DNA from: an uncultured bacterium | GTDB taxonomy: Bacteria; Armatimonadota; UBA5829 | NCBI GenBank assembly: GCA_938074205.1 | Contig: CALJES010000002.1 | Location: forward strand, 310,001 to 374,000 | Length of the DNA stretch: 64,000 nt | Direction of reading: 5' to 3' | Part shown: piece after piece, positions 1 through 64,000 of the stretch | How positions within the stretch are numbered: position 1 is the stretch's first letter | How the letters are laid out: every line of letters starts with the position of its first letter | Notes under the pieces: model-generated | What the model was told of the DNA's origin: nothing | Databases searched by the model: none | Seen by the model: only the letters and a program-made list of their open reading frames with translations | Program-made: the position numbers and the translations under genes

Positions 1-86
1 TGAACTCGCTTGAGTGTTGAGCTTGTTCGGCTAAGGTTGCTTTGGTTGGGGATTGGAGGAATCGAAGAGGTTAATTATGGAAGAGC

Positions 87-2954
87 CTAAGCCACTACTT
101 GAACTTCGCGCTTCTTCTCATGCGCGTCACGACGTTGGGAGAGAACCTTTTGCAGGAATAAACCTGTGTACGAGCGCTCATTAGCTGCTACTTCTTCTGG
201 AGTGCCAGTGGCGACCACTTCCCCGCCTTGGTCTCCTCCTTCCGGACCCAGGTCGATGATATAGTCGGCAGTCTTTATAACGTCCATGTTATGTTCGATG
301 ACGATCACCGTATTGCCGGCATCAACCAGTTTACCCAGAACTTCCAACAGCTTCTTGATATCGTGGAAGTGTAGGCCAGTAGTCGGTTCGTCAAGGATGT
401 AGAGCGTTCGTCCGGTGCTGCGCTTCGCCAATTCCGCCGAAAGCTTCACACGCTGCGCCTCGCCCCCAGAAAGCGTAGTAGCTGGTTGACCAAGCCTGAT
501 GTAGTCCAGGCCGACGTCATGTATGGTCTGCAGTTTACGGGTGATCTTCGGGATGTGCTTGAAGAATTCCAGTGCCTGGCTTACGGTCATATCGAGCACG
601 TCCGCAATACTCTTTCCCTTGTACTTAACTTCCAGCGTTTCGCGGTTATAGCGTCTGCCCTTGCATACTTCGCACGGCACGTATACATCCGGCAAGAACT
701 GCATTTCGATCTTTATGATGCCATCGCCTTTGCACGCTTCGCATCTCCCGCCTTTTACGTTGAAGCTAAATCTGCCGGGTTTGTAGCCTCGCATCCGTGC
801 GTCCGGGGTCTGACTGTAGAGCTCACGTATCATATCAAAAACGCCAGTATACGTTGCAGGATTGGAACGCGGGGTCCGTCCTATGGGTGATTGATCTATG
901 TTTATAACTTTGTCGATATGTTCGAGACCAACGATCTCATCGTGTTCACCCCACGCGTGATATGTCCCGTGAAGCTGATACATGAGTCGTGGATACAGAG
1001 TCTCCTGAATCAACGTGCTCTTTCCGGAGCCCGACACACCGGTCACACATATGAATACCCCCAAAGGAAAGCGCACTGTGATGTTCTTCAGATTATGTGC
1101 ACGGGCGCCTCGTATCTCTATGTACTTACCGTTAGAGACTCGTCTAATCGGCGGAACAGGTATCGATAGCTCGCGCTTCAAATACTTGCCGGTCCAAGAA
1201 TTTGGTGCGTTTTCGATGTCTTCAACTGTTCCCTGAGCTACGATCTCACCGCCGTGTTCACCAGCACCGGGTCCGATATCTATTATGTGGTCTGCAGATC
1301 GGATAGTTTCTTCATCATGCTCCACGACTATAATCGTGTTGCCTAAATCGCGGAGCCTGTGGAGAGTATCGATAAGTCGTCTGTTGTCCCGTTGGTGTAG
1401 TCCTATCGACGGTTCGTCTAGGATATATAGCACGCCCATCAGACCACTGCCTATTTGAGTAGCAAGCCTAATTCGCTGAGCTTCTCCGCCGGCTAGCGTG
1501 GCTGCCATTCGGTCAAGTGTGAGATATTCAAGCCCTACGTCCAATAAGAAGCGCAATCTAGTGCGGATCTCTTTGATGACCTGTTCCGCAATAATCCCTT
1601 CTCTTCGGGTCAGTGGCAGGTTTTCGAACCACTCGTAAGCAGCTCTTACCGACATTGCTGAAACTTCGGCGATGTTCAATCCTGCTACGGTTACCGCCAA
1701 ACTTTCAGGCTTCAGACGCTTGCCGCCACACGAGCGACAGGGTACGTCAGACATATATTGTTCGATCTCTTCGCGAACCAAATCGGATCCGGTTTCGTGG
1801 TAGCGTCTGTCCAATAGGTTTATGATTCCTTCATACGACGTTCTCCACGTGCGATGAACAGGCCGGAACCGGCTGCGGTAGCTTACGGTTATGCTTCGGT
1901 TTGTGCCATAAAGAAGCGCGTCGAGTTGCTCCGGAGAAAGATCCTTTATGGGTGTGTCGAGCGAAAAGCCATATTCTTGAGCTAGACCTCGCACCAACGC
2001 TGCAACCCATTCGTTCTGACCTCGAGCAAACGGCGCTATAGCTCCCTGGTTGATGCTTAGATTTTTGTCGGGGATCACAAGATCTGGGTTTATTCGTTTG
2101 TGGAAGCCGAGGCCGTGGCACTCTGGGCATGCACCGTAAGGAGAGTTGAACGAAAAACTGCGAGGTTCTATTTCACCCAGGCTGATCCCGCATTCAGTGC
2201 AAGCAAAGTTCTCCGAGAAAACCAGTTCTTCCTGACCAATAACGTCTATGACGACAACACCCTGGCCCTTATTCAGTGCAATTTCCACTGAGTCTGTCAG
2301 TCGCTTTTGAATGTCTGGCTTGACGATCAAACGGTCCACGACGATCTCGATTGTGTGCATTTTGTATCGGTCCATTTCGATATCGTCGGTGACCTCGTGT
2401 ATTTCGCCGTCGACTCGAACGCGAGCAAATCCCTCCTTGCGGACGTCCTCTATTAGTTTCTTGTAGATTCCCTTCTTGCCCCTTACAAGAGGAGCCAAAA
2501 CCTGGATACGAGTGCCCTCTGGCAGAGTCATTATGGAGTCCACCATTTGCTCCACTGTTTGCTGCGCAATTTCTTTGCCGCACTGAGGACAATGCGGATG
2601 TCCTATGCGTGCAAAGAGCAAACGTAGGTAGTCGTATATTTCGGTTACGGTTCCCACGGTGGATCTGGGATTTCGGCTCGTCGATTTCTGGTCGATGGAG
2701 ACAGCGGGTGAAAGACCAGTGATGTCGTCAACATCCGGCTTGTCCATCTGGCCTAAGAACTGCCTTGCGTAGCTGGAAAGAGACTCTACGTATCTTCTCT
2801 GTCCCTCGGCATATATTGTGTCGAAAGCAAGCGAGCTCTTGCCCGAGCCCGAGAGTCCCGTGATAACTACCATCTTGTCTCGGGGTATCTCAACGGTGAT
2901 ATTCTTCAGGTTATGCTGTCTAGCGCCTCGAACGACGATAGTATCTTGTGCCAT
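87..2954 (-). CDS. uvrA: Excinuclease ABC subunit A
   Basis: UvrA is the damage-recognition ATPase of nucleotide excision repair. It loads UvrB on distorted DNA in the cytoplasm. The protein has 955 residues, the family's normal length, with two ABC modules. Module one carries Walker [10 protein letters not shown] near residue 32 and signature LAGGEAQR. Module two carries GVSGSGKST and LSGGEAQR. Cys pairs of the zinc modules are visible (CTEC/CPEC and CEAC/CEVC). The reading frame stays open to a TTG at 3056, but the ATG at 2954 begins the conserved [15 protein letters not shown] start, so I chose it. Neither start has a Shine-Dalgarno. It is transcribed alone and divergently from the corrinoid gene. 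Identification is secure; only the start is uncertain. Confidence 0.97.
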
Positions 2955-3223
2955 AGCCAGATAATTGGCAAGTTCAGTTAAGATTGGCACCCAACTACGT
3001 AAATCTTGAGCCGAAAGTATTGTACCACCGTATCTGCGGGTGTTCAAGGAGACCAATGAATACTTCTGTCACTCGGTTTTTTTCTAAAGAGCACTGGAGA
3101 ACGTGCAAAATAAATCTATCCTATATGTTGTTTTGGCCAACCAAAGTGTAGCCCACCATATCTCATGATGTGCTAATGCGTGAGACATCGATGACAAGCT
3201 TTCAGTAACCCGTCGACAAAAAC

Positions 3224-3252
3224 TTGCACGCTGTTGGGTAACTGGTTATACT
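3224..3252 (+). promoter_or_regulatory. Sigma-70-type promoter of the corrinoid gene
   Basis: TTGCAC (3224-3229), a 17-nt spacer and TATACT (3247-3252). The predicted start near 3259 gives a leader of about 95 nt. No other promoter this close to consensus was seen in the 400-base gap between uvrA and the corrinoid gene. Confidence 0.7.
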
Positions 3253-3263
3253 TGTTACGGTCT

Positions 3264-3300
3264 CCGTTTGCCGGCAGACTGAGCGGGAGCCGACAAACGG
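3264..3300 (+). promoter_or_regulatory. Leader hairpin upstream of the corrinoid gene
   Basis: A 12-bp stem with one mismatch (3264-3275 with 3289-3300) and a 13-nt loop. Its 3' arm overlaps an alternative short pairing, ACGGT with ACCGT, across about 3297-3318. It lies between the predicted transcription start and the ribosome site AAGGAGG. I found no cobalamin-box sequence, so a known B12 riboswitch is not supported. Confidence 0.45.
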
Positions 3301-3353
3301 TGTGGGTCGTTATACCGTGTTCAACCCATAAATAGATTTAAGGAGGAGCAAAA

Positions 3354-3986
3354 GTGGCGGATCTACAGGCATTGGCCCAGGCCATAATCAACGGCAAGGC
3401 GCCGGAAGCGAAAGCTTTGACCGAAAGTGCGCTCGCAGAAGGAGTCAGCCCTGCGGACATTCTCAATCAAGGCTTAATTGCCGGAATGAACGTAGTCGGC
3501 GAGAAGTTCAAGAACAACGAATTTTATGTACCGGAAGTCTTGATAGCAGCTCGTGCTATGAAGACTGCCATGGAAGTATTGAGGCCGCAGCTTGCCAGCA
3601 GCGGTGTGCAACCTGTGGGCAAGGTCGCAATCGGCACCGTTCGCGGAGACCTGCACGACATTGGTAAGAACCTGGTTGCTATGATGCTCGAGGGTGCCGG
3701 CTTTGAAATAAATGACCTGGGAGTTGATGTAAAGCCTGAGCGGTTTGTGGAGGTGGCCAAAGAAGGGGCGGACATTGTGGCTATGTCCGCGCTTTTAACC
3801 ACCACAATGCCTGCAATGAAGGATACCATCGATGCGTTGACCGCAGAGGGTGTGCGAGACAGAGTGAAGGTCATGATCGGCGGAGCACCGGTCACGCAGA
3901 ACTACTGTGATGAGATAGGAGCCGACGGATACGCGCCTGACGCTGCCAGCGCTGTTGACAAAGCAAAGGAATTGCTGAACGTGTAG
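3354..3986 (+). CDS. Corrinoid (B12-binding) protein, MtbC/MtaC-like
   Basis: This is a methyl-carrier corrinoid protein of the methyltransferase family that shuttles methyl groups via cobalamin. The helical cap domain spans residues 1-85 and the Rossmann B12-binding domain about 88-210. The cobalt-ligand motif D-x-H-x-x-G is present as Asp99-Leu-His101-Asp-Ile-Gly104. The length of 210 residues is normal. It starts with GTG at 3354 after a strong AAGGAGG site. No substrate-specific methyltransferase or MtbA/MtaA-type partner lies beside it, so the methyl donor cannot be told from context. It could serve O-demethylation, methylamine or methanol metabolism, or a sensory B12 role. A terminator follows, so it is probably monocistronic. 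Confidence 0.9.
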   Translation: MADLQALAQAIINGKAPEAKALTESALAEGVSPADILNQGLIAGMNVVGEKFKNNEFYVPEVLIAARAMKTAMEVLRPQLASSGVQPVGKVAIGTVRGDLHDIGKNLVAMMLEGAGFEINDLGVDVKPERFVEVAKEGADIVAMSALLTTTMPAMKDTIDALTAEGVRDRVKVMIGGAPVTQNYCDEIGADGYAPDAASAVDKAKELLNV

Positions 3987-4035
3987 TCACGCGCATTGGC
4001 ATTCGATTGTGCAGGTTTTACCGAATTGTTTGTCT

Positions 4036-4072
4036 AAGGCAGGGTGTAGTAAATGTAAGCCCTGCCTTTCTT
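4036..4072 (+). terminator. Intrinsic terminator after the corrinoid gene
   Basis: A perfect 9-bp stem, AAGGCAGGG (4036-4044) with CCCTGCCTT (4060-4068), has a 15-nt loop and is followed by a short T-rich stretch. It lies 50 nt after the corrinoid stop codon. Confidence 0.65.
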
Positions 4073-4097
4073 GCAATTTTTATCGGGGCGGTAAGCA

Positions 4098-4553
4098 TTG
4101 GCTGATCGATACAATGCGGCGACTGGAAATCTGACGTTACGTACTTTTGCTGTACTTTGTGTTGCCATTACCCTCGGCGCATTCGGGCAACTCTTCCTAA
4201 AGATGGGGCTCGGGGCGCAGGGCATACCGGCTGGCCACGGTCTTTTCGAAACCGTCGCCAACATAGCCTTGGCGATGTTGAGACCCAAAGTTATGTTGGG
4301 ACTTGCCTTATACGTCACTAGCACTTTTTTCTGGCTGACCGCTGTAAGTCGGGTGAGGCTCAGTGTCGCATATCCAATGATAAGCCTGAGCTATCCGCTG
4401 GTGGTAGTTCTGTCAGCAATGGTCCTTCGTGAGCAAGTCAGATGGGGTTATGCACTAGCTGGGTTGGTATTCATCTGTGCAGGCGTCTCATTCATCGGTT
4501 TGGGTTTGGGTCGGATGGCAGACGACGTTGGGAAGGAGTACACCCGCAATTGA
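4098..4553 (+). CDS. EamA/SMR-type small membrane transporter, ArnE/F-like (first of pair)
   Basis: A 151-residue integral membrane protein with four predicted membrane segments. It belongs to the EamA/small multidrug resistance superfamily and resembles the ArnE/ArnF half-flippases that move undecaprenyl-linked sugars. Conserved features shared with its neighbour are the segment-1 motif FGQ-x-x-x-KMG and S-R-V-x-L-S-V-A-x-P-M before segment 3. It starts with TTG at 4098 behind a G-rich GGGGCGG. Its stop overlaps the next gene's start (TTGA). The tandem partner has exactly the same length, so a heterodimer is likely. Substrate is not shown by the sequence; a lipid-linked sugar is inferred from the two downstream genes. 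Confidence 0.75.
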   Translation: MADRYNAATGNLTLRTFAVLCVAITLGAFGQLFLKMGLGAQGIPAGHGLFETVANIALAMLRPKVMLGLALYVTSTFFWLTAVSRVRLSVAYPMISLSYPLVVVLSAMVLREQVRWGYALAGLVFICAGVSFIGLGLGRMADDVGKEYTRN

Positions 4554-5005
4554 CGCTGCAAGTTTTCGGGCTCATATGGTTGACGCTGATAGTTCTGAGC
4601 TTCGGTCAGATACTCATAAAAATGGGTATTGGGAAACAAAAAATTCCCGTGAGTGCAAATCCTTTTCGCACAGTTTGGAACATCATTAAAGTAATGCTCA
4701 GACCTAAAACGGCTGCCGGCTTGGGTATGTACGTGGCCGGTACTTTCATTTGGCTGTCAGTCCTCAGCCGAGTTAACCTCTCTGTGGCGTTTCCTATGTT
4801 TAGTATGGGTTATTTTCTAGTGGTGCTACTATCGGCCACGATTTTGCACGAGCGTGTTGACTGGCGTTTCGCGGTGATCGGTTTGATACTGATCTCGATT
4901 GGGGTTACCTTCATTGGACAGAGCAGCCCCAAGAATAGCCGAGCATACCGTATTCCGGCCGGCGCCGCAGCAGCATATAATGTGGAACCTGCGGGAGCAA
5001 AATAA
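4550..5005 (+). CDS. EamA/SMR-type small membrane transporter, ArnE/F-like (second of pair)
   Basis: A 151-residue, four-helix membrane protein paralogous to the preceding gene: FGQILIKMG, then SRVNLSVAFPM. I chose the TTG at 4550 because it overlaps the previous TGA and sits 11 nt after a strong GGAAGGAG. An upstream in-frame extension would be hydrophilic and off-family. The tail after the last helix (about residues 127-151) is soluble and Ala-rich. It overlaps the following YfhO-family gene by 26 nt, so all four genes are translationally coupled. With its twin it probably forms a two-subunit flippase, by analogy with ArnE/ArnF. Confidence 0.75.
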   Translation: MTLQVFGLIWLTLIVLSFGQILIKMGIGKQKIPVSANPFRTVWNIIKVMLRPKTAAGLGMYVAGTFIWLSVLSRVNLSVAFPMFSMGYFLVVLLSATILHERVDWRFAVIGLILISIGVTFIGQSSPKNSRAYRIPAGAAAAYNVEPAGAK

Positions 5006-7094
5006 GAACCTTATTGCCTGTGCTATCCTCACTGCACTGGTGTGCGTGTTCCTGTGGCGGCCGATTTTCAACCGCGAGGCACTACTCCCTGGCGAATATC
5101 TTAGCCAGATGTTTCCCTGGAAAGCTGCTGTAAAGGGTCAACGGCAGATTCTTCAATGGAACCCCTTACAGTGGGATGCCGTTGCCCAGTTTTACCCCTG
5201 GAGGGTATTCTACGCGCGGTCTATACGCGAGGGCAGAATACCTCTATGGAACCCTCATCAATTCTGCGGAACGCCATTTCTTGCCAATGCGCAGTCGGCC
5301 GTGCTGTATCCGCCGAATCTACTGTTTGCGGTGCTTAACCCGATTACTGCGTGGACCGTCTACGCCGCGCTTCACCTTTTTCTTGCAGGACTCTTTACAT
5401 ACTTGCTGCTTCGAGAGCTAGGATGCAGTGTGGGTGCAGGATTAGTAGGGGGTATCTGCTATTCGTTTTGCTCTTTTAATGTTCGATGGTTGGAACTACC
5501 TACTTTTGTAGGAGCGGCTGTTTGGCTACCGTTGATTACACTATTGGTTAATCGAGCGGTAGAGCGGAGATCCGTGTCAAGCGCTGTGCTCGCCGGCTTG
5601 GCGCAGGCAATGGCTTTTCTTGCTGGGCACTTTCAGATAGCCTTCTATGTACTATTCGCCGGCGTTCTGTGGTGGCTGTGGAAGTTGGGCACTGCGTGCA
5701 GATCGGGCGGATTTAAACGAGCAGGGAGATACTCTTTGACTGGGTTCATCGTTTTCGTGCTTGTCACGGTGCTCGTGATGTCGCCACAGGCTCTACCGAC
5801 AGTAGAGCTAGCTCAGAGCTCGCACCGGGTGCGCGATGTTTCTCCTGAAGGATACGCGCGGTTTATTGCAAATGCAGTCGCGCCATTCCGACTGATAACC
5901 GCCTTTGCGCCGGATTTTTACGGCAACCCATCACGCGGAGACTATTTCCTCGGCAGTGCGGCTGACTTTATGGAGTATGGCCTATATGCCGGCATAATAC
6001 CGCTTTTCCTCGCAGTTGCCGGAGTGTTCTACATAGGATTGAGGCAAGATGTGCTTTTCTTTGCGCTGATTGGAATCATTGCAATGTTGTGCGCAACTGG
6101 TACTGTAATCAATTATCCATTCTATTATTCGATACCAGGTTTTAGCGCGCTCGGCGGACCCAATAGGATCTTGCTTTTATATTTCTTTGCTGTTGCAGTA
6201 TTGGCTGGCTTCGGTACTGATTGGCTATCCGCGCGAGCATCTCATCTAAGCAGTTGGCGGCGAGCAAAATGTCGGTTGGGACTTATTGCCATCTTGGTGT
6301 CGATTCTGCTGATAAGTGCTGCGTTTGCAGGAGGTTATTCCTATGCTCAGGAGTTTCTTAAGCGCGTCGGGTTCAACGCATCACCGGATCTGAGCAAGTG
6401 GTATTTGCCATTACTTGCGCTGACCGTCGCTTCGATTGGAATCATTCTCGCAAGAACCTTTGACATCGTAGGAAGCAAGCTCTTTCGGGTCGTGGCGGTA
6501 TTGATCGTGACGGCGGATCTGTTTGCGTTTGGAATCAACTATAACCCAACTAGCGAGCGTATTAAAGTATATCCTGAAACCCGCCTAATTCGCGAACTCA
6601 AGCGGCTTACCGCAGACGGCTCACGAATCGCGCCTATTAATCCTTACTGGAATCTGTATCACACGCCTGCCTGCGTCTTGCCGCCGAATGCTGCGATGGT
6701 TTACGGCATCAACGACGTTCAGGGCTACGACTCACTCTACACGCGCGTATACAAAGACCTATCATCTGCGGTTCAAGGCACAGATTCCAGTCCCATCGAA
6801 AACGGCAACATGGTTTTAATTAAGCGTGTGACAAGAAGACTGCCGCAACTTGCTGACTATGTGTTGACGACCGAAAAGCTTCACAGGCAGCCGCTGCAGG
6901 TAGAACTTGTTGGTCGATGGGACAGCGTATACGTTTACAGGATAAAAGGTGATTGGTGCGATGTGTCGAGGTACCAACCGGTAGTTTCATTCTTTTCATT
7001 TCGGCTAGGATTGTTTTTAGGATGCTTAGGCGTGGCGTTTGCCTTGGGGACTGTTTCGTGTCACTGGAGGTTGGTGCGCTGGAGAGCAACGTGA
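4980..7094 (+). CDS. YfhO-family polytopic membrane protein (GT-C-like)
   Basis: A 704-residue protein with many hydrophobic segments and a periplasmic C-terminal part, matching the YfhO family. Typical elements are the N-terminal loop with GEYLSQMFPWK (where GT-C enzymes carry acidic residues), the DFYGNP and GLYAGIIPLFL region, and GGPNRILLLYFF. In Bacillus, YfhO is the GT-C-type enzyme that transfers a sugar from an undecaprenyl carrier to lipoteichoic acid, working with a flippase and a carrier-charging glycosyltransferase. The ATG at 4980 was chosen because it precedes the first hydrophobic helix by about 12 residues. It overlaps the upstream gene by 26 nt and the downstream one by 4. 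Acceptor is unknown. Confidence 0.8.
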   Translation: MWNLREQNKNLIACAILTALVCVFLWRPIFNREALLPGEYLSQMFPWKAAVKGQRQILQWNPLQWDAVAQFYPWRVFYARSIREGRIPLWNPHQFCGTPFLANAQSAVLYPPNLLFAVLNPITAWTVYAALHLFLAGLFTYLLLRELGCSVGAGLVGGICYSFCSFNVRWLELPTFVGAAVWLPLITLLVNRAVERRSVSSAVLAGLAQAMAFLAGHFQIAFYVLFAGVLWWLWKLGTACRSGGFKRAGRYSLTGFIVFVLVTVLVMSPQALPTVELAQSSHRVRDVSPEGYARFIANAVAPFRLITAFAPDFYGNPSRGDYFLGSAADFMEYGLYAGIIPLFLAVAGVFYIGLRQDVLFFALIGIIAMLCATGTVINYPFYYSIPGFSALGGPNRILLLYFFAVAVLAGFGTDWLSARASHLSSWRRAKCRLGLIAILVSILLISAAFAGGYSYAQEFLKRVGFNASPDLSKWYLPLLALTVASIGIILARTFDIVGSKLFRVVAVLIVTADLFAFGINYNPTSERIKVYPETRLIRELKRLTADGSRIAPINPYWNLYHTPACVLPPNAAMVYGINDVQGYDSLYTRVYKDLSSAVQGTDSSPIENGNMVLIKRVTRRLPQLADYVLTTEKLHRQPLQVELVGRWDSVYVYRIKGDWCDVSRYQPVVSFFSFRLGLFLGCLGVAFALGTVSCHWRLVRWRAT

Positions 7095-8674
7095 ACGCGA
7101 ATAACGATTCTGGTGAACAGCGCTGGGTATTCGGTTGGGCGCTTGCAGCTGTATTCCTTGCATCACTGCCGTACTTGTGGGGATGGTATATCACGCCGCC
7201 GGGATACGTTTTTCTGGGCCTTACGCACAACATCGACGACGGAGCGGTCTACCTGTCTTGGATCCGCCAGATAGCCGACGGAAGGCTTACCTATATCAAT
7301 CTGTTCACCGCTGAGCACGTCCAGGCACATCAGTTCAATGTTCTGTTTCTGGCAATGGGGCTGGTTGCTCGGCTGACGCACATTTCGGTAATCTGGGTGT
7401 ATCATCTGTTTAGAGCCTTGCTGGGCTTCTTCTTCGTTTTAGTCGCTTGGTTGTTTTCAAAACAGTTTTTCGAGTCGAACCGGGACCGAAAACTCTTCGT
7501 CCCACTTCTATGTTTCTCGTCCGGGATCGGATGGCTTTTTCTGGATTACGCCGCGCCCACGGGTCCAGTGGACAACTGGCAGCCCGAAGCGATTACATTT
7601 CTAAGTATGTATTTGAACCCATTGTTTCTTTGTAGCCTTATTCTGATGGTACTTGTGTTCCATTTCCTCAATCAAGGTCGGCGCGCAGGCCGTTCGCGAC
7701 ATTATGTATGCGCAGGTTTGTTTTTGCTTTTGCTCGGCAACATACACACATACGATGTTGTTACCGTTGCAGCAGTCTGGATAGTCTACTTGCTTTGTGC
7801 AATCGTTATCGACCGCAGAGTTCCAAAGCGCGACATTCTCCTCAGTCTTCTCGCCGGGTTAGTTGCTCTGCCTTCCATTGGGTATCAGTTATACCTGTAT
7901 AAAATCGACGAGGTTTTCCGTGCGAGGGCAAACTCGCCCGCTCCATCACCTCAAGTTTGTGCATATTTCGCGGGCTACGGACTGGTGTTTGCTTTTGCGT
8001 TGTTAGGAGGGTGGGCGCTGATTCGGCGGGCAGACCGGCGAATGATGTTGCCTTTGGTTTGGTCGACGGTGGGCTTCGCTCTGCCGTATTTGCCCATAGC
8101 TCAGCAGAGGAAGCTTGTTATGGGATTGCATATCCCACTTTGCATTCTGTGCGTCTACGGGTTAACGCGAGGGCTGGAACGAGTGCCTGAGATAGTGCGC
8201 TGGGCAATCGCGTGTACTGTTATCCTTTTTTCGCTAAACAGCAATTTCGCTTTTCTCGCGCGAGATATCGGCCTTCTGAACCAAGGCCGGACAGTCACAC
8301 ATTACTTGCCGTATGCAACGAGAGATGAGATGGCAGCGATGCAGTGGCTGAAACACCACGGTTCGCAGGGCCATATCGTATTTGCGTCGCCGACTTTCTC
8401 CCTGTTTACACCAGCTCTTGCGGGCCTAAAAGTCTATTATGGACACTGGAGTGAGACGCCGAATTACGCTTCAAAGCTGCGGGAGTGGATGGCGTTTATA
8501 GACGAGTCGACGGATGTCAGAATTCGTTTGAATATACTCAGACGCACAAAGGCTCGCTTCTACGTTTCGGGGCCGCCTGCGGAAGTCAAACCCCAAGAAC
8601 AACTAGCAGAAACAATGCACCCAGTCTGCAGGTATGGAGATGTCACCATCTACGAACTGTGCTTCGCCAAATAG
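7091..8674 (+). CDS. Polytopic membrane protein, probable GT-C glycosyltransferase
   Basis: A 527-residue membrane protein of about ten hydrophobic segments. The first periplasmic loop contains LTHNIDDGAVYLSWIRQIADG, an acidic (DD) loop of the kind GT-C enzymes use for catalysis. The C-terminal soluble part has the AAMQWLKHHG...FASPTFSLFTPALAG...YYGHWSETP pattern seen in uncharacterised mannosyl/arabinosyltransferase-like proteins. The GTG at 7091 overlaps the previous TGA (GTGA) with GGAG just upstream. It is the last gene of the four-gene membrane operon, ending 52 nt before the convergent folE. Transferase activity is inferred; donor and acceptor are unknown. Confidence 0.65.
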   Translation: MNANNDSGEQRWVFGWALAAVFLASLPYLWGWYITPPGYVFLGLTHNIDDGAVYLSWIRQIADGRLTYINLFTAEHVQAHQFNVLFLAMGLVARLTHISVIWVYHLFRALLGFFFVLVAWLFSKQFFESNRDRKLFVPLLCFSSGIGWLFLDYAAPTGPVDNWQPEAITFLSMYLNPLFLCSLILMVLVFHFLNQGRRAGRSRHYVCAGLFLLLLGNIHTYDVVTVAAVWIVYLLCAIVIDRRVPKRDILLSLLAGLVALPSIGYQLYLYKIDEVFRARANSPAPSPQVCAYFAGYGLVFAFALLGGWALIRRADRRMMLPLVWSTVGFALPYLPIAQQRKLVMGLHIPLCILCVYGLTRGLERVPEIVRWAIACTVILFSLNSNFAFLARDIGLLNQGRTVTHYLPYATRDEMAAMQWLKHHGSQGHIVFASPTFSLFTPALAGLKVYYGHWSETPNYASKLREWMAFIDESTDVRIRLNILRRTKARFYVSGPPAEVKPQEQLAETMHPVCRYGDVTIYELCFAK

Positions 8675-8726
8675 AAGATAGTTCCTGTGGCTTGATCAAA
8701 TACAAATATGTCTACCCTACAGTCCT

Positions 8727-9308
8727 CTACGGAAAATCCCTGTGTCTGCCGATCAGTGTTAAGAACTCGTTGCGGGTGGCGCTGGATTCGTGGAAGCTTC
8801 CGAGCACGGCCGACGTGGTCATCAGCGAGTTCTGCTTCTCAACCCCGCGCATCATCATGCATAGGTGCTGGGCCTCTATGACTACACCAACACCCTCGGC
8901 GTTCACCGCATCTCTGATGGCGCGGGCTATTTGCTGTGTCAGTCTTTCTTGAATCTGAAGTCTTCGCGCGTAGCAGTCGACCAACCGTGCCAGCTTGCTT
9001 ACCCCTATAACCTTCCCTCGAGGGATATACCCGATGTGGCAGCGTCCGAAAAACGGGAGCAAATGGTGCTCACACAGACTGTAGACTTCTATATCGCGCA
9101 CCACGATCATATTGTTTGCATCGAGGTCGAAGACGGCTTGTTTGAGTATCTTACCAGGGTCGGTTTGATACCCCTTAAGAAGAAACTCGTAAGCCTTCGC
9201 GACACGCGCTGGGGTGTCTTTCAGTCCTTCTCTGTACGGATCCTCGCCCAGCGCCTCCAGCAGTTCTCTAATCAGTTGCTCTACTCTTTCTCTATTCATG
9301 CCAGTCAC
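8727..9308 (-). CDS. folE: GTP cyclohydrolase I
   Basis: Converts GTP to 7,8-dihydroneopterin triphosphate, the first step of folate biosynthesis. The protein has 193 residues. Zinc ligands are visible as Cys79 and His82 ([12 protein letters not shown]) and Cys150 ([11 protein letters not shown]), and the GYIP and S-K-LAR substrate motifs are present. The GTG at 9308 sits 5 nt after GAGG, better placed than the ATG at 9299, so I keep GTG. Both overlap the end of folB, so the two are coupled. Identification is secure. Confidence 0.97.
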
Positions 9309-9672
9309 TCAATCCTCGCGATATTTCGACTGCTGTACAACGAACAAATTGCAGCGCATTTGGCTTTTCGATTCTCACGTCAACTCGCTGAACTCCTTCA
9401 ACATTCAAGCACAACTGCGCCACCGATTCGGCAAGAGCTTCGAGCAGGCTATACTGTGAACGCTCAACATGCTCGACAATTCTATTTGCAACTTTGCTGT
9501 AATCAATTGAATCTTGTAGATCGTCGCTTGCACACGCCCTTCTAAGATCAGCATACAGCACAACACTGATACATAGTTCTCTTGGTAACTGCCGTTCAGT
9601 TTCGTCGACGCCAATCGTACAGTGCACTCTTATATCTTCTATGCATATTCTATCCAATACCTCGCCGTTCAA
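9292..9672 (-). CDS. folB: Dihydroneopterin aldolase
   Basis: Cleaves dihydroneopterin to 6-hydroxymethyl-dihydropterin and glycolaldehyde in folate synthesis. The protein has 126 residues and the family pattern: [21 protein letters not shown] with the catalytic-region Glu, then [27 protein letters not shown], and a C-terminal IEKPNA. It starts with TTG at 9672 behind GAGAGG at 8-nt spacing. It overlaps folE and supplies the step after it, dephosphorylation excepted. No folP or folK is nearby. Confidence 0.93.
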
Positions 9673-9909
9673 CTGATGGACCTCTCAAAATGCTGAGACG
9701 GGTTCAGTACAACCAGCCTCGCCAACAAAGTCTCTTACAAAAGACAGTTTCCCGGCACAGTTGCTATTTCCCTTCGCCTATTTAGGCGCTGCCGAGTTAT
9801 TCTGAGGGAAGCTACCCATATCTTAAGGCATTTGTAGCTTACTTTTAAGTGTATAGGCGGTAAACTTTGGATATAAGAAAATGGAGCTTGCAGAATATTG
9901 CACAGCTTC

Positions 9910-9943
9910 AAGCCGGGAAGTAGGCCAGGCTTCCCGGCTTTTT
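9910..9943 (+). terminator. Strong intrinsic terminator reading rightward, no gene in front of it
   Basis: A perfect 11-bp stem (9910-9920 with 9930-9940, core GCCGGGAAG), a 9-nt loop and a TTTTT run. The T-run is only on the plus strand. The nearest upstream genes are on the minus strand, so it must end a short plus-strand RNA starting somewhere in about 9700-9900, or act on antisense read-through. No convincing promoter was found. Confidence 0.7.
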
Positions 9944-10082
9944 AATGGCTTCAAAATGGCACTAGCATTGTTTCTTACTCCTGTGTTAACCCCAGGCGAA
10001 TTTGAGTTGTTCCGTGCCGCCGGCTGTGTGGAATGACTATACGGGGTAACCAACACCGATTGCTGCGTCGGCCCGCGGTTTA

Positions 10083-10112
10083 TTGACACCCAGTTTGGGT
10101 GGCGAATATAAT
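10083..10112 (+). promoter_or_regulatory. Consensus promoter of secDF
   Basis: TTGACA (10083-10088), an 18-nt spacer and TATAAT (10107-10112), both hexamers perfect. The predicted start is near 10119, leaving a leader of about 180 nt before the secDF GTG. Confidence 0.8.
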
Positions 10113-10118
10113 ACTCAG

Positions 10119-10297
10119 GTCACATGCGCGCTTATGCCCCTTAGGAGGTTGTGTAAGCGAATTTACCTCGTTTGTCGGCACATTAGCGCTTGTTACCCCG
10201 TTGACCCGAGATCTGACTTTCCGGGAGGGAGACGCTGAAGGTCAACGGACGCATTTCATGCCGAATAGTTTTGTAAGTCCATAAGGGAGGATACACA
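10119..10297 (+). promoter_or_regulatory. Structured secDF leader
   Basis: This untranslated leader holds an AGGAGG site at 10143-10148 that serves no long reading frame. It also has a perfect 9-bp stem, CCGTTGACC (10198-10206) with GGTCAACGG (10240-10248), enclosing 33 nt. A second site, GGGAGG, at 10285-10290 is the secDF ribosome site. A six-codon frame (M-R-A-Y-A-P) begins at about 10124. Function is unknown. Leader-peptide or RNA-structure control of Sec components is known elsewhere (SecM, VemP), but no arrest motif is recognisable here. Confidence 0.45.
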
Positions 10298-12835
10298 GTG
10301 TCAAGATATCAGAGATACTTTATTGGCGTAATTATTCTTACAATCTTCGCCGCCTATATCGTTGCGACACAATCCCTGGTCAGAGGACTCGACATTGCAG
10401 GTGGGATACGCGTAGTACTGCAAGCGGCGCCGAAGAATCCTAATGATCCTGAGGAATGGCCTAAGGAACACGACAAGCGCCTCGAAAAAATGAAATCCAT
10501 CCGCCGCACCATTCAGAACCGCGTAAAGGGTCTGGGTGGTGTTACCGAGCCGCGTGTAGTTATTCAGGGTGAAGATAGACTAGTCGTTGAGTTGCCGGGG
10601 GTCAAGGACCCTGACGCGGCTCTGGAGCAGATCAAGTCCACGGCGGCACTTGAGTTCTACTACCTCAGAGATGTTCAGAACGCCAACAATCCGTTGGGTA
10701 AATGGCGAATAGAAAGCACCGGCACCGATGAGAGGGGTTACATCTTCATAGGTCCGCGTGGAGAAACCATCGATAGTATCAAGCAGCCCGAAGAAGTGCT
10801 GGAGAAAGTGGTCGATGTCAAGAACAATAAGCCAATCCTCACAGGTAAGTACCTTCTCCCCAACGCGAGGGCGAACCTGAATCAAAAAAACCAGGCAGTG
10901 GTCAGCATTGAGTTTAACCGCGAAGGCACCGAAATATTCCGCCGATTTACGCGCGCGCACGTAGGCGATTATCTGGCTGTTTTCTTCGACGGCAAATTGC
11001 TAACGGCTCCTACCATAAATGAACCGATACCGTCGGGAAAGGCTGAGATTTCCGGTTTCAGAAGCCTGCAGGAAGCGCGCAGGATGGCAGAGTTCCTCAA
11101 CGCCGGTGCTCTGCCAGTGCCGCTCAAGGTAATAGCCAAGGATGCTGTTGAGCCGACTCTGGGCAAGGAAACGGTTCAGAAGGTCGTAAAAGCTGGCGTA
11201 GTGGGCCTGATATTGGTCATGGCTTTTATGCTGGTTTTTTATCGCCTGCCGGGACTCATAGCCGATGTAGCACTGTGCCTCTACGCGATCTACGTGATCG
11301 CAGCCTTCATGCTCATAAAGGCTACAATGTCCCTTGCGGGCGTAGCGGCGTTGATTATATCCATCGGAATGGCAGTCGACGCCAACATTCTCATATTCGA
11401 GCGCTTGAAGGAAGAACTTCGTTCAGGCAAGACCCTTCGCGCTGCAATCGACGCTGGCTTTACTCGTGCGTTCACGGCAATTTTTGATTCCAACGTGTGT
11501 ACCGCTATTACCTGCGCCATCCTGATGTGGTACGGTAGCCCCTCAGTGCAAAGCTTTGCCACAACGCTTTTGATCGGTGTAGCGATAAGCATGTTCACTG
11601 CCATAACCGTCACGCGCACAATACTGCACTTGCTGGTTGACTGGGAGTGGGCGCAGAATCCTGTGCTCTACGGCTTGGGCGCGCGGTGGTTCGCAACCTC
11701 AGGCAAAGTGCTCAACATAGTCGGTCGGCGCAATTGGTTCTTCGCGTTGAGTGGAATACTGATCATACCGGGACTTGTTATTTGGGGCATGTACGGTCTC
11801 AACAAGGGCGTTGAGTTCAAATCCGGAACGTCGGTCCAAGTCGGCTTTGTCAAGCCTGTGCGACTGAACGAAGTACTCTCTGCAGTCAGACTGATAACGC
11901 CGGGATGTACAGTCCAGTTGGCAGAAGGCAAGACTATGGCATTTATCACGACGGATCTCCAGCGCAAGAGGCTCGGTGAGAGAACATACGAAAGTAAGAT
12001 CACAGAGCTGAAACGTGTGCTCGACGAGAAGTTCACCATCCGTCGAGATCCTCGGACGGACAAGCCCCTGTTCGCCGAAAGCAGCGTGGAGCCTGTAATT
12101 AGCGAGGAGCTGACTAGAAATGCCGTAATCTCCGTCATCTTGGCGTCTATTGCCATAGTCTTGTATCTGAGCAGCCGGTTTGCGATAGGCGGATTTGTGG
12201 CGGGACTAAAATTTGGCGTGAGTGCGGTAATAGCACTCATCCACGATTCTGCCTTTATCATAGGCTTATTTGCGCTCTTGGGTAAGGTTCGCGGATGGGA
12301 GATAGACAGCTTATTTGTGACTGCAGTCTTGACTGTTATCGGTTTCAGCGTCCACGATACAATTGTCGTCTTCGACCGCATTCGTGAGAACCTCAAGCAC
12401 AGGTTGCGCGGCGAGAACTTCGAGCAGCTCTGCAACCGAAGCGTATTGGAAACGCTCACGCGTTCGGTCAACACGTCCTTAACTGTAGTTCTCACTCTAG
12501 CAGCCTTGATTGCTCTAGGCGGGCCTCTGTTGCGCCAGTTCTATGTCGCGATGCTTGCTGGTATCGTTATTGGAACCTACTCTTCGATCTTCTGCGCTAC
12601 GCCGCTCCTTGTGATATGGGAGAACCTGGCGACAAGGAAGAGGGAACCCAAGAGGAGGACCTTCGAGGAGAAACCCTTAGTGGCGCGACCAGAAACTGCC
12701 CTTGAAGAGGAAACGACAGCAGCGGTGTCGACAGACATTGAATCAACAGAAGAACAAGCAGCGAGAGCAGCAGCTTCAACAGTCACAAAGCCTGCAAAGC
12801 CCAAGCGAAAGAGTGGTAAGAAGAGAAGGTTCTAG
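10298..12835 (+). CDS. secDF: Fused protein translocase subunit SecDF
   Basis: SecDF uses the proton gradient to pull preproteins out of the SecYEG channel. This 845-residue protein joins SecD (about 1-450) and SecF (about 470-780) in one chain. Visible are the SecD start GLDIAGGIRVVLQ, the P1 periplasmic domain, the segment GMAVDANILIFERLKEEL, the SecF start KGVEFKSGTSVQVGF, and GFSVHDTIVVFDRIREN. The last about 60 residues form a soluble tail ending in a Lys/Arg-rich stretch (KPKRKSGKKRRF) that could touch the ribosome or lipids. The GTG at 10298 is 7 nt after GGGAGG. No yajC or tgt is adjacent, unlike the common arrangement. Confidence 0.96.
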   Translation: MSRYQRYFIGVIILTIFAAYIVATQSLVRGLDIAGGIRVVLQAAPKNPNDPEEWPKEHDKRLEKMKSIRRTIQNRVKGLGGVTEPRVVIQGEDRLVVELPGVKDPDAALEQIKSTAALEFYYLRDVQNANNPLGKWRIESTGTDERGYIFIGPRGETIDSIKQPEEVLEKVVDVKNNKPILTGKYLLPNARANLNQKNQAVVSIEFNREGTEIFRRFTRAHVGDYLAVFFDGKLLTAPTINEPIPSGKAEISGFRSLQEARRMAEFLNAGALPVPLKVIAKDAVEPTLGKETVQKVVKAGVVGLILVMAFMLVFYRLPGLIADVALCLYAIYVIAAFMLIKATMSLAGVAALIISIGMAVDANILIFERLKEELRSGKTLRAAIDAGFTRAFTAIFDSNVCTAITCAILMWYGSPSVQSFATTLLIGVAISMFTAITVTRTILHLLVDWEWAQNPVLYGLGARWFATSGKVLNIVGRRNWFFALSGILIIPGLVIWGMYGLNKGVEFKSGTSVQVGFVKPVRLNEVLSAVRLITPGCTVQLAEGKTMAFITTDLQRKRLGERTYESKITELKRVLDEKFTIRRDPRTDKPLFAESSVEPVISEELTRNAVISVILASIAIVLYLSSRFAIGGFVAGLKFGVSAVIALIHDSAFIIGLFALLGKVRGWEIDSLFVTAVLTVIGFSVHDTIVVFDRIRENLKHRLRGENFEQLCNRSVLETLTRSVNTSLTVVLTLAALIALGGPLLRQFYVAMLAGIVIGTYSSIFCATPLLVIWENLATRKREPKRRTFEEKPLVARPETALEEETTAAVSTDIESTEEQAARAAASTVTKPAKPKRKSGKKRRF

Positions 12836-12896
12836 TTCAACTAAGCTGTTGAAGCTTCGCAGCAGTCGGAAGGTAAGAGCATAAAACTTAAAACTG

Positions 12897-12946
12897 GAAG
12901 CCTGCAGGTTCTCTACGAAACGGGGGAATCTGCGGGCTTCTTGTCT
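12897..12946 (+). terminator. Probable terminator between secDF and recJ
   Basis: An 11-bp stem with one G-T pair (12897-12907 with 12930-12940) has a 22-nt loop and is followed by TTGTCT. The T-run is weak and the loop long, so efficiency is doubtful. Confidence 0.45.
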
Positions 12947-12960
12947 AATTCTGATGTGTA

Positions 12961-14685
12961 ATGTCTGAGGCGGAATGGAACCTGGTCGAGTGCAACGATG
13001 CAGTGGCGGTAGAGTTGGCTGCCGAGGCTGGAATACATCCAGTTGTCGCTCGCCTTCTCGTCAACCGAGGCATTACGACTGCTTCCGAAGCACACACTTT
13101 CCTCAACCCATCGCTTGAACACCTGCACGACCCGTTTCTGCTGCCAGATTTGGATGCGGCGGTGGATCGGTTGCTCAAAGCCATTCGCAACCGAGAAAAG
13201 ATATGCGTTCACGGGGATTATGACGTTGACGGAGTAACAGCTACTGCGCTACTGGTAAGAGTTCTACGAGCTTTAGATGCGGACGTAGACTATCACATTC
13301 CCAACAGACAGCGCGAGGGCTACGGCTTGAAGCCCGAAGCGATCCTCGCATCGGCACGCAGAGGCTCGAGTGTGGTAGTAAGCTGCGACTGCGGCATTAC
13401 AGCCTGGGAAGCCGCCGAAGCTGCGCGTTACCGTGGCATAGACTTGGTCATTACCGACCATCACGAACCCGGGGAGAAACTTCCGAGAGCTGCAGCAGTG
13501 GTGAATCCTAAACGCAGAGATGCAGCCTATCCGTTTCCAGAACTGGCAGGCGTAGGAGTTGCATTCAAACTGGCTCAGGGCTTGGTCAGGGCGCTGGATT
13601 ACGACGAAGAGCTGTTTACTCTTCGCTTTACCGACCTGGCAGCGCTTGGAACGGTCAGCGATGTCGTGCCGCTTCTGGGAGAGAACCGCTCAATAGTCAA
13701 GCACGGACTGGAGGCTCTTCCCGAGACCAAGAAAATAGGCCTGCGCACGATGATGAAGTGCGTGGGTCTCGAAAACAAACCTCTCACTGCACATTACCTC
13801 GCCTTCATACTAGGACCGCGCATAAATGCTGCAGGCAGAATGTACGATGCATCCACTGCGCTGAAACTACTTCTCACTAGGGAAGAGGAGGAGGCATATA
13901 ACTTGGTGGAACGCATCGAAAATTACAACAATCAGCGCCGAGCCCAGCAGGAAAAAGTATTCAAAGAAGCGGTTCGTCAAGCAGAGCGCAAGTTCGAGGC
14001 CGAAATGTCAGTGCTGGTTGTGTCGGGAGAAGGGTGGAATTGCGGGGTAGTCGGAATCGCCGCAGCCAAGATATGTGAGCTATTTAATAGACCTACAATA
14101 GTAATCAGTAGGGACGAAAGGCGCAGGATTGGCAGCGGATCAGCACGCAGCATACCGGAGTTCAACCTTATTGATGCACTCCATCGCTGCAGAGATCTGC
14201 TAACGAAGTATGGTGGGCATGCGCTAGCGGCGGGTATAACGATAGATCTTTCAAAACTTGATGAGTTCGAACATCGCATAAATGCAGTTGCGTCTGAAGT
14301 TCTTCGCGTGGAAGAATTGGTTCCTCGGATAGACATAGAAGCGGAGGTTAGCCCTGCCGAGTTGACAATTGAGCTCGCGCGAACTGTCGAGAGTATGGAG
14401 CCTTTCGGTAATGCCAATCCCGAGCCGCTCTTTCTTAGCCAGGGACTCAAGGTTGGGGATCTGCGCCGAGTAGGCGATGGGTCTCATCTCAAGATGCAGC
14501 TTGTTGCCCCCCAAATCCCTCTTTTGGATTGCATTGGGTTCGGCTTGGGTGATGTGGCTGATGCGCTGGCGATTGGCGACTTTGTGGATGTGTGCTACAG
14601 TATAAGAGTAGATGATTACAGGGATACGGAAAGTATCCAGCTCGTGTTGAAGGGTGTACGGCCCAGCCGGTTACAGCGCCATTGA
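12961..14685 (+). CDS. recJ: Single-stranded-DNA-specific exonuclease RecJ
   Basis: 5'-3' ssDNA exonuclease of recombination and repair. The protein has 574 residues, the family's usual size. DHH-domain motifs are HGDYDVDGVTATAL (about residue 83), VSCDCGIT and ITDHHEPG (about 167). The DHHA1 part carries GGHALAAG, and an OB-like C-terminal domain follows. It begins with ATG at 12961 without a Shine-Dalgarno. Its stop overlaps or nearly meets the following rel gene, so the two are probably co-transcribed. The pairing recJ-rel-dtd is common in bacteria and supports the calls. Confidence 0.96.
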   Translation: MSEAEWNLVECNDAVAVELAAEAGIHPVVARLLVNRGITTASEAHTFLNPSLEHLHDPFLLPDLDAAVDRLLKAIRNREKICVHGDYDVDGVTATALLVRVLRALDADVDYHIPNRQREGYGLKPEAILASARRGSSVVVSCDCGITAWEAAEAARYRGIDLVITDHHEPGEKLPRAAAVVNPKRRDAAYPFPELAGVGVAFKLAQGLVRALDYDEELFTLRFTDLAALGTVSDVVPLLGENRSIVKHGLEALPETKKIGLRTMMKCVGLENKPLTAHYLAFILGPRINAAGRMYDASTALKLLLTREEEEAYNLVERIENYNNQRRAQQEKVFKEAVRQAERKFEAEMSVLVVSGEGWNCGVVGIAAAKICELFNRPTIVISRDERRRIGSGSARSIPEFNLIDALHRCRDLLTKYGGHALAAGITIDLSKLDEFEHRINAVASEVLRVEELVPRIDIEAEVSPAELTIELARTVESMEPFGNANPEPLFLSQGLKVGDLRRVGDGSHLKMQLVAPQIPLLDCIGFGLGDVADALAIGDFVDVCYSIRVDDYRDTESIQLVLKGVRPSRLQRH

Positions 14686-14717
14686 TATGCACCAGGGACT
14701 TGACGAATCAGATTTGG

Positions 14718-16922
14718 ATGATCGACATCGAGAAAATCTTGGAAAAAGTCAAAAGCTATGATCCGGATGCGGATCTCGACCTGATTCGCCGGGCGTACGA
14801 CTTCGCCGTCAAGGCACACGAGAAGCAGAGCCGTCTAACAGGTGAGCCCTACATTACGCATCCTTTCGCCGCTGCTGAAGTACTGGCTGAGCTCGAAATG
14901 GATTCGCCCAGCATTGCTGCGGCTTTGTTGCACGACGTCGTCGAGGATCAGAATTATACCATAGAAGATATCAAGTCCACATTCGGCGCTGAAGTCGCGG
15001 CGCTTGTGGACGGTGTCACCAAACTCAAACTTAGCGATTTCGAGGTTCCAAAGGATCAGAAGGAAGAGCCCGCCAAGAAGCGACGGGCAGAACTCAGGCG
15101 CAGCGCTGAGAACTTGCGAAAGATCATCTTGGCTATGGCGCGCGACCTGCGAGTGATGGTCGTCAAGCTTGCGGACCGCGTGCACAACATGCGCACACTA
15201 CACGCTCTACCTGAAGACCGCCGCCGAAAAGTTGCTGAAGAAACTCTGCAGATCTATGCACCTCTCGCGCACAGGCTTGGGATATGGCGATTAAAGTGGG
15301 AACTTGAGGACCTCGCGTTCAAATACACGAATCCTAAGGCATACGAAGAAATCTCTGAGAAGGTTGCTAAGACGCGAGCTGAACGAGAAGAAGACTTGGC
15401 TGAGGCTGTAGAGATGATACGGTCTCACCTGGAGAGGGAGGGAATAGAGGCGTTCATACAAGCTAGGCCAAAGCATCTCTACAGCATTTACCAGAAGATG
15501 CTCAAGGAAGGCATAGATTTCTCAGAAATCTACGACCTGTCCGCACTCAGAATCATCGTCAACAGGGTAGGGGACTGCTATCACGCTCTAGGCGTAGTTC
15601 ACGACCTTTGGATGCCTATTCCTGAGCGATTCTCCGACTACATAGCCAAGCCCAAGCCGAATATGTATCAGTCACTTCATACCAAGGTGATCGGACCCAG
15701 GGGCGAACCGCTGGAGGTTCAGATTAGGACATGGGAAATGCATAGGGTTGCAGAGTTCGGCGTCGCTGCCCACTGGCAGTACAAAGAACGGTTGCAGAGC
15801 GGCGACGAGTTCGAGAAGAAGCTTTCATGGCTGCGGCAACAGCTTTTCGAATGGCAAGCAGACAGCAGGGACGCGGGGGAGTTCCTGCAAACGGTAGTGG
15901 AGGATTTGTTTGCGGATCAGGTTTTCGTATTCACACCGCGCGGCGACGTTATAGACTTGCCTGCCGGTTCCACGCCCATCGATTTCGCTTACCGCATTCA
16001 CAGCGATGTTGGGAACCACTGCGTGGGAGCCAGAGTAAACGGTAGAATCGTACCGCTGACTTACCAGTTGCAAAACGGCGACATAGTCGAGATAATTACG
16101 CGCTCCACCAGTCAGCCCAGTCTAGACTGGTTGACATTTGCCAAAACGGGACACGCCCGAAGCAAGATCAAGGCTTTCTTCCGAAAACAGCACTTCACAG
16201 AAAACGTCACCAAGGGCAGGCAAATGCTTGAAGAAGAGCTCGATCGAATCGGTCAGGATAGTCGGGGGCTCGTAAAAGCGGCTGACCTTGAAGCAATAGC
16301 TAAAAGCCTTAATTTCCAGACGGAAGAGGATCTATTTGCGGCCATAGGTTATGGTCACATTGCCCCTGCGACTGTGGCTACACGGTTGCGTCCCGACGTT
16401 CCCAAGCCTGAACCTGTTCTTGTTGAGCCCCCGAAGGAGCCTGGCAGGCGAAAGCTCGCTGTTACCTTGGACGGCGTGAGAAACCTGATGATAACCCGTG
16501 CTAAATGCTGCGCGCCGCTGCCCGGAGAAGCCGTTGTGGGATATGTTAGCCGAGGAAAAGGTGTCGTACTTCATACGGCGGGCTGCCCGAACGTGGAAGC
16601 CTACAGGCGCAAAGAACCCGAACGCGTTGTAGAAATTCGGTGGGTGGATGCAGACGGCGAGCGTTTTCCCGCCGACATTAGAATCAAAGCTCTGGACCGT
16701 GTCGGGGTGTTGAACAGCATAACCGCGATTCTCTCCGAGCTTCGCAGCAACATATCCGGAGCACACATCAAATCTAAACCTGATAAGACTGCGGACATAG
16801 AGATGACTGTTGAGGTGACCGACATTAGCTTGCTCAACGAGATAATCATGCGTTTAGGGGCAATCAGAGATGTGTTGGAAATAGAGAGGGTTTCGGCACG
16901 GAAGGCTCGAAGGAGCAGGTAG
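14718..16922 (+). CDS. Bifunctional (p)ppGpp synthetase/hydrolase (RelA/SpoT family)
   Basis: Makes and degrades the stringent-response alarmone. Domains in order are an HD hydrolase with YITHP and LLHDVVED, a synthetase with RFSDYIAKPKPNMYQSLHT, a TGS domain (VFVFTPRGDVIDLPAGSTPIDFAY) and a C-terminal ACT domain (about 660-734). The HD residues are intact, suggesting hydrolase activity is retained. A TTG at 14682 overlapping the recJ stop is an alternative start. The ATG at 14718, giving 734 residues, fits the family N-terminus better, but neither has a ribosome site. It lies between recJ and dtd in one strand run. Confidence 0.95.
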   Translation: MIDIEKILEKVKSYDPDADLDLIRRAYDFAVKAHEKQSRLTGEPYITHPFAAAEVLAELEMDSPSIAAALLHDVVEDQNYTIEDIKSTFGAEVAALVDGVTKLKLSDFEVPKDQKEEPAKKRRAELRRSAENLRKIILAMARDLRVMVVKLADRVHNMRTLHALPEDRRRKVAEETLQIYAPLAHRLGIWRLKWELEDLAFKYTNPKAYEEISEKVAKTRAEREEDLAEAVEMIRSHLEREGIEAFIQARPKHLYSIYQKMLKEGIDFSEIYDLSALRIIVNRVGDCYHALGVVHDLWMPIPERFSDYIAKPKPNMYQSLHTKVIGPRGEPLEVQIRTWEMHRVAEFGVAAHWQYKERLQSGDEFEKKLSWLRQQLFEWQADSRDAGEFLQTVVEDLFADQVFVFTPRGDVIDLPAGSTPIDFAYRIHSDVGNHCVGARVNGRIVPLTYQLQNGDIVEIITRSTSQPSLDWLTFAKTGHARSKIKAFFRKQHFTENVTKGRQMLEEELDRIGQDSRGLVKAADLEAIAKSLNFQTEEDLFAAIGYGHIAPATVATRLRPDVPKPEPVLVEPPKEPGRRKLAVTLDGVRNLMITRAKCCAPLPGEAVVGYVSRGKGVVLHTAGCPNVEAYRRKEPERVVEIRWVDADGERFPADIRIKALDRVGVLNSITAILSELRSNISGAHIKSKPDKTADIEMTVEVTDISLLNEIIMRLGAIRDVLEIERVSARKARRSR

Positions 16923-16954
16923 GATAGATCGTGGAGCTCACAAGGCTTTTATAG

Positions 16955-17398
16955 ATGCGTGCAGTTGTTCAGAGAGTGCGCTCTGCAAGCGTAAGAGTTG
17001 CCGATGAAGAAATCGCCCGGACAGGGCGCGGACTAGTAGTTTTGCTGGGCATTGCACAAGACGACGAGGCAGCCGACGTCAACTACATGGCCGAGAAGAT
17101 TTCCAACCTGCGCATTTTCGAAGACGAGGCAGGAAAAATGAACTTTTCAGTGTTGGATGTCGGTGGCGAGGTGTTGGTGGTGTCGCAGTTTACGCTGCTG
17201 GGGGACTGCCGCAAAGGACGGAGACCCAGCTTCGATAAAGCTGCGGATCCAGACAAGGCAGAAAGGTTGTATAATGATTTTGTAGAGATGCTCAAAGCGT
17301 GCGGAGTGCCAACGCAAACGGGCAGATTTCAGGCAAAAATGGTCGTTGCGCTGGAAAACGACGGTCCAGTTACCTTCGTTCTCGATACGCGGAGCTAG
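16955..17398 (+). CDS. dtd: D-aminoacyl-tRNA deacylase
   Basis: Removes D-amino acids mistakenly charged on tRNA. The protein has 147 residues, normal for DTD. Family signatures are the start [25 protein letters not shown], the tail GRFQAKM and the cross-subunit NDGPVT loop. It follows the rel gene by 32 nt, a very common bacterial order, and is followed 37 nt later by a TPR gene. Confidence 0.96.
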
Positions 17399-17435
17399 AG
17401 TAATTTGCCGGCCTCGCAGAGGAAGTTATTCGACG

Positions 17436-18290
17436 GTGAGTATTGATAGAAAAAGAAAATATGTTGAGAGCGCTCAGACCGCTTTTGAAGAGTGGCTTAG
17501 GTGTAGAGGCGGCGATCCTAAAGAGCCCGAGACCGCTTACGAGCGCCAAGAGTTCGGCGACGCCTTGTGTAGTGAGGGTAAGGTTCGAGAAGCCATCATT
17601 CAGTACCGCAAGGCGGTGGAGATGGAAGGTGATAATCCCAACTACCACACTCGCCTCGGTGACGCATATGCCTATTCAGAAATGTCGACAAAGGCTGTGG
17701 CGGAGTATCGTAAGGCTATTAAGATCAGTCCTCGTAGAGCCGAACCGCATTACAGCCTAGCGGAGATATACAGGCGCTGCGGGAAGTGGACTGCTGCTGT
17801 TGCTGAATATAGAAAGGCAACAGAGTACAACGCGATGAATCCATTCTACCGCTACAAGCTGGGCACGGCGCTGTGGCATATAGGCTTGCGAGATGAAGCT
17901 GTTATTCAGCTTGAGATGGCGGTTCAGATTGCCCCGACTGACGGCTTTTACCATTTCTGCCTTGGCGATATGTATGCACAGATGGGGCGCCTAGGCGATG
18001 CGATAATCGAGATGCAGCAGGCCACCATTTTCAGCCCTCGTGACGCGTATTACAGTTTCCGGTTAGGCCTGTTGTATGCCCACGCCTCGTATTTTACAGA
18101 TGCTATCGCCGCGCTTAAACGTGCGATTCAACTGAACCCTCAAGAGCGCGTCTATCACGCGGTACTCGCTGACGTGTACCGAGAAATTGGAAACGTCGAG
18201 CGTGCTGAAGTGCACCTAGCATATGCACAACAGATGGACCAATTTGATGCCGCAAACCTGGCTGTCCTGAAGAGGCAGGCGGAGGTCTGA
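17436..18290 (+). CDS. Tetratricopeptide-repeat protein
   Basis: A 284-residue cytoplasmic protein built of about six tandem 34-residue TPR units from about residue 35 to 275. Repeats carry the usual A-x-x-x-Y-x-x-A-I and P-x-x-x-x-Y-x-x-L spacing. No signal peptide or enzymatic domain is visible, so it is presumably a protein-interaction scaffold. The GTG at 17436 was chosen over an upstream in-frame start that overlaps dtd, because it has AGAGGAAG about 11 nt upstream. The next gene begins 3 nt after its stop, so the pair is an operon. Partner is unknown. Confidence 0.8.
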   Translation: MSIDRKRKYVESAQTAFEEWLRCRGGDPKEPETAYERQEFGDALCSEGKVREAIIQYRKAVEMEGDNPNYHTRLGDAYAYSEMSTKAVAEYRKAIKISPRRAEPHYSLAEIYRRCGKWTAAVAEYRKATEYNAMNPFYRYKLGTALWHIGLRDEAVIQLEMAVQIAPTDGFYHFCLGDMYAQMGRLGDAIIEMQQATIFSPRDAYYSFRLGLLYAHASYFTDAIAALKRAIQLNPQERVYHAVLADVYREIGNVERAEVHLAYAQQMDQFDAANLAVLKRQAEV

Positions 18291-18293
18291 ACG

Positions 18294-18923
18294 GTGGCCC
18301 TTGAGCTTCGCTGCCTCACGGTCGGTCCGCTCGAGACCAACTGCTACTTGTTGTGGGACTGCGATACGAACTCTGCCGCGATCATAGACCCAGGCGGCGA
18401 CGCTGAGAGAATCATCGACGAGATTAGATCTATGGATCTTAGAGTCGAGCGCATACTCATAACGCACGGTCACATCGACCACTGCTACTGCGCGGGTGAT
18501 ATCGCTGAGCAGTACAGTACTCCGCTAGTGATGCACCCCGCAGATGTTGAGATGCTCCAGCTTGGGTTGGAGATTGCAGATCAGTTCTACAACATAGCCG
18601 AGTATAGGCCCATCAAGCCTTCAGAGTTCGTCTCCGACGAAGATGTGTTGCACATAGGCCACAATCGGGTGAGAGTGCTTCATACACCTGGGCATTCGCC
18701 GGGGAGCGTATCGTTTGTTGCAGATGTGGGCATTTTCTGCGGAGATGCAGTTTTTGCGGGTTCGATAGGGCGCACCGATTTCCCTGGGGGTTGCCATGCG
18801 CTGTTGATTCAGTCGATCAAGAGCAAGATTCTTTCTTTTCCGGATGAAATCGTGTTGTACCCAGGACACGGTCCCTCTACAACCGTAGGCCGCGAACGCC
18901 GGACTAATCCTTACCTCCATTGA
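18294..18923 (+). CDS. MBL-fold metallohydrolase, glyoxalase II-like
   Basis: A 209-residue metallo-beta-lactamase-fold hydrolase with the dinuclear metal motif His58-x-His60-x-Asp62-His63 (THGHIDH). Further metal ligands lie in HTPGHSPGS and at the C-terminal LYPGHGPSTTVGRER, with FCGDAVFAGSIGRTD between. This fits the YcbL/GloB-like subfamily that hydrolyses thioesters; a real substrate cannot be assigned. It starts with GTG at 18294, directly after the TPR gene and within reach of its GGAGG. Confidence 0.88.
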   Translation: MALELRCLTVGPLETNCYLLWDCDTNSAAIIDPGGDAERIIDEIRSMDLRVERILITHGHIDHCYCAGDIAEQYSTPLVMHPADVEMLQLGLEIADQFYNIAEYRPIKPSEFVSDEDVLHIGHNRVRVLHTPGHSPGSVSFVADVGIFCGDAVFAGSIGRTDFPGGCHALLIQSIKSKILSFPDEIVLYPGHGPSTTVGRERRTNPYLH

Positions 18924-19193
18924 TTTTTTCCATATCAGCTTGTGCCGAGATCCGCGATTCTTGTCGCCTTCTCGTCTCAATCTCATCCATATGGGAAAGT
19001 GCGCTGGAGAACCAGTAGACCGCTTTGATTTATACGCTGGTTCGCGGCAAAACTCACACAATTTCGGATTTGTGGAGTTCGTTAAACGAGGTACACACAA
19101 TACATTTTTTCAACGCACCAGTAGGCGTATTGTGTTGGTAGATCGACTAGTGGGCGATAAGCACAATGATGGAAGTACTGAGATTAACAATCG

Positions 19194-19282
19194 TGGCGGA
19201 GGGGGTGGGATTCGAACCCACGGTGGCTCATCACCACGACGGTTTTCAAGACCGCTCCGATAAACCGCTCCGGCACCCCTCC
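19194..19282 (-). tRNA. tRNA-Ser (anticodon UGA)
   Basis: Folds as a class II tRNA. The acceptor is GGAGGGG with CCCCTCC, the anticodon loop is CTTGAAA (UGA, reading UCA codons), the variable arm is long and paired (GTGG...CCAC), and the T-arm is GTGGG-TTCGAAT-CCCAC. Discriminator G and an encoded CCA end it at 19194. It is 89 nt including CCA. Confidence 0.96.
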
Positions 19283-19314
19283 GTAGGTGTGTGCGCTGTC
19301 GAATTTACGTCTAC

Positions 19315-19344
19315 ATTATATGTTCTGGTCAAGTTCGCGGTCAA
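19315..19344 (-). promoter_or_regulatory. Promoter of tRNA-Ser
   Basis: Reading leftward: TTGACC (19344-19339), an 18-nt spacer and TATAAT (19320-19315). The predicted start near 19308 lies about 26 nt before the mature tRNA 5' end. Confidence 0.75.
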
Positions 19345-19365
19345 TTATCAGCCTTGCTGAAGACT

Positions 19366-22300
19366 TCATCTGGCGGACAGAGAAGCTCTTTCGAGAGTTA
19401 TTGCTATTATTCTCATTTGCTTGTTATCAGGAAGTGTTAGTCCTACAAGCCGACGCTTGGGGTCAACTTGTATAGAGTAGTGATAAAGATAACCTTGCTT
19501 GCCGGGGTCATCGCCTTTCGCGGTATGCAAATGTCGAACGGCGCATCCGATTGTCTCCCCAAACCTTGGGCCCGCAGTCCAATCACTCATGTGCACTTCC
19601 ACGAGTGTTGACCCATCAGCATAGTTAAAACTGAACGTGCCCGAAGCATCTCCGCTGGTTGAAGCACCGAGGACGTGAACAGCCATGTAAAGTCCTTCTT
19701 CAAAAGTCACATTCTGCCCGTTACAAGCTAGGGCTTGTTTGGAGCCTGTGCTCTTATCAGGGTATTGAAAACTAATGCGGCCGTCCGGATGAGAATCGAA
19801 CGTCCATTGGTAGCCGGAAGGATAGACAGACTGTGTTTGTTCGATTCTCGGAGCAAAGTCAGGCGGAATCAGTTCAGCTGGGAAACTGCGTCCTGCGCCA
19901 TCAAAATTTCCCGTCGACCGGTCGATGTCCCAACTTGAAAGCGTGGTGTCATAATGCGGGCTAAGGTCGAGAAATAAGAGCTTCCCGCCGACCACTTCCA
20001 CGAAGAACGGAACCATATCGCCGCCGCGTACAAGTGAGGCTGTTGATGTCCATTTGTCGTCGATTTTCAGGTCCCAGACAAGGGCATACCTGCCATCATA
20101 TTCCGGTGCTTTGACCTTTGTTGATACCATCACAGGCCAGCCGGGTTTGACGTCGACTCCGAGCGGTTGCGTCGGCGAGTCCCACAGCATCAGAGTGCCG
20201 TCGAGATGGAACCAGTGGTATCCGATACTCGTGCGATTCTTGTTCCAAGTGACAGCACCCGTGTTGCGAATCACCACCTTTACATCGTACGACTGCCCGG
20301 CGGTAAGCTTCTCCGGCAGGTTTGAATCTACCACTCTTACTCCGTAGTCTGATTCGTAGATGCCGACAGTCCTCTTAAGCTGCTGCGAGCCATGTTCGGA
20401 GAGCCAGTTCTTGCCGTTATAAATGTCAAATCGAAGTTGATAGCTCCAGGGTTCCCTTGGGTGCCACGCAGGAATAGGCTCACCGTTCGCCAGTGCCAAG
20501 TTCAGCGTGAAAACAAACTCAGCGATCTCCCCAGGCTTGCAGTCTTTCGTCAGGAGTTCCCGGATCTGCTTTATTGGGATCTCATCTTCAATTTCCTCAG
20601 GGCTGTCGTGCTTATACGTCGCCACCTTGAAGAGTTTACAGCCGAGCTTGGTAATTCCCTTGGGCCACACTTGAGTGCCATCGTTTCGCACGCGGATTCT
20701 GACCGGATAGTCGCATTTCGATGCCAGCATAACCGGTGCATCACAGGTCACGTATGTAACTGCCCATTTCTGCGGAGTGCCGACGGTGATTGGAAGTAGC
20801 AGCGGCTGGACACCAAGGGCCGACAACCACTTGTTATCTTGCAGTCTGATTACCTCGAACCTGATCTCATAGTTATCTTCAGGCAGCGGTTTGTTCCTGT
20901 CTCCAACAGCGGCGATACCTATTTGTACGCGGACAAATTCGCCGGGCATTACGTCTTTTTCCAAAACTCGACGTACCTTGCTCTCAGCCACGAACCGACC
21001 TTTCCTGTACCACCTGTAGCCAAGAGCATACCCTTGATTTGCCAGCCACGGCGTTTTTCCGACGTTGCGAATTAGAAGTTCGGCTTGGAATATTTCGCGC
21101 TGTGTTACGACATTAGGTACGCTCCAGCGAACGTATTGAACGTCAAGCTCCTTCTCCCCGGCAAACTGCGCGACCTTACTGCGAGTTGCGTCGATATACT
21201 TTCGTCCGTATTGACGGCTGGCGCACAAGTCACTGCCCTCGTGTAGTTCGTTCCAGCCGTCAAATACAACCCAGTGCGGAGCGTGTGCCAGAACTTGCTG
21301 CCAGTCCTTATCGTACGTTTCGCCTCCCATACGTGAACGAATACGTGGCTCTCGTCCTATTGCAACCGGCGAGTCGTCGAAGCCGGCCCCTACTGACCCG
21401 ATACGAATGCGGCCACCCTCAAGGCAAATAGGTCCTACCCAACCGGCTCCGTAACTCGAGTAGCCGTCAAAGCACCTAGCCTTGCGCTTGAAGTCTTCTG
21501 CAGCAATCCATATCAAGGGGCAACCGAAGTCTTGCTCGAAGCGCTCGTTGCAATACGATACGAAGCTCTCGTCGAAGTCTGAGAAGTACTCGCTTGTATA
21601 CAGGAAGACTATGCAGCCAGGTTTGCCAGCGTTCGGTTTTGCTGCTGGGACAAGCACACGGTATTCCGGCGGTATTCGATCGAAAAAGTCCTTGATCATG
21701 CCGTAAAACGTGCGCTTTACCTCTTCGTCCTTCAAATTAGGTTTGGTGCCGTATGCCAACTGTATCGATGTGGTGTCGAAAAACATTGCCACTCGTGGAA
21801 ATGGTCTGCCTTCTGCTTCCAGCTCGCGCAGCGCAGTTACCATACAGTCCAAGCCTTTGGCGGACCATGTAGACCTGCAGCCCTTGTCGCCCCAATATAT
21901 TGGCAGGATTACGTCGATTCCCGCTGAGACTATGTCTGAGAGCTCTTGCTTGTGCCACTCAACACGGTCTGAGCTGAACCACGGACCAGCCCCGCGTATA
22001 GGAAAGTCCTGAAGCTGGCCAGATCCGTCCGGAAAGCTGATATGGGCTGTTGGTACGTTTCTTCTAGGGTCTGCTTGGTACCAATAGAAGTAGTGCGTGA
22101 AAGTCAATCTCGGAGTCGGATACTTAGCTTCATATACGAAACCCTCTGGCATCGGCAAGTCCATAACGAACATCCAGTTTTTGGACCACTCTGCGCTCTC
22201 GATTGTCCCGTTGATCAGCGGCGGTCTGACTAGCGTCTTGGCACAAACGATCTTGTCGGAGTTCGGCACACTGGCACCAAATGAATAGGTGGCGAAAACC

Positions 22301-22887
22301 ATCCTCGACCATTTGGAAGGATTCAGCACATCTTCCTCAGATCGAACTTCAGGCGAGAGGCTAACGAAATCTCCCGGTTTGGCGTCGTAGCGGCGCACGA
22401 CTACATTGAAACGCATCATGCTACCAAGGGGAGGAGCATTCATGTGCATCAATTGCCACGGAATCGCCATTTCCACGCTAAAACCTTCATCGACGTCATC
22501 GCTGTTATTCAATGTGCCCTGAATGGCGGTGCCGTATTTGAACGAGTATACGGTTTGGGGTTCAAACGTACCGGAGTCGGTGCCTTGAGCAAACTGTGCA
22601 CCGCCGGCAGCTGATACGGACATCGAGAAACAGTTGGGATTAACGCGGTCGCGAGTGTTGTCGTCAGTTTGAATGTAAACAGAGATTAGATCGTCTCCGA
22701 TTACGTCTGCATTGGGCTTGCTACGTGTACCTCGCACATCGGGCCAGTCTGCTTTGAAGCCTGCGTAGAAGTATAGGTCGTCCCACGTTATGTAGCATTT
22801 GATTTGATCTCGAACGGCTTCTTGCCCTACTGCCGGTAATGCGCACAAAAGCATAACCAGGCAAACAACAAGCGGCTTGAATTTCAT
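19366..22887 (-). CDS. Large secreted GH99/DUF5010-like protein with Ig-like repeats
   Basis: A 1173-residue exported protein with signal peptide (residues 1-21, cleavage after AVG). Residues about 24-205 resemble a CBM9-type carbohydrate-binding domain, with a second short CBM9-like start (RPPLINGTIESAEW). Residues about 250-560 look like a GH99/DUF5010-type TIM barrel: HYFYWYQADP, AGIDVILPIYWG and VVFDGWNELHEGSD, where the Glu of WNELHEG is the candidate catalytic residue. Three Ig-like repeats (G-x-x-x-x-V-x-V-x-x-R-N-x-G-x-x-x-W) follow at about 600-990. A C-terminal beta-sandwich (GAGRSFPAELIPP...) fills 1005-1173. It is probably a secreted polysaccharide-acting enzyme; the substrate is not deducible. 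It stands alone between tRNA-Ser and an aminotransferase. Confidence 0.7.
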   Translation of the reverse strand: MKFKPLVVCLVMLLCALPAVGQEAVRDQIKCYITWDDLYFYAGFKADWPDVRGTRSKPNADVIGDDLISVYIQTDDNTRDRVNPNCFSMSVSAAGGAQFAQGTDSGTFEPQTVYSFKYGTAIQGTLNNSDDVDEGFSVEMAIPWQLMHMNAPPLGSMMRFNVVVRRYDAKPGDFVSLSPEVRSEEDVLNPSKWSRMVFATYSFGASVPNSDKIVCAKTLVRPPLINGTIESAEWSKNWMFVMDLPMPEGFVYEAKYPTPRLTFTHYFYWYQADPRRNVPTAHISFPDGSGQLQDFPIRGAGPWFSSDRVEWHKQELSDIVSAGIDVILPIYWGDKGCRSTWSAKGLDCMVTALRELEAEGRPFPRVAMFFDTTSIQLAYGTKPNLKDEEVKRTFYGMIKDFFDRIPPEYRVLVPAAKPNAGKPGCIVFLYTSEYFSDFDESFVSYCNERFEQDFGCPLIWIAAEDFKRKARCFDGYSSYGAGWVGPICLEGGRIRIGSVGAGFDDSPVAIGREPRIRSRMGGETYDKDWQQVLAHAPHWVVFDGWNELHEGSDLCASRQYGRKYIDATRSKVAQFAGEKELDVQYVRWSVPNVVTQREIFQAELLIRNVGKTPWLANQGYALGYRWYRKGRFVAESKVRRVLEKDVMPGEFVRVQIGIAAVGDRNKPLPEDNYEIRFEVIRLQDNKWLSALGVQPLLLPITVGTPQKWAVTYVTCDAPVMLASKCDYPVRIRVRNDGTQVWPKGITKLGCKLFKVATYKHDSPEEIEDEIPIKQIRELLTKDCKPGEIAEFVFTLNLALANGEPIPAWHPREPWSYQLRFDIYNGKNWLSEHGSQQLKRTVGIYESDYGVRVVDSNLPEKLTAGQSYDVKVVIRNTGAVTWNKNRTSIGYHWFHLDGTLMLWDSPTQPLGVDVKPGWPVMVSTKVKAPEYDGRYALVWDLKIDDKWTSTASLVRGGDMVPFFVEVVGGKLLFLDLSPHYDTTLSSWDIDRSTGNFDGAGRSFPAELIPPDFAPRIEQTQSVYPSGYQWTFDSHPDGRISFQYPDKSTGSKQALACNGQNVTFEEGLYMAVHVLGASTSGDASGTFSFNYADGSTLVEVHMSDWTAGPRFGETIGCAVRHLHTAKGDDPGKQGYLYHYSIQVDPKRRLVGLTLPDNKQMRIIAITLERASLSAR

Positions 22888-22955
22888 GTCATCCCAGTCC
22901 TTGTTGGGTCTTCTGGCTAGACCACATCCCCGGTATGCGTATGCTTCGCAATGCT

Positions 22956-24110
22956 CTATAACCTGGCAACGAATCTAGCCATACGTTCCAGAGCTTGGTT
23001 TATCTTATCTAAAGAAGTCGCGTACGAACAGCGTATATAGCCTTCACCGCACTTACCGAAAGCGTTTCCTGGAACAACTGCGACCTTCTCCTCAAACAAA
23101 AGTTTTTCGCAAAACTCATCCGAACTTAGACCAGTGTGCTTTATAGAAGGAAACACGTAAAATGCGCCTTTAGGCATCAAGCACGGTAGTCCAATGTCAT
23201 TAAGGCCTTTAACGATCACACGGCGACGCTGATTGTATTGCTCCACCATTTCTTCGCACTCGCGGTTGGCATTTCGGATCGCCTCTATTGCTGCAAACTG
23301 CGACATCGTGGGGGCGCACATTATCGTGTATTGGTGAATCTTCATCATGGCCTCGACGACCTCAGTCGGTCCTGCTGCGTATCCAATTCTCCATCCAGTC
23401 ATCGCGTAAGCTTTGGAGAAACCGTCAAGAAGTATAGTGCGTTCGTAGGCGCCAGGAAGCGTCGGTATGCTTATGTGTTTCCCTTCATAAGTCAGTCGCC
23501 CGTATATTTCGTCCGACACGATATAAAGATCATATTCTTGTGCAATGCTAACTATTTCTTCCAGAATCTCACGGGGCGCTACGGCTCCTGTCGGATTTGC
23601 AGGGTAACCCAACAAGATTGCTTTTGTGTTGGTTGTTGCTGCGTTTCTTATGTCCTCAGGTTTGACAATGAAACCGTTCTCCACGCACGTGGGAATAGAG
23701 ACAGGTTTCCCCCCTGCAAAAAGAACGCATGGTTGATAGGATACGAAACAAGGTTCGGGGACAATAACCTCATCTTCGGGGTTGAGTATGGCACGCATTG
23801 CAAGGTCCATACCCTCGCTCACTCCCACGGTGATCAAGAGCTGGTTTTCGGGGTTGTAATACAGTCCCTCGCGCTTGTATAGATGTTCAGAGATCGCTCG
23901 TCGAAGCTCCAGCATTCCGTAGTTGGACGTGTAGTGCGTGTAACCGCGTTCAAGCGAATATATGCAGGCCTCGCGAACGCACCATGGGGTGTCAAAATCG
24001 GGTTCCCCTACGCCCAAGGACAACACGTCTTCCATGGTGCTTACTATGTCGAAGAACCTACGTATCCCCGATGGGGGAGTGGACTGGACTATTCTCGAAA
24101 CAGGTCTCAT
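22956..24110 (-). CDS. Class I/II PLP-dependent aminotransferase
   Basis: A fold-type I aminotransferase of the aspartate-aminotransferase/PatA-like group, 384 residues. Visible are the start PSGIRRFFDIV, GVGEPDFDTP, the YPANPTGA motif, SDEIYGRLTYEG, the PLP lysine in LLDGFSKAYAMTGWRIGY, and the C-terminal Arg region EGYIRCSYA. The frame is open to a GTG at 24179, but the ATG at 24110 has GAAGGG about 6 nt upstream and matches the family start, so I chose it. The substrate amino acid is not determined; the neighbouring Lrp-type regulator suggests an amino-acid link. Confidence 0.9.
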   Translation of the reverse strand: MRPVSRIVQSTPPSGIRRFFDIVSTMEDVLSLGVGEPDFDTPWCVREACIYSLERGYTHYTSNYGMLELRRAISEHLYKREGLYYNPENQLLITVGVSEGMDLAMRAILNPEDEVIVPEPCFVSYQPCVLFAGGKPVSIPTCVENGFIVKPEDIRNAATTNTKAILLGYPANPTGAVAPREILEEIVSIAQEYDLYIVSDEIYGRLTYEGKHISIPTLPGAYERTILLDGFSKAYAMTGWRIGYAAGPTEVVEAMMKIHQYTIMCAPTMSQFAAIEAIRNANRECEEMVEQYNQRRRVIVKGLNDIGLPCLMPKGAFYVFPSIKHTGLSSDEFCEKLLFEEKVAVVPGNAFGKCGEGYIRCSYATSLDKINQALERMARFVARL

Positions 24111-24152
24111 ATCTTTCCCTTCAGCCACTGTTGACTTAATTCTTTTGGCAAT

Positions 24153-24210
24153 CGCGGACTGCCCTTTGTTCGGATTCACCCTCTTACTGTCCGGCTTCAG
24201 GCAGTCCGCG
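24153..24210. repeat. Long perfect inverted repeat upstream of the aminotransferase
   Basis: An 11-bp perfect inverted repeat, CGCGGACTGCC (24153-24163) with GGCAGTCCGCG (24200-24210), has a 36-nt loop containing a smaller CGGA/TCCG pairing. On the plus strand TTTT follows. On the minus strand, the gene direction, no T-run follows, so it would be a stable leader or intergenic mRNA structure, or a protein-binding palindrome. Confidence 0.6.
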
Positions 24211-24242
24211 TTTTCCTGGGTAAAAGTTAGTTAAGCCGACTA

Positions 24243-24728
24243 CTAAGGTGTCACAGCAAGTCGGTCGTCTTGTTCCGGTTCTTCGTAGGTTACGCCGTCG
24301 TCCTTGTATTTCTTCAAAAGGAAGCTTGATTTTGTTGATAGTACGCCGTCCAGAGTAGCCAATTTCTCTGCAACGAAAAACGCAACCTCCCGCATGTTTT
24401 GTCCTTCTACGACAACTCTCAAGTCATAGTCGCCGGACACAAGGTATACGGAGTGAACCTCAGGATATTTGTAGATACGTCTGGCTACGTCGTCGAAACC
24501 TACACCTCGCGACGGGCTTACCCTGACATCTATGAATGCGAATACCCTCTCAACACCTGCCCGCTCCCAATCCACAACAGCCTTGTACCGACGAATGATT
24601 CCAGCTTCTTCCATGTGTTTTATGGATTTCCGAACTTCTTCTTCTGACTTGCCGATCATCACAGCTATTTGAGCGGGCGAGGTTCGCGCATCGCGTTCTA
24701 GAATTCGGATTATCTCGTGGTCTATCAT
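24243..24728 (-). CDS. Lrp/AsnC-family transcriptional regulator
   Basis: A 161-residue feast/famine regulator. The N-terminal winged helix-turn-helix spans about residues 1-60 (DHEIIRILERDARTSPAQIA...). The RAM/ActD ligand-binding domain spans about 65-140 with the VYLVSGDYDLRVVVEG core. The ATG at 24728 overlaps the metG stop as ATGA, so it is translated from the metG mRNA. A short acidic tail ends it. The adjacent downstream aminotransferase is a plausible target or co-regulated gene. Confidence 0.9.
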   Translation of the reverse strand: MIDHEIIRILERDARTSPAQIAVMIGKSEEEVRKSIKHMEEAGIIRRYKAVVDWERAGVERVFAFIDVRVSPSRGVGFDDVARRIYKYPEVHSVYLVSGDYDLRVVVEGQNMREVAFFVAEKLATLDGVLSTKSSFLLKKYKDDGVTYEEPEQDDRLAVTP

Positions 24729-26641
24729 CTTATCATGGCTCCTGCAGGCACGTCTTGATCGGGTTGAAGGAGTATTGCTCTCCCGTCAACATCGGCCGCC
24801 AACAGCATTCCATTGGACTCCACACCTCGAATCTTGGCAGGCTGCAGGTTGGCAAGAAGGACAATCTTTTTGCCGATTAGCGATTCAGGTGAATACCACT
24901 CAGCTATACCTGCCACTATTTGGCGTTCCTCATCACCGAGGCTTACCATCAGCTTCAGAAGCTTGTCGGCGCCAGGCACCTTTTCTGCCGACCTTATTTC
25001 GGCGATTCTGAGATCCATTTTGCTGAAATCATTGTAGCTGATGCGTTCCGACACTTTGGTTACCTCCGTTTGGCCAGTAGGAGCGGTAGACTCCAGTCTG
25101 GGGAAGATTGGTTCTGGTCCGAATGTCTGAGTTCCTGGCTTTAACGGCGCTCGATCTTTGGCATTGCTCCATCTCAGCGAGGGGTACTCTTCGTATATGC
25201 CCAACTGGCGAGCCATTTCCTTTGCGGTCGCAGGCATAAAGGGCGAGATCAAGATCGCTGCAGCGCGTGCAACAGCCAGCACCGAATACAGCACCCCAGC
25301 CAGCTCGTCGCTCTTGTTTTGCTTGGCTAGGTTCCAGGGTTGTCTGTCATTCAAGAACTTGTTGCCGGCCGCAAGCATTTGCCAGATCGCGTCTAGAGCA
25401 CGAGTGAACTCCAATGAATCACACGCACTTTCAGCCGTGTCTACTGTTTGCACGATCGTGTCGTACAATTCCGGGTCGCAGCACTGCGCCCGCGGGATCT
25501 TTCTGCCGAAGTACTTTCCGACCATGCTCAGGCTGCGGTTCAGGAAGTTGCCCAGGTCGTTTGCAAGATCAGAGTTGAACCTGTTCCGGAACGACGTCAT
25601 CGAGAAATCGCCGTCCGCACCAAACGTGACTTCTCGGCACATAAAATAGCGCACTGCATCCAGACATACATCTCTCTTGGCACCGCTTTCGGCTGCTAGG
25701 TCTTCTGCCAACTTGGCCGGCGATATCGCGTTGCCTTTGGATTTGCTTATTTTCTCTCCATCTATAGACCACCACCCATGGCCGAACAAGACTCTCGGTA
25801 GTTCCAGTCCTAGAGCCATCAACATAGCAGGCCAGAACGTGCAGTGAAAACGCACGAAGATATCCTTGCCCATAAGCTGGAGGTCGGCGGGCCATATAGA
25901 CTTGAACTTCTCTTCGTCAGCGAGGTAACCTACTGCGCTGATGTAATTGAGAAGCGCGTCAAACCAAACATATATGACCTTTGACGAATCCCCGGGAACT
26001 GGAATACCCCACCCACGGTTCGCTCGCGTTATAGAAACATCCCTAAGTCCCTGCTTTATGAAACTTACGACTTCGTTTTTCCGAAATTCAGGCTGCAGGA
26101 ACTCTGGGTGCGAATCTATGTGTTCGAGCAATCGATCGGAGTATGCCGACAGTCTGAAGTAGTAGTTCTCCTCTTGCACCCATTCAACTGCTCGACCGCA
26201 TTCCGGACACTTGCCCTCTACTAGTTCGCTTTCGGCGAAGAATGTTTCGCAAGGCACGCAGTACCAGCCTGCATATTGTCCCTTGTAGATATCCCCTTGG
26301 TCGAGAAGACGGTTGAAGACAGCCTCTACAACCCTGACGTGGCGCGGCTCCGTGGTACGTATGAAGTCGTCATACTCGATGCCGAGATTCTGCCATACGC
26401 GTTTGAAATCTTCCGCCAGCTTGTCCACGTATTCTTGAGGGTGCATGCCGGCTTCGGCTGCGGCGTTTGCTACTTTGGTAGCGTTTTCATCCGTGCCTGT
26501 CAGGAAATAAGTCTTCTCGCCCTTTAATTTATGGTAGCGGGCAACAACGTCGGCAATAATAGTAGTGTATGCGTTTCCTATGTGAGGTATGTCGTTGACG
26601 TAGTATATAGGTGTCGTGACGTAAAAGACGCTTTTAGACAT
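24725..26641 (-). CDS. metG: Methionyl-tRNA synthetase
   Basis: Charges tRNA-Met. The protein has 638 residues. The HIGH-type motif is PHIGNAY and the KMSKS-type motif is KISKS in DGEKISKSKGN. Zinc-binding cysteines are in the connective peptide (CVPC...CPEC). A C-terminal EMAPII/tRNA-binding domain (DLRIAEI...ANLQPAKIRGVESNGMLLAA) fills about 535-638. The ATG at 26641 was preferred to an upstream TTG (26662). GGAAAGG lies about 12-14 nt before it, which is long. Lrp is coupled downstream. Confidence 0.97.
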   Translation of the reverse strand: MSKSVFYVTTPIYYVNDIPHIGNAYTTIIADVVARYHKLKGEKTYFLTGTDENATKVANAAAEAGMHPQEYVDKLAEDFKRVWQNLGIEYDDFIRTTEPRHVRVVEAVFNRLLDQGDIYKGQYAGWYCVPCETFFAESELVEGKCPECGRAVEWVQEENYYFRLSAYSDRLLEHIDSHPEFLQPEFRKNEVVSFIKQGLRDVSITRANRGWGIPVPGDSSKVIYVWFDALLNYISAVGYLADEEKFKSIWPADLQLMGKDIFVRFHCTFWPAMLMALGLELPRVLFGHGWWSIDGEKISKSKGNAISPAKLAEDLAAESGAKRDVCLDAVRYFMCREVTFGADGDFSMTSFRNRFNSDLANDLGNFLNRSLSMVGKYFGRKIPRAQCCDPELYDTIVQTVDTAESACDSLEFTRALDAIWQMLAAGNKFLNDRQPWNLAKQNKSDELAGVLYSVLAVARAAAILISPFMPATAKEMARQLGIYEEYPSLRWSNAKDRAPLKPGTQTFGPEPIFPRLESTAPTGQTEVTKVSERISYNDFSKMDLRIAEIRSAEKVPGADKLLKLMVSLGDEERQIVAGIAEWYSPESLIGKKIVLLANLQPAKIRGVESNGMLLAADVDGRAILLQPDQDVPAGAMIR

Positions 26642-26679
26642 CAGGCGTGACAACCTTTCCAACTCAGTAACAACGAGAC

Positions 26680-26709
26680 ATGCTACTGATTCGACGGTTT
26701 TACTGTCAA
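26680..26709 (-). promoter_or_regulatory. Probable metG promoter
   Basis: Leftward TTGACA (26709-26704), an 18-nt spacer and TAGCAT (26685-26680). This puts transcription start about 30 nt before the metG ATG. Confidence 0.55.
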
Positions 26710-26911
26710 CGCCCTCGTTTCTGGTTTCCTAAGTCACGCGCAAATTAGTTATTCTTCCGCACCGCATCGGTCATCGCTTCATCGGATGCCGAGAGAGTCT
26801 GTTCGATTGCGGCGTCGTCCTGCTAAGGTGAATGAACTACGTATTTTTGGAAACTGGTGAGCAAATTGGGATGCTGGTTCTAAACCTAGTGTGTCTCACG
26901 AGGAAGTGGTC

Positions 26912-27139
26912 TCACCGCCGACAGGAGCTGCAGCTTGTTGCACTGCACCCTGAACAACTTCCTGAACTCGACGAGGCACTACTGTCACCGTCGGAAACTC
27001 TACTGGCGAAAGTGGACACAAGCCGTCTAACCCTGCCTGAGCCACACTTTGGACAAGCAGCTTTATCGGCTTGGCTTATCGTTGTCAGGAGCTCAAAGCG
27101 ATTGTCGCAGGATTCGCAATTGTATTCGTAAATCGGCAT
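26912..27139 (-). CDS. FmdB-type zinc-ribbon protein
   Basis: A 75-residue protein of the FmdB/CxxC regulatory family: MPIYEYNCESC, then CPKCGSG, forming one zinc ribbon. A Ser/Cys-rich tail (SCSGCSATSCSSC) is common in this family. The ATG at 27139 has GAAGG at 9 nt. It begins 12 nt after ricT and is probably co-transcribed with it. Function is not established; the family is often called a putative regulator. Confidence 0.85.
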   Translation of the reverse strand: MPIYEYNCESCDNRFELLTTISQADKAACPKCGSGRVRRLVSTFASRVSDGDSSASSSSGSCSGCSATSCSSCRR

Positions 27140-27151
27140 ATTCAAACACCT

Positions 27152-28321
27152 TCACTCAGCGTTGTTACCGCCTGTATTAACATCTCGCCATCGTAGCACG
27201 TGGCCGCCGTGTCTGAATTTTGGCCTTCGATAACTGCCACCGTTGCGGTGGCCCTTGTCGGATGCCGGTGGTTGGTTGTTGGAATCGATAGCTGAGTTTG
27301 CGCTTTGAGAAGTGTTGGTCACATCCTCTTGCTCAGGTCGCGCTTGCATTGTGACCGCCAACTCCTCATCATCCGTCTCGGCAAATTCTTCGTCGTCTGC
27401 AGGTTCGTCCTCGTCATAGTCCTCACTTTCGTATTCGTCTTCGCTCTCACTACCGTTCCCGCAGACCAATGGTGCACAGTTGGGTTCGGTCATATTACAG
27501 GCGATGCCATGTTTTCTGCACAAACCTTCCAAATCGAGTTGGTCTGCCCTTACGTGAAACTGCAACTCGTCCTCAGTCTCCAGCGTAAGCGTATTGGTTA
27601 CGAAGTTAACACCCACAACCTTTGCTCTGCCTTTTTCAGTTTGAAGTATCGCGCCAATCGCGGGCAGTCGCTTCTGTGCCTCTCTGTAAAACTCGTGCTC
27701 GTACCGCAGGCAGCACATCAGCTTGCCGCATATGCCTGAGAACTTGGCAGGATTCAAAAACAGACTTTGGTCCTTTGCCATCTTCATGGAAATAGGCTCA
27801 AAGGATGTTAAAAATGTGGAGCAGCACAGTTGACGGCCACAAGTTCCAAAACCGCCGATGATTTTTGCTTCGTCACGAACGCCAATTTGATGTAGTTGCA
27901 CCTTCATCTTAAGGGCGCTCGCCAGATCCTTGACCAGCTCTCGAAAATCCACTCGGCCTTCTGCGGAGAACGAGAATGTTATTTGCGAGCCGTCAAACGC
28001 CATTTCGGCGTTTATCAATTTCATCGGCAAGCCATGCTCAGCAATCTTGCGCTCGCAGAGCTCAAAGGCTTCTTTTTCACGCTCGCGGTTAGATGCTTCC
28101 CGTTCCAGATCTTCGCCTGTAGCGATGCGTGCTATTTTCTTGAGTGGGGCTACCAGTTCGTGTTCAGCAACCTCGCGCGGTTCGACTACAACCTCGCCGA
28201 ATTCCAACCCGCGCGCAGTTTCCGCTATAACAAAATCACCCTCTCGGAGCTTAAGCTCACCAGGGTCGAAATAGTAGACTTTGCCCACCCTTCTAAAACT
28301 TACGCCAACTACGAGGGGCAT
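27152..28321 (-). CDS. ricT: RicT/YaaT-like PSP1-domain protein
   Basis: A 389-residue protein whose residues 1-290 match the PSP1 C-terminal domain family. It has the Cys pattern GGFGTCGRQLCCSTFL and GICGKLMCCLRYEH that in Bacillus RicT helps hold an Fe-S cluster. RicT works with RicA/RicF to modulate RNase Y-dependent mRNA processing. The last about 100 residues are an extra low-complexity tail, acidic (ESEDEYESEDYDEDE) then basic (YRRPKFRHGGH). The ATG at 28321 has AAGAGGA 8 nt upstream. It is divergent from nusA across about 210 nt. No ricA or ricF is nearby. Confidence 0.88.
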   Translation of the reverse strand: MPLVVGVSFRRVGKVYYFDPGELKLREGDFVIAETARGLEFGEVVVEPREVAEHELVAPLKKIARIATGEDLEREASNREREKEAFELCERKIAEHGLPMKLINAEMAFDGSQITFSFSAEGRVDFRELVKDLASALKMKVQLHQIGVRDEAKIIGGFGTCGRQLCCSTFLTSFEPISMKMAKDQSLFLNPAKFSGICGKLMCCLRYEHEFYREAQKRLPAIGAILQTEKGRAKVVGVNFVTNTLTLETEDELQFHVRADQLDLEGLCRKHGIACNMTEPNCAPLVCGNGSESEDEYESEDYDEDEPADDEEFAETDDEELAVTMQARPEQEDVTNTSQSANSAIDSNNQPPASDKGHRNGGSYRRPKFRHGGHVLRWRDVNTGGNNAE

Positions 28322-28415
28322 GTACGCATCCTCTTGGTTCAGAAGGGTATATTAACGATCAATTGGTCTTACTTTAACATTCTAGCACATAGCCGAAAGC
28401 ATCAGCAAACCGGCA

Positions 28416-28444
28416 TTGCAAACGGGCCGGCCATCTGGTATACT
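28416..28444 (+). promoter_or_regulatory. Promoter of the nusA operon
   Basis: TTGCAA (28416-28421), a 17-nt spacer and TATACT (28439-28444). The predicted start near 28451 leaves an 83-nt leader before the nusA ATG. Confidence 0.75.
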
Positions 28445-28472
28445 GAAGATGAAACTGATTGGCATTGCTTTG

Positions 28473-28497
28473 AGAGTGGGTCAAAGCCCACTCTTTT
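28473..28497 (+). terminator. Attenuator-like hairpin in the nusA leader
   Basis: An 8-bp perfect stem, AGAGTGGG (28473-28480) with CCCACTCT (28487-28494), has a 6-nt loop and a TTTT run. It lies about 22 nt after the predicted start and before nusA. Its form is that of an intrinsic terminator, so it could attenuate the operon. Attenuator-type leaders are known before rimP-nusA operons in other bacteria. Confidence 0.6.
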
Positions 28498-28533
28498 CAG
28501 TTTACGACATTGGGGCGGGAGAGCCTACTTGGT

Positions 28534-29664
28534 ATGAATGCTGAATTCCTGGATGCCCTGAGGCAGATCGAAAAGGAAAAGGAGATTCCTCTAGAGGTCT
28601 TGTTATCTGCAATAGAGGATGCACTTGCTGCTGCTTACAAGAAAAGGTATCAAGCTTCGGGTAGTGTGCGCGTGCGTGTAAGCTCGACCAAAGGCGGCTT
28701 CCACGTCTTTTGTGAGAAGGACGTTGTCGAGAAAGTTCAGAACCCGCATACGGAGATCAGTTTGGAGGAAGCCAGGGCTCACAACCCTGAGGTGGTTATT
28801 GGCGACACTATTGAAATAGAGGTTACTCCAGAAGACTTCGGCAGAATTGCCGCGCAGACAGCCAAGCAGGTTGTAGTGCAGAAGATACGAGAGGAAGAGA
28901 AAAAGCGGGTTTATGAGGAGTTCAGTGAGCGTATAGGTGAGGTTATGACCGGCGTTGTTCAGCGGCGTGAGCAAAGAAATGTAATTGTGAACTTGGGAAA
29001 GGTCGACGCAATCCTTCCGCCCGCTGAGCAAGTGCCTACTGAACCATATAGGTTCAATGACAGGTTGAGAGTTTATCTGTACAAAATCGAGACAACACCT
29101 AAAGGCCCTCAGGTTATGGTCTCAAGAACGCATCCTAGTCTCATCCGCAGGCTATTCGAACTTGAAGTACCTGAGATCGCCGAAGGAATTGTAGAGATCA
29201 AGTCGGTCGCAAGGGAACCTGGAGCTCGAACTAAGGTGGCAGTGTACTCCCACGACGAAAAAGTAGACGCAATGGGAGCATGCGTCGGTCACCGCGGAAC
29301 AAGAGTCCAATCGGTGGTGAACGAACTTTACGGAGAAAAGATTGACATAGTTCGCTGGCATGAGAATATAGAGAAATTCATTGCCGAATCTCTTTCGCCG
29401 GCCAAAGCATTATCTGTAACTTGTGACGAATCGACTAAAACTGCGCTCGTTGTTATGCCCGATAATCAGCTTTCGCTTGCCATCGGCAAAGCTGGTCAGA
29501 ATGTTCGGTTGGCTGCTAGGTTGACGGGCTGGCGAATAGATATAAGAAGCGAATCACAGCAAGCAAGAGCGGCAGCTGGAGATGGTGTGGAGATATCAGA
29601 ACCGGTAGTCTCAGCGTCACCTGATTCGGACTCCTACAATCCCGAAGGAACCGACGCTGCCTGA
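28534..29664 (+). CDS. nusA: Transcription termination/antitermination factor NusA
   Basis: RNA polymerase-binding factor for pausing, termination and antitermination. The protein has 376 residues: NusA N-domain (1-130, ending in VVQKIREEEK), S1 domain (about 135-200, VQRREQRNVIVNLGKVDAILP), and two KH domains (GACVGHRGTRVQSVV and LAIGKAGQNVRLAARLTGW). It lacks the E. coli-type C-terminal acidic repeats and has only a short variable tail. The ATG at 28534 was chosen by family alignment; GGGAGAG lies about 11 nt upstream. rimP, usually the gene before nusA, is absent here. Confidence 0.97.
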   Translation: MNAEFLDALRQIEKEKEIPLEVLLSAIEDALAAAYKKRYQASGSVRVRVSSTKGGFHVFCEKDVVEKVQNPHTEISLEEARAHNPEVVIGDTIEIEVTPEDFGRIAAQTAKQVVVQKIREEEKKRVYEEFSERIGEVMTGVVQRREQRNVIVNLGKVDAILPPAEQVPTEPYRFNDRLRVYLYKIETTPKGPQVMVSRTHPSLIRRLFELEVPEIAEGIVEIKSVAREPGARTKVAVYSHDEKVDAMGACVGHRGTRVQSVVNELYGEKIDIVRWHENIEKFIAESLSPAKALSVTCDESTKTALVVMPDNQLSLAIGKAGQNVRLAARLTGWRIDIRSESQQARAAAGDGVEISEPVVSASPDSDSYNPEGTDAA

Positions 29665-29705
29665 TTAAAGACTGCAGTGGATGTGCTCGTTAGTGAGGGC
29701 GTCGA

Positions 29706-30005
29706 GTGTCTGGCGATAAGAAGGTTCCTATAAGAAGCTGTGTTTCGTGTAGGGTACATTCGGAAAAGAAAAGCCTGATACGAATTGTGAGAAGTCCGGA
29801 TGGTCAAGTCCGAATGGATCCCACCGGAAAGGCTCCGGGGCGTGGAGCATATCTATGCGGGGCGAAGGAATGCATCGCTCAGGCAATTAAAAAGAATAAG
29901 CTGGGTAGGGCTCTCAGATGTGAGGTGCCAGAAAGTCTGAAAACTGAATTAATAAGACTAACCAGTGAGGAAGGGGCTGCTATGGCAACGGGGAATGCGC
30001 AATGA
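29706..30005 (+). CDS. ylxR: YlxR/RnpM-family RNA-binding protein
   Basis: A 99-residue member of the YlxR family: PIRSCVSCR near the start, IRIVRSPDG, PTGKAPGRGAYLC and a basic helix KKNKLGRAL. The family folds as a small RNA-binding protein; in Bacillus it modulates RNase P. It starts with GTG at 29706 after GTGAGGG. It sits between nusA and infB as in most Gram-positives. The ylxQ (L7Ae-like) gene that often follows is absent. Confidence 0.92.
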   Translation: MSGDKKVPIRSCVSCRVHSEKKSLIRIVRSPDGQVRMDPTGKAPGRGAYLCGAKECIAQAIKKNKLGRALRCEVPESLKTELIRLTSEEGAAMATGNAQ

Positions 30006-30116
30006 AAGCTGAATAAAGTGCACAACTGTGCAGGTTATACTCCGTCGTTTTCCCCGTCCCATCCCTCCTGTTTGCCCGCTGAACGTGTTGGTAGTGTTTC
30101 TATTCTTGCCGAAAGT

Positions 30117-30144
30117 TTGGTAAATGCCTACTTTTAGAGATAAT
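30117..30144 (+). promoter_or_regulatory. Possible internal promoter before infB
   Basis: TTGGTA (30117-30122), a 16-nt spacer and GATAAT (30139-30144), in the 180-nt gap between ylxR and infB. Both elements are off-consensus. The same gap carries a TGCACA-AC-TGTGCA palindrome at 30019-30032. Confidence 0.35.
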
Positions 30145-30185
30145 GATTGCGATAGGCTGCCGCATTGGAAAGAGGTTTCGCGAAT

Positions 30186-32144
30186 ATGGGTTCGATCAAA
30201 GTTTATGAATTGGCTAAAGACCTTGGTATAAGCAACAGCGATTTGATTGCTGTGCTGAGAGACCTTGGTGTATCTGTCTCGGGGGGCTCAGCTGATCTAG
30301 ATGAATCTACGGCGGAGGCTGTACGGGAGATAATTGCCCAAGACAAAGGTATCATCACCCAGGCAAAAACCATCACTATTCCACAAGTGCTAACTGTGCG
30401 AGAACTGGCTGAGGCCATGGGCATGCAGCCAGCCGATATCCAGAAGCGCCTGGTCGAAATGGGCGTTTTGGCGAGCGTCAACCAGCAGATTGGATCCGAT
30501 GTTGCTGCCAAGGTAGCCGAGAAGTGGGGTTATACCATCAAGGTGGATTCCACCACGTTAGTTCGCGAACCGAAGCCTGTGAAACTCTCTCCGCAGCCCA
30601 AAACCAAGCACGCAGGAAAGCTTGTTCCGAGGCCTCCTGTCATTACGGTCATGGGGCACGTTGATCACGGGAAAACCACGCTGTTGGACGCAATCAGGCG
30701 TACTAACGTTACGGAGCAGGAGTTCGGCGGCATAACTCAGCACATAGGAGCTTACCAGGTAGATTGGCAGGGTAAGAAAATAACCTTTCTTGACACACCG
30801 GGCCACGAGGCATTTACTGCCATGAGGGCGAGAGGCGCCAGCGTGACCGATATCGTGGTTCTCGTTGTTGCCGCCGACGACGCTGTAATGCCTCAAACTG
30901 TTGAAGCTATTGACCACGCCAGGGCAGCCGGTGTTCCAATAATCGTCGCCATCAACAAAATCGACAAACCAGATGCCAATATAGAGCGGACGATGCAACA
31001 GCTTGCCGAGCACGGGCTTGTGCCAGAGGAATGGGGCGGCGATACGGTAACCGTGAAAATATCTGCCAAGCTCGGACAAGGAATAGACGAGCTTTTGGAA
31101 ATGATACTTCTTGTTGCTGAGATGCTTGATCTACGGGCGGAAGTGTCGGCGAGCAAGGTTGCCGGAACCGTTATCGAGTCGCGTGTCGACACAGGACGCG
31201 GTCCGGTGGCTACGGTCCTAATCGAGCGAGGAACTCTAAAGGTTGGCACCCCGGTTGTTGCCGGACAAGCCTACGGAAAAATCAAGGCCATGTTCGACGA
31301 TAGGGGCGAGAGACTGAACAAAGCGGGACCCGCCACACCTGTTGAGGTTCTCGGACTTAGCGAGCCACCTCAGGCGGGAGATAGGTTGGAATCCGTTAAG
31401 GACGAGAAAGAAGCCCGCGCCATTGCTGAGAAGCGCGCAGAGGAAGAACGTCAGCGGCGCATAGGAGGTGTTAAGAGAATTACATTGCAAGACTTGTCGG
31501 CCCAAATCAAGGGCGGCAAGCTAGAGGTTAAGAAACTGCCCATAGTGTTGAAAGCTGACGTTCAAGGCTCTGAGGAGGCGGTGCGACAATCTCTTTCCAA
31601 GATTCAGCACCCGGAGGTAACCGTGAACATAATTCACTCCGGTGTGGGCAATATCACGGAATCCGATATCTTGCTCGCCTCAGCATCGAATGCAATAGTT
31701 ATAGGTTTCAACGTTAAGGTTGATCCACAGGCAGCCAAGACCGCTGAGATGGAGCACGTAGAGATTAGAACTTACAACGTCATATACGAGCTTACCAACG
31801 ACGTTCGAGCGGCTATGGCTGGCTTGCTTGAGCCGATTTACGAAGAGGAGAAGCTCGGAACAGCAGAAGTTAGAGCGGTGTTTACGGTTCCCAACACCGG
31901 TATTGTGGCCGGCTGCTACGTGACTGAGGGGCGTGTTGTCCGGAATGAGTATATCCGGGTGAAGAGAGATGGAAAGATCATTTTCAGCGAAGGCAAGCTT
32001 GATTCGCTGAAGCACCTGAAAGACGAGGTCCGGGAAATGGCTCAGGGGTTTGAATGTGGAATATTCAGCCAGGCATTCCAGAATTTCCAGGTCGGCGACA
32101 TTATCGAAGTCTACACCAAGAGACGTGTAGCTCGAACCATATAG
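30186..32144 (+). CDS. infB: Translation initiation factor IF-2
   Basis: GTPase that places initiator tRNA on the 30S subunit. The protein has 652 residues, with a short N-terminal linker compared with E. coli. An IF2 N-domain ([25 protein letters not shown]) and a second helical repeat are followed by the G domain: [17 protein letters not shown] and NKIDKPD. Domains II-IV end with [19 protein letters not shown] and FECGI. The ATG at 30186 has AGAGG about 10 nt upstream. It is central in the nusA-ribF operon. Confidence 0.98.
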
Positions 32145-32206
32145 CTACTTGATCGCGTCATTACGAGGTCCGTGGCGATTAGATCTATGCGGTAGGGTGT
32201 AGGGCA

Positions 32207-32488
32207 ATGACGGTTGGAACTCTGGTTATAGTGCTTTCCATACCGGGCAGTGATTCTTTGAAGGACAAAAGACAAGTTGTCAGAAGCATCCTTGATACTG
32301 CAAGGAGACGCTTTAACGTTTCGGCTGCGGAGATAGACCACTTGGATTCGCACAGGCGCGCGGGAATTGCGTTTGCGTGTGTGAGCAATGATAAGGCTGT
32401 CGCAAACAGCGTCCTTGATAGGCTTATAGGGTTTGTTGAATCAAATCCTCTATGCGAGATAGCGGAAGCAGAAATGGAATTTCTATGA
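32207..32488 (+). CDS. ylxP: YlxP-like DUF503 protein
   Basis: A 93-residue DUF503 protein with the family pattern LKDKRQVVRSILDTARRRFNVSAAEI and a C-terminal EAEMEFL. In Bacillus, YlxP sits in the same operon and is linked to ribosome maturation near RbfA. It starts with ATG at 32207 after TAGGG. Its TGA overlaps the rbfA ATG. Confidence 0.9.
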   Translation: MTVGTLVIVLSIPGSDSLKDKRQVVRSILDTARRRFNVSAAEIDHLDSHRRAGIAFACVSNDKAVANSVLDRLIGFVESNPLCEIAEAEMEFL

Positions 32489-32847
32489 GCACGCGGCAAG
32501 AGAAGTTAAACGAGCTTCTTCGAGAAGAGGTGAGCTATATATTGAGGCGCGAGTTTAAAGATCCGCGCCTGGGTTTTGTTACTGTAACTGGTGCGGAAAT
32601 ATCGCCGGATATGCGCCACGCTAAGATATTCGTCAGCATTATGGGTTCCGAGGAAGAAAAGCAGCGCAACATGGCCGTACTTAAAAACGCGGAAAGCTTT
32701 GCGCGACAGGCACTTGCCAAACGCGTCAAAATGAGGATATTACCGCAGATAGAGTTTAGATTGGATAGTTCCGTCGAGCGGGGTGTGCGGATATTCGAGC
32801 TTTTGGAACAGGTGAAACGTGAGGAAGGAAAAAAGGAGGGAGCTTAG
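32485..32847 (+). CDS. rbfA: Ribosome-binding factor A
   Basis: A 30S maturation factor binding 16S rRNA helix 1. The protein has 120 residues with a KH-like fold: REEVSYILRREFKDPRLGFVTVTGAEISPDMRHAKIFVS, then RLDSSVERGVRIFELLEQV. The ATG at 32485 overlaps the ylxP stop (ATGA). Its end overlaps the nrnA start by 29 nt. Confidence 0.96.
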   Translation: MSTRQEKLNELLREEVSYILRREFKDPRLGFVTVTGAEISPDMRHAKIFVSIMGSEEEKQRNMAVLKNAESFARQALAKRVKMRILPQIEFRLDSSVERGVRIFELLEQVKREEGKKEGA

Positions 32848-33802
32848 GGAATCCTGGGCTCAACTTACGCGAAGCCAGTCATTTATTATTGCTTGTCACC
32901 AAAGACCGGACGGTGACGCCCTGGGTAGCGCATTAGCACTTGCTAGCGTGTTGCGGGGAGAGGGGAAGGACGTCGTAGTAGTTTGCGAAGATGGCGTTCC
33001 TGATAATTACAAGTTTCTCCCAGAGGCAGATGCCATATTTGTCTCAACAGATCGGCGCGGATTCGATGTAGGGGTTCTTGTTGACTGCGAATCCGTAAAG
33101 CGCATCGGGTCAGCCGCAGATGCACTACTTAGTTCTTCCACCACCGCCTGCATTGACCACCATCTACCGAACGGCGAGTTCGGAGACATCAGGATTATTG
33201 ATCCAGAGGCAAGCGCCACCGCGGAATTGGTCTATGAACTGTTCTCCGCCAACGGTATCAAAATCAATACCATGCTGGCGACGCAATTGATGGCTGGGAT
33301 TGTGGCCGACACTGGTGCGTTTAGGTTCGCAAACACAAACGCAAGAACGTTCAGGATTGCTTCCAGGCTTGCTGCAGCAGGGGCAAGAGCTTCCGATATT
33401 GCCCGAGAGATTTACGAAAGCCATTCTCTGCCTGCTATGCAGCTGTTGGGAAGAGCACTTTGTTCCCTAGCCTTACACCCCTCAGGACGGATCGTATGGG
33501 CGCAGGTTACAAAAAACGACCTGGACGAGCTTGGTGCTACTGATGCTGACACCGAGGGCATTGTCAACCTAGTCAGATGGGTCAAAGGTCCGGATGTCGC
33601 AATCTTATTCCGAGAGACGAAACCCGGCTCGGTACGAATAAGTCTACGGTCCACTGATGGTTTTGACGTAGAGCGCGTTGCTAGAGTGTTCGGCGGCGGG
33701 GGACACAAGGCAGCGGCCGGCTGCACGATACAGGGCTCGCTTGAAAGTGCGCGCGATCGGCTTATTGGAGAAGTCCTTAGATGGATGGAGTCATCAACGT
33801 AG
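32819..33802 (+). CDS. nrnA: DHH-family bifunctional oligoribonuclease/PAP phosphatase NrnA
   Basis: Degrades nanoRNA and 3'-phosphoadenosine 5'-phosphate. The protein has 327 residues. DHH metal motifs are ACHQRPDGDALGSALAL and TACIDHHLPN. The DHHA1 signature is VFGGGGHKAAAGCTI near the C-terminus. The GTG at 32819 is inside the rbfA end, and its own end overlaps truB by 22 nt, so the three are tightly coupled. The order rbfA-nrnA-truB is conserved in many bacteria. Confidence 0.94.
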   Translation: MRKEKRRELRESWAQLTRSQSFIIACHQRPDGDALGSALALASVLRGEGKDVVVVCEDGVPDNYKFLPEADAIFVSTDRRGFDVGVLVDCESVKRIGSAADALLSSSTTACIDHHLPNGEFGDIRIIDPEASATAELVYELFSANGIKINTMLATQLMAGIVADTGAFRFANTNARTFRIASRLAAAGARASDIAREIYESHSLPAMQLLGRALCSLALHPSGRIVWAQVTKNDLDELGATDADTEGIVNLVRWVKGPDVAILFRETKPGSVRISLRSTDGFDVERVARVFGGGGHKAAAGCTIQGSLESARDRLIGEVLRWMESST

Positions 33803-34713
33803 ACAAACCAAGCGGTCCTACATCCCACGATGTGGTCGACTTCATAAGGCGCATAGTGGGGCAAAAACGCGTTGGCCACGCAGGTACGCTCGATCCCCTT
33901 GCATCCGGCGTACTAATTGTATGCCTTGGCAAAGCAACTAGAATAGTCGAGTACCTGATGTCATCCTGGAAGGAGTACCGTGTCAGTATGGTATTGGGCG
34001 TAGAGACCGATACGGGGGATGCGGCTGGGCAGGTATTAACTGAACGCGACGCTTCCGTAGTCACGCAAGAGAATTTCGAAAAGGTTGCAACGGCATTCGT
34101 GGGCGAAGTTGATCAAGTGCCGCCGTTGTACAGCGCTGTTAAGCACGGGGGTAAAAGACTTTACCAGCTTGCTAGGGAAGGCAAGGTTATTCAACCATCT
34201 CCTAGGAAGGTGACCATCTACTCTATTGAGGTAATCTCATTCGATGGGTGTCAGAATGCACAGGAAAAGCCTTGGACGCGGCAGGCGGAAATAATCGTTA
34301 GGTGCTCAAGTGGGACATATATACGGTCACTTTGCGTGGATATCGGCAAAAGTTTAGGCTGCGGGGCACACGTGTCTGCGCTCAGACGCACCTGCGTGGG
34401 TAAGTTCAAGGTCGAAAACGCTGTAACGCTGAACCAGTTGGAAGCAGCTGTATGCCAAGGCCAACTAGGCGATTACGTGCTGAGCCTCGACCGGGCACTC
34501 GAGCTTGCTGAGATGCCAAGTGTGTGCCTGGGCCGAGATGACGTTATTCCAGCATTGAATGGCAGATGTGTAAGCTGCACTTTCAAAGGGCAGGACGGTG
34601 CGCTCGTTAGGATTCTCGCTCCGGATGGCTCTCTTATCGGAGTGGGGAGGGCAGTGCGCCGTAACGGTAGCGCTCTCGTGCATCCGGAAAAGGTGTTAAG
34701 TCTTAAGTCCTGA
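33781..34713 (+). CDS. truB: tRNA pseudouridine-55 synthase
   Basis: Isomerises U55 of the tRNA T-loop. The protein has 310 residues. The catalytic Asp38 lies in GHAGTLDPLASGVL, with PPLYSAVKHGGKRLYQLAREG and CSSGTYIRSLCVDIG further on. A C-terminal extension of about 60 residues resembles a PUA-like RNA-binding fold. It starts with ATG at 33781 within nrnA. Confidence 0.97.
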   Translation: MDGVINVDKPSGPTSHDVVDFIRRIVGQKRVGHAGTLDPLASGVLIVCLGKATRIVEYLMSSWKEYRVSMVLGVETDTGDAAGQVLTERDASVVTQENFEKVATAFVGEVDQVPPLYSAVKHGGKRLYQLAREGKVIQPSPRKVTIYSIEVISFDGCQNAQEKPWTRQAEIIVRCSSGTYIRSLCVDIGKSLGCGAHVSALRRTCVGKFKVENAVTLNQLEAAVCQGQLGDYVLSLDRALELAEMPSVCLGRDDVIPALNGRCVSCTFKGQDGALVRILAPDGSLIGVGRAVRRNGSALVHPEKVLSLKS

Positions 34714-34728
34714 AAACCAGCTGTAGTG

Positions 34729-35652
34729 ATGGAAGTCTTTCACGGTCTCGAAAACCTTCCGCAGAGCTTCAAGGGAGGCGCTATCGCCATAGGTTTTTTC
34801 GACGGTGTCCATTGGGGTCACCGCGCCATATTTGATCGTTTGCTTGATGTTGCACGGGGTGCCGGGGTAAATGCTGTAGCATTCACTTTTGATAGACACC
34901 CGGCAGAATTGTTGGCACCAAAGGCTGCTCCGCCCTACATTACTACCCTGCCTCAGCGCATCGAGCTTATCGGTCAGACAGGTGTGGATCACATCCTAAT
35001 AGCCGAATTTGACTCGAAGCTGGCCAGGTTAACTCCGCGCGAGTTTCTTCGCGAGATTGTGTCGGGGTGTTTTTCTGCCAGGTACGTGGTGGTAGGTTCA
35101 AATTTTCGCTTCGGCAGGGATCGCGAAGGGGATATCCGATATTTGAGTGTTGCTGCTTCTGAATATGGCTTCGAGCTCAGCGTAGTGCCATCGGTGATCA
35201 TCGAAGGCGCGCCGGTGAGCAGCACTCGCATAAGACTAGTCATCTCAAGGGGCGATGTAGAGCTGGCTTCGAAGCTTCTCAGTCGCTGGTTTGTTTTGCG
35301 CGGTACTGTGGTCCCAGGGGATCGCGTCGGCAGGACTATCGGCTTTCCAACTGCCAATATCCAAGCCGAACCTCGTCAGCTTATCCCTGCTCACGGCGTT
35401 TATACCATCCAGACGGACATAGGTGGTTCTACTTACAACGGCTTATGCTACGTTGGTAGGCGACCCACATTTCGAAACACACGAGAAGTGGTTGAAGTCC
35501 ACATAATGGGCTACAGTGGCGATCTTTACGGCTGCGTTCTTGACATTGCTTTTCGGCGACGCCTGCGGGGCGAAATGGTGTTCGAATCTCCTAGCGAGCT
35601 GGCTGAACAGATCCGCAGAGATATGCAACGGGCAATGAGCGAACTGAAGTAA
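34729..35652 (+). CDS. ribF: Bifunctional riboflavin kinase/FAD synthetase
   Basis: Makes FMN then FAD from riboflavin. The N-terminal nucleotidyltransferase domain has GFFDGVHWGHR (family HxGH-type) and the SSTRIR motif. The C-terminal flavokinase domain has GRTIGFPTANI and YVGRRPTF. The ATG at 34729 is directly preceded by an alternative GTG (34726); neither has a clear ribosome site. It is the last gene of the nusA operon and converges on tsaD, 30 nt away. Confidence 0.96.
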   Translation: MEVFHGLENLPQSFKGGAIAIGFFDGVHWGHRAIFDRLLDVARGAGVNAVAFTFDRHPAELLAPKAAPPYITTLPQRIELIGQTGVDHILIAEFDSKLARLTPREFLREIVSGCFSARYVVVGSNFRFGRDREGDIRYLSVAASEYGFELSVVPSVIIEGAPVSSTRIRLVISRGDVELASKLLSRWFVLRGTVVPGDRVGRTIGFPTANIQAEPRQLIPAHGVYTIQTDIGGSTYNGLCYVGRRPTFRNTREVVEVHIMGYSGDLYGCVLDIAFRRRLRGEMVFESPSELAEQIRRDMQRAMSELK

Positions 35653-35682
35653 TACGGTTATGTCGGACCGACAGATCACTTT

Positions 35683-36783
35683 CTACTCAGCACTTGTTTC
35701 TTCTAGGGGTTGGGTTGCGTAACAATCTAGATCCAAACCTGCCGTTTCGCCGCGGCAGAAGCGAAAATAACCTGCAGCGGCTGCCATAGCAGCATTGTCC
35801 GTACATAGAACAGGCGATGGAATAACCAGTTCGATTCCTTCCTCGCGTGCCCTTTCGCGCATGGCTGTCTGAAGTCGACTATTAGCTGCCACCCCTCCAG
35901 CTAGCAGCACGTGTTTGATACCCTCGCATCCGGCGAACTCAAGCGAATTGGTAACCGCGCGAAACGTGTGTTCCACCAGAACATCTACCACCGCTTCTTG
36001 AAAACTGGCGGCTACATCGGCAAGCCGCACATCTTGTCCTGCTGCTTCCAGATAACGTATTACGGCTGTTTTGAGCCCGCTGAAGCTGAAGTTCAGCGAA
36101 TCGCCCACCTTTCCTCGAGGGAAAGGTACTGCGTTTGGGTTTCCTTCTCGTGCTAACTTGTCGATAATTGGTCCGCCTGGGTAGCCCAAACCCATCGCCC
36201 TGGCGCATTTGTCGAAAGCTTCTCCTGCTGCGTCGTCGACCGTTCTACCGAGTATCCGATACACTCCGTGACCTGACATTAGCACCAGGTCTGAGTGCCC
36301 GCCCGATACAACAAGGCAAAGGGCTGGAAAACGAATGCCAACTTTCCTGAGCTCGGTGTTGACCTCCGACTTTAGGGAATCAACAAGCCAGTTTGCATAG
36401 ATATGCGCTTCAAGATGATGAATGGGAACGACGGGAATCGAGCGGCTAAAAGCTAGAGCCTTCGCTGCGGCAACTCCTACAATGAGAGCGCCGATCAATC
36501 CGGGTCTATTGATTACAGCTATGCAATCTATGTCGTCCAGGCAAACGCCTGCCTTATCCAGGGCTTCTTGGATAGTAGGCACGATAAGCTCAACGTGTCG
36601 ACGCGACGCTATTTCCGGCACAACCCCTCCGAACCGCGAGTGAAAGTCAGTCTGCGAGGCTATTACGTTTGATCGGATAAGAAGAGCGGGTTGCGTTTCA
36701 GCTATCGAAAGCGTGGCTTCAGGTGTCTCAACAACTGCCGCGCTAGTCTCGTCGCAGCTTGTTTCTATACCGAGGATCAGCAC
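35683..36783 (-). CDS. tsaD: tRNA N6-threonylcarbamoyladenosine transferase TsaD
   Basis: Transfers the threonylcarbamoyl group to A37 of ANN-decoding tRNAs, with TsaB/TsaE. The protein has 366 residues. The metal motif is His123-x-x-x-His127 (HHLEAH). The ASKHA ATP-binding features LGIETSCDETSAAV, VSGGHSDLVLM and LLAGGVAANSRL are present. It starts with GTG at 36783, overlapping the end of rimI by 7 nt. tsaB and tsaE are not in the window. Confidence 0.97.
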   Translation of the reverse strand: MLILGIETSCDETSAAVVETPEATLSIAETQPALLIRSNVIASQTDFHSRFGGVVPEIASRRHVELIVPTIQEALDKAGVCLDDIDCIAVINRPGLIGALIVGVAAAKALAFSRSIPVVPIHHLEAHIYANWLVDSLKSEVNTELRKVGIRFPALCLVVSGGHSDLVLMSGHGVYRILGRTVDDAAGEAFDKCARAMGLGYPGGPIIDKLAREGNPNAVPFPRGKVGDSLNFSFSGLKTAVIRYLEAAGQDVRLADVAASFQEAVVDVLVEHTFRAVTNSLEFAGCEGIKHVLLAGGVAANSRLQTAMRERAREEGIELVIPSPVLCTDNAAMAAAAGYFRFCRGETAGLDLDCYATQPLEETSAE

Positions 36784-37316
36784 GTCCTTTCCTCTGTAGC
36801 AGCAAGCGCCAACTCTTCAGCCAGTTTTTGTTTGACGGCGTTGTATTCGGCCAGAAACCGAGGATCGTCAAGGTTTTCTATCCACATAACTATAGCGTTC
36901 TCACGGTTATCCGTGTAATAGCCCCGCCGAATTGCTATCGGCACAAATCCGTATTTCTTGTAAAGCGACTGTGCAGCTATATTTGACTCCCTAACCTCAA
37001 GAGTAGCTCTACGAGCACCTCTGCGTTTCGCTTCTTCCAACAGGTTTATGATGAGTTGTTCTGCTATTCGTCGGCGTCGATATGAGGGTGCTACTCCCAA
37101 AGTGGTGATGTGTGCTTCGTCCATGACAAGCCACATTCCGGCATATCCAACCACGGAGCATTCAAAAACGGCCACCACATAGTACGCCGAGCGGTTGTTA
37201 ATTTCGGTCAAATATGCGTGTTCGCTCCAAGGCGCAGAGAAACATTCGCGTTCAATCTCCATCACGCGAACTAAATCCTCCCGCCTCATTCTACGGATTT
37301 GCACTAGTGCGGCCAT
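36777..37316 (-). CDS. rimI: Ribosomal-protein-alanine N-acetyltransferase (RimI-like)
   Basis: A GNAT-fold acetyltransferase of 179 residues. The acetyl-CoA loop is visible as LGVAPSYRRRRIAEQLIINLL, and the family's LEVRESNIAAQSLYKKYGFVPIAIRRGYY follows. RimI acetylates ribosomal protein S18 and is typically encoded beside tsaD, as here. The ATG at 37316 fits the family start; no ribosome site is visible. A C-terminal extension of about 25 residues is not typical. Confidence 0.9.
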   Translation of the reverse strand: MAALVQIRRMRREDLVRVMEIERECFSAPWSEHAYLTEINNRSAYYVVAVFECSVVGYAGMWLVMDEAHITTLGVAPSYRRRRIAEQLIINLLEEAKRRGARRATLEVRESNIAAQSLYKKYGFVPIAIRRGYYTDNRENAIVMWIENLDDPRFLAEYNAVKQKLAEELALAATEERTC

Positions 37317-37389
37317 GGCTGTCTTACTTGGTACAATTGGCGTATTGTGAAGTCCTTGCGGGTAGTCTAACACCCCTATTACAGCGGTG

Positions 37390-38235
37390 TCAACGATTTG
37401 TAGGGATGTCTAGAACAATGATCTCCGGTGTGTTGAATTTTGCAACTGCCACTGCTGAGCCGTCTGGGCGAGCCAGTGTAGAACATCCAGAGTGAGGCCG
37501 GCCCTTCCAGGCACCAGATGCGATTGGTCCTCGGCATGTGTTTGTGCCGACTACCCACATATTGGTGTGCTTTGCGACACGCTTGATATGCTCCTGAAAT
37601 TCTTTAGCGTTGTTCCTTAGGTTCTCGACTTCTGCAGCGAAACCGTGCGGCGCCAAAAGTAGCCACGCGCCGTGATCTGCAATCTTTTTAGGGATTTCCA
37701 AATTGAAGTTATCAGCACAGATCGTGATTCCGATTCTGCCGAACTCTGTGTCAACAATGCTCAGCTGGGTTGGATCTCCTTCATCGTACAAGTGCTCGGT
37801 GAGGAACTTAAGCGTATTGATCTTGCGGTGTTTAAGCACTATGTTCCCCTGCTTATCTATGAGAACTGCTGAGTTATACGTTTTATCGCCGTCGCGTTCA
37901 AGGCACCCGGCGCAAATCCACACGTTCAATTCCTTGGCTAGGTTAGCCAGCATATCCGTATACGCGCCAGGAATCGGAAATGCGTCGCGGCGTGCATGCT
38001 CGTAAAGCCATCCCCAGTCGGCAGCTTCGGGCAGGCACACCAACTTGGCACCTCGGGCTGCGGCCTTGCGCACAAAAGTCTGTGCGCGCTTCATATTTTC
38101 GGCAATGTCTCCGTCGATTATTTCAAACTGGCACATTGCGACTCGGATTAGGGCCGGAGATAACGGTTCCATGACCGTCTGAGTATCGGTGGCCATCCCG
38201 TTCAAAGCCATAATCGCACAAGCGCAAATCAACAC
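37390..38235 (-). CDS. Exported nitrilase-superfamily carbon-nitrogen hydrolase
   Basis: A nitrilase-fold amidohydrolase. The catalytic triad is intact: Glu70 (CLPEAADWG), Lys138 (LKHRKIN) and Cys173 (ITICADNF), numbered from the GTG at 38235. That GTG has a strong AGGGAGG 8 nt upstream. An in-frame TTG at 38283 would add a basic n-region (PIRKREAK) before the hydrophobic stretch LICACAIMALNGMA, making a textbook signal peptide. Either way a signal-like segment precedes the enzyme domain, unusual for this mostly cytoplasmic family. The substrate is unknown. It is transcribed toward rimI from its own unit. Confidence 0.82.
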   Translation of the reverse strand: MLICACAIMALNGMATDTQTVMEPLSPALIRVAMCQFEIIDGDIAENMKRAQTFVRKAAARGAKLVCLPEAADWGWLYEHARRDAFPIPGAYTDMLANLAKELNVWICAGCLERDGDKTYNSAVLIDKQGNIVLKHRKINTLKFLTEHLYDEGDPTQLSIVDTEFGRIGITICADNFNLEIPKKIADHGAWLLLAPHGFAAEVENLRNNAKEFQEHIKRVAKHTNMWVVGTNTCRGPIASGAWKGRPHSGCSTLARPDGSAVAVAKFNTPEIIVLDIPTNR

Positions 38236-38492
38236 GTATTTCGCCTCCCTTTTTCTTATGGGTAGAAACTGATTAGCTCTCAAGGAACCAAAGATTGAAT
38301 AAACTGATTAAACACACCAAACCCTTCCAGTAAATCATCTGCATCAGGTAGGCTCCTGACACCAACCTGTCAGATTCTGCATCGAATCGCGAACTTCTGG
38401 AATAACTACTACTCCCAGGCTGCGACCGCTTTTTCATAACAGCTTGAGTCGCAAATTACCGATCATCGATTGGACGATAGGAAGTAACACTC

Positions 38493-38681
38493 TTAACTGA
38501 GCTGCGCGCGCATCAGGTGTTCAATACAGATTCTCCAACCGCCATCTGCTTCCCAACCTAGGACCACCTTAATACACGGTTGCATAGAAGTTCCAGAAAT
38601 TCCTGCACGGCCCAGCAATTTGCTCTCGACTCGACAGTTCGGCCGGGCGCAGGAGTGTGCACCCTCAGTGTTTAAGCTCAC
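38493..38681 (-). pseudogene. Possible remnant of an NTF2/SnoaL-like gene
   Basis: A short frame whose last about 35 residues (KVVLGWEADGGWRICIEHLMRAQ) resemble the final two strands of NTF2/SnoaL-type domains (W-R-I-x-x-x-H). The N-terminal two thirds of such a domain is missing and would fall in psuG. This may be a degraded remnant or coincidence; I do not claim a functional protein. The rest of 38284-38715 shows no gene or convincing promoter. Confidence 0.2.
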
Positions 38682-38715
38682 AGGGGTGAAAACATCCGAC
38701 GGTGGAAGATTTCAA

Positions 38716-39636
38716 ATGGAAGACGTTCTCGAGGTATCGCAGGAAGTAAAACTGGCTTTGAATCGAAATGAACCGGTTGTGGCTTTGGAGTCATCAGCGA
38801 TCGCACACGGACTTCCGGCCGAAGTGAGGCTCATTACTGCGAAAGCAATGCAGGATGCTGTGCGCGACAGAGGAGCGGTTCCTGCTGTAGTTGGAGTGAT
38901 TTGCGGCAGGCTCAAGGTCGGTTTGTCCGTTACTGAGATAGAGGATTTGGCTGGTGGCGGAGCTGAAAAGATTACAGTGCGAGACATCCCGCTGGCTATT
39001 GCGAGGTCGTGGCACGGCGGGACAACGGTGTCTGCTACAATTAGAATCGCCGTGCCCCTTGGGATAACCGTCGTCTCGACGGGAGGAATCGGCGGAGTTC
39101 ACTTGGGCGATCCGTACGACGTTTCTGTAGACTTGTGGGAGATGACTCGAACTCCAGCTCTCGTTGTGTGCTCGGGAGTTAAGTCAATTGCTGACGCTCG
39201 TGCAACTTTAGAATGGCTGGAAACCCATGGGGTTCCCGTTTATGGCTATCAGACAGATGAGTTAGCGGGCTTCTATCAGCGTTACACAGGGCTTAAAGTT
39301 CCGAAGGTAGATTCATCCGAGGATTTAGCAACGATACTCAGGGCAGCCGTTGCCTCAATCGGCAGGCATTCTGCAACCGTATTAAGCGTGCCTGTTCCTG
39401 AGCATGCCGAAGTTGCCGTAGCTGAACACGTGGATCAGGCTGTTCGTGAGTCGCAGGAGCTGGGTATTAGAGGTAAGGAGTTGACGCCCTTTCTTCTGAG
39501 GCGCGTGGCGGAGCTCACGAACGGCCAGGCAACAAAAGCGAACATTGCTCTTCTTGTGAACAATGCCAGGGTTGGCGCAGAGATTGCTGTGGTGCTGTCA
39601 CAAGAATCAAGGCGTCGGATGGGGTTCCTGGTATAA
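38716..39636 (+). CDS. psuG: Pseudouridine-5'-phosphate glycosidase
   Basis: Reversibly cleaves pseudouridine 5'-phosphate to uracil and ribose 5-phosphate. The protein has 306 residues. Family signatures are VVALESSAIAHGLP, VPAVVGVICGRLKVG, GGTTVSATIRIA, STGGIGGVHLG and CSGVKSIADARATLEWLETHGVPVYGY. The ATG at 38716 follows GGTGGAAG. No psuK kinase is adjacent, so the source of its substrate is unclear from context. Confidence 0.95.
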   Translation: MEDVLEVSQEVKLALNRNEPVVALESSAIAHGLPAEVRLITAKAMQDAVRDRGAVPAVVGVICGRLKVGLSVTEIEDLAGGGAEKITVRDIPLAIARSWHGGTTVSATIRIAVPLGITVVSTGGIGGVHLGDPYDVSVDLWEMTRTPALVVCSGVKSIADARATLEWLETHGVPVYGYQTDELAGFYQRYTGLKVPKVDSSEDLATILRAAVASIGRHSATVLSVPVPEHAEVAVAEHVDQAVRESQELGIRGKELTPFLLRRVAELTNGQATKANIALLVNNARVGAEIAVVLSQESRRRMGFLV

Positions 39637-39731
39637 TAAAGAAGCAAATCTACTACCTAGACGAGACGTTTGGGTGCTATCGACACCAGCGCCTGCGCGG
39701 TTGGACTGGATCCAGAGTTTCGAACAAGTAT

Positions 39732-39905
39732 TCAGACGTCCGGTAAGACTACTTCTTCAACAGTTACAGTGGCCTCTTCATCGAATTCAGTTACGAGTTG
39801 CTCTATTACTTCCTGAATGTCGCCCTCGGTCAAACGGTATTCGGACTCCGGTGACCACTGTATAGTGACAGTAAACACTTGGGAATCGGTAATTTCAGGA
39901 TGCAT
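39732..39905 (-). CDS. Small acidic protein of 57 residues, unknown
   Basis: A short frame in the gap between psuG and the cyclophilin gene. The ATG at 39905 is preceded by GAGGAGGGCAAG, one of the best ribosome sites in the window. The peptide runs MHPEITDSQVFTVTIQWSPE and then an acidic helix-like part (LTEGDIQEVIEQLVTEFDEE), ending in VEEVVLPDV. It has alternating strand and helix character and no Cys or His. I do not recognise a family. It is convergent with psuG, 124 nt downstream of the cyclophilin stop on the same strand. Confidence 0.6.
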   Translation of the reverse strand: MHPEITDSQVFTVTIQWSPESEYRLTEGDIQEVIEQLVTEFDEEATVTVEEVVLPDV

Positions 39906-40029
39906 CTTGCCCTCCTCGTCTGGTCAAAGTTGCGATGTGTTTATTCCTTTTCTCGTTTGCTTGAGCTAGTCCTGCTTCAAAAACCAAGCTTACTGAATTA
40001 TCGGGGTCTGAAGTTCGTGGGTGGGGGTG

Positions 40030-40701
40030 TTATTCGGTTGCTCGCTCAGCTTCGATCTGGAGAACTCGATCGAAAAGCTTTTTGTCTTCCGGAGTCAGTG
40101 CTCTGATTCTTGCTCTCTTGATCACGTCTCCTTGACGAATCCTAAATGCTACGTCCATGCCTCTGATTAGCCGACCGAAAACTGCGTAGTCGTAGTCGAG
40201 GTGCCGCCAAGGCTCGAGCAGTATATAGAACTGGCTGGTCGCGCTGTTGGGATCACTCGTTCTTGCCATACCCACTGCACCTTTCGTGTTTATCAAACCA
40301 CGCAAAACTTCCAGTTTTATCGGCGGAACCTGATTCTTGATGGGTCCGGTTTGGATAAGGCCATTGGGGACAACTCGCGTGAACCGCACGCCGTCGTATT
40401 CCTTATTCTGAATGAGCTTTACGATACGCGACGTTGTTACAGGACAGTCTTTTTCAAAAAGCACGAAATCGATCCTTCCGCGAGTGGTGTCGAGCTCAAC
40501 TACCCGACCAGGTGTCATCGTAGCTTCTGGCAGCTTTTTTATGCGCTCGTCTCTTGTTTGCGGCAGTGGTAGCTCTACGCGTTCATACTTGGTTGGCGTG
40601 GCCGATAACCAGTACTGGGCGCCTACGAACCCGCCCAGTAGCACAACCAATGCAATCCAAAGTTTCCACTCGCCTTTTCCAGAATTTCGTATGGACCTCA
40701 T
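40030..40701 (-). CDS. Membrane-anchored cyclophilin-type peptidyl-prolyl isomerase
   Basis: A 223-residue protein with one N-terminal membrane segment (about residues 12-31, WKLWIALVVLLGGFVGAQYW) and a cyclophilin domain (about 68-205) outside the membrane. Active-site features are FTRVVPNGLIQTG (Arg and Gln), NSATSQFYI and YAVFGRLIRGMDV. It probably assists folding of exported proteins. The ATG at 40701 has no Shine-Dalgarno, but a promoter ends 10 nt upstream, which supports this start and a leaderless mRNA. Confidence 0.88.
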   Translation of the reverse strand: MRSIRNSGKGEWKLWIALVVLLGGFVGAQYWLSATPTKYERVELPLPQTRDERIKKLPEATMTPGRVVELDTTRGRIDFVLFEKDCPVTTSRIVKLIQNKEYDGVRFTRVVPNGLIQTGPIKNQVPPIKLEVLRGLINTKGAVGMARTSDPNSATSQFYILLEPWRHLDYDYAVFGRLIRGMDVAFRIRQGDVIKRARIRALTPEDKKLFDRVLQIEAERATE

Positions 40702-40711
40702 ATTTATTTGT

Positions 40712-40740
40712 ACAATAACAGAATTTCTCAGTCGGTTCAA
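40712..40740 (-). promoter_or_regulatory. Promoter of the cyclophilin gene, leaderless type
   Basis: Leftward TTGAAC (40740-40735), a 17-nt spacer and TATTGT (40717-40712). Only 10 nt separate the -10 element from the ATG at 40701, so transcription should begin about 4 nt before or at the start codon. Confidence 0.65.
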
Positions 40741-40757
40741 CCTTACTCGGTTTTACG

Positions 40758-40787
40758 TTGACAACCGCTCATGAGCGATGTTAGAAT
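40758..40787 (+). promoter_or_regulatory. Promoter of the FemABX-like gene
   Basis: TTGACA (40758-40763), an 18-nt spacer and TAGAAT (40782-40787). The predicted start near 40794 lies after an upstream ATG at 40771. This is why the ATG at 40804 was taken as the real start. Confidence 0.65.
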
Positions 40788-40803
40788 CCTGGCGGGTACA
40801 CCC

Positions 40804-41883
40804 ATGGACTTCAGATTTGCTGGCGAGGAAGACAGGGACAAGTTTAACAGGTTTGTGGCAGATTTTGACTGGGGTGATCTGCTGCAGTCGTTCGAGTGGG
40901 GAGACCTCAAATCCAGAGGCGGATGGGTGCCCATACGAGTTTACGCAGAGGAATCGGGTACAATAGTTGCAGCAGCCTCTATTCTGAAGCGTCTAATACC
41001 TCGTACGTCGCGCTGCATAATGTATGTACCTCGTGGTCCGGTCCTTGACACTAAGAACCCGAACCTTGTGCAACGATTCTGCGGATTTCTTCGAGATATT
41101 GCCGCTGAGAATCGAGCTATCCTAATCAAGATCGATCCCCCCGTCCCAATTGAAGATACAACAAGTGAAGCCAATCTGCGCGACGCGGGCTTTAGACCTG
41201 TTAGGACTAGCGGATTTGGCGGTACGCAACCAAAATGCGTAATGCAGCTGGACTTGGACAAGTCGCTGGAGGAACTGCTCGCGTCATTCAAGCCGAAGTG
41301 GCGGTATAACATTAGGTTGGCTCAAAGAAAAGGCGTAACAGTGCGCTTGGACTGTACAAAGGGCGATCTTCGAATCTTCTACGAGCTACTGGTTGAAACT
41401 GCTCGACGTGATGGTTTTTTGGTGCGTGGATTTAACTACTTCGAGGATATGTGGGATTGCTTAGTTCCTGGTGGATACATGCGATTAGCACTGGCTTATT
41501 ACCAGGGAAAGCCTATAGCAGGCGCGATTGCATACATATTCGGTGACAAGGCTTGGTACGCCTACGGAGCATCAGCTGATCGACACCGAAATGTCATGCC
41601 AAATCATCTTGTGCAATGGACGCTGATCAGCTGGGCCAAAGAATCCGGGTGCAAATGGTATGACTTCCGCGGCGTCAGCCCGAGGAATGATGTCAGTTCC
41701 CACGACCGCCTCCAAGGACTTAATAGATTCAAAGAAGGTTTCTCGCCTCGCTTTGTCGAGTATATCGGCGAGTATGACATGGTAATTTGTCCGAGATTCT
41801 ATTGGTTGTGGACATTTGCGCTTCCTCGCATACAGGCCGTGCTCAAGATTCGACGAAGAATCGAAACTGCGTTGGAAGCATGA
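40804..41883 (+). CDS. FemABX-family aminoacyltransferase (peptidoglycan bridge type)
   Basis: A 359-residue FemABX-like protein with two GNAT-like halves: SFEWGDLKSRGGW near the start, PKWRYNIRLAQRKGVTVR (lipid II/tRNA-binding region), then the second domain with ALAYYQGKPIAGAIAYIFGDKAWYAYGAS. The family uses aminoacyl-tRNA to add residues to the peptidoglycan stem peptide. The C-terminus YDFRGVSP...GLNRFKEGFSP is characteristic. The ATG at 40804 is set by the promoter just upstream; an in-frame ATG at 40771 overlaps it. Alanine racemase follows 53 nt later, consistent with wall synthesis. Confidence 0.88.
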   Translation: MDFRFAGEEDRDKFNRFVADFDWGDLLQSFEWGDLKSRGGWVPIRVYAEESGTIVAAASILKRLIPRTSRCIMYVPRGPVLDTKNPNLVQRFCGFLRDIAAENRAILIKIDPPVPIEDTTSEANLRDAGFRPVRTSGFGGTQPKCVMQLDLDKSLEELLASFKPKWRYNIRLAQRKGVTVRLDCTKGDLRIFYELLVETARRDGFLVRGFNYFEDMWDCLVPGGYMRLALAYYQGKPIAGAIAYIFGDKAWYAYGASADRHRNVMPNHLVQWTLISWAKESGCKWYDFRGVSPRNDVSSHDRLQGLNRFKEGFSPRFVEYIGEYDMVICPRFYWLWTFALPRIQAVLKIRRRIETALEA

Positions 41884-41936
41884 CATTATGTCTGCCACCA
41901 AACTATTTCTGAGCTGACGTGAGGCTCTAGACTGGG

Positions 41937-43058
41937 ATGATGAGACCTTCGACGCACGACGTGTGGGTAGAGGTAGACTTAGCAGCCTTGCGTCATAACA
42001 TCGCTCAACTTCGTAGTTTCTTGGACCCCAGTGTTCGTATTATGGCGGTAGTTAAGTCAAACGCTTATGGACACGGGTACGTGCGCACGGCGGAAACGTT
42101 TGTAAATTCGGGGGCTGACGCACTTGCGGTGACACGTATTGAGGAGGCACTGATTCTAAGAGAAGCAGGAATAAACGTTCCCATACTGTTGTTTGCCCCA
42201 GTTCAGAAAGAGAACGTCGAGGTAGCTATTCGTGCTGGACTGGATTTGACTGTATGTGACACCGCTGGTGCTGAACTTATATCTGACGTAGCGGTTCGTC
42301 TGAGGTTGACAGCGTCTGTTCATGTGAAAATTGACACTGGTATGGGGAGACTTGGCGTAACACCCAATGAAGCGCTAGATTTTTTTAGAAAACTAGCTAC
42401 TCTTCCTGGCCTCGAGATTGCTGCTGCCTATACTCACTTTGCGTCCGCGGCGGATCGCAACCTCGCGAGTGCCCGGAGGCAACTTCAGCTTTTTCAGAAC
42501 ACTCTCAATGCTCTCCGACATTCAAGTCTCAAATACGGGCTAGCTCACGCAGCAAACAGCGCTTCAATACTTCGACTTCCTGAGTCCCACTTTGACATGG
42601 TCAGACCCGGCACGCTCTTGTATGGTCAATATCCATCCCAATTCATTCCCCGCATTTTGGATTTGAAACCTACGTGGAAGCTAAAGGTGCGGGTATGTCA
42701 GGTTCGAGAACTTGGCGCTGGGGTCAGCGTTGGGTACGGAGGGGATTATGTAACCAAGCGTAGGACAAAAGCCGCAGTCATACCAGTCGGATACGCTGAC
42801 GGATTCACGCTGTTACCGGAAGGTCCGCTTTTTAGGCAGAGCTTATGGCGTTTCGTAGCTCAGAAAATGCGGCCGCGTACGTCAGTGTGGGTCAAAGGCA
42901 GACAAGCGAAGGTGATCGGCCGTGTTGGAATGCAATTATCCGTTGTCGACGTAACTGAAATACCAGGGGTTGAAGTCGGCGACGAGGTGATAATCCCCGC
43001 TCTGCGTATACCTACAAGCAGTTTGATTCCTCGTGTTTATTTGGATTCGTCCGAATGA
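41937..43058 (+). CDS. alr: Alanine racemase
   Basis: PLP enzyme making D-alanine for peptidoglycan. The protein has 373 residues. PLP Lys40 lies in AVVKSNAYGHG. VKIDTGMGRLG, HAANSAS, VRPGTLLYG and the second-base Tyr in VSVGYGGDY are present, with a C-terminal beta domain (GRVGMQLSVVDVTEI). An insertion (about 25 residues, PEGPLFRQSLWRFVAQKMRP) sits in the C-terminal part. It starts with ATG at 41937 or 41940. Its 3' end overlaps the convergent permease gene by 22 nt. Confidence 0.96.
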   Translation: MMRPSTHDVWVEVDLAALRHNIAQLRSFLDPSVRIMAVVKSNAYGHGYVRTAETFVNSGADALAVTRIEEALILREAGINVPILLFAPVQKENVEVAIRAGLDLTVCDTAGAELISDVAVRLRLTASVHVKIDTGMGRLGVTPNEALDFFRKLATLPGLEIAAAYTHFASAADRNLASARRQLQLFQNTLNALRHSSLKYGLAHAANSASILRLPESHFDMVRPGTLLYGQYPSQFIPRILDLKPTWKLKVRVCQVRELGAGVSVGYGGDYVTKRRTKAAVIPVGYADGFTLLPEGPLFRQSLWRFVAQKMRPRTSVWVKGRQAKVIGRVGMQLSVVDVTEIPGVEVGDEVIIPALRIPTSSLIPRVYLDSSE

Positions 43059-44155
43059 TCGCCGGTTTCGAGAGGGCTTTCAAGCAGCCGAGGGTAGTAT
43101 TGTCCCAAAGATGCTTGTGCTGCAGCAAGCAGCGGCACCGCCAGGATCATTCCGATCACACCAAAGAACCTTGCCCCCAGCGTAAGCGCAAATAGCATGA
43201 GCACTGGATGCAATCCAACGCTTCGTCCAACGATCCGAGGAGTAACAAGTAGATCGAACACCACGAAGTTTTGTATTGCCATAAAGGCAGCGACTGCTAT
43301 GATGTAGGCCGCACTGTGATTTGAAGCAATCGCAGCGACTGCTCCGGCTGCTATAGTGACCAATGCACCTATATACGGGAGGAAGTACAGTGGACCTGAT
43401 AGGCTGCCTATTATCAACGCGTAATCCAGACGAACTGCCGTCAACCATATGCACGAAACTGCGCTGTAAACGATAGCAACTGCAACCATTCCACGTATGT
43501 AGCGCCCAAAGACTCCGCTGATAACACTGCTGAGCGTTTCCAAGGAGGGGCGGTATCGTTCTGGGGCCAGATGTAAAGCCTTTGCGGTGATATACTTGAA
43601 GTCTTTTAGCAGCCATAGCGTGCCCAATGGTATCACAATAACCCATAAGAGCTTGGATACAGCCCCTGCTAGCAAACCTGCTAGAAAAGATAGACTACCG
43701 GCGGCTGCAGACTCCAATTGCGACGAAAAGTGCTTCGCAAGACGACTGAGATCTGTTGGAAGATGCAGGCTTTCCAAAAGCGGCCGGCGGCTTGCAAGGG
43801 TGTGGTTGATCCAATCAACGGATCTGTTCAGGAATGTGGGCAGATTTTTCGCCAACTGGGTTGCCTGTTCGATAATCTGCGGAACCAGGAGAAATCCTAT
43901 CGCGACAAAGCCGATTACAAACGTGAGACCCACGGTCGCAACAGCCCAACCTCGCGACAGTCTGTGTCTTTCGAGCCAGTCAACAACAGGGTTCAGCAGG
44001 AACGCGAAGATGAATGCTATAGCGAACGGCGGCAAGACGTCCAGTACTGGTTTGAGCAGGATGTCGTATACCAGTAAAGTCACATAAGCACCAGCTGCTG
44101 TTGCAACCAGCAGCGCGGCCGCAATAAAGATGCGCGGATATGGGCGTTCGGTCAT
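43037..44155 (-). CDS. AI-2E family (PerM/YtvI-like) permease
   Basis: A 372-residue polytopic protein of the AI-2E/TqsA family, with about eight membrane segments and the family marks PPFAIAFIFAFLLNPVVDWLER near the start, GPLYFLPYIGALVTI, and the final MILAVPLLAAAQ. Members export autoinducer-2 or act as Na+/H+ antiporters; the substrate is not inferable. The ATG at 44155 overlaps the sigma-factor stop (TAATG), so it is translated from the sigB-type operon. Confidence 0.88.
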   Translation of the reverse strand: MTERPYPRIFIAAALLVATAAGAYVTLLVYDILLKPVLDVLPPFAIAFIFAFLLNPVVDWLERHRLSRGWAVATVGLTFVIGFVAIGFLLVPQIIEQATQLAKNLPTFLNRSVDWINHTLASRRPLLESLHLPTDLSRLAKHFSSQLESAAAGSLSFLAGLLAGAVSKLLWVIVIPLGTLWLLKDFKYITAKALHLAPERYRPSLETLSSVISGVFGRYIRGMVAVAIVYSAVSCIWLTAVRLDYALIIGSLSGPLYFLPYIGALVTIAAGAVAAIASNHSAAYIIAVAAFMAIQNFVVFDLLVTPRIVGRSVGLHPVLMLFALTLGARFFGVIGMILAVPLLAAAQASLGQYYPRLLESPLETGDHSDESK

Positions 44156-44946
44156 TATTCAGTTAGAATTTCTCTCAGCTTTCTGAGAGCACGTTGTTGC
44201 AGGCGGGATACATGCATTTGGGAAATCCCGAGTCGCTTGGCCACTTCCGTTTGGGACATGTTGCGGAAGAATCGATAATATATAATGGCTTTCTCGCGCG
44301 GGTCGAGACGTTCAATTGCGCGCTTGACGTCTCCGTGCGTTTCAATGTTCTCCAGTGAAACGTCAACGCCTCCAACAAATTCTCCCAGGGATAAAGTAGA
44401 GTCGTCTTCTTGCTCTAGCGTGCTGTCAAGAGACACCGCTTCATATGCGCTACCGAGTTCCATCGCTTCGATCGTTTCTTCTTCCGTTGCTCCGAGCCTC
44501 TCAGCAACTTCCCTAATGGTTGGGGGATGTCCGAGTTTTTGTGTTAGTTCTTCTGCTATTTTTGAAGCCGCTTGGTTGAGTTCTTGCAAACGTCGCGGCA
44601 CCTTTAGACTCCACGCCTTGTCTCGAAAGTAGCGCCTGATTTCACCAACTATCGTTGGAGTAGCGTAAGTGGAAAACTTGATGCCGCGATCAGGGTCAAA
44701 ACGATCTATGGCATTGATTAGCCCAATCATACCTACTTGGATAAGATCCTCGATCGGCTCACCTCTGTTGGCAAACTTCCCTGCCAGGTAACTAACGAGG
44801 TTTTTGTGAAGTTCAACGAGACGCTCTCGGTATTCAGAGTTTCCTGTCTTCTTGTACTGCCGGAAGAGCTCTTCAGCAACTTCTTGCTCGGACCATCCGT
44901 TCGCTTGGTTTGACTCGAGCTTCCATGACCTATCGCTGGCCCACAT
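44155..44946 (-). CDS. RNA polymerase sigma factor, SigB/SigF/SigG type
   Basis: A 263-residue group 3 sigma-70 factor. Region 2 is ELHKNLVSYLAGKFANRGEPIEDLIQVGMIGLINAIDRFDPDRGIKFSTYATPTIVGEIRRYFRD. Region 3 is RRLQELNQAASKIAEELTQKLGHPPT. Region 4 ends with a helix-turn-helix (TEVAKRLGISQMHVSRLQQRALRKLR). Genes for an RsbW-like and an RsbV-like protein lie immediately upstream, giving a partner-switch cassette. It starts with ATG at 44946, overlapping the anti-sigma gene by 17 nt. It is likely a general stress or envelope-stress sigma factor. Confidence 0.95.
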   Translation of the reverse strand: MWASDRSWKLESNQANGWSEQEVAEELFRQYKKTGNSEYRERLVELHKNLVSYLAGKFANRGEPIEDLIQVGMIGLINAIDRFDPDRGIKFSTYATPTIVGEIRRYFRDKAWSLKVPRRLQELNQAASKIAEELTQKLGHPPTIREVAERLGATEEETIEAMELGSAYEAVSLDSTLEQEDDSTLSLGEFVGGVDVSLENIETHGDVKRAIERLDPREKAIIYYRFFRNMSQTEVAKRLGISQMHVSRLQQRALRKLREILTE

Positions 44947-45349
44947 ACTTGACCATCCGCACGAGCGTCCCGTCAGGTTGCGGGATTACCTCTGCTTCGT
45001 CTACCAACAGGGTAATTAGCAGCTGGGCCAGGTTTTCTTCCTCCACGTCCCTGCCTGTGCCTTCTCCGCAGTGCCTCGGGCCCGCAGTGTCCAGAATGTC
45101 TACTGTGAGTTTGTTCGACGAAATCTCAGTTCGCAAAACGATACGAGCTTCCTGCCTATTGTTCTTATTAGCCCATTCGACTGACAGTGTACAAAGTTCT
45201 CCCACTGCCAGCCTAAGATCTTCGATTTGCTCATACGTGAAGTGCATTCTACTAGCTATACCTGACATTGCCAACCGTGCAACTGCCACATATTCAGGCT
45301 GGCAGGGAATAGTTAGTTCGACCTGAGCTGGAGCGATATTACTCGACAC
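44930..45349 (-). CDS. RsbW-like anti-sigma factor with degenerate ATPase motifs
   Basis: A 139-residue protein in the position and fold of RsbW/SpoIIAB (HATPase_c_2). The N-box region reads LRLAVGELCTLSVEW: Glu51 is kept, but the Mg/ATP-binding Asn expected four residues later is Leu55. The G1 region is ILDTAGPRHCGEGTG with the usual D-x-G-x-G blurred. Sigma binding is likely; kinase activity is doubtful. It starts with GTG at 45349 about 11 nt after GGAG and overlaps the sigma gene. Confidence 0.82.
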   Translation of the reverse strand: MSSNIAPAQVELTIPCQPEYVAVARLAMSGIASRMHFTYEQIEDLRLAVGELCTLSVEWANKNNRQEARIVLRTEISSNKLTVDILDTAGPRHCGEGTGRDVEEENLAQLLITLLVDEAEVIPQPDGTLVRMVKYVGQR

Positions 45350-45357
45350 GTCTATGC

Positions 45358-45708
45358 TTACTCCTTTTCAGGGGCTTTCTTTGCTTCATCTTCACTGTTG
45401 TGCATGTCGAATACCTTATCGAGCCCTGTGATCTCAAAAACTCTTCTGATTCGTGCGCTCGGACATATGAGGAGTAGATTTCCGCCGACTTCCCTTATGC
45501 GCTTTAGGCCTCCAATAAGCACACCAAGAGCTGTGCTGTCCAGATACTCTACATTTGTGAGGTCTACAATGAAGCGCTTGACGCCCTTCTCAAGTAGGGC
45601 AATCATAGCCTGCTTCAACTGCGGCGCTGTGTAGACGTCGACCTCTCCACCGAGTCTAATTACAGGCAGATTGTCCTCTAGCGTTTGTGTTTCGATCTTA
45701 AAATTCAC
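45358..45708 (-). CDS. Anti-anti-sigma factor, RsbV-like (STAS domain)
   Basis: A 116-residue STAS protein: LPVIRLGGEVDVYTAPQLKQAM, then VDLTNVEYLDSTALGVLIGGLKR, where Ser58 is the expected phosphorylation site. In partner switching, unphosphorylated RsbV binds the anti-sigma factor and frees sigma. The GTG at 45708 was chosen because GAGGTGG lies just upstream; a TTG at 45726 is possible. A basic/acidic tail (DEAKKAPEKE) ends it. It precedes the anti-sigma gene by 8 nt. Confidence 0.92.
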   Translation of the reverse strand: MNFKIETQTLEDNLPVIRLGGEVDVYTAPQLKQAMIALLEKGVKRFIVDLTNVEYLDSTALGVLIGGLKRIREVGGNLLLICPSARIRRVFEITGLDKVFDMHNSEDEAKKAPEKE

Positions 45709-45835
45709 TTCGTGCCACCTCGCCAATCAAGAACCGAGCCTGCACTGAGGAGTCATCTAGTCAAGCAATTAAACCGCATGGCAAATCAGCTACCAATCCT
45801 CTTATTATGGCAAGTGGAGTCAGGAACTGCAAGTT

Positions 45836-46156
45836 TTACGATTCCTCGGTGTTTTCGTCCTTCCTCCTTGCCATGGCTTCCTTTCCAGCTTCAATCGCGC
45901 TTTGCACCTTTACCTTTGTGGTCTCAAGTAGCTCCTTGCTCTTCTTAGTCAGCTCTTCGGCGGATTCGGTAAGCTCTTCAACTACTTTGTTTGCCTTTTT
46001 CTTTAATTCTTCGGCTGCTCGAGCAATCTCCTCGCGCGTTTCCTGGCCGGACTTGGGTGCGAGCAAGAGGGCTGCAATTGCTCCGATTAGTGCCCCAAGT
46101 CCCAAACCTGCCATAAAATGACCGAATACACTTCTATCCTCTTGATTCCTGCCCAT
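45836..46156 (-). CDS. YtxH-domain general stress-type membrane protein
   Basis: A 106-residue protein: one N-terminal membrane segment (FMAGLGLGALIGAIAALLLAPKSG) followed by a long charged helix (EELKKKANKVVEEL...). This is the YtxH/gas-vesicle-GvpP pattern associated with stress regulons. The ATG at 46156 has an excellent GGAGGTG 8 nt upstream. Lying directly upstream of the sigB-like cassette on the same strand, it may be under that sigma factor. Confidence 0.85.
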   Translation of the reverse strand: MGRNQEDRSVFGHFMAGLGLGALIGAIAALLLAPKSGQETREEIARAAEELKKKANKVVEELTESAEELTKKSKELLETTKVKVQSAIEAGKEAMARRKDENTEES

Positions 46157-46231
46157 TTGGTTTCACCTCCGATTTCATTCTTGACCACATTCATACCGTA
46201 GCAAACTTAGACCTGTCGCAGTTCGTCTGAG

Positions 46232-46633
46232 CTACTCGTTTACTTTGTTTTGCTTCGATCCGGCAGTTTTGAACGCCTTTACTGCTTCCTTCATAGCTTC
46301 TCCGAGCAAGATGAGCGTCGACTTCGAAGCACTAAACACTTTCTCTGCGGCACCAGCCACGGTCCTGCCGTCAACAAACCTCTCTACTCCGCTTGCCACG
46401 CGTCCTGCAGTATCGACCGTGTTTTGGGTGCTGCGCACGAGTTCGCCAAATCTGTCCAACGTAGACCGAATGTCTGCACTGACAAGCACGGCTTGTCGGC
46501 GTATCTCAGTACACGCCTCCGCTATGTTTTGCACAGCGGAGGTTACCCTGCGAATGTATAGTATTAGCCCAATAATTGTAATCACCAAGATCGCACTTAG
46601 CAGAATTACCAACACCAGTAGCAGGTTTTCCAT
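46232..46633 (-). CDS. DUF948 membrane protein
   Basis: A 133-residue protein with an N-terminal membrane segment (LLLVLVILLSAILVITIIGLILYI) and a long amphipathic coiled-coil-like part (AVQNIAEACTEIRRQ...LVRSTQNTVDTAGRV). This matches DUF948, which commonly neighbours YtxH proteins and stress sigma operons. The ATG at 46633 follows GGAG at about 10 nt. Function is unknown. Confidence 0.82.
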   Translation of the reverse strand: MENLLLVLVILLSAILVITIIGLILYIRRVTSAVQNIAEACTEIRRQAVLVSADIRSTLDRFGELVRSTQNTVDTAGRVASGVERFVDGRTVAGAAEKVFSASKSTLILLGEAMKEAVKAFKTAGSKQNKVNE

Positions 46634-46767
46634 TCACTAGTTTCTCCGTTCTTTGGTGCCGCTCGCGTGAATAAGTTTTCAAAGGCAAGTTGTTATTGTC
46701 TCTGTCCTACTCACAAAGCAGCGCGAGTATAATTCTCAAAACTTTTCGCGGTCTCTACCCTATTAGC

Positions 46768-47811
46768 TTATGTGGCTTCTGCTATTATACCGCCTCCGAT
46801 TACCTCATCACCCTGATATAACACTGCCGACTGCCCGGGAGCAGGAGCAAACTGCGGCTTTTCGAATGTAAGCCTGGCCCAGCCGTTGCGTATCGGCTCG
46901 AAGCGTGCATGCACGTCCTGGGTATTATATCTTATCTTCGCCGACACAACAATCGGCTCGGTTGGCGTCTCTCCAGAAACAAAAGTAACCGACTTTAACA
47001 GGATGGACTGCTTCCTCGTTTCTTCCAAGCTGCCAAGTATAATCGCGTTTCGATCTGGGTCTATAGAGACGACATACAATCGCCTGCCAGCAGCTACTCT
47101 TAATCCTCGGCGCTGACCGACCGTGTAGAATGCTATTCCTTGGTGTTCTCCTATGGTCTTACCGCTGGTGTCTAGTATCGGTCCCGGCTCAACCAGTTCC
47201 GGCGCGTTCTTTGCTAGAAACTCCCGATAATCGCCATCTGTTACGAAGCATATGTCTTGGCTCTCGCTTCTTCGCACTGGCAGTTGCAACCTTTCTACTA
47301 CGGCTCGCGCGTATTCTTTGGTATGATACCCTAAAGGAAACACTACATTTCCTAGCTGATCCTGTCGCAGTCTGTACAGAACGTAGGCCTGATCTTTCGC
47401 TTTGTCCACTCCTCGAAGTAGTTTCCACCTACGTGTCCTTTCATCAAATTCAACTCTGGCGTAATGGCCTGTTGCCAATTTTTCCGCTTTCAGTTGACTT
47501 TTTACATAATGAAGCAGCATACCAAACTTGATCGATGGGTTGCAAATGACGCAAGGATTAGGTGTTCGTCCTGAGCAGTATTCTTCAATAAAGTTCTCAA
47601 CAACTATCTGTCGAAACTCCGAACACAAATCAATCTCGTAAAATGGTATCCCAAGGTGAGCCGCTACTTTTGGGGCTTGTTCGAGTTGCGCGGTCGGCCA
47701 TAGTTTAAGCGTTACGCCGATAACCTGCGCTCCGCTTTCGAGTAGGAGAGCAGCTGCAGCAGAACTATCTGTGCCGCCGCTCATAGCAACAGCTATTACT
47801 TGTTGGCTCAT
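46768..47811 (-). CDS. mnmA: tRNA-specific 2-thiouridylase
   Basis: Thiolates U34 of Lys/Glu/Gln tRNAs. The protein has 347 residues. The PP-loop is SGGTDSSAAA (Thr where Val is usual), and the catalytic cysteines are Cys87 (TPNPCVICN) and Cys188 (SQDICFV). The C-terminal EF-Tu-like domain has FEKPQFAPAPGQSAVLYQGD. The ATG at 47811 overlaps the rarA stop (ATGA), so the pair is coupled. Identification is secure. Confidence 0.97.
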   Translation of the reverse strand: MSQQVIAVAMSGGTDSSAAAALLLESGAQVIGVTLKLWPTAQLEQAPKVAAHLGIPFYEIDLCSEFRQIVVENFIEEYCSGRTPNPCVICNPSIKFGMLLHYVKSQLKAEKLATGHYARVEFDERTRRWKLLRGVDKAKDQAYVLYRLRQDQLGNVVFPLGYHTKEYARAVVERLQLPVRRSESQDICFVTDGDYREFLAKNAPELVEPGPILDTSGKTIGEHQGIAFYTVGQRRGLRVAAGRRLYVVSIDPDRNAIILGSLEETRKQSILLKSVTFVSGETPTEPIVVSAKIRYNTQDVHARFEPIRNGWARLTFEKPQFAPAPGQSAVLYQGDEVIGGGIIAEAT

Positions 47812-49247
47812 TTTCCCTTAGAGTGGTTGGTGTCTTGATCTGTCTGCCTCGTGTTGTTGTTTGCTTCCGGAGCTGTTATTTCAGTTTTATGTGTCGTGTC
47901 TAACTCGTATTCCCCTCGTTCGTGTTTCCTTCGAAGGTGCTCAAGACGCTGCTTGAATTTAGCCTCGTGTCCGTGCTCTGTGGGTTCGTAATACGGTTCA
48001 CTTTTCGTTCCCGGAGGCAGATATTCTTGTTCTACATAGTGATCAGGAAAATCGTGGGGGTAAAGGTAACCTTTGCCGTGGCCTAGCTCTTTAGCGCCTG
48101 GATAGTTTGCGTCTCTCAAGTGCATCGGCACCGGAGGCCCCTTTTTCTGCGTAACGTCCGCGTTTGCGCGCGATATAGCCAAGTAGCATGCGTTGCTCTT
48201 GGGCGCGCAGGCGAGGTAAATGGTTGCCTGGGCTAGGGGAATCTGAGCTTCGGGCATTCCGACAAACTGTACAGCTTGGGCTGCCGCAGTAGCGACTACT
48301 AATGCCATCGGATCGGCGTTACCGACATCTTCTGCTGCTTGAATTATAAGTCTGCGGGCGATAAACTTAGGGTCTTCCCCAGCGGCGAGCATCCTTGCAA
48401 GCCAGTAAACCGCTGCGTCTGGGTCTGATCCCCGCATTGATTTTATGTAGGCTGAGATGATATCGTAGTGGCTGTCGCCGTTCTTGTCGTACCGCAGGAC
48501 TCTGCGCTGCACTGCATCTTCCGCAATTCGAAGCGTTATGCGACGGAGACCCGTTTGCGGATCCGGCGGCGTGGCGTTCGCAGCGATTTCCAGGGCTATT
48601 AATGCTCTTCGAGCATCGCCCTGAGCCGTATCGACAATGTGGTCGAGTGCATCTGGCTCCAACTCGATTTTCAAGTTTCCCAGCCCACGTTCTTTGTCGG
48701 CGAGCGCTCTATGCACAATAGTGCGGATGTGCTCGTCTGATAGCGGTTTCAGTACATAAATCTGCGAGCGCGAAATCAGAGGGGAGTTCACTTCGAAGTA
48801 AGGGTTTTCAGTGGTGGCGCCAATAAGTATAACGGTCCCATCCTCGACGTGTGGCAACAGTGCGTCTTGCTGAGCCTTATTGAAACGGTGTATTTCATCA
48901 ACGAACAAGATAGTGCGTCGGCCGGTTGCTCTACGGAGCTCTCTTGCCCGTTCAATCGCCTTGCGAATGTCTGGTACACCCGAAGTCACTGCACTAAAAT
49001 TTTCAAAGCGCGCTTTTGTGTGACGGGCGATGATATGTGCCAATGTGCTCTTGCCGCACCCGGGTGGTCCCCACAATATTATCGAGCTGAGTTCATCCTT
49101 TTCAATTGCGCTGCGAAGCAGAGTGCCGGGCCCGACAATATGTTCCTGCCCTAGAAACTCGTCCAGGGTTCTCGGCCGCATTCTCGCTGCCAGCGGCTGC
49201 GAACCTGATACTTCTTCTTTAACGGGCTCACTGAATAGATCTGCCAT
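47808..49247 (-). CDS. rarA: Replication-associated recombination protein A (MgsA/WRNIP1 family)
   Basis: AAA+ ATPase acting at stalled forks. The protein has 479 residues. PLAARMRPRTLDEFLGQEH opens the domain. Walker A is GPPGCGKST (60-68), Walker B is FVDEIHRF, sensor 1 is GATTEN, and the C-terminal tetramerisation part has KGPPVPMHLRDA and YLYPHDFP. The tail (about 40 residues) is hydrophilic and rich in Asn/Thr/Asp. The ATG at 49247 was chosen by homology; a GTG at 49259 is possible, neither with a good ribosome site. It is transcribed with mnmA. Confidence 0.96.
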   Translation of the reverse strand: MADLFSEPVKEEVSGSQPLAARMRPRTLDEFLGQEHIVGPGTLLRSAIEKDELSSIILWGPPGCGKSTLAHIIARHTKARFENFSAVTSGVPDIRKAIERARELRRATGRRTILFVDEIHRFNKAQQDALLPHVEDGTVILIGATTENPYFEVNSPLISRSQIYVLKPLSDEHIRTIVHRALADKERGLGNLKIELEPDALDHIVDTAQGDARRALIALEIAANATPPDPQTGLRRITLRIAEDAVQRRVLRYDKNGDSHYDIISAYIKSMRGSDPDAAVYWLARMLAAGEDPKFIARRLIIQAAEDVGNADPMALVVATAAAQAVQFVGMPEAQIPLAQATIYLACAPKSNACYLAISRANADVTQKKGPPVPMHLRDANYPGAKELGHGKGYLYPHDFPDHYVEQEYLPPGTKSEPYYEPTEHGHEAKFKQRLEHLRRKHERGEYELDTTHKTEITAPEANNNTRQTDQDTNHSKGK

Positions 49248-49297
49248 TTCCCTTTGCACCTGTTAGTCCACAGCGCTGGGTCATTCATCCCCCCTTC

Positions 49298-49326
49298 ATT
49301 CTATCAGCCGACAAAATCCTCTTCAA
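49298..49326 (-). promoter_or_regulatory. Promoter of rarA-mnmA
   Basis: Leftward TTGAAG (49326-49321), a 17-nt spacer and TAGAAT (49303-49298), placing the start about 44 nt before the rarA ATG. Confidence 0.6.
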
Positions 49327-49382
49327 GGTTACCAGGCTGTTCGAGTGGCGCAGACGTGGAAGTCAAGGAATGCCCTCGAAGA

Positions 49383-51143
49383 TCACTCTTCGTCTTCAAC
49401 GATTCGAATGTGAAGTTCTTTTAACTGAGCTTCATCTACAGGCGATGGTGCGTTCGTCATAGGATCGATTCCGCCGGCGGCCTTCGGGAAAGCGATAACC
49501 TGCCTAATGGTGTCGTCATCTGTAAGCAAGGTTAGTAGTCGATCTATGCCAGGAGCAATCCCACCGTGCGGTGGTGCCCCGTACTCAAATGCCTCAAGCA
49601 TATGTCCAAAACGAGATTGTATTTGCTCTTCACTGAGATTGAGCAGCCGAAACACCTTGTCTTGAATATCGCGACGATGAATTCGAATACTCCCGCTTGC
49701 CAACTCGTTTCCATTGCAGACAAGATCATACGCTTGCGAGCGCACCATTCCAGGATCGATGTCAAGAAGATGCAGGTCTTCCTCGTAAGGCATTGTGAAC
49801 GGATGATGTGAGGAATCCCAGCGACTCTCATCCTCGTTCCATTCGAAGAGTGGGAAGTCTGTTATCCAAGCCCAGGCGTGAACGTTCTTGTCGCGCAGTC
49901 CCAGTCGGTCGCCCATTTCCAAACGCAGCCCTGCGAGCACTGTAGCTACTGTTTTTGGTTTGTCCGCCACAATCATGATCAGGTCACCGACTGCAGCGCC
50001 GGCTCTATCGACAATGGCCTGCATTTCACCTTCTGTCAGGAACTTAGCGCTTGGAGACTTGATGCCGTTGGGAGTAATCGCAATGGTCACGAGTCCCTTT
50101 CCGCCTAGCTTCTTTGCGAGAGTGGTCAGATCGTCGATCTGTCCGCGGCTGTATTCAGCACAGCCTTCAGCTTTTATTCCACGTACCTGTTCCGCAGTTC
50201 TGAACACTTGGAATTCACAGGTGTTCGCTATGTCTGTTATATCGAATATCTCCATACCAAACCGCAGGTCGGGTTTGTCAGTGCCGTAGCGATCCATTGA
50301 CTCTTGATACGTCAACCGAGGGAACGGCTTACGGAGGATTTTCTTGTCGGATAGGGTTTCGACTATCTGGATGATCAAAGGCTCTACAACATCGAAAATG
50401 TCTTCCTTGCGAACGAACGACATTTCGATGTCAAGCTGGGTGAACTCCGGCTGGCGATCGGCCCGCGGGTCTTCGTCCCTAAAGCATTTGGCGATCTGGA
50501 AGTACTTGTCGAGTCCAGCGACCATTAATAACTGTTTTAACTGCTGCGGGCTTTGAGGCAGTGCATAAAAGCAACCCGGATAAAGACGTGAAGGCACTAG
50601 GTAGTCGCGCGCTCCTTCAGGCGTGCTCTTGATAAGTATGGGTGTTTCAACCTCTACGAACCCGAGAGAATCCATATAATCCCTCATCATTTTCACGACA
50701 CGGTGTCGCAGCAACAGCCTCCTCTGCATTTCCGGCCGTCTAAGGTCGAGATAGCGATATTTGAGGCGGATGTTTTCGTCGGTGGAAATTCCATCTTCGA
50801 TCGGGAACGGAGGCGTCAACGAAGTGTTGAGTACATCGATTCGATTAACACGAACTTCTACTTGACCGGTGTCTATCTTCGGATTCTCTGTGCCAGCTGG
50901 GCGCCTCGCCACCTCGCCTGCGATTTCTAACACATACTGGTCTCGCACGGATTCGGCTACCTTGAATGCTTCCGGCTGTTCCTGTGGATCAACTACGGTC
51001 TGAACAACTCCTGCGCGGTCCCTGAGATCGATGAATATTAGCCCGCCATGATCGCGGATGCTGTTGACCCACCCCTGCAGTACAATATTCTTTCCAATAT
51101 CAGACTCGCTGACTTCTCCGCAATACTTTGTTCGTCGTTCCAT
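49383..51143 (-). CDS. aspS: Aspartyl-tRNA synthetase, probably non-discriminating
   Basis: A 586-residue bacterial-type AspRS: OB-fold anticodon domain (1-110), class II core (motif 2 FRDEDPRADRQPEF), GAD insertion (about 280-420) and motif 3 (GIAPGIDRLLTLL). The anticodon domain has RDHGG with His32, and RPAGTENP with Gly84. In studied enzymes these residues mark the non-discriminating form that also charges tRNA-Asn. The ATG at 51143 has GGAGGAG at 5 nt. It lies 64 nt downstream of hisS, in one operon. Confidence 0.97.
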   Translation of the reverse strand: MERRTKYCGEVSESDIGKNIVLQGWVNSIRDHGGLIFIDLRDRAGVVQTVVDPQEQPEAFKVAESVRDQYVLEIAGEVARRPAGTENPKIDTGQVEVRVNRIDVLNTSLTPPFPIEDGISTDENIRLKYRYLDLRRPEMQRRLLLRHRVVKMMRDYMDSLGFVEVETPILIKSTPEGARDYLVPSRLYPGCFYALPQSPQQLKQLLMVAGLDKYFQIAKCFRDEDPRADRQPEFTQLDIEMSFVRKEDIFDVVEPLIIQIVETLSDKKILRKPFPRLTYQESMDRYGTDKPDLRFGMEIFDITDIANTCEFQVFRTAEQVRGIKAEGCAEYSRGQIDDLTTLAKKLGGKGLVTIAITPNGIKSPSAKFLTEGEMQAIVDRAGAAVGDLIMIVADKPKTVATVLAGLRLEMGDRLGLRDKNVHAWAWITDFPLFEWNEDESRWDSSHHPFTMPYEEDLHLLDIDPGMVRSQAYDLVCNGNELASGSIRIHRRDIQDKVFRLLNLSEEQIQSRFGHMLEAFEYGAPPHGGIAPGIDRLLTLLTDDDTIRQVIAFPKAAGGIDPMTNAPSPVDEAQLKELHIRIVEDEE

Positions 51144-51207
51144 AACTCCTCCGGCGTTTTATAACCCCACGGATTATCAGATATACGGCTCAGGTGCCTA
51201 GGTGTAT

Positions 51208-52485
51208 TTATTCAGCTTTCTTTTGAAGTCTTGTATATATTGTCGTTGACAGATTCGCTAGAGGGACCATTATTTGCTCAGATGTTGCCATATCCCTCAA
51301 AACCACTGTGCTCGATGCCGCCTCAGTTTCGCCCAGAATAACTACGAATCTCGCACCCAACCTGTCCGCAAGTTTCATCTGCGATTTCAAACTTCGATTT
51401 GTATAGTCTGTGTCTGTGCTTATTCCTGCCATTCTGAGATCTGAAACCAACCTCACAGCCGGTCTGCGCGCTGCTTCCCCTACAACAGCCACAAATACTG
51501 CTAAGGATGAGTCAGCGGGTAAGTCTACACCGAGCTTCTCTAACACCGCCATGACTCTTTCCAAGCCAATACCGAAACCTATTGCCGGTGTGGGCGCTCC
51601 ACCTAGTTCTTCGACCAAGTTATCGTAACGTCCGCCGCCACCTATCGCGTTCTGAGCACCCAGTTCGCCCGATACGAACTCGAAAGCTGTCTTTGTATAG
51701 TAGTCAAAACCACGCACAAGCCTAGGATCCAAGTTGTACTGCACACTTAAATCTTGAAGATAAGCCTGGACGCTCTCGAAATGCGCGCGGCATTCCTCGC
51801 CGAGATAGTCCAACAACACAGGGGCATTTGCAAGCAATTCCTGACACTCCGGCGATTTGCAGTCGAACATGCGCAAAGGGTTTAGCTCGCAGCGTATTTG
51901 ACATGTTGGGCAGAGGTTGTCGACCCTGGTCTTTGCGAAGTCAACAAGTGCCTGCCGGTATGCCGGTCTACACTTGGGACACCCTATAGAATTTAGCTTT
52001 AGTTGAAGATCGCGGATTCCTATACTGCTATAGAACCGTGCGGCTAACGAAATAACCTCTGCGTCAAGTGCTGGGTCCAAAGATCCTATTGCTTCTACAC
52101 CGAGCTGCGTATGCTCTCGATATCTTCCAGCCTGAGGCCTTTCATAGCGAAATACTCGAGTTATGTAGTATAGCTTTGCAACAGGCAAACCTGCGCCTAG
52201 ATTGTGCTCAACATAAGCCCGGATTGCCGGAGCTGTTCCTTCGGGCTTGAGCGTGATACTGCGCCCGCCACGGTCCTCAAAAGTGTACATCTCCTTCGAA
52301 ACGACGTCAGTTGTCTCGCCAAGATTCCGAGTAAATAACTCTGTGTGTTCAAATGTAGGGGTTCGCAGCTCTCGATAGCCGTAGATGTGGCAAATATCTC
52401 TGAACTTACTTTCTACGTATTGCCATTTAGCTGATTCCGATGGTAAGACGTCTCTAGTCCCACGAGGGGCTGAATACTCAGGCAT
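51208..52485 (-). CDS. hisS: Histidyl-tRNA synthetase
   Basis: Class II synthetase, 425 residues. Signatures are APRGTRDVLP at the start, TLKPEGTAPAIRAY, motif 2 ITRVFRYERPQAGRYREHTQLGVEAIG, the HisA box LVRGFDYYTKTAFEF and GGRYDNLVEELGG, then motif 3 GIGLERV. A C-terminal anticodon domain covers about 325-425. The ATG at 52485 follows CGGAG at 8 nt. It is the first gene of hisS-aspS. Confidence 0.97.
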   Translation of the reverse strand: MPEYSAPRGTRDVLPSESAKWQYVESKFRDICHIYGYRELRTPTFEHTELFTRNLGETTDVVSKEMYTFEDRGGRSITLKPEGTAPAIRAYVEHNLGAGLPVAKLYYITRVFRYERPQAGRYREHTQLGVEAIGSLDPALDAEVISLAARFYSSIGIRDLQLKLNSIGCPKCRPAYRQALVDFAKTRVDNLCPTCQIRCELNPLRMFDCKSPECQELLANAPVLLDYLGEECRAHFESVQAYLQDLSVQYNLDPRLVRGFDYYTKTAFEFVSGELGAQNAIGGGGRYDNLVEELGGAPTPAIGFGIGLERVMAVLEKLGVDLPADSSLAVFVAVVGEAARRPAVRLVSDLRMAGISTDTDYTNRSLKSQMKLADRLGARFVVILGETEAASSTVVLRDMATSEQIMVPLANLSTTIYTRLQKKAE

Positions 52486-52571
52486 TCTTGACTCCGGATT
52501 TTCGTTGGGAAGAAAGAGTGACTCTATGGGCGTTTCAAAGAGGAACGTTCAACGCCCTCGCCTTTCTCACT

Positions 52572-52600
52572 ATTCTATGGTTACCCTCAGGAGTTGTCAA
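52572..52600 (-). promoter_or_regulatory. Promoter of hisS-aspS
   Basis: Leftward TTGACA (52600-52595), a 17-nt spacer and TAGAAT (52577-52572). The leader of about 80 nt holds a 7-bp stem (GGGCGTT at 52528-52534 with AACGCCC at 52551-52557). No T-box sequence was recognised. Confidence 0.7.
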
Positions 52601-52842
52601 ATGCTTGACGCAGTTATCTTCCTGTGTGTCCACGCATGCAAACACCTCTTATACTTCAGCAACAGGAGCGGTGGCTCCCCTTATCTTAGGCGCGGACAGA
52701 TTTTTGGCGCTGCCTGAAATTTCTTACCAGTACCTTCTCTCACTCAGCTGAGATATTTTTTGTATAGTCCTTGACAAAATATGAGAGCGAGGATGTGGTG
52801 CGGTACCTGTGGCGGATTGATCAAAGCAGTTCCCTTTTTGCT

Positions 52843-52949
52843 TAGGAGGTGATATGTCGCTAGGTGTCTGACTTACTAGCCGCAGCCGCGAGGTTGCGGA
52901 GCAGGTGACTTGCGCTCTTGGGCTTCTTTTTTCAAAGGGGATCACAGCA
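52843..52949 (+). promoter_or_regulatory. Structured leader of the PEP-CTERM gene
   Basis: A near-perfect anti-SD complement TAGGAGGTGAT (52843-52853) precedes a five-codon frame M-S-L-G-V-stop (52854-52871). Next come an 8-bp hairpin capped by a GCGA tetraloop (52880-52899), a GAGC/GCTC pairing and a run of Ts (52925-52932). The gene's own AAGGGG site and ATG follow at 52950. A TTGACA lies at 52771-52776 without a convincing -10. The leader is probably regulatory. Confidence 0.4.
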
Positions 52950-53879
52950 ATGCAACGCTCAGGCGCTCGTAATGTGCTTGTCTGCATAGTGTTCAGCCTA
53001 ATGGTGGCTTCGGGGGCTTTTAGTGCTTGGCTTACTCCGGAGGAGATGTACCTGGATCCGACTACTATCCCCGAGGCTGAATACGCATTCGATTACACCA
53101 CGCAAAATGAGTATACCTTTCAGAAAGTGGTAGGTTTAAAGATACTACCGCCGCTTAAGGAGGACAGTTTGGAGTACTATTTCGAGCCAGATGTCGACTA
53201 CAAGGCAGATGTAACCGGCGGACTTGGAACTGTGACCTTTAACAGACCAGGCCCATATTTCGTCCTCGCAATCTATCAGAACGATTCATCACAGCTATTT
53301 GACTTCGCCATAGACTTTGAGATATACAACGGACCTCAGAGAGGACCCACGTCGAACTGGCACAAGATCCCAACTCCCAGTCCTGACGTGGTAGTCAGGG
53401 ATCCAGACCTCAGAAAGGACCCGAAGTTCGGCCCTAAAACCAAGGTGGTAACTGACAAACAGACCTGGCAAGAGGTTACGGATTATCTAAAGACTCTTTC
53501 CAATGCGCACGTGGAACTGGGTGGTCACGGATCACCAGCTGCGTTCTACTACAAAGGTTCTCGGGTTCTCTATGACTGCACCAAAGAGACAAACGACTGG
53601 CTCGATAGTATTCGGGGCCACGTGAGTAACTTGACATTCATGTCGTGCTCAACCGGTCGTGGCGACGAAGGCAAGGCGTTTCTCCAAAAGGTCGCCAATT
53701 ACCTCGGCGAGTCTGCCGGCTACACAAACATTGTGGGCTCAAACGGTGAGGACTGGTTCATAAATGGTGATGGTAAGCTCGTAAAGTGTGTCGTACCCGA
53801 GCCGTCGGCGACTCTGTTCGCTTTATGGGCGGTGCCGACGATTACACTCATTGCGAGGAAACATTTTCGTCGAAGATAA
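52950..53879 (+). CDS. PEP-CTERM protein with caspase-like (DUF4347-like) domain
   Basis: A 309-residue exported protein. The signal peptide covers about residues 1-25. The C-terminus has Val-Pro283-Glu-Pro285, a hydrophobic stretch and RKHFRRR, the PEP-CTERM sorting tag read by exosortase. Residues about 165-270 (VELGGHGSPAAFYY...LTFMSCSTGRGDEGKAFL) resemble DUF4347/clan CD folds, with His193 and Cys233 in the dyad positions. Residues 60-130 form a beta-rich part. The ATG at 52950 follows AAAGGGG. No exosortase gene is in the window. Protease activity is a hypothesis. Confidence 0.7.
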   Translation: MQRSGARNVLVCIVFSLMVASGAFSAWLTPEEMYLDPTTIPEAEYAFDYTTQNEYTFQKVVGLKILPPLKEDSLEYYFEPDVDYKADVTGGLGTVTFNRPGPYFVLAIYQNDSSQLFDFAIDFEIYNGPQRGPTSNWHKIPTPSPDVVVRDPDLRKDPKFGPKTKVVTDKQTWQEVTDYLKTLSNAHVELGGHGSPAAFYYKGSRVLYDCTKETNDWLDSIRGHVSNLTFMSCSTGRGDEGKAFLQKVANYLGESAGYTNIVGSNGEDWFINGDGKLVKCVVPEPSATLFALWAVPTITLIARKHFRRR

Positions 53880-54019
53880 CCTTCGCTTCTCCAGGTCGGT
53901 CTTGAGGCTCCTTTTCAACGGATCCAATAGATCTGGGGTGCCGCGATAAGGGTGTGCGGCGCGGCACCCTGCCAGGTGTGAGCTTATTGATGCGACCGTA
54001 GTCACATCTGTTTCCAGCT

Positions 54020-54028
54020 TGCTATAAT
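54020..54028 (+). promoter_or_regulatory. Extended -10 promoter of mutS2, leaderless type
   Basis: TG-C-TATAAT, with the perfect -10 at 54023-54028 and only a weak -35 (TAGTCA at 53999-54004). The mutS2 ATG lies 8 nt after the -10 element, so the message should start at the codon. Confidence 0.65.
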
Positions 54029-54036
54029 CTCCTTTG

Positions 54037-56409
54037 ATGGACGAGCATAGCCTCACAGTCCTTGAATTCAACAAGTTAGTCGCGCGGCTTGCGCAGTACG
54101 CTGCTTGTAAGCTGGGCCGCGAAAAAGCCTTGCGCACACGCCCTACGAACTGCCTGGAAACAGCAAGACTCAAACAGCGCGAGACTACGGAAGCAAAAAC
54201 AATCCTCGAGCAAGAAGGCGATATTCCACTAGGCGGAATTGAAGACATCCGGCCCTTTCTGGAGCGTGCTTCCATCGGTGCGACTTTGCAGCCCAGTGAA
54301 CTTCTTGCGGTGCAGAGCACTCTTGCTGCGGCTCGACGCCTCGGCGGATTCTTATACAGACTAAAAGACAAGTATCCGATTCTTGGTGGGCTGGGTGAAC
54401 AGATAGAGGCATTCGAGAGCTTAGAAGAAGCAATTTCGAAATCCATCAACCAGTCGGGAGAAGTTGTAGATTCCGCAAGTCCTGATCTTGCTCGCATAAG
54501 AAGCGAGCTGCGCAATTTGCATGCCCGTTTGACAGAGCGCCTGAACGCATTTACCCAGTCCAAAGATTATCGCGCAATGATCCAGCAGCCCGTAATCACG
54601 ATGCGCAACGACCGCTATTGCATACCCATCAAGTCGGAATATCGGGGTGCTTTCCCGGGTATTGTTCACGACACCAGTACATCCGGAGCTACGCTGTTCG
54701 TAGAGCCTGCCAGCACGGTAGAGTTGGGCAATCGTCGCAAGGAGATGATCGTTAGGGAACGCGAGGAGGTCGAGAAAGTCCTGTCTGAACTGAGTGCGAA
54801 GGTGGGCGCTGAGACTGCTCGAATCCTAAAAACGCTCGATGTGGTCGGTGAAGTCGATTATATAACTGCACGTGCCAGACTCAGCCAGGCTATGGACGCA
54901 ACTCAGCCGGTTCTCAACGACAAGGGCGAAATACAACTGCTAGCTGCCCGTCACCCCTTTTTGTATGGGGATGTCGTACCAATCGATGTTGATCTTGGCA
55001 AGAGGTTTTCAGCGCTGCTTATCACAGGGCCGAATACTGGCGGAAAAACTGTTACACTCAAAACGATCGGTCTTCTTAGTCTTATGGCTGCCAGCGGTTT
55101 ACACATTCCCGCCGCTTCAGGAAGTGAGGTTGCAGTATATGAAGACGTATTCGCCGACATCGGCGATGAGCAATCTATCGAGCAATCGCTGTCCACTTTT
55201 TCTTCGCATATGGCTAACATCGTACGAATTACTCAGGACGCTGGTTCAAACTCCCTTGTATTGTTGGATGAAATAGGGGCAGGTACCGATCCTGCAGAGG
55301 GTGCCGCGCTGGCAAAGGCTATACTTGATCACCTGTTGGCGCGTGGAGCCAAAGTGGTTGCCACTACTCACTACGGCGAATTGAAAGAATTTGCCTACTT
55401 GCAACGCGAGGTAGAGAATGCATCCGTCGAGTTCGATCCGGTGACCCTTAAACCTACCTACAAGCTGGTTATAGGGGTGCCGGGCTCCAGCAACGCATTT
55501 GCTATAGCAGCCAGGCTCGGACTGTCGGATCACATAATTAATGCCGCAAAGGAGAATCTTACCAAGCGGACTGAGACTGCTGACGAATTGATACGTAAGC
55601 TTGAGGAAAGCCACCGCGTTGCGGCTGAACAACGTCGACTTGCCGAGATGACTTCTCGCGACGCACATACCCTGAAGAAGATGTACGAAGATCGCTTGGC
55701 TAAGCTTGAGGCTGTGCGAGAAAATATCGAAAACAAAGCGCGAGAAAAGGCGGAAGCTATTATAAGCCGATACACAAAGCAATTGGATCGTACGCTGCAG
55801 GAGTTAGCAAATCAAGCCAAGGAGTCCAAGCACTCGCAGCGCCTACGGGAAAAAGCCGAACGTTTGATCGCGCGTATGGAAGATGAACTTGTAGAGCCCG
55901 TTGAACGAAGACTTCGGAAAGAAGAAATGCTACCTGTTGGAACAGAACTGAAGCAGGGAACTCGAGTGCGTATTGCTGGCGTTGACCGCGATGGAGTGGT
56001 CGTAGAACCTCCCGAGAAAGGAAAGGTTGTAGTGCTGGTTGGGTCTATGCGAGTTACCGTGCCCGTAAAGAACCTGCGAAAGCCGCGCACTGAGGAGGAG
56101 CTCGAGCCAGAAGTCCAACATCACGATCTTCGTTCTCAGTTAGCTCTCGAAAAGGCACGGACGTTTTCGCCGGAGCTCCACCTGAGGGGACTTCACGTTG
56201 AGGCCGGTCTTCTGGCTGTTTCAAAATACCTGGATGATGCAATGACCGTGGGGGCTGATTTCATTCGTATCGTGCACGGTAAGGGCACCGGCCAAATGCG
56301 CACTGCTGTTCATAACTATCTCAAATCACATCCGGCAGTCGCATCGTTCCGACTAGCGGACCCTGCCGATGGCGGATCCGGCGTTACGGTAGTAGAAATG
56401 AAGAAATAA
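54037..56409 (+). CDS. mutS2: Endonuclease MutS2
   Basis: MutS-family protein that in Bacillus rescues collided ribosomes and elsewhere suppresses recombination. The protein has 790 residues: core/clamp domains, ABC ATPase with GPNTGGKTVTLKT, the DIGDEQSIEQSLSTFSSHM signature and LLDEIGAGTDPAEG, a coiled-coil/KOW-like linker, and a C-terminal Smr nuclease domain (about 715-790) with HLRGLHVEAGL and HGKGTGQMRTAV. The ATG at 54037 was chosen, with TTG (54034) as an alternative. No Shine-Dalgarno is present. Confidence 0.96.
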   Translation: MDEHSLTVLEFNKLVARLAQYAACKLGREKALRTRPTNCLETARLKQRETTEAKTILEQEGDIPLGGIEDIRPFLERASIGATLQPSELLAVQSTLAAARRLGGFLYRLKDKYPILGGLGEQIEAFESLEEAISKSINQSGEVVDSASPDLARIRSELRNLHARLTERLNAFTQSKDYRAMIQQPVITMRNDRYCIPIKSEYRGAFPGIVHDTSTSGATLFVEPASTVELGNRRKEMIVREREEVEKVLSELSAKVGAETARILKTLDVVGEVDYITARARLSQAMDATQPVLNDKGEIQLLAARHPFLYGDVVPIDVDLGKRFSALLITGPNTGGKTVTLKTIGLLSLMAASGLHIPAASGSEVAVYEDVFADIGDEQSIEQSLSTFSSHMANIVRITQDAGSNSLVLLDEIGAGTDPAEGAALAKAILDHLLARGAKVVATTHYGELKEFAYLQREVENASVEFDPVTLKPTYKLVIGVPGSSNAFAIAARLGLSDHIINAAKENLTKRTETADELIRKLEESHRVAAEQRRLAEMTSRDAHTLKKMYEDRLAKLEAVRENIENKAREKAEAIISRYTKQLDRTLQELANQAKESKHSQRLREKAERLIARMEDELVEPVERRLRKEEMLPVGTELKQGTRVRIAGVDRDGVVVEPPEKGKVVVLVGSMRVTVPVKNLRKPRTEEELEPEVQHHDLRSQLALEKARTFSPELHLRGLHVEAGLLAVSKYLDDAMTVGADFIRIVHGKGTGQMRTAVHNYLKSHPAVASFRLADPADGGSGVTVVEMKK

Positions 56410-56447
56410 ACTGTTTCAGCTATGCTGAAGCTAGGAGATACAGTACT

Positions 56448-56846
56448 ATGGAACTTGATCGTGAGACTCTGAACAAGCTTGTGCATACAGCGGTCGAGGC
56501 TCGAGGCAAAGCCTATGCTCCCTACTCAGGTTTTTCCGTGGGAGCTGCCGCGCTAGGGGGGTCCGAGACCGTGTACTCAGGTTCGAACGTTGAGAACGCT
56601 TCCTATGGGCTCACTGTCTGTGCAGAGCGAGTTGCTGTCTTCAATGCAGTTGCGAACGGCGAACGGACTATCAAAGCTGTTGCTGTATGCGCGGATGGCT
56701 CGACATCTCCTTGTGGTGCGTGTCTACAGGTAATGGCTGAGTTTGCGCCCAAAGAGGAATCTATGGTGATCATCCTTTGTACTCCTGAAGGCAAGTACAC
56801 CGAATCGTATCTTTCGGATTTTTTGCCTTGGCCCTTTTCTCTGTAA
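56448..56846 (+). CDS. cdd: Cytidine deaminase
   Basis: Deaminates (deoxy)cytidine in pyrimidine salvage. The protein has 132 residues. Zinc/catalytic motifs are Cys58-Ala-Glu60 (TVCAERVAVFNAV) and PCGACLQ (Cys89, Cys92). AYAPYSGFSVGAA and SNVENASYGL bind substrate. The ATG at 56448 has AGGAG about 11 nt upstream. It follows mutS2 by 38 nt and is probably co-transcribed. Confidence 0.96.
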   Translation: MELDRETLNKLVHTAVEARGKAYAPYSGFSVGAAALGGSETVYSGSNVENASYGLTVCAERVAVFNAVANGERTIKAVAVCADGSTSPCGACLQVMAEFAPKEESMVIILCTPEGKYTESYLSDFLPWPFSL

Positions 56847-56892
56847 TTAATTCGGACCATTGTGGGTATACTCGGGTTTTGGGGAGGGCATT

Positions 56893-57315
56893 ATGAAAGT
56901 CTTGTCGGTTAGAACCACCGAACGCAACCAGTTCATCGACATAACGAATCAAGTCCAGAGATGTGTTGAGGAGGATGGCTTGCGAGACGGTATCGTATGT
57001 ATATTCGTGCCTCACACAACGGCAGGGATTACCATAAATGAAGACGCCGACCCTGACGTAACTTACGACGTGCAAACCCTCTTGTCTAGCCTTGTTCCGC
57101 ATCATGGCAGCTACAGACATGCAGAGGGTAATTCCGATTCACACACGAAGTCCAGTATAATCGGCTCTTCGCTAACTGTTATAGTAGAAAACGGACGACT
57201 CCAGCTCGGCACTTGGCAAGGCATATACTTCGCAGAGTTTGACGGTCCTCGGAGTCGCCAGTGTTGGGTAAAAACTATCCCTTCACATCACGGTGGCGTC
57301 AACAGGAACAGCTGA
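56893..57315 (+). CDS. yjbQ: YjbQ/UPF0047 family protein
   Basis: A 140-residue protein with the UPF0047 pattern: TTERNQFIDITNQVQ, FVPHTTAGITINEDADPDV, and the tail LGTWQGIYFAEFDGPRSRQCWV. The conserved His residues form a trimeric metal-site fold; weak thiamine phosphate synthase activity is reported for YjbQ, but the role is unsettled. The ATG at 56893 follows GGGGAGGG. It converges on the LysM gene with only 37 nt between. Confidence 0.93.
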   Translation: MKVLSVRTTERNQFIDITNQVQRCVEEDGLRDGIVCIFVPHTTAGITINEDADPDVTYDVQTLLSSLVPHHGSYRHAEGNSDSHTKSSIIGSSLTVIVENGRLQLGTWQGIYFAEFDGPRSRQCWVKTIPSHHGGVNRNS

Positions 57316-57352
57316 GTCCTATAGAAAAGGCAGATTGTGGGGGGCGGCCAGT

Positions 57353-58357
57353 TTAAGGCCTTGGCTTGATACCCTCGACGATACGACGCGGCACCGGCTG
57401 CCTGAGAATCTCTTCCTCGAGCACCTCAATACCCACTTTGCGTCCGTTTTCATAGACCGTGGCTATCTTGACTCTTCTAAGGCCTGGTCTGCCGGGGGAC
57501 AACTCAGCACTCTTTCCCAAGTACATCCGCGCACTGGAAACCCTATGCACGGGCGCCGGAATACGCTCCAGCCTCTCCGATTGGTCTCGGACTACGACAG
57601 TAAGCTTCGGTTCTGGGCACACCAGGCTCTTGACTTTGATCTTGTCGCCGATCTGAAGGCGGTTCAGGTTAACGCCGGGATTCAAGGACCACAGGTCGCG
57701 CATCGTCAAACCGAAAAGCTTCGCTATCCGACTTGCTGTGTCTCCTTGCCTTACACTATAGACACTTTCTGCTTGACGTATCTCGTCATTCTCAATATCA
57801 AATAGATACTTCACTGCTTCTTCGGGGGTTTTCTTGTATATGCTAGGCGCCACTAGCGCGATGTCAACGGTGACCTTTTCCTTGAACTGAGGTTCCTCGC
57901 AAAGGTTCTTCGCAAGTCTGCCAAATCTCGCCTTCGCAAGTTCAAGGGTCTCACCTGCCGCTGTACGGCTTGGGAGAGCCACTACAGGTTTTCCGTTACA
58001 TATTATTGCCCACTTAGGTAGCGCCAACGAAATAGCACTTCGTATTGCATTTTCCGCTCTATGGCGGCTCACAGGCTTGGCGTCACGCGGCGCACGGGCA
58101 ATCACAACGTCTTCTTTGAATTGTATTTCTCTGGGATCACACCCAGCCTTTGCTTTGAAGTCGCGGAGAAGTTCTTGAGCTTCCTTTTCGCTGGCGACAC
58201 AGGCTACAGGTTTCCCATTTACGAGAACGAGAGCCTTGTTGTTTCCGATTCGCGCTTGAACATACCATAAAGCTATTATCAAAACGAGCAAACCCAAGGC
58301 TATTCTGTAAAACAGGATTTGCTTTCTCATCTTTTCTATAACGGCCTTTTCGTTCAT
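57353..58357 (-). CDS. Membrane-anchored LysM and G5-domain protein
   Basis: A 334-residue protein with an N-terminal membrane anchor (about 15-34). Two NGKPVA-type repeats (about 46 and 121) begin short YabE/SpoIID-neighbour-like segments. A LysM peptidoglycan-binding domain covers about 199-243 (YSVRQGDTASRIAKLFGLTMRDLWSLNPGVNLNRLQIGDKIKV) and a G5 domain about 255-325. It is probably a wall-bound envelope protein facing the periplasm. No hydrolase domain follows, unlike LysM-G5-M23 peptidases. The ATG at 58357 has GGAGG about 11 nt upstream. It is in one unit with the receiver-domain gene, 29 nt away. Confidence 0.8.
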   Translation of the reverse strand: MNEKAVIEKMRKQILFYRIALGLLVLIIALWYVQARIGNNKALVLVNGKPVACVASEKEAQELLRDFKAKAGCDPREIQFKEDVVIARAPRDAKPVSRHRAENAIRSAISLALPKWAIICNGKPVVALPSRTAAGETLELAKARFGRLAKNLCEEPQFKEKVTVDIALVAPSIYKKTPEEAVKYLFDIENDEIRQAESVYSVRQGDTASRIAKLFGLTMRDLWSLNPGVNLNRLQIGDKIKVKSLVCPEPKLTVVVRDQSERLERIPAPVHRVSSARMYLGKSAELSPGRPGLRRVKIATVYENGRKVGIEVLEEEILRQPVPRRIVEGIKPRP

Positions 58358-58386
58358 CGTTCTGCTGCCTCCGCTCCGATCGCTGC

Positions 58387-59001
58387 TTACAAAATTGCAT
58401 GATATACGCTATGTGAATCGCCGGCGTTCTTGTCAGCGAGTCTCAGAGCGCGCCCCAGTCGTCCGATCAGTTTGCCTGGTTCAACATCATCGCTCGCACA
58501 AACGACTCGCGTACCCAGTTTGCTGAGCTCACTCCAATATTGACTGTTCACACCCACGAATGCTATAGGAGTACTTTTGTCCTCGTAAAGCTCGTAGAAA
58601 TCCAGCGCCGACATGTCCGGGAGCAACGTGTCGACGACAAGTGCATCGGGCTTATGCTCGCGCGCGATAGATAACGCCTGCGCGCCCGTGCGAGCTCGAA
58701 CTATGGCGCAGCCAAGGGCTTCCAGATTCCACCTTATGGCACGTAGATATTTGTCCTCAGCGCCTACTAGAAGAACCCTTTTTCTCTTTAATGCTGCCAA
58801 GTTACGTGCGTCTTCGTGGACTTCCTGACGCCGTCGACGCCAGCGAGCCCAAATCGTTCTCAATGTATTCGACAGGCTACTAGTGTGCCCTTTACTTTGC
58901 AAGGTGTTAGGTAATTTCCATCGGGCGATTATGAGTGCTATAGCCACAACAAGCACAAAAACCGCTATCCACCTGATTATCAAGATCAATCTGCCAGGCA
59001 T
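58387..59001 (-). CDS. Membrane-tethered degenerate response-regulator receiver domain
   Basis: A 204-residue protein: a membrane helix (about 5-27), a basic linker and a CheY-like domain (74-190). The acidic pair Glu82-Asp83 and phospho-Asp124 (LVVDTLLPDMS) are kept, but the switch Thr/Ser position is Gly150 and the conserved Lys before a Pro is missing (CASDDVEPG). It may be a phospho-independent sensor or scaffold. The ATG at 59001 is 9 nt after GGAGG and begins right after the PHP stop. No kinase is nearby. Confidence 0.75.
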   Translation of the reverse strand: MPGRLILIIRWIAVFVLVVAIALIIARWKLPNTLQSKGHTSSLSNTLRTIWARWRRRRQEVHEDARNLAALKRKRVLLVGAEDKYLRAIRWNLEALGCAIVRARTGAQALSIAREHKPDALVVDTLLPDMSALDFYELYEDKSTPIAFVGVNSQYWSELSKLGTRVVCASDDVEPGKLIGRLGRALRLADKNAGDSHSVYHAIL

Positions 59002-59002
59002 C

Positions 59003-60373
59003 CTAGCCAACCTCCGCAGACAGCATCTCGATTACTTCGCGCGGCGATGCCTCTATTATGTTGCGTCGCAACTGTTCTTTTTCAAGCTGGTTCGGTCTTA
59101 CAATACGACCAACAGTAGTGTAGAACTTTTTTTTCTTGAGCTGCTCGTTACCGAAATGGGATTTCGCCCATTCGCTGCAGAATCCGATGCCGGCTGTTCT
59201 TGCCAGGAATGTGTGTCCCCAGAAGAAATAAGCGCCGTCTAAGAAATCCTGGATGTAAGGTTGCAACTCTGGCGCAGTGAAGTCGTCCACAAACGGCTGC
59301 CCGAGCCTATTGAGCTCAGTTCCTATGCACAAAGGCATCCCCGCTTCGCGCGCAGCCTTCACAGCCTTGTCAAGGTTTTCGAGCTTAATCTTTTTCTCTT
59401 CTGGATCTTTGATGTTCCAGTTCCGGTCTGGGATGATGTTCATTGCGACCACGCCTTTGGATGCCATTAGATCCAGAAACGCAGGCATGTCGGCTTCACC
59501 AGGGTTGGTTCCGTCTAGCCAGGTGGCTGTTGGCAGGGCTTCCATTTCCATAGCCATGTCCACCACGGTTTCCAATGAGGGAAAACTCTCCGGCGTGGGC
59601 AGCACGTAACCCACGCCGCCGTATTTCATGAGCTTAGACCTCATTATCTCGTGAAACCGTGGGGTATCCGATACGATAGTCTCGATTTCGGTAACCGGCA
59701 TTTGCAGGGCGTTCGCCCAAAATGAAACTAGTGCTGCCTGGTTTCCCTTAAAAACCTCCCACGCCTTCGCATCGTAAGCGGCCAGCATGTGTCTCTCAGT
59801 TGCGTTACCTGAAGGTGTCAACGGTAAGACGTCCCTGTCATAGTCAATCTGGACGACTCCGAGGTAATTGTTGACTCGTTCCATCACACGAATGTTTCGT
59901 TGCCTCGCCATCGTGCGCATTAGTTGCAGCGTGCTAGCTGCCTCAGTGTGCTCTTCGGGGAGTGCGAAACAACCCGCGACCATGAAATACGCTATCCCTG
60001 GCTCATTGGGGGAACTCATTACCTTATCGTGATATTCTCGAACGTGTACGCGGGTTTCCAGCGATACTACCCCTCGTTGCTCCAGCGTGTCGCAGGCGGT
60101 TAGGAATTCTTCCATGCCGTCCAGCACGTCAAAGTCGACGATTCCTGCCACCGCCAGTCCATACTTGCGAGCTTCCCAGGCTACTCGTGAAGGTGACCAA
60201 CCATGCGCATTGAATGAAAAGAACGTGTGAATGTGGAGGTTGACTTCGTTCTTTGGAGGCGACAGGACAATCTCCTTCCTGTCGACTTTGTCGATCAGCC
60301 AGCTAAGCGCTTGCTCACGAACTGAACGATCGAATGAGTTTAGCTTATTCTCAAGATCCGAAACGGTTGCCAT
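59003..60373 (-). CDS. PHP-domain metal-dependent hydrolase
   Basis: A 456-residue protein with a polymerase-and-histidinol-phosphatase (PHP) fold. The first metal motif is His47-x-His49 in NLHIHTFFSFNAHGWSPS, followed by AGIVDFDVLDG and IGTELNRLGQPF. The central region (about 130-270) is an insertion not typical of small PHP enzymes. Substrate is unknown; phosphoesterase is the family default. The ATG at 60373 has no ribosome site but a well-placed promoter. It is the first gene of a three-gene unit with the receiver and LysM proteins. Confidence 0.8.
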   Translation of the reverse strand: MATVSDLENKLNSFDRSVREQALSWLIDKVDRKEIVLSPPKNEVNLHIHTFFSFNAHGWSPSRVAWEARKYGLAVAGIVDFDVLDGMEEFLTACDTLEQRGVVSLETRVHVREYHDKVMSSPNEPGIAYFMVAGCFALPEEHTEAASTLQLMRTMARQRNIRVMERVNNYLGVVQIDYDRDVLPLTPSGNATERHMLAAYDAKAWEVFKGNQAALVSFWANALQMPVTEIETIVSDTPRFHEIMRSKLMKYGGVGYVLPTPESFPSLETVVDMAMEMEALPTATWLDGTNPGEADMPAFLDLMASKGVVAMNIIPDRNWNIKDPEEKKIKLENLDKAVKAAREAGMPLCIGTELNRLGQPFVDDFTAPELQPYIQDFLDGAYFFWGHTFLARTAGIGFCSEWAKSHFGNEQLKKKKFYTTVGRIVRPNQLEKEQLRRNIIEASPREVIEMLSAEVG

Positions 60374-60383
60374 GGTAAGAAGG

Positions 60384-60412
60384 ATAATACAAGTTTATCG
60401 CTATAAGTGCAA
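60384..60412 (-). promoter_or_regulatory. Promoter of the PHP gene, leaderless type
   Basis: Leftward TTGCAC (60412-60407), a 17-nt spacer and TATTAT (60389-60384). There are 10 nt between the -10 element and the ATG at 60373, so the 5' untranslated part would be about 4 nt. Confidence 0.7.
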
Positions 60413-60545
60413 CCGTAACCAGCTTCAGAGCAACGCACGTCCCGCGCATGTGTTTGGTGGTTTGATGGAACGAATGCTCTGGGGTTTGTCATTGCAACGG
60501 AAATCAACAGACGACACATCGGCTGCTGCTCTACTTGTCGAACGG

Positions 60546-60574
60546 TTGACACGACAGACGTCGCGTGCTACATT
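60546..60574 (+). promoter_or_regulatory. Promoter of the OstA-like gene, leaderless type
   Basis: TTGACA (60546-60551), a 17-nt spacer and TACATT (60569-60574) with an extended TG. The ATG lies 10 nt after the -10 element, again predicting an almost leaderless mRNA. Confidence 0.7.
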
Positions 60575-60584
60575 CTAGCCACCA

Positions 60585-61952
60585 ATGTCCAGCTCGGCAA
60601 GAGGAATAATTCTCCTGTTAGCAATATCCGCTTTTTGCTTTGTAACCACATGCTTGGCTCAAACAGTTGTGGAACTGCCGCGAACAGTAATAGAAGCGGA
60701 TTCCTTACAAACCACAGGGAAGATAATTACCGCTTGCGGTAACGTGGTTGTGCGTAGCGGAGTATTCAAGATCAGTGCCTCAGAGATCTGGTTTGATGCT
60801 GAGCTTCAGCGTGGGCGGCTTACGGATGCCACGTTTACGACTTGCGAGAAGGAACGGCCTGACTACCAGCTTAGCACTCGCGAACTGGCTCTTATTTCAA
60901 ATAGAAGGATTCGTGCTCGTGGTGTTGCTTTATATGTCGGCAGATGGAGACTTATCGGTTTGCCCAGCATCACTTTTACAGTTGGCCGCGGTGCGTCTTC
61001 TGATGTATTTCCCAGGCCCAGTTACGATGAGCGTGAAGGCTATGGCATTGCCCAAAGGTTTGCACTCGTAGACACTTCGCGATGGCAAGTTGTAACCGAT
61101 TTGCGCTTCACTACAAAACGCGGTTTGCTGGCTGAGGGTGAAAGCGTGTGGGGAATTGATGGCGAGCTTGATCCACTGCCTGAGCGACTTCTTACCCATG
61201 ACTCCATGAAGTTTACCCCTCTCTCGATACCGAAAAGTTTTACTAGGCGCGGCGAGGTTTCAGATCCTTCTGGTGGTTACTGGGCCGCAGCAAAGTGTAG
61301 GTTGTTTGCGCGATTTGCTACAGATCAGAGGGCTTTCGACTTGCGAGAAAGACGGTTGTCCGTATCTAGACAACCGGAAATAGGTTTTTTGTACGTGGGC
61401 AGGCCTTTGGTTCGCCGGGATGTGCGGGCTGATCCCGACTTGGAACTATACCCATCACTGAAAGTATTTTGGGGGCAGTACAAAGAAAATCCGGGCAGCA
61501 CAATGCTAACTCGTCGGGTGGGGTTTGAAACAACTGCAGCGATAAACGTTCTGCCACTACCTTCCAACCTTGCAATACAACCTCTACTTGGTTATTCGAA
61601 GTGTTTTTACGAGGGCGGTGATGTATACAGTACAGTGCTCTGTGGAATCGACGCAGCAAAGGCCTTCCGCGACGGATCGCTTATCTCCGTGCGATACTTG
61701 CATCGCTCTGAGTCAGGCAAGTCGCCGTTCTTGTTTGACAGTGTCCAGGTTCGACACGACTTGCAGGGTGCGTTGCAGACAAGACTAGGGAGCCAGATAG
61801 TTGGCTTTGCCGTGGGTTACGATGCCGACAAGCGCGAATTATATGATTGGCAGGCTTTGGTGGGTTACCGCACCGACTGCCTTGGTGTGTGGGCGTCGTG
61901 GGATAACTTCCAACGCAGGTTAACAATCGGCGTTGCTCTCATAAACCTATAG
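60585..61952 (+). CDS. LptD/OstA-like outer-membrane assembly protein
   Basis: A 455-residue exported protein. The signal peptide covers residues 1-25 (ILLLAISAFCFVTTCLAQ). An OstA/LptA-like beta-jellyroll (about 30-130) reads VIEADSLQTTGKIITACGNVVVRSGVFKISASEIWFD, then a TTCEKERPDYQLSTREL segment. A C-terminal beta-rich part resembling a short LptD barrel runs to residue 455. LptD inserts lipopolysaccharide in the outer leaflet, so the host should be diderm. At 455 residues it is shorter than proteobacterial LptD (about 780). The ATG at 60585 is set by the promoter just upstream. Confidence 0.75.
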   Translation: MSSSARGIILLLAISAFCFVTTCLAQTVVELPRTVIEADSLQTTGKIITACGNVVVRSGVFKISASEIWFDAELQRGRLTDATFTTCEKERPDYQLSTRELALISNRRIRARGVALYVGRWRLIGLPSITFTVGRGASSDVFPRPSYDEREGYGIAQRFALVDTSRWQVVTDLRFTTKRGLLAEGESVWGIDGELDPLPERLLTHDSMKFTPLSIPKSFTRRGEVSDPSGGYWAAAKCRLFARFATDQRAFDLRERRLSVSRQPEIGFLYVGRPLVRRDVRADPDLELYPSLKVFWGQYKENPGSTMLTRRVGFETTAAINVLPLPSNLAIQPLLGYSKCFYEGGDVYSTVLCGIDAAKAFRDGSLISVRYLHRSESGKSPFLFDSVQVRHDLQGALQTRLGSQIVGFAVGYDADKRELYDWQALVGYRTDCLGVWASWDNFQRRLTIGVALINL

Positions 61953-61968
61953 TTTTTGCGATGCTTGA

Positions 61969-63345
61969 TTAGTGAGTATTCCCTTCTCTGTGAGAAACTT
62001 CTCCAGACTTTGTCTTTTTCCTGGCTGCTCGAGCTATGCTCCATTTGAGACCGACCGGGGTGACCAGAGTTGTCAAAATAACCATTATGATCATTACTGA
62101 AAACGTCGATTCTGACACGAGGGGTTCTCCATACAGGCGGAGTCTCGTGCCAATGGATGCGAATATCAAGCCGACCTCGGCGCGCGGAACCATCCCAATA
62201 CCGATCGACAACCTGTCGAGACCTTTCTCAAGCGCTCCGATTCCACACGCCAGCTTGCCGAGAATCGCCGCCAAAGTGACAACTGCTGCCAAGCCTAGCA
62301 CTTCCACGTGCGCAAACGATCTTATTTCGACTCTTGATCCCATCACCACGAAAAATACCGGGACTAGAAAGGCTGTGAGTGGTTTAACCAATTCTTCGAC
62401 GGAGTGTTCTCCTCTCTCGCGGAATGTTCGCCAGTGTACTTCATCCAAGATGAGTCCGGCCGCGAATGCTCCAACAATAGGTGCAAGTCCTATGCATGCT
62501 GCCAGATACGCAAAGCTGAAGCAAATGGCGAGTGCTGTAGTTAGGAGCAGGTCGGAGGCGCTGAGTCGAGACGCAATGTGGAATACCTTAGGCGCTATCC
62601 ATCTTCCGATGATTAGTGCTCCTGACAGGAATAGTAAAGCCTTTAATATGATCAGAACAATCGCCCACGTAGAAAGCGCTTTACCTCCGGTGGAAGCTGC
62701 CTGTATAACCCCGCTTACAACTGCAAGAATAATAAGTCCTTGCACATCATCGACGACCGCTGCGCCCAGTATTATTCTCGCCTCGGTGGTTTTAAGCCAA
62801 CCCAAGTCCATCAACACTCGCGCCGTTACTCCGACGCTGGTCGCACACAGTGTCGCGCCGACGAACAAATGCACGTAAACGCTTTCCTGAGGCATAAATA
62901 CTGAAGAAACCAGAAACCCCAGCCCAAATGGGCAAACCACGCCGATGGTAGCGACAACCAGTGAGGATGTTCCTACCTGCATCAGTTTGCCCAAGTCTGA
63001 TTCCAACCCTACTTGGAATAACAGAAGCGTTACACCTATTTCGGACAGTATTCTGACGGTGTCGTCGGTCTTTATGAATTCAAAAGAGTTGATACCTAGG
63101 AGATGCAAATTTCCTATTATGATGCCGAAAACCAATTCACCGAGTACCGCCGGCTGGCCCGCTCTAACAACGAGGCTTCCGCCGAGTTTGGCCGCAACCA
63201 AGAGGATAACCAAGGCCAGCAAGATTTGGGCAACATCTGTCGCACCCGTTTCACCTGAGGCAGCGAAGGCCAAGGTCGGACACATTATGCAAGCCGCCAT
63301 TAACGAAAACAAGACTTTTTTCTTGCGCGGGTTGGGCGTCAACAT
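61969..63345 (-). CDS. KefB/CPA2-type cation:proton antiporter
   Basis: A 458-residue membrane protein of the monovalent cation:proton antiporter-2 family, with about twelve segments. Marks are the GQPAVLGELVFGIIIG start and the GAAVVDDVQGLIIL motif with the two transport Asp residues of CPA2 proteins. FAAGLILDEVHWR and GMVPRAEVGLIFA follow. A signal-peptide-like N-terminus (residues 1-29) precedes it. There is no TrkA-N/RCK tail, so it is a bare transporter. It starts with ATG at 63345 without a clear ribosome site. It lies 16 nt after the convergent OstA-like gene. Confidence 0.9.
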   Translation of the reverse strand: MLTPNPRKKKVLFSLMAACIMCPTLAFAASGETGATDVAQILLALVILLVAAKLGGSLVVRAGQPAVLGELVFGIIIGNLHLLGINSFEFIKTDDTVRILSEIGVTLLLFQVGLESDLGKLMQVGTSSLVVATIGVVCPFGLGFLVSSVFMPQESVYVHLFVGATLCATSVGVTARVLMDLGWLKTTEARIILGAAVVDDVQGLIILAVVSGVIQAASTGGKALSTWAIVLIILKALLFLSGALIIGRWIAPKVFHIASRLSASDLLLTTALAICFSFAYLAACIGLAPIVGAFAAGLILDEVHWRTFRERGEHSVEELVKPLTAFLVPVFFVVMGSRVEIRSFAHVEVLGLAAVVTLAAILGKLACGIGALEKGLDRLSIGIGMVPRAEVGLIFASIGTRLRLYGEPLVSESTFSVMIIMVILTTLVTPVGLKWSIARAARKKTKSGEVSHREGNTH

Positions 63346-63582
63346 AGCTGATTCAGAAGTTCTGGCATCAGGACGAGTAGTCCTTCCATCTTGGTTGATC
63401 TAGTGGGAACCCAGTTTCAATCGCAACCAATCGTACTAAAAAACACGCCTGCAACAGCCGACAAGTTAGTTAGTAGGTATCCTTCAGCCTATTTCCTCAC
63501 CGTTGGGTCAATAGAGCCCTGTGGCATATTCCCAACTGGGAATGCTGTCGGTCCTGGAAACACTGGTCTATTGGGTACCACC

Positions 63583-63591
63583 TGCTATAAT
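63583..63591 (+). promoter_or_regulatory. Extended -10 promoter of the GH130 gene
   Basis: TG-C-TATAAT, with the -10 at 63586-63591 and no clear -35. The predicted start near 63598 is about 37 nt before the GH130 ATG. The rest of 63346-63582 shows no gene or other signal. Confidence 0.55.
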
Positions 63592-63634
63592 GTTATGCGT
63601 TGTTTGCTAGATGTTTCTTGCTTGGAGGCGGTGA

Positions 63635-64000
63635 ATGCGAAGAAGGTTTGGTCGAGACATTGTCGAGCGATGGTATAAAAACCCGATAATCACACTCGAC
63701 AACGTTCCATTTCCCTGCAACACGGTGTTTAACGCAGGGGCCACAAAATATGGTGACGAGTACATTCTGCTGATGCGTGTTGAGGATCTTGCTGGTCGGT
63801 CTGTGCTGGCTCTTGCGAGAAGTGACGATGGGTACCATTTTGCTGTTGATCCGGAACCTGCGATGGTTCCTGCAAATGAGGAGCCGTTTAGGTCTTATGA
63901 AAGGCGTGGTATCGAAGATCCCAGAATAACGAAAATCGACGATACATACTACATAATGTACACTGCCTATTCGCGATTTGGTGCGAGATTAGCGCTGGCG
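63635..64000 (+). CDS. GH130 mannoside phosphorylase-like protein (5' part)
   Basis: The first 122 codons of a five-bladed-propeller glycoside phosphorylase, cut by the window edge. Family features are NPIITLDNVPFPCNTVFNAG, the repeats GDEYILLMRVED and LALARSDDGYHF, and IEDPRITKIDDTYYIMYTAYS. Asp95 in EDPR is the probable general acid. GH130 enzymes phosphorolyse beta-mannosides (1,4- or 1,2-linked); the subgroup is undecided. The ATG at 63635 has GGAGG about 6 nt upstream. Confidence 0.9.
   Translation, partial: MRRRFGRDIVERWYKNPIITLDNVPFPCNTVFNAGATKYGDEYILLMRVEDLAGRSVLALARSDDGYHFAVDPEPAMVPANEEPFRSYERRGIEDPRITKIDDTYYIMYTAYSRFGARLALA

Follow-up and report, generated by a model that had tools for sequence, protein, structure and literature searches.

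GtrA proteins are the usual flippases of YfhO-type glycosylation systems, and the flippases of multi-component transmembrane glycosylation in Gram-positive bacteria have so far been of the GtrA or Wzx type. In Bacillus subtilis, glycosylation of lipoteichoic acid combines the GT-A polyprenyl-phosphate sugar synthase CsbB, the small flippase GtcA (YngA) with four transmembrane (TM) helices and the GT-C protein YfhO (PMC7389260, PMC8035078). Equally, the ArnC/ArnE-ArnF/ArnT system that adds aminoarabinose to lipid A joins a paired SMR-type flippase to a GT-C enzyme using an undecaprenyl-phosphate-linked sugar, while the three-component pentofuranose system ORF15/ORF14/ORF12 of Citrobacter youngae possesses an EmrE/ArnE-like 4-TM protein as the proposed flippase, a PRPP-dependent phosphoribose synthase as charging enzyme and a GT-C enzyme that founds family GT136 (PMC11127046). 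In mycobacteria, one small flippase, Rv3789, has been proposed to feed several GT-C enzymes, the Emb and Aft arabinosyltransferases, with decaprenyl-phosphate-arabinose. The principle of an SMR-type flippase working with GT-C enzymes is not new, as it is already known from ArnE/F, Rv3789 and C. youngae ORF14 (PMC11127046). Direct evidence for small flippases moving polyprenyl-phosphate-sugars is, however, scarce (PMC11127046, PMC9574504), and a literature search retrieved neither a report of an SMR-type flippase together with YfhO nor one of any YfhO or GT-C system in Armatimonadota.

Here, four membrane protein genes, P1 to P4 (Table 1), are described in a window of 64 kb (the whole stretch of DNA analysed) from a genome of 3.0 Mb with relatives in the little-studied phylum Armatimonadota. 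The four genes are very probably part of a machine that moves lipid-borne sugars through the inner membrane and links them to an acceptor outside. With the B. subtilis system the putative machine would share a GT-A polyprenyl-phosphate sugar synthase, a small 4-TM flippase and a YfhO-type GT-C protein, but the proposed flippase is ArnE/F-like and not a GtrA protein, YfhO is overlapped by a further GT-C gene that is unclassified, and the candidate GT2 synthase gene is unlinked. The genome encodes LpxC, which makes a diderm envelope likely and a teichoic acid acceptor unlikely; our guess would rather be lipopolysaccharide, a surface polysaccharide or protein. With the Arn system the locus would have in common the paired SMR-type flippase and GT-C proteins, the models of which both match the structure of ArnT; however, P1 and P2 score well below the ArnE/F cut-offs, the GT-C genes belong to YfhO and to a family outside Pfam, and no ArnT family model is matched by any of the four genes. 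The systems of C. youngae and mycobacteria are both without YfhO, the latter with different genes, although mycobacterial AftA is the best structural match of P4.

Table 1. Location of the operon genes, the preceding gene and the candidate charging enzyme
Feature	Position	Strand	Start and length	Assignment
Corrinoid protein gene	3354-3986			B12-binding corrinoid protein
P1	4098-4553	+	TTG, 151 aa	ArnE/F-like 4-TM SMR/DMT protein, first copy of tandem pair
P2	4550-5005	+	TTG, 151 aa	Second copy of tandem pair
P3	4980-7094	+	ATG, 704 aa	YfhO-family GT-C membrane protein
P4	7091-8674	+	GTG, 527 aa	Second GT-C protein, without Pfam/NCBIfam family
GT2 ortholog	G000:C3:281101-281841 (= L201:9101-9841); profile match 281116-281838			Candidate charging enzyme, same genome, outside the window

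Gene organization and conservation

The genes P1 to P4 are codirectional with overlaps of 4 nt (P1/P2), 26 nt (P2/P3) and 4 nt (P3/P4), in agreement with the initial annotation, which had described a four-gene membrane operon with overlapping ends from the sequence alone. The same annotation had pointed to the identical length of the two ArnE/F-like proteins; while their ArnE/F-like character holds, the equal length is correct but uninformative, because both start at TTG and relatives differ in length. The P2 reading frame is open from position 4442. A scan for promoters and terminators delivered sites no more numerous than in shuffled sequences. P4 is followed on the opposite strand by a convergent gene which we take, by its sequence, to be folE. 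Upstream, the gene for a B12-binding corrinoid protein precedes P1; a corrinoid protein is found directly upstream of the operon class-wide, adjoined in relatives by a RACo-type reductive activator (L061, L063, L066, L074).

Relatives of P1 and P4 occur in 37 and 55, respectively, of the 61 genomes searched. An SMR gene is followed by YfhO in 47 locus records and YfhO by P4 in 42, which correspond to approximately 39 and 32 contigs after removal of duplicates by hand, some genomes having been fetched twice. This conserved order, which the initial annotation had named as a point to be checked, and the wide occurrence of P1 and P4 relatives mean that the locus is not a chance arrangement.

Two predicted GT-C proteins

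Assigned to the YfhO family already in the initial annotation, P3 matches PF09586 with 36.2 bits, above the Pfam gathering threshold of 28.5, and 34 of 38 P3-type sequences match the model at E ≤ 0.001. An AlphaFold model built from the alignment of these 38 sequences (pLDDT 92) gave 14 Foldseek matches in the PDB at E ≤ 0.001, all of them GT-C entries or complexes that contain a GT-C protein, namely OST/STT3, PglB, AftA and ArnT, with TM-scores of 0.33-0.46, lower than those of P4. GT-C enzymes carry their catalytic acid in the region of the first outer loop. In P3, D66 in this loop, directly after TM1, is invariant (38/38).

For P4, which had been noticed as a second GT-C-like protein, comparison with Pfam, NCBIfam and PDB sequences yielded nothing useful, and no consistent Pfam match emerged across 52 P4-type sequences, so that its identity came from the fold alone. 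The AlphaFold model (pLDDT 95, alignment of 52 sequences) has 27 Foldseek matches in the PDB at E ≤ 0.001, again exclusively GT-C entries or complexes holding one, with AftA as the best match besides OST/STT3, PglB, AglB, DPY19, ArnT and ALG9. Directly after TM1, the first outer loop carries D49 in 49 of the 52 sequences and an aspartate or glutamate at position 50 in all of them. Both large proteins thus combine a predicted GT-C fold with conserved acids in loop 1, the architecture on which the initial reading depended, and both are proposed to be extracytoplasmic glycosyltransferases. A profile-profile comparison of P4 with P3 gave a probability of 2%, with which sequence homology between the two is not established.

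The P4 family, GT-C without a Pfam entry, is nearly confined to Armatimonadota. A relative outside the phylum is encoded near GT2 genes in Geomonas azotofigens (L123), possibly a result of horizontal transfer. In two genomes of one genus (G013, G014; L045, L046, L111), two open reading frames, meeting near residue 320, take the place of a single P4 gene, which might reflect a gene split, a frameshift or an assembly error.

The ArnE/F-like pair

The best NCBIfam match of P1 is ArnF (NF002816; 1.9e-11, 44.5 bits, below the cut-off of 99) and that of P2 is ArnE (NF011625; 5.9e-9, 36.1 bits, below the cut-off of 92), and all 23 aligned P1/P2-type sequences match both models. The two 4-TM proteins are 44% identical, and a profile of their relatives matches EmrE in the PDB at 1.1e-5; the SMR model PF00893 is matched by neither P1 nor P2, and weakly by 5 of the 23 sequences. 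An arn operon context was not found for P1 and P2, the neighbours being YfhO and P4. Proton-coupled SMR transporters need a central glutamate, and TM1 is devoid of aspartate and glutamate in 23 of 23 SMR sequences, P1 included. Lipid-type SMR proteins often replace this glutamate, which has been read as a sign of possibly absent proton coupling, and a TM1 without an acid fits the glycolipid subtype (PMC9574504).

Beside YfhO, most genera of the window's family have a tandem pair of SMR genes; outside this family there is one copy. When 33 SMR proteins were placed in a tree, the copies from the window's family all fell into one clade (98/96), and P2 grouped with the second copies of another genus (95/90). 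As the second copies of two genera group together, the pair arose by duplication inside the window's family; it is a local duplication of a usually single gene.

The copies have diverged in charge, with a Lys/Arg bias of +1 in P1 and -5 in P2. Second copies range from -5 to -6, first copies from +1 to +2 in four of five pairs with -2 in the fifth, and single SMR genes mostly from -2 to +1, with two at -3 and -4. Since paired SMR proteins nearly always show opposite charge biases (PMC9574504), P1 and P2 likely constitute an antiparallel heterodimer with fixed opposite topologies, an assignment made uncertain by the near-neutral bias of the first copies, negative in one of them. Further, more distant tandem ArnE/F-like pairs are present elsewhere in the genomes of relatives (G003:C98, G004:C14, G008:C19, G013:C18, G014:C67).

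Exchange of the proposed flippase

The genome of the window is without a match to GtrA (PF04138). Among the 61 Armatimonadota genomes, GtrA is present in 23 of the 24 that lack the SMR protein versus 7 of the 37 that bear it (scored as present at E ≤ 2e-20), seven genomes holding both. The Fisher p values for this exclusion, 1.1e-9 by genome and 6.0e-6 by family, overstate the evidence because the genomes are related. On a UvrA tree, built without four genomes that may carry UvrA paralogues, five changes of the SMR gene suffice, and the three to five independent SMR/GtrA pairs, none of them contrary, are too few for significance. The strongest support for both families filling one role comes from position, as the slot immediately before YfhO holds a codirectional GtrA gene in seven genomes (G028, G032, G042, G045, G046, G055, G059); in G031, GtrA is next to YfhO but divergent. 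In G032, G046 and G059 the gene upstream is, judged by its first residues, presumably fmt, as at the SMR-type loci of the class. The absence of GtrA from the genome and the exchange in one slot support the earlier suggestion that an ArnE/F-like pair replaces GtcA: SMR-type proteins would serve as flippase before YfhO in the lineage of the window and GtrA in others.

The candidate charging enzyme

As the initial annotation had stated for the carrier-charging glycosyltransferase, no GT2 gene was found in the 64-kb window; its expectation of a GT2 neighbour in related genomes is borne out by five distant relatives (L079, L134, L154, L161, L165), in which a second YfhO gene and a GT2 gene overlap; in four of them the GT2 gene comes directly after P4, within 60 bp. 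The L165 sequence is divergent, without some of the usual GT2 motifs. A profile of the operon GT2 and its orthologs identifies an unlinked ortholog in the genome of the window with 398.8 bits, compared to 112.1 bits for the next best match. At ~245 aa, the protein is too short to include a membrane domain at its C-terminus. It matches Pfam GT2 as well as polyprenyl/dolichyl-phosphate hexose transferase profiles, the latter below their equivalog cut-offs; as the best profiles, which include dolichyl-phosphate hexose transferase, ArnC and polyprenyl-phospho-GalNAc synthase, are all matched below cut-off, the sugar cannot be called.

With a threshold of at least 281 bits, the GT2 ortholog is present in 48 of 61 genomes and missing from six of seven P4-less versus 7 of 54 P4-bearing genomes (Fisher p=1.9e-4), whereby a weak P4 match in G056 was scored as absent. 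P3 and P4 are present without a GT2 ortholog in G028, G042, G055 and G058. From the distant operons and this co-occurrence we infer that the unlinked GT2 is the partner of the operon in the genome of the window. In the window's family, the gene upstream of the GT2 ortholog is, by its sequence, presumably ftsY, while in other families (L209, L210, L212) the ortholog adjoins a metallophosphoesterase-like gene.

Proposed mechanism and alternatives

Integrating these observations, the cytoplasmic GT2 enzyme would charge polyprenyl phosphate with one sugar, the SMR pair P1 and P2, probably as an antiparallel heterodimer, would carry the polyprenyl-phosphate-sugar across the cytoplasmic membrane to its outer face, and from this donor the two GT-C enzymes P3 and P4 would glycosylate an acceptor outside the cytoplasm. 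We regard this sequence of charging, flipping and transfer, with a flippase slot open to SMR or GtrA proteins, as probable. A more far-reaching reading is put forward tentatively, as it might equally fail: that the flippase of YfhO machines is modular, with SMR and GtrA proteins swapped several times within one phylum, that P4 founds a GT-C family and that the pair represents a step towards an obligate heterodimer. The natural exchange of two flippase families before the same GT-C enzyme offers a clean swap test of function, and the duplication of P1/P2 a case for studying the transition from a single-gene flippase to a heterodimer. Furthermore, P4 supplies a GT-C family that is missing from Pfam, and the module suggests that Armatimonadota have a conserved surface glycan still to be characterised.

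Opposite-bias SMR pairs are also typical of exporters (PMC9574504), and P1 and P2 could accordingly be an ordinary drug, guanidinium or polyamine exporter, the flippase for the GT-C enzymes being encoded elsewhere, for example by one of the two Polysacc_synt (Wzx-type) proteins that score above the cut-off in the genome. Such a function is nevertheless very unlikely considering that ArnE and ArnF are the best NCBIfam models of the pair and match all its aligned relatives, that TM1 throughout lacks the acid required for proton coupling, that adjacency to YfhO is kept phylum-wide and that other genomes have GtrA in this position. Somewhat less improbable, though still unlikely, is flipping by a homodimer of the near-neutral P1, as in the single-gene relatives, with P2 as a diverging or regulatory paralogue. 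Single copies outside the window's family and first-copy biases near zero would agree with a homodimer, as would the finding that lipid SMR proteins in the GEBA genome set are all single genes (PMC9574504); however, second copies have been retained in several genera, two of which share a supported second-copy clade, P2 keeps most conserved residues of the SMR family, and the consistently negative bias of second copies is the pattern of fixed-topology partners, which keeps the heterodimer the favoured arrangement.

A sharing of one donor by P3 and P4 is plausible. The competing view, that one of them uses the sugar charged by GT2 while the other depends on another lipid-linked donor or acts as a non-catalytic acceptor guide, seems the less probable of the two but has to be taken seriously. 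In G040 and G053, one locus has SMR plus YfhO and another has P4 plus YfhO, GtrA plus YfhO is found without an adjoining P4, and several genomes have two or three GT-C-like genes around P4, all of which would be compatible with separate donors. On the other hand, P3 is absent from all seven P4-less genomes (p=8.3e-8, 61 genomes), suggesting that the two are lost together, the loop-1 acids are conserved in both proteins and the median overlap is 4 nt where P4 follows YfhO.

At several loci (L134, L135, L146, L147, L153, L164, L165), an extra gene of approximately 450-580 aa is located between YfhO and P4. It possibly encodes a third GT-C enzyme, as in L077 the product of a neighbouring gene, 551 aa long, matches PMT.
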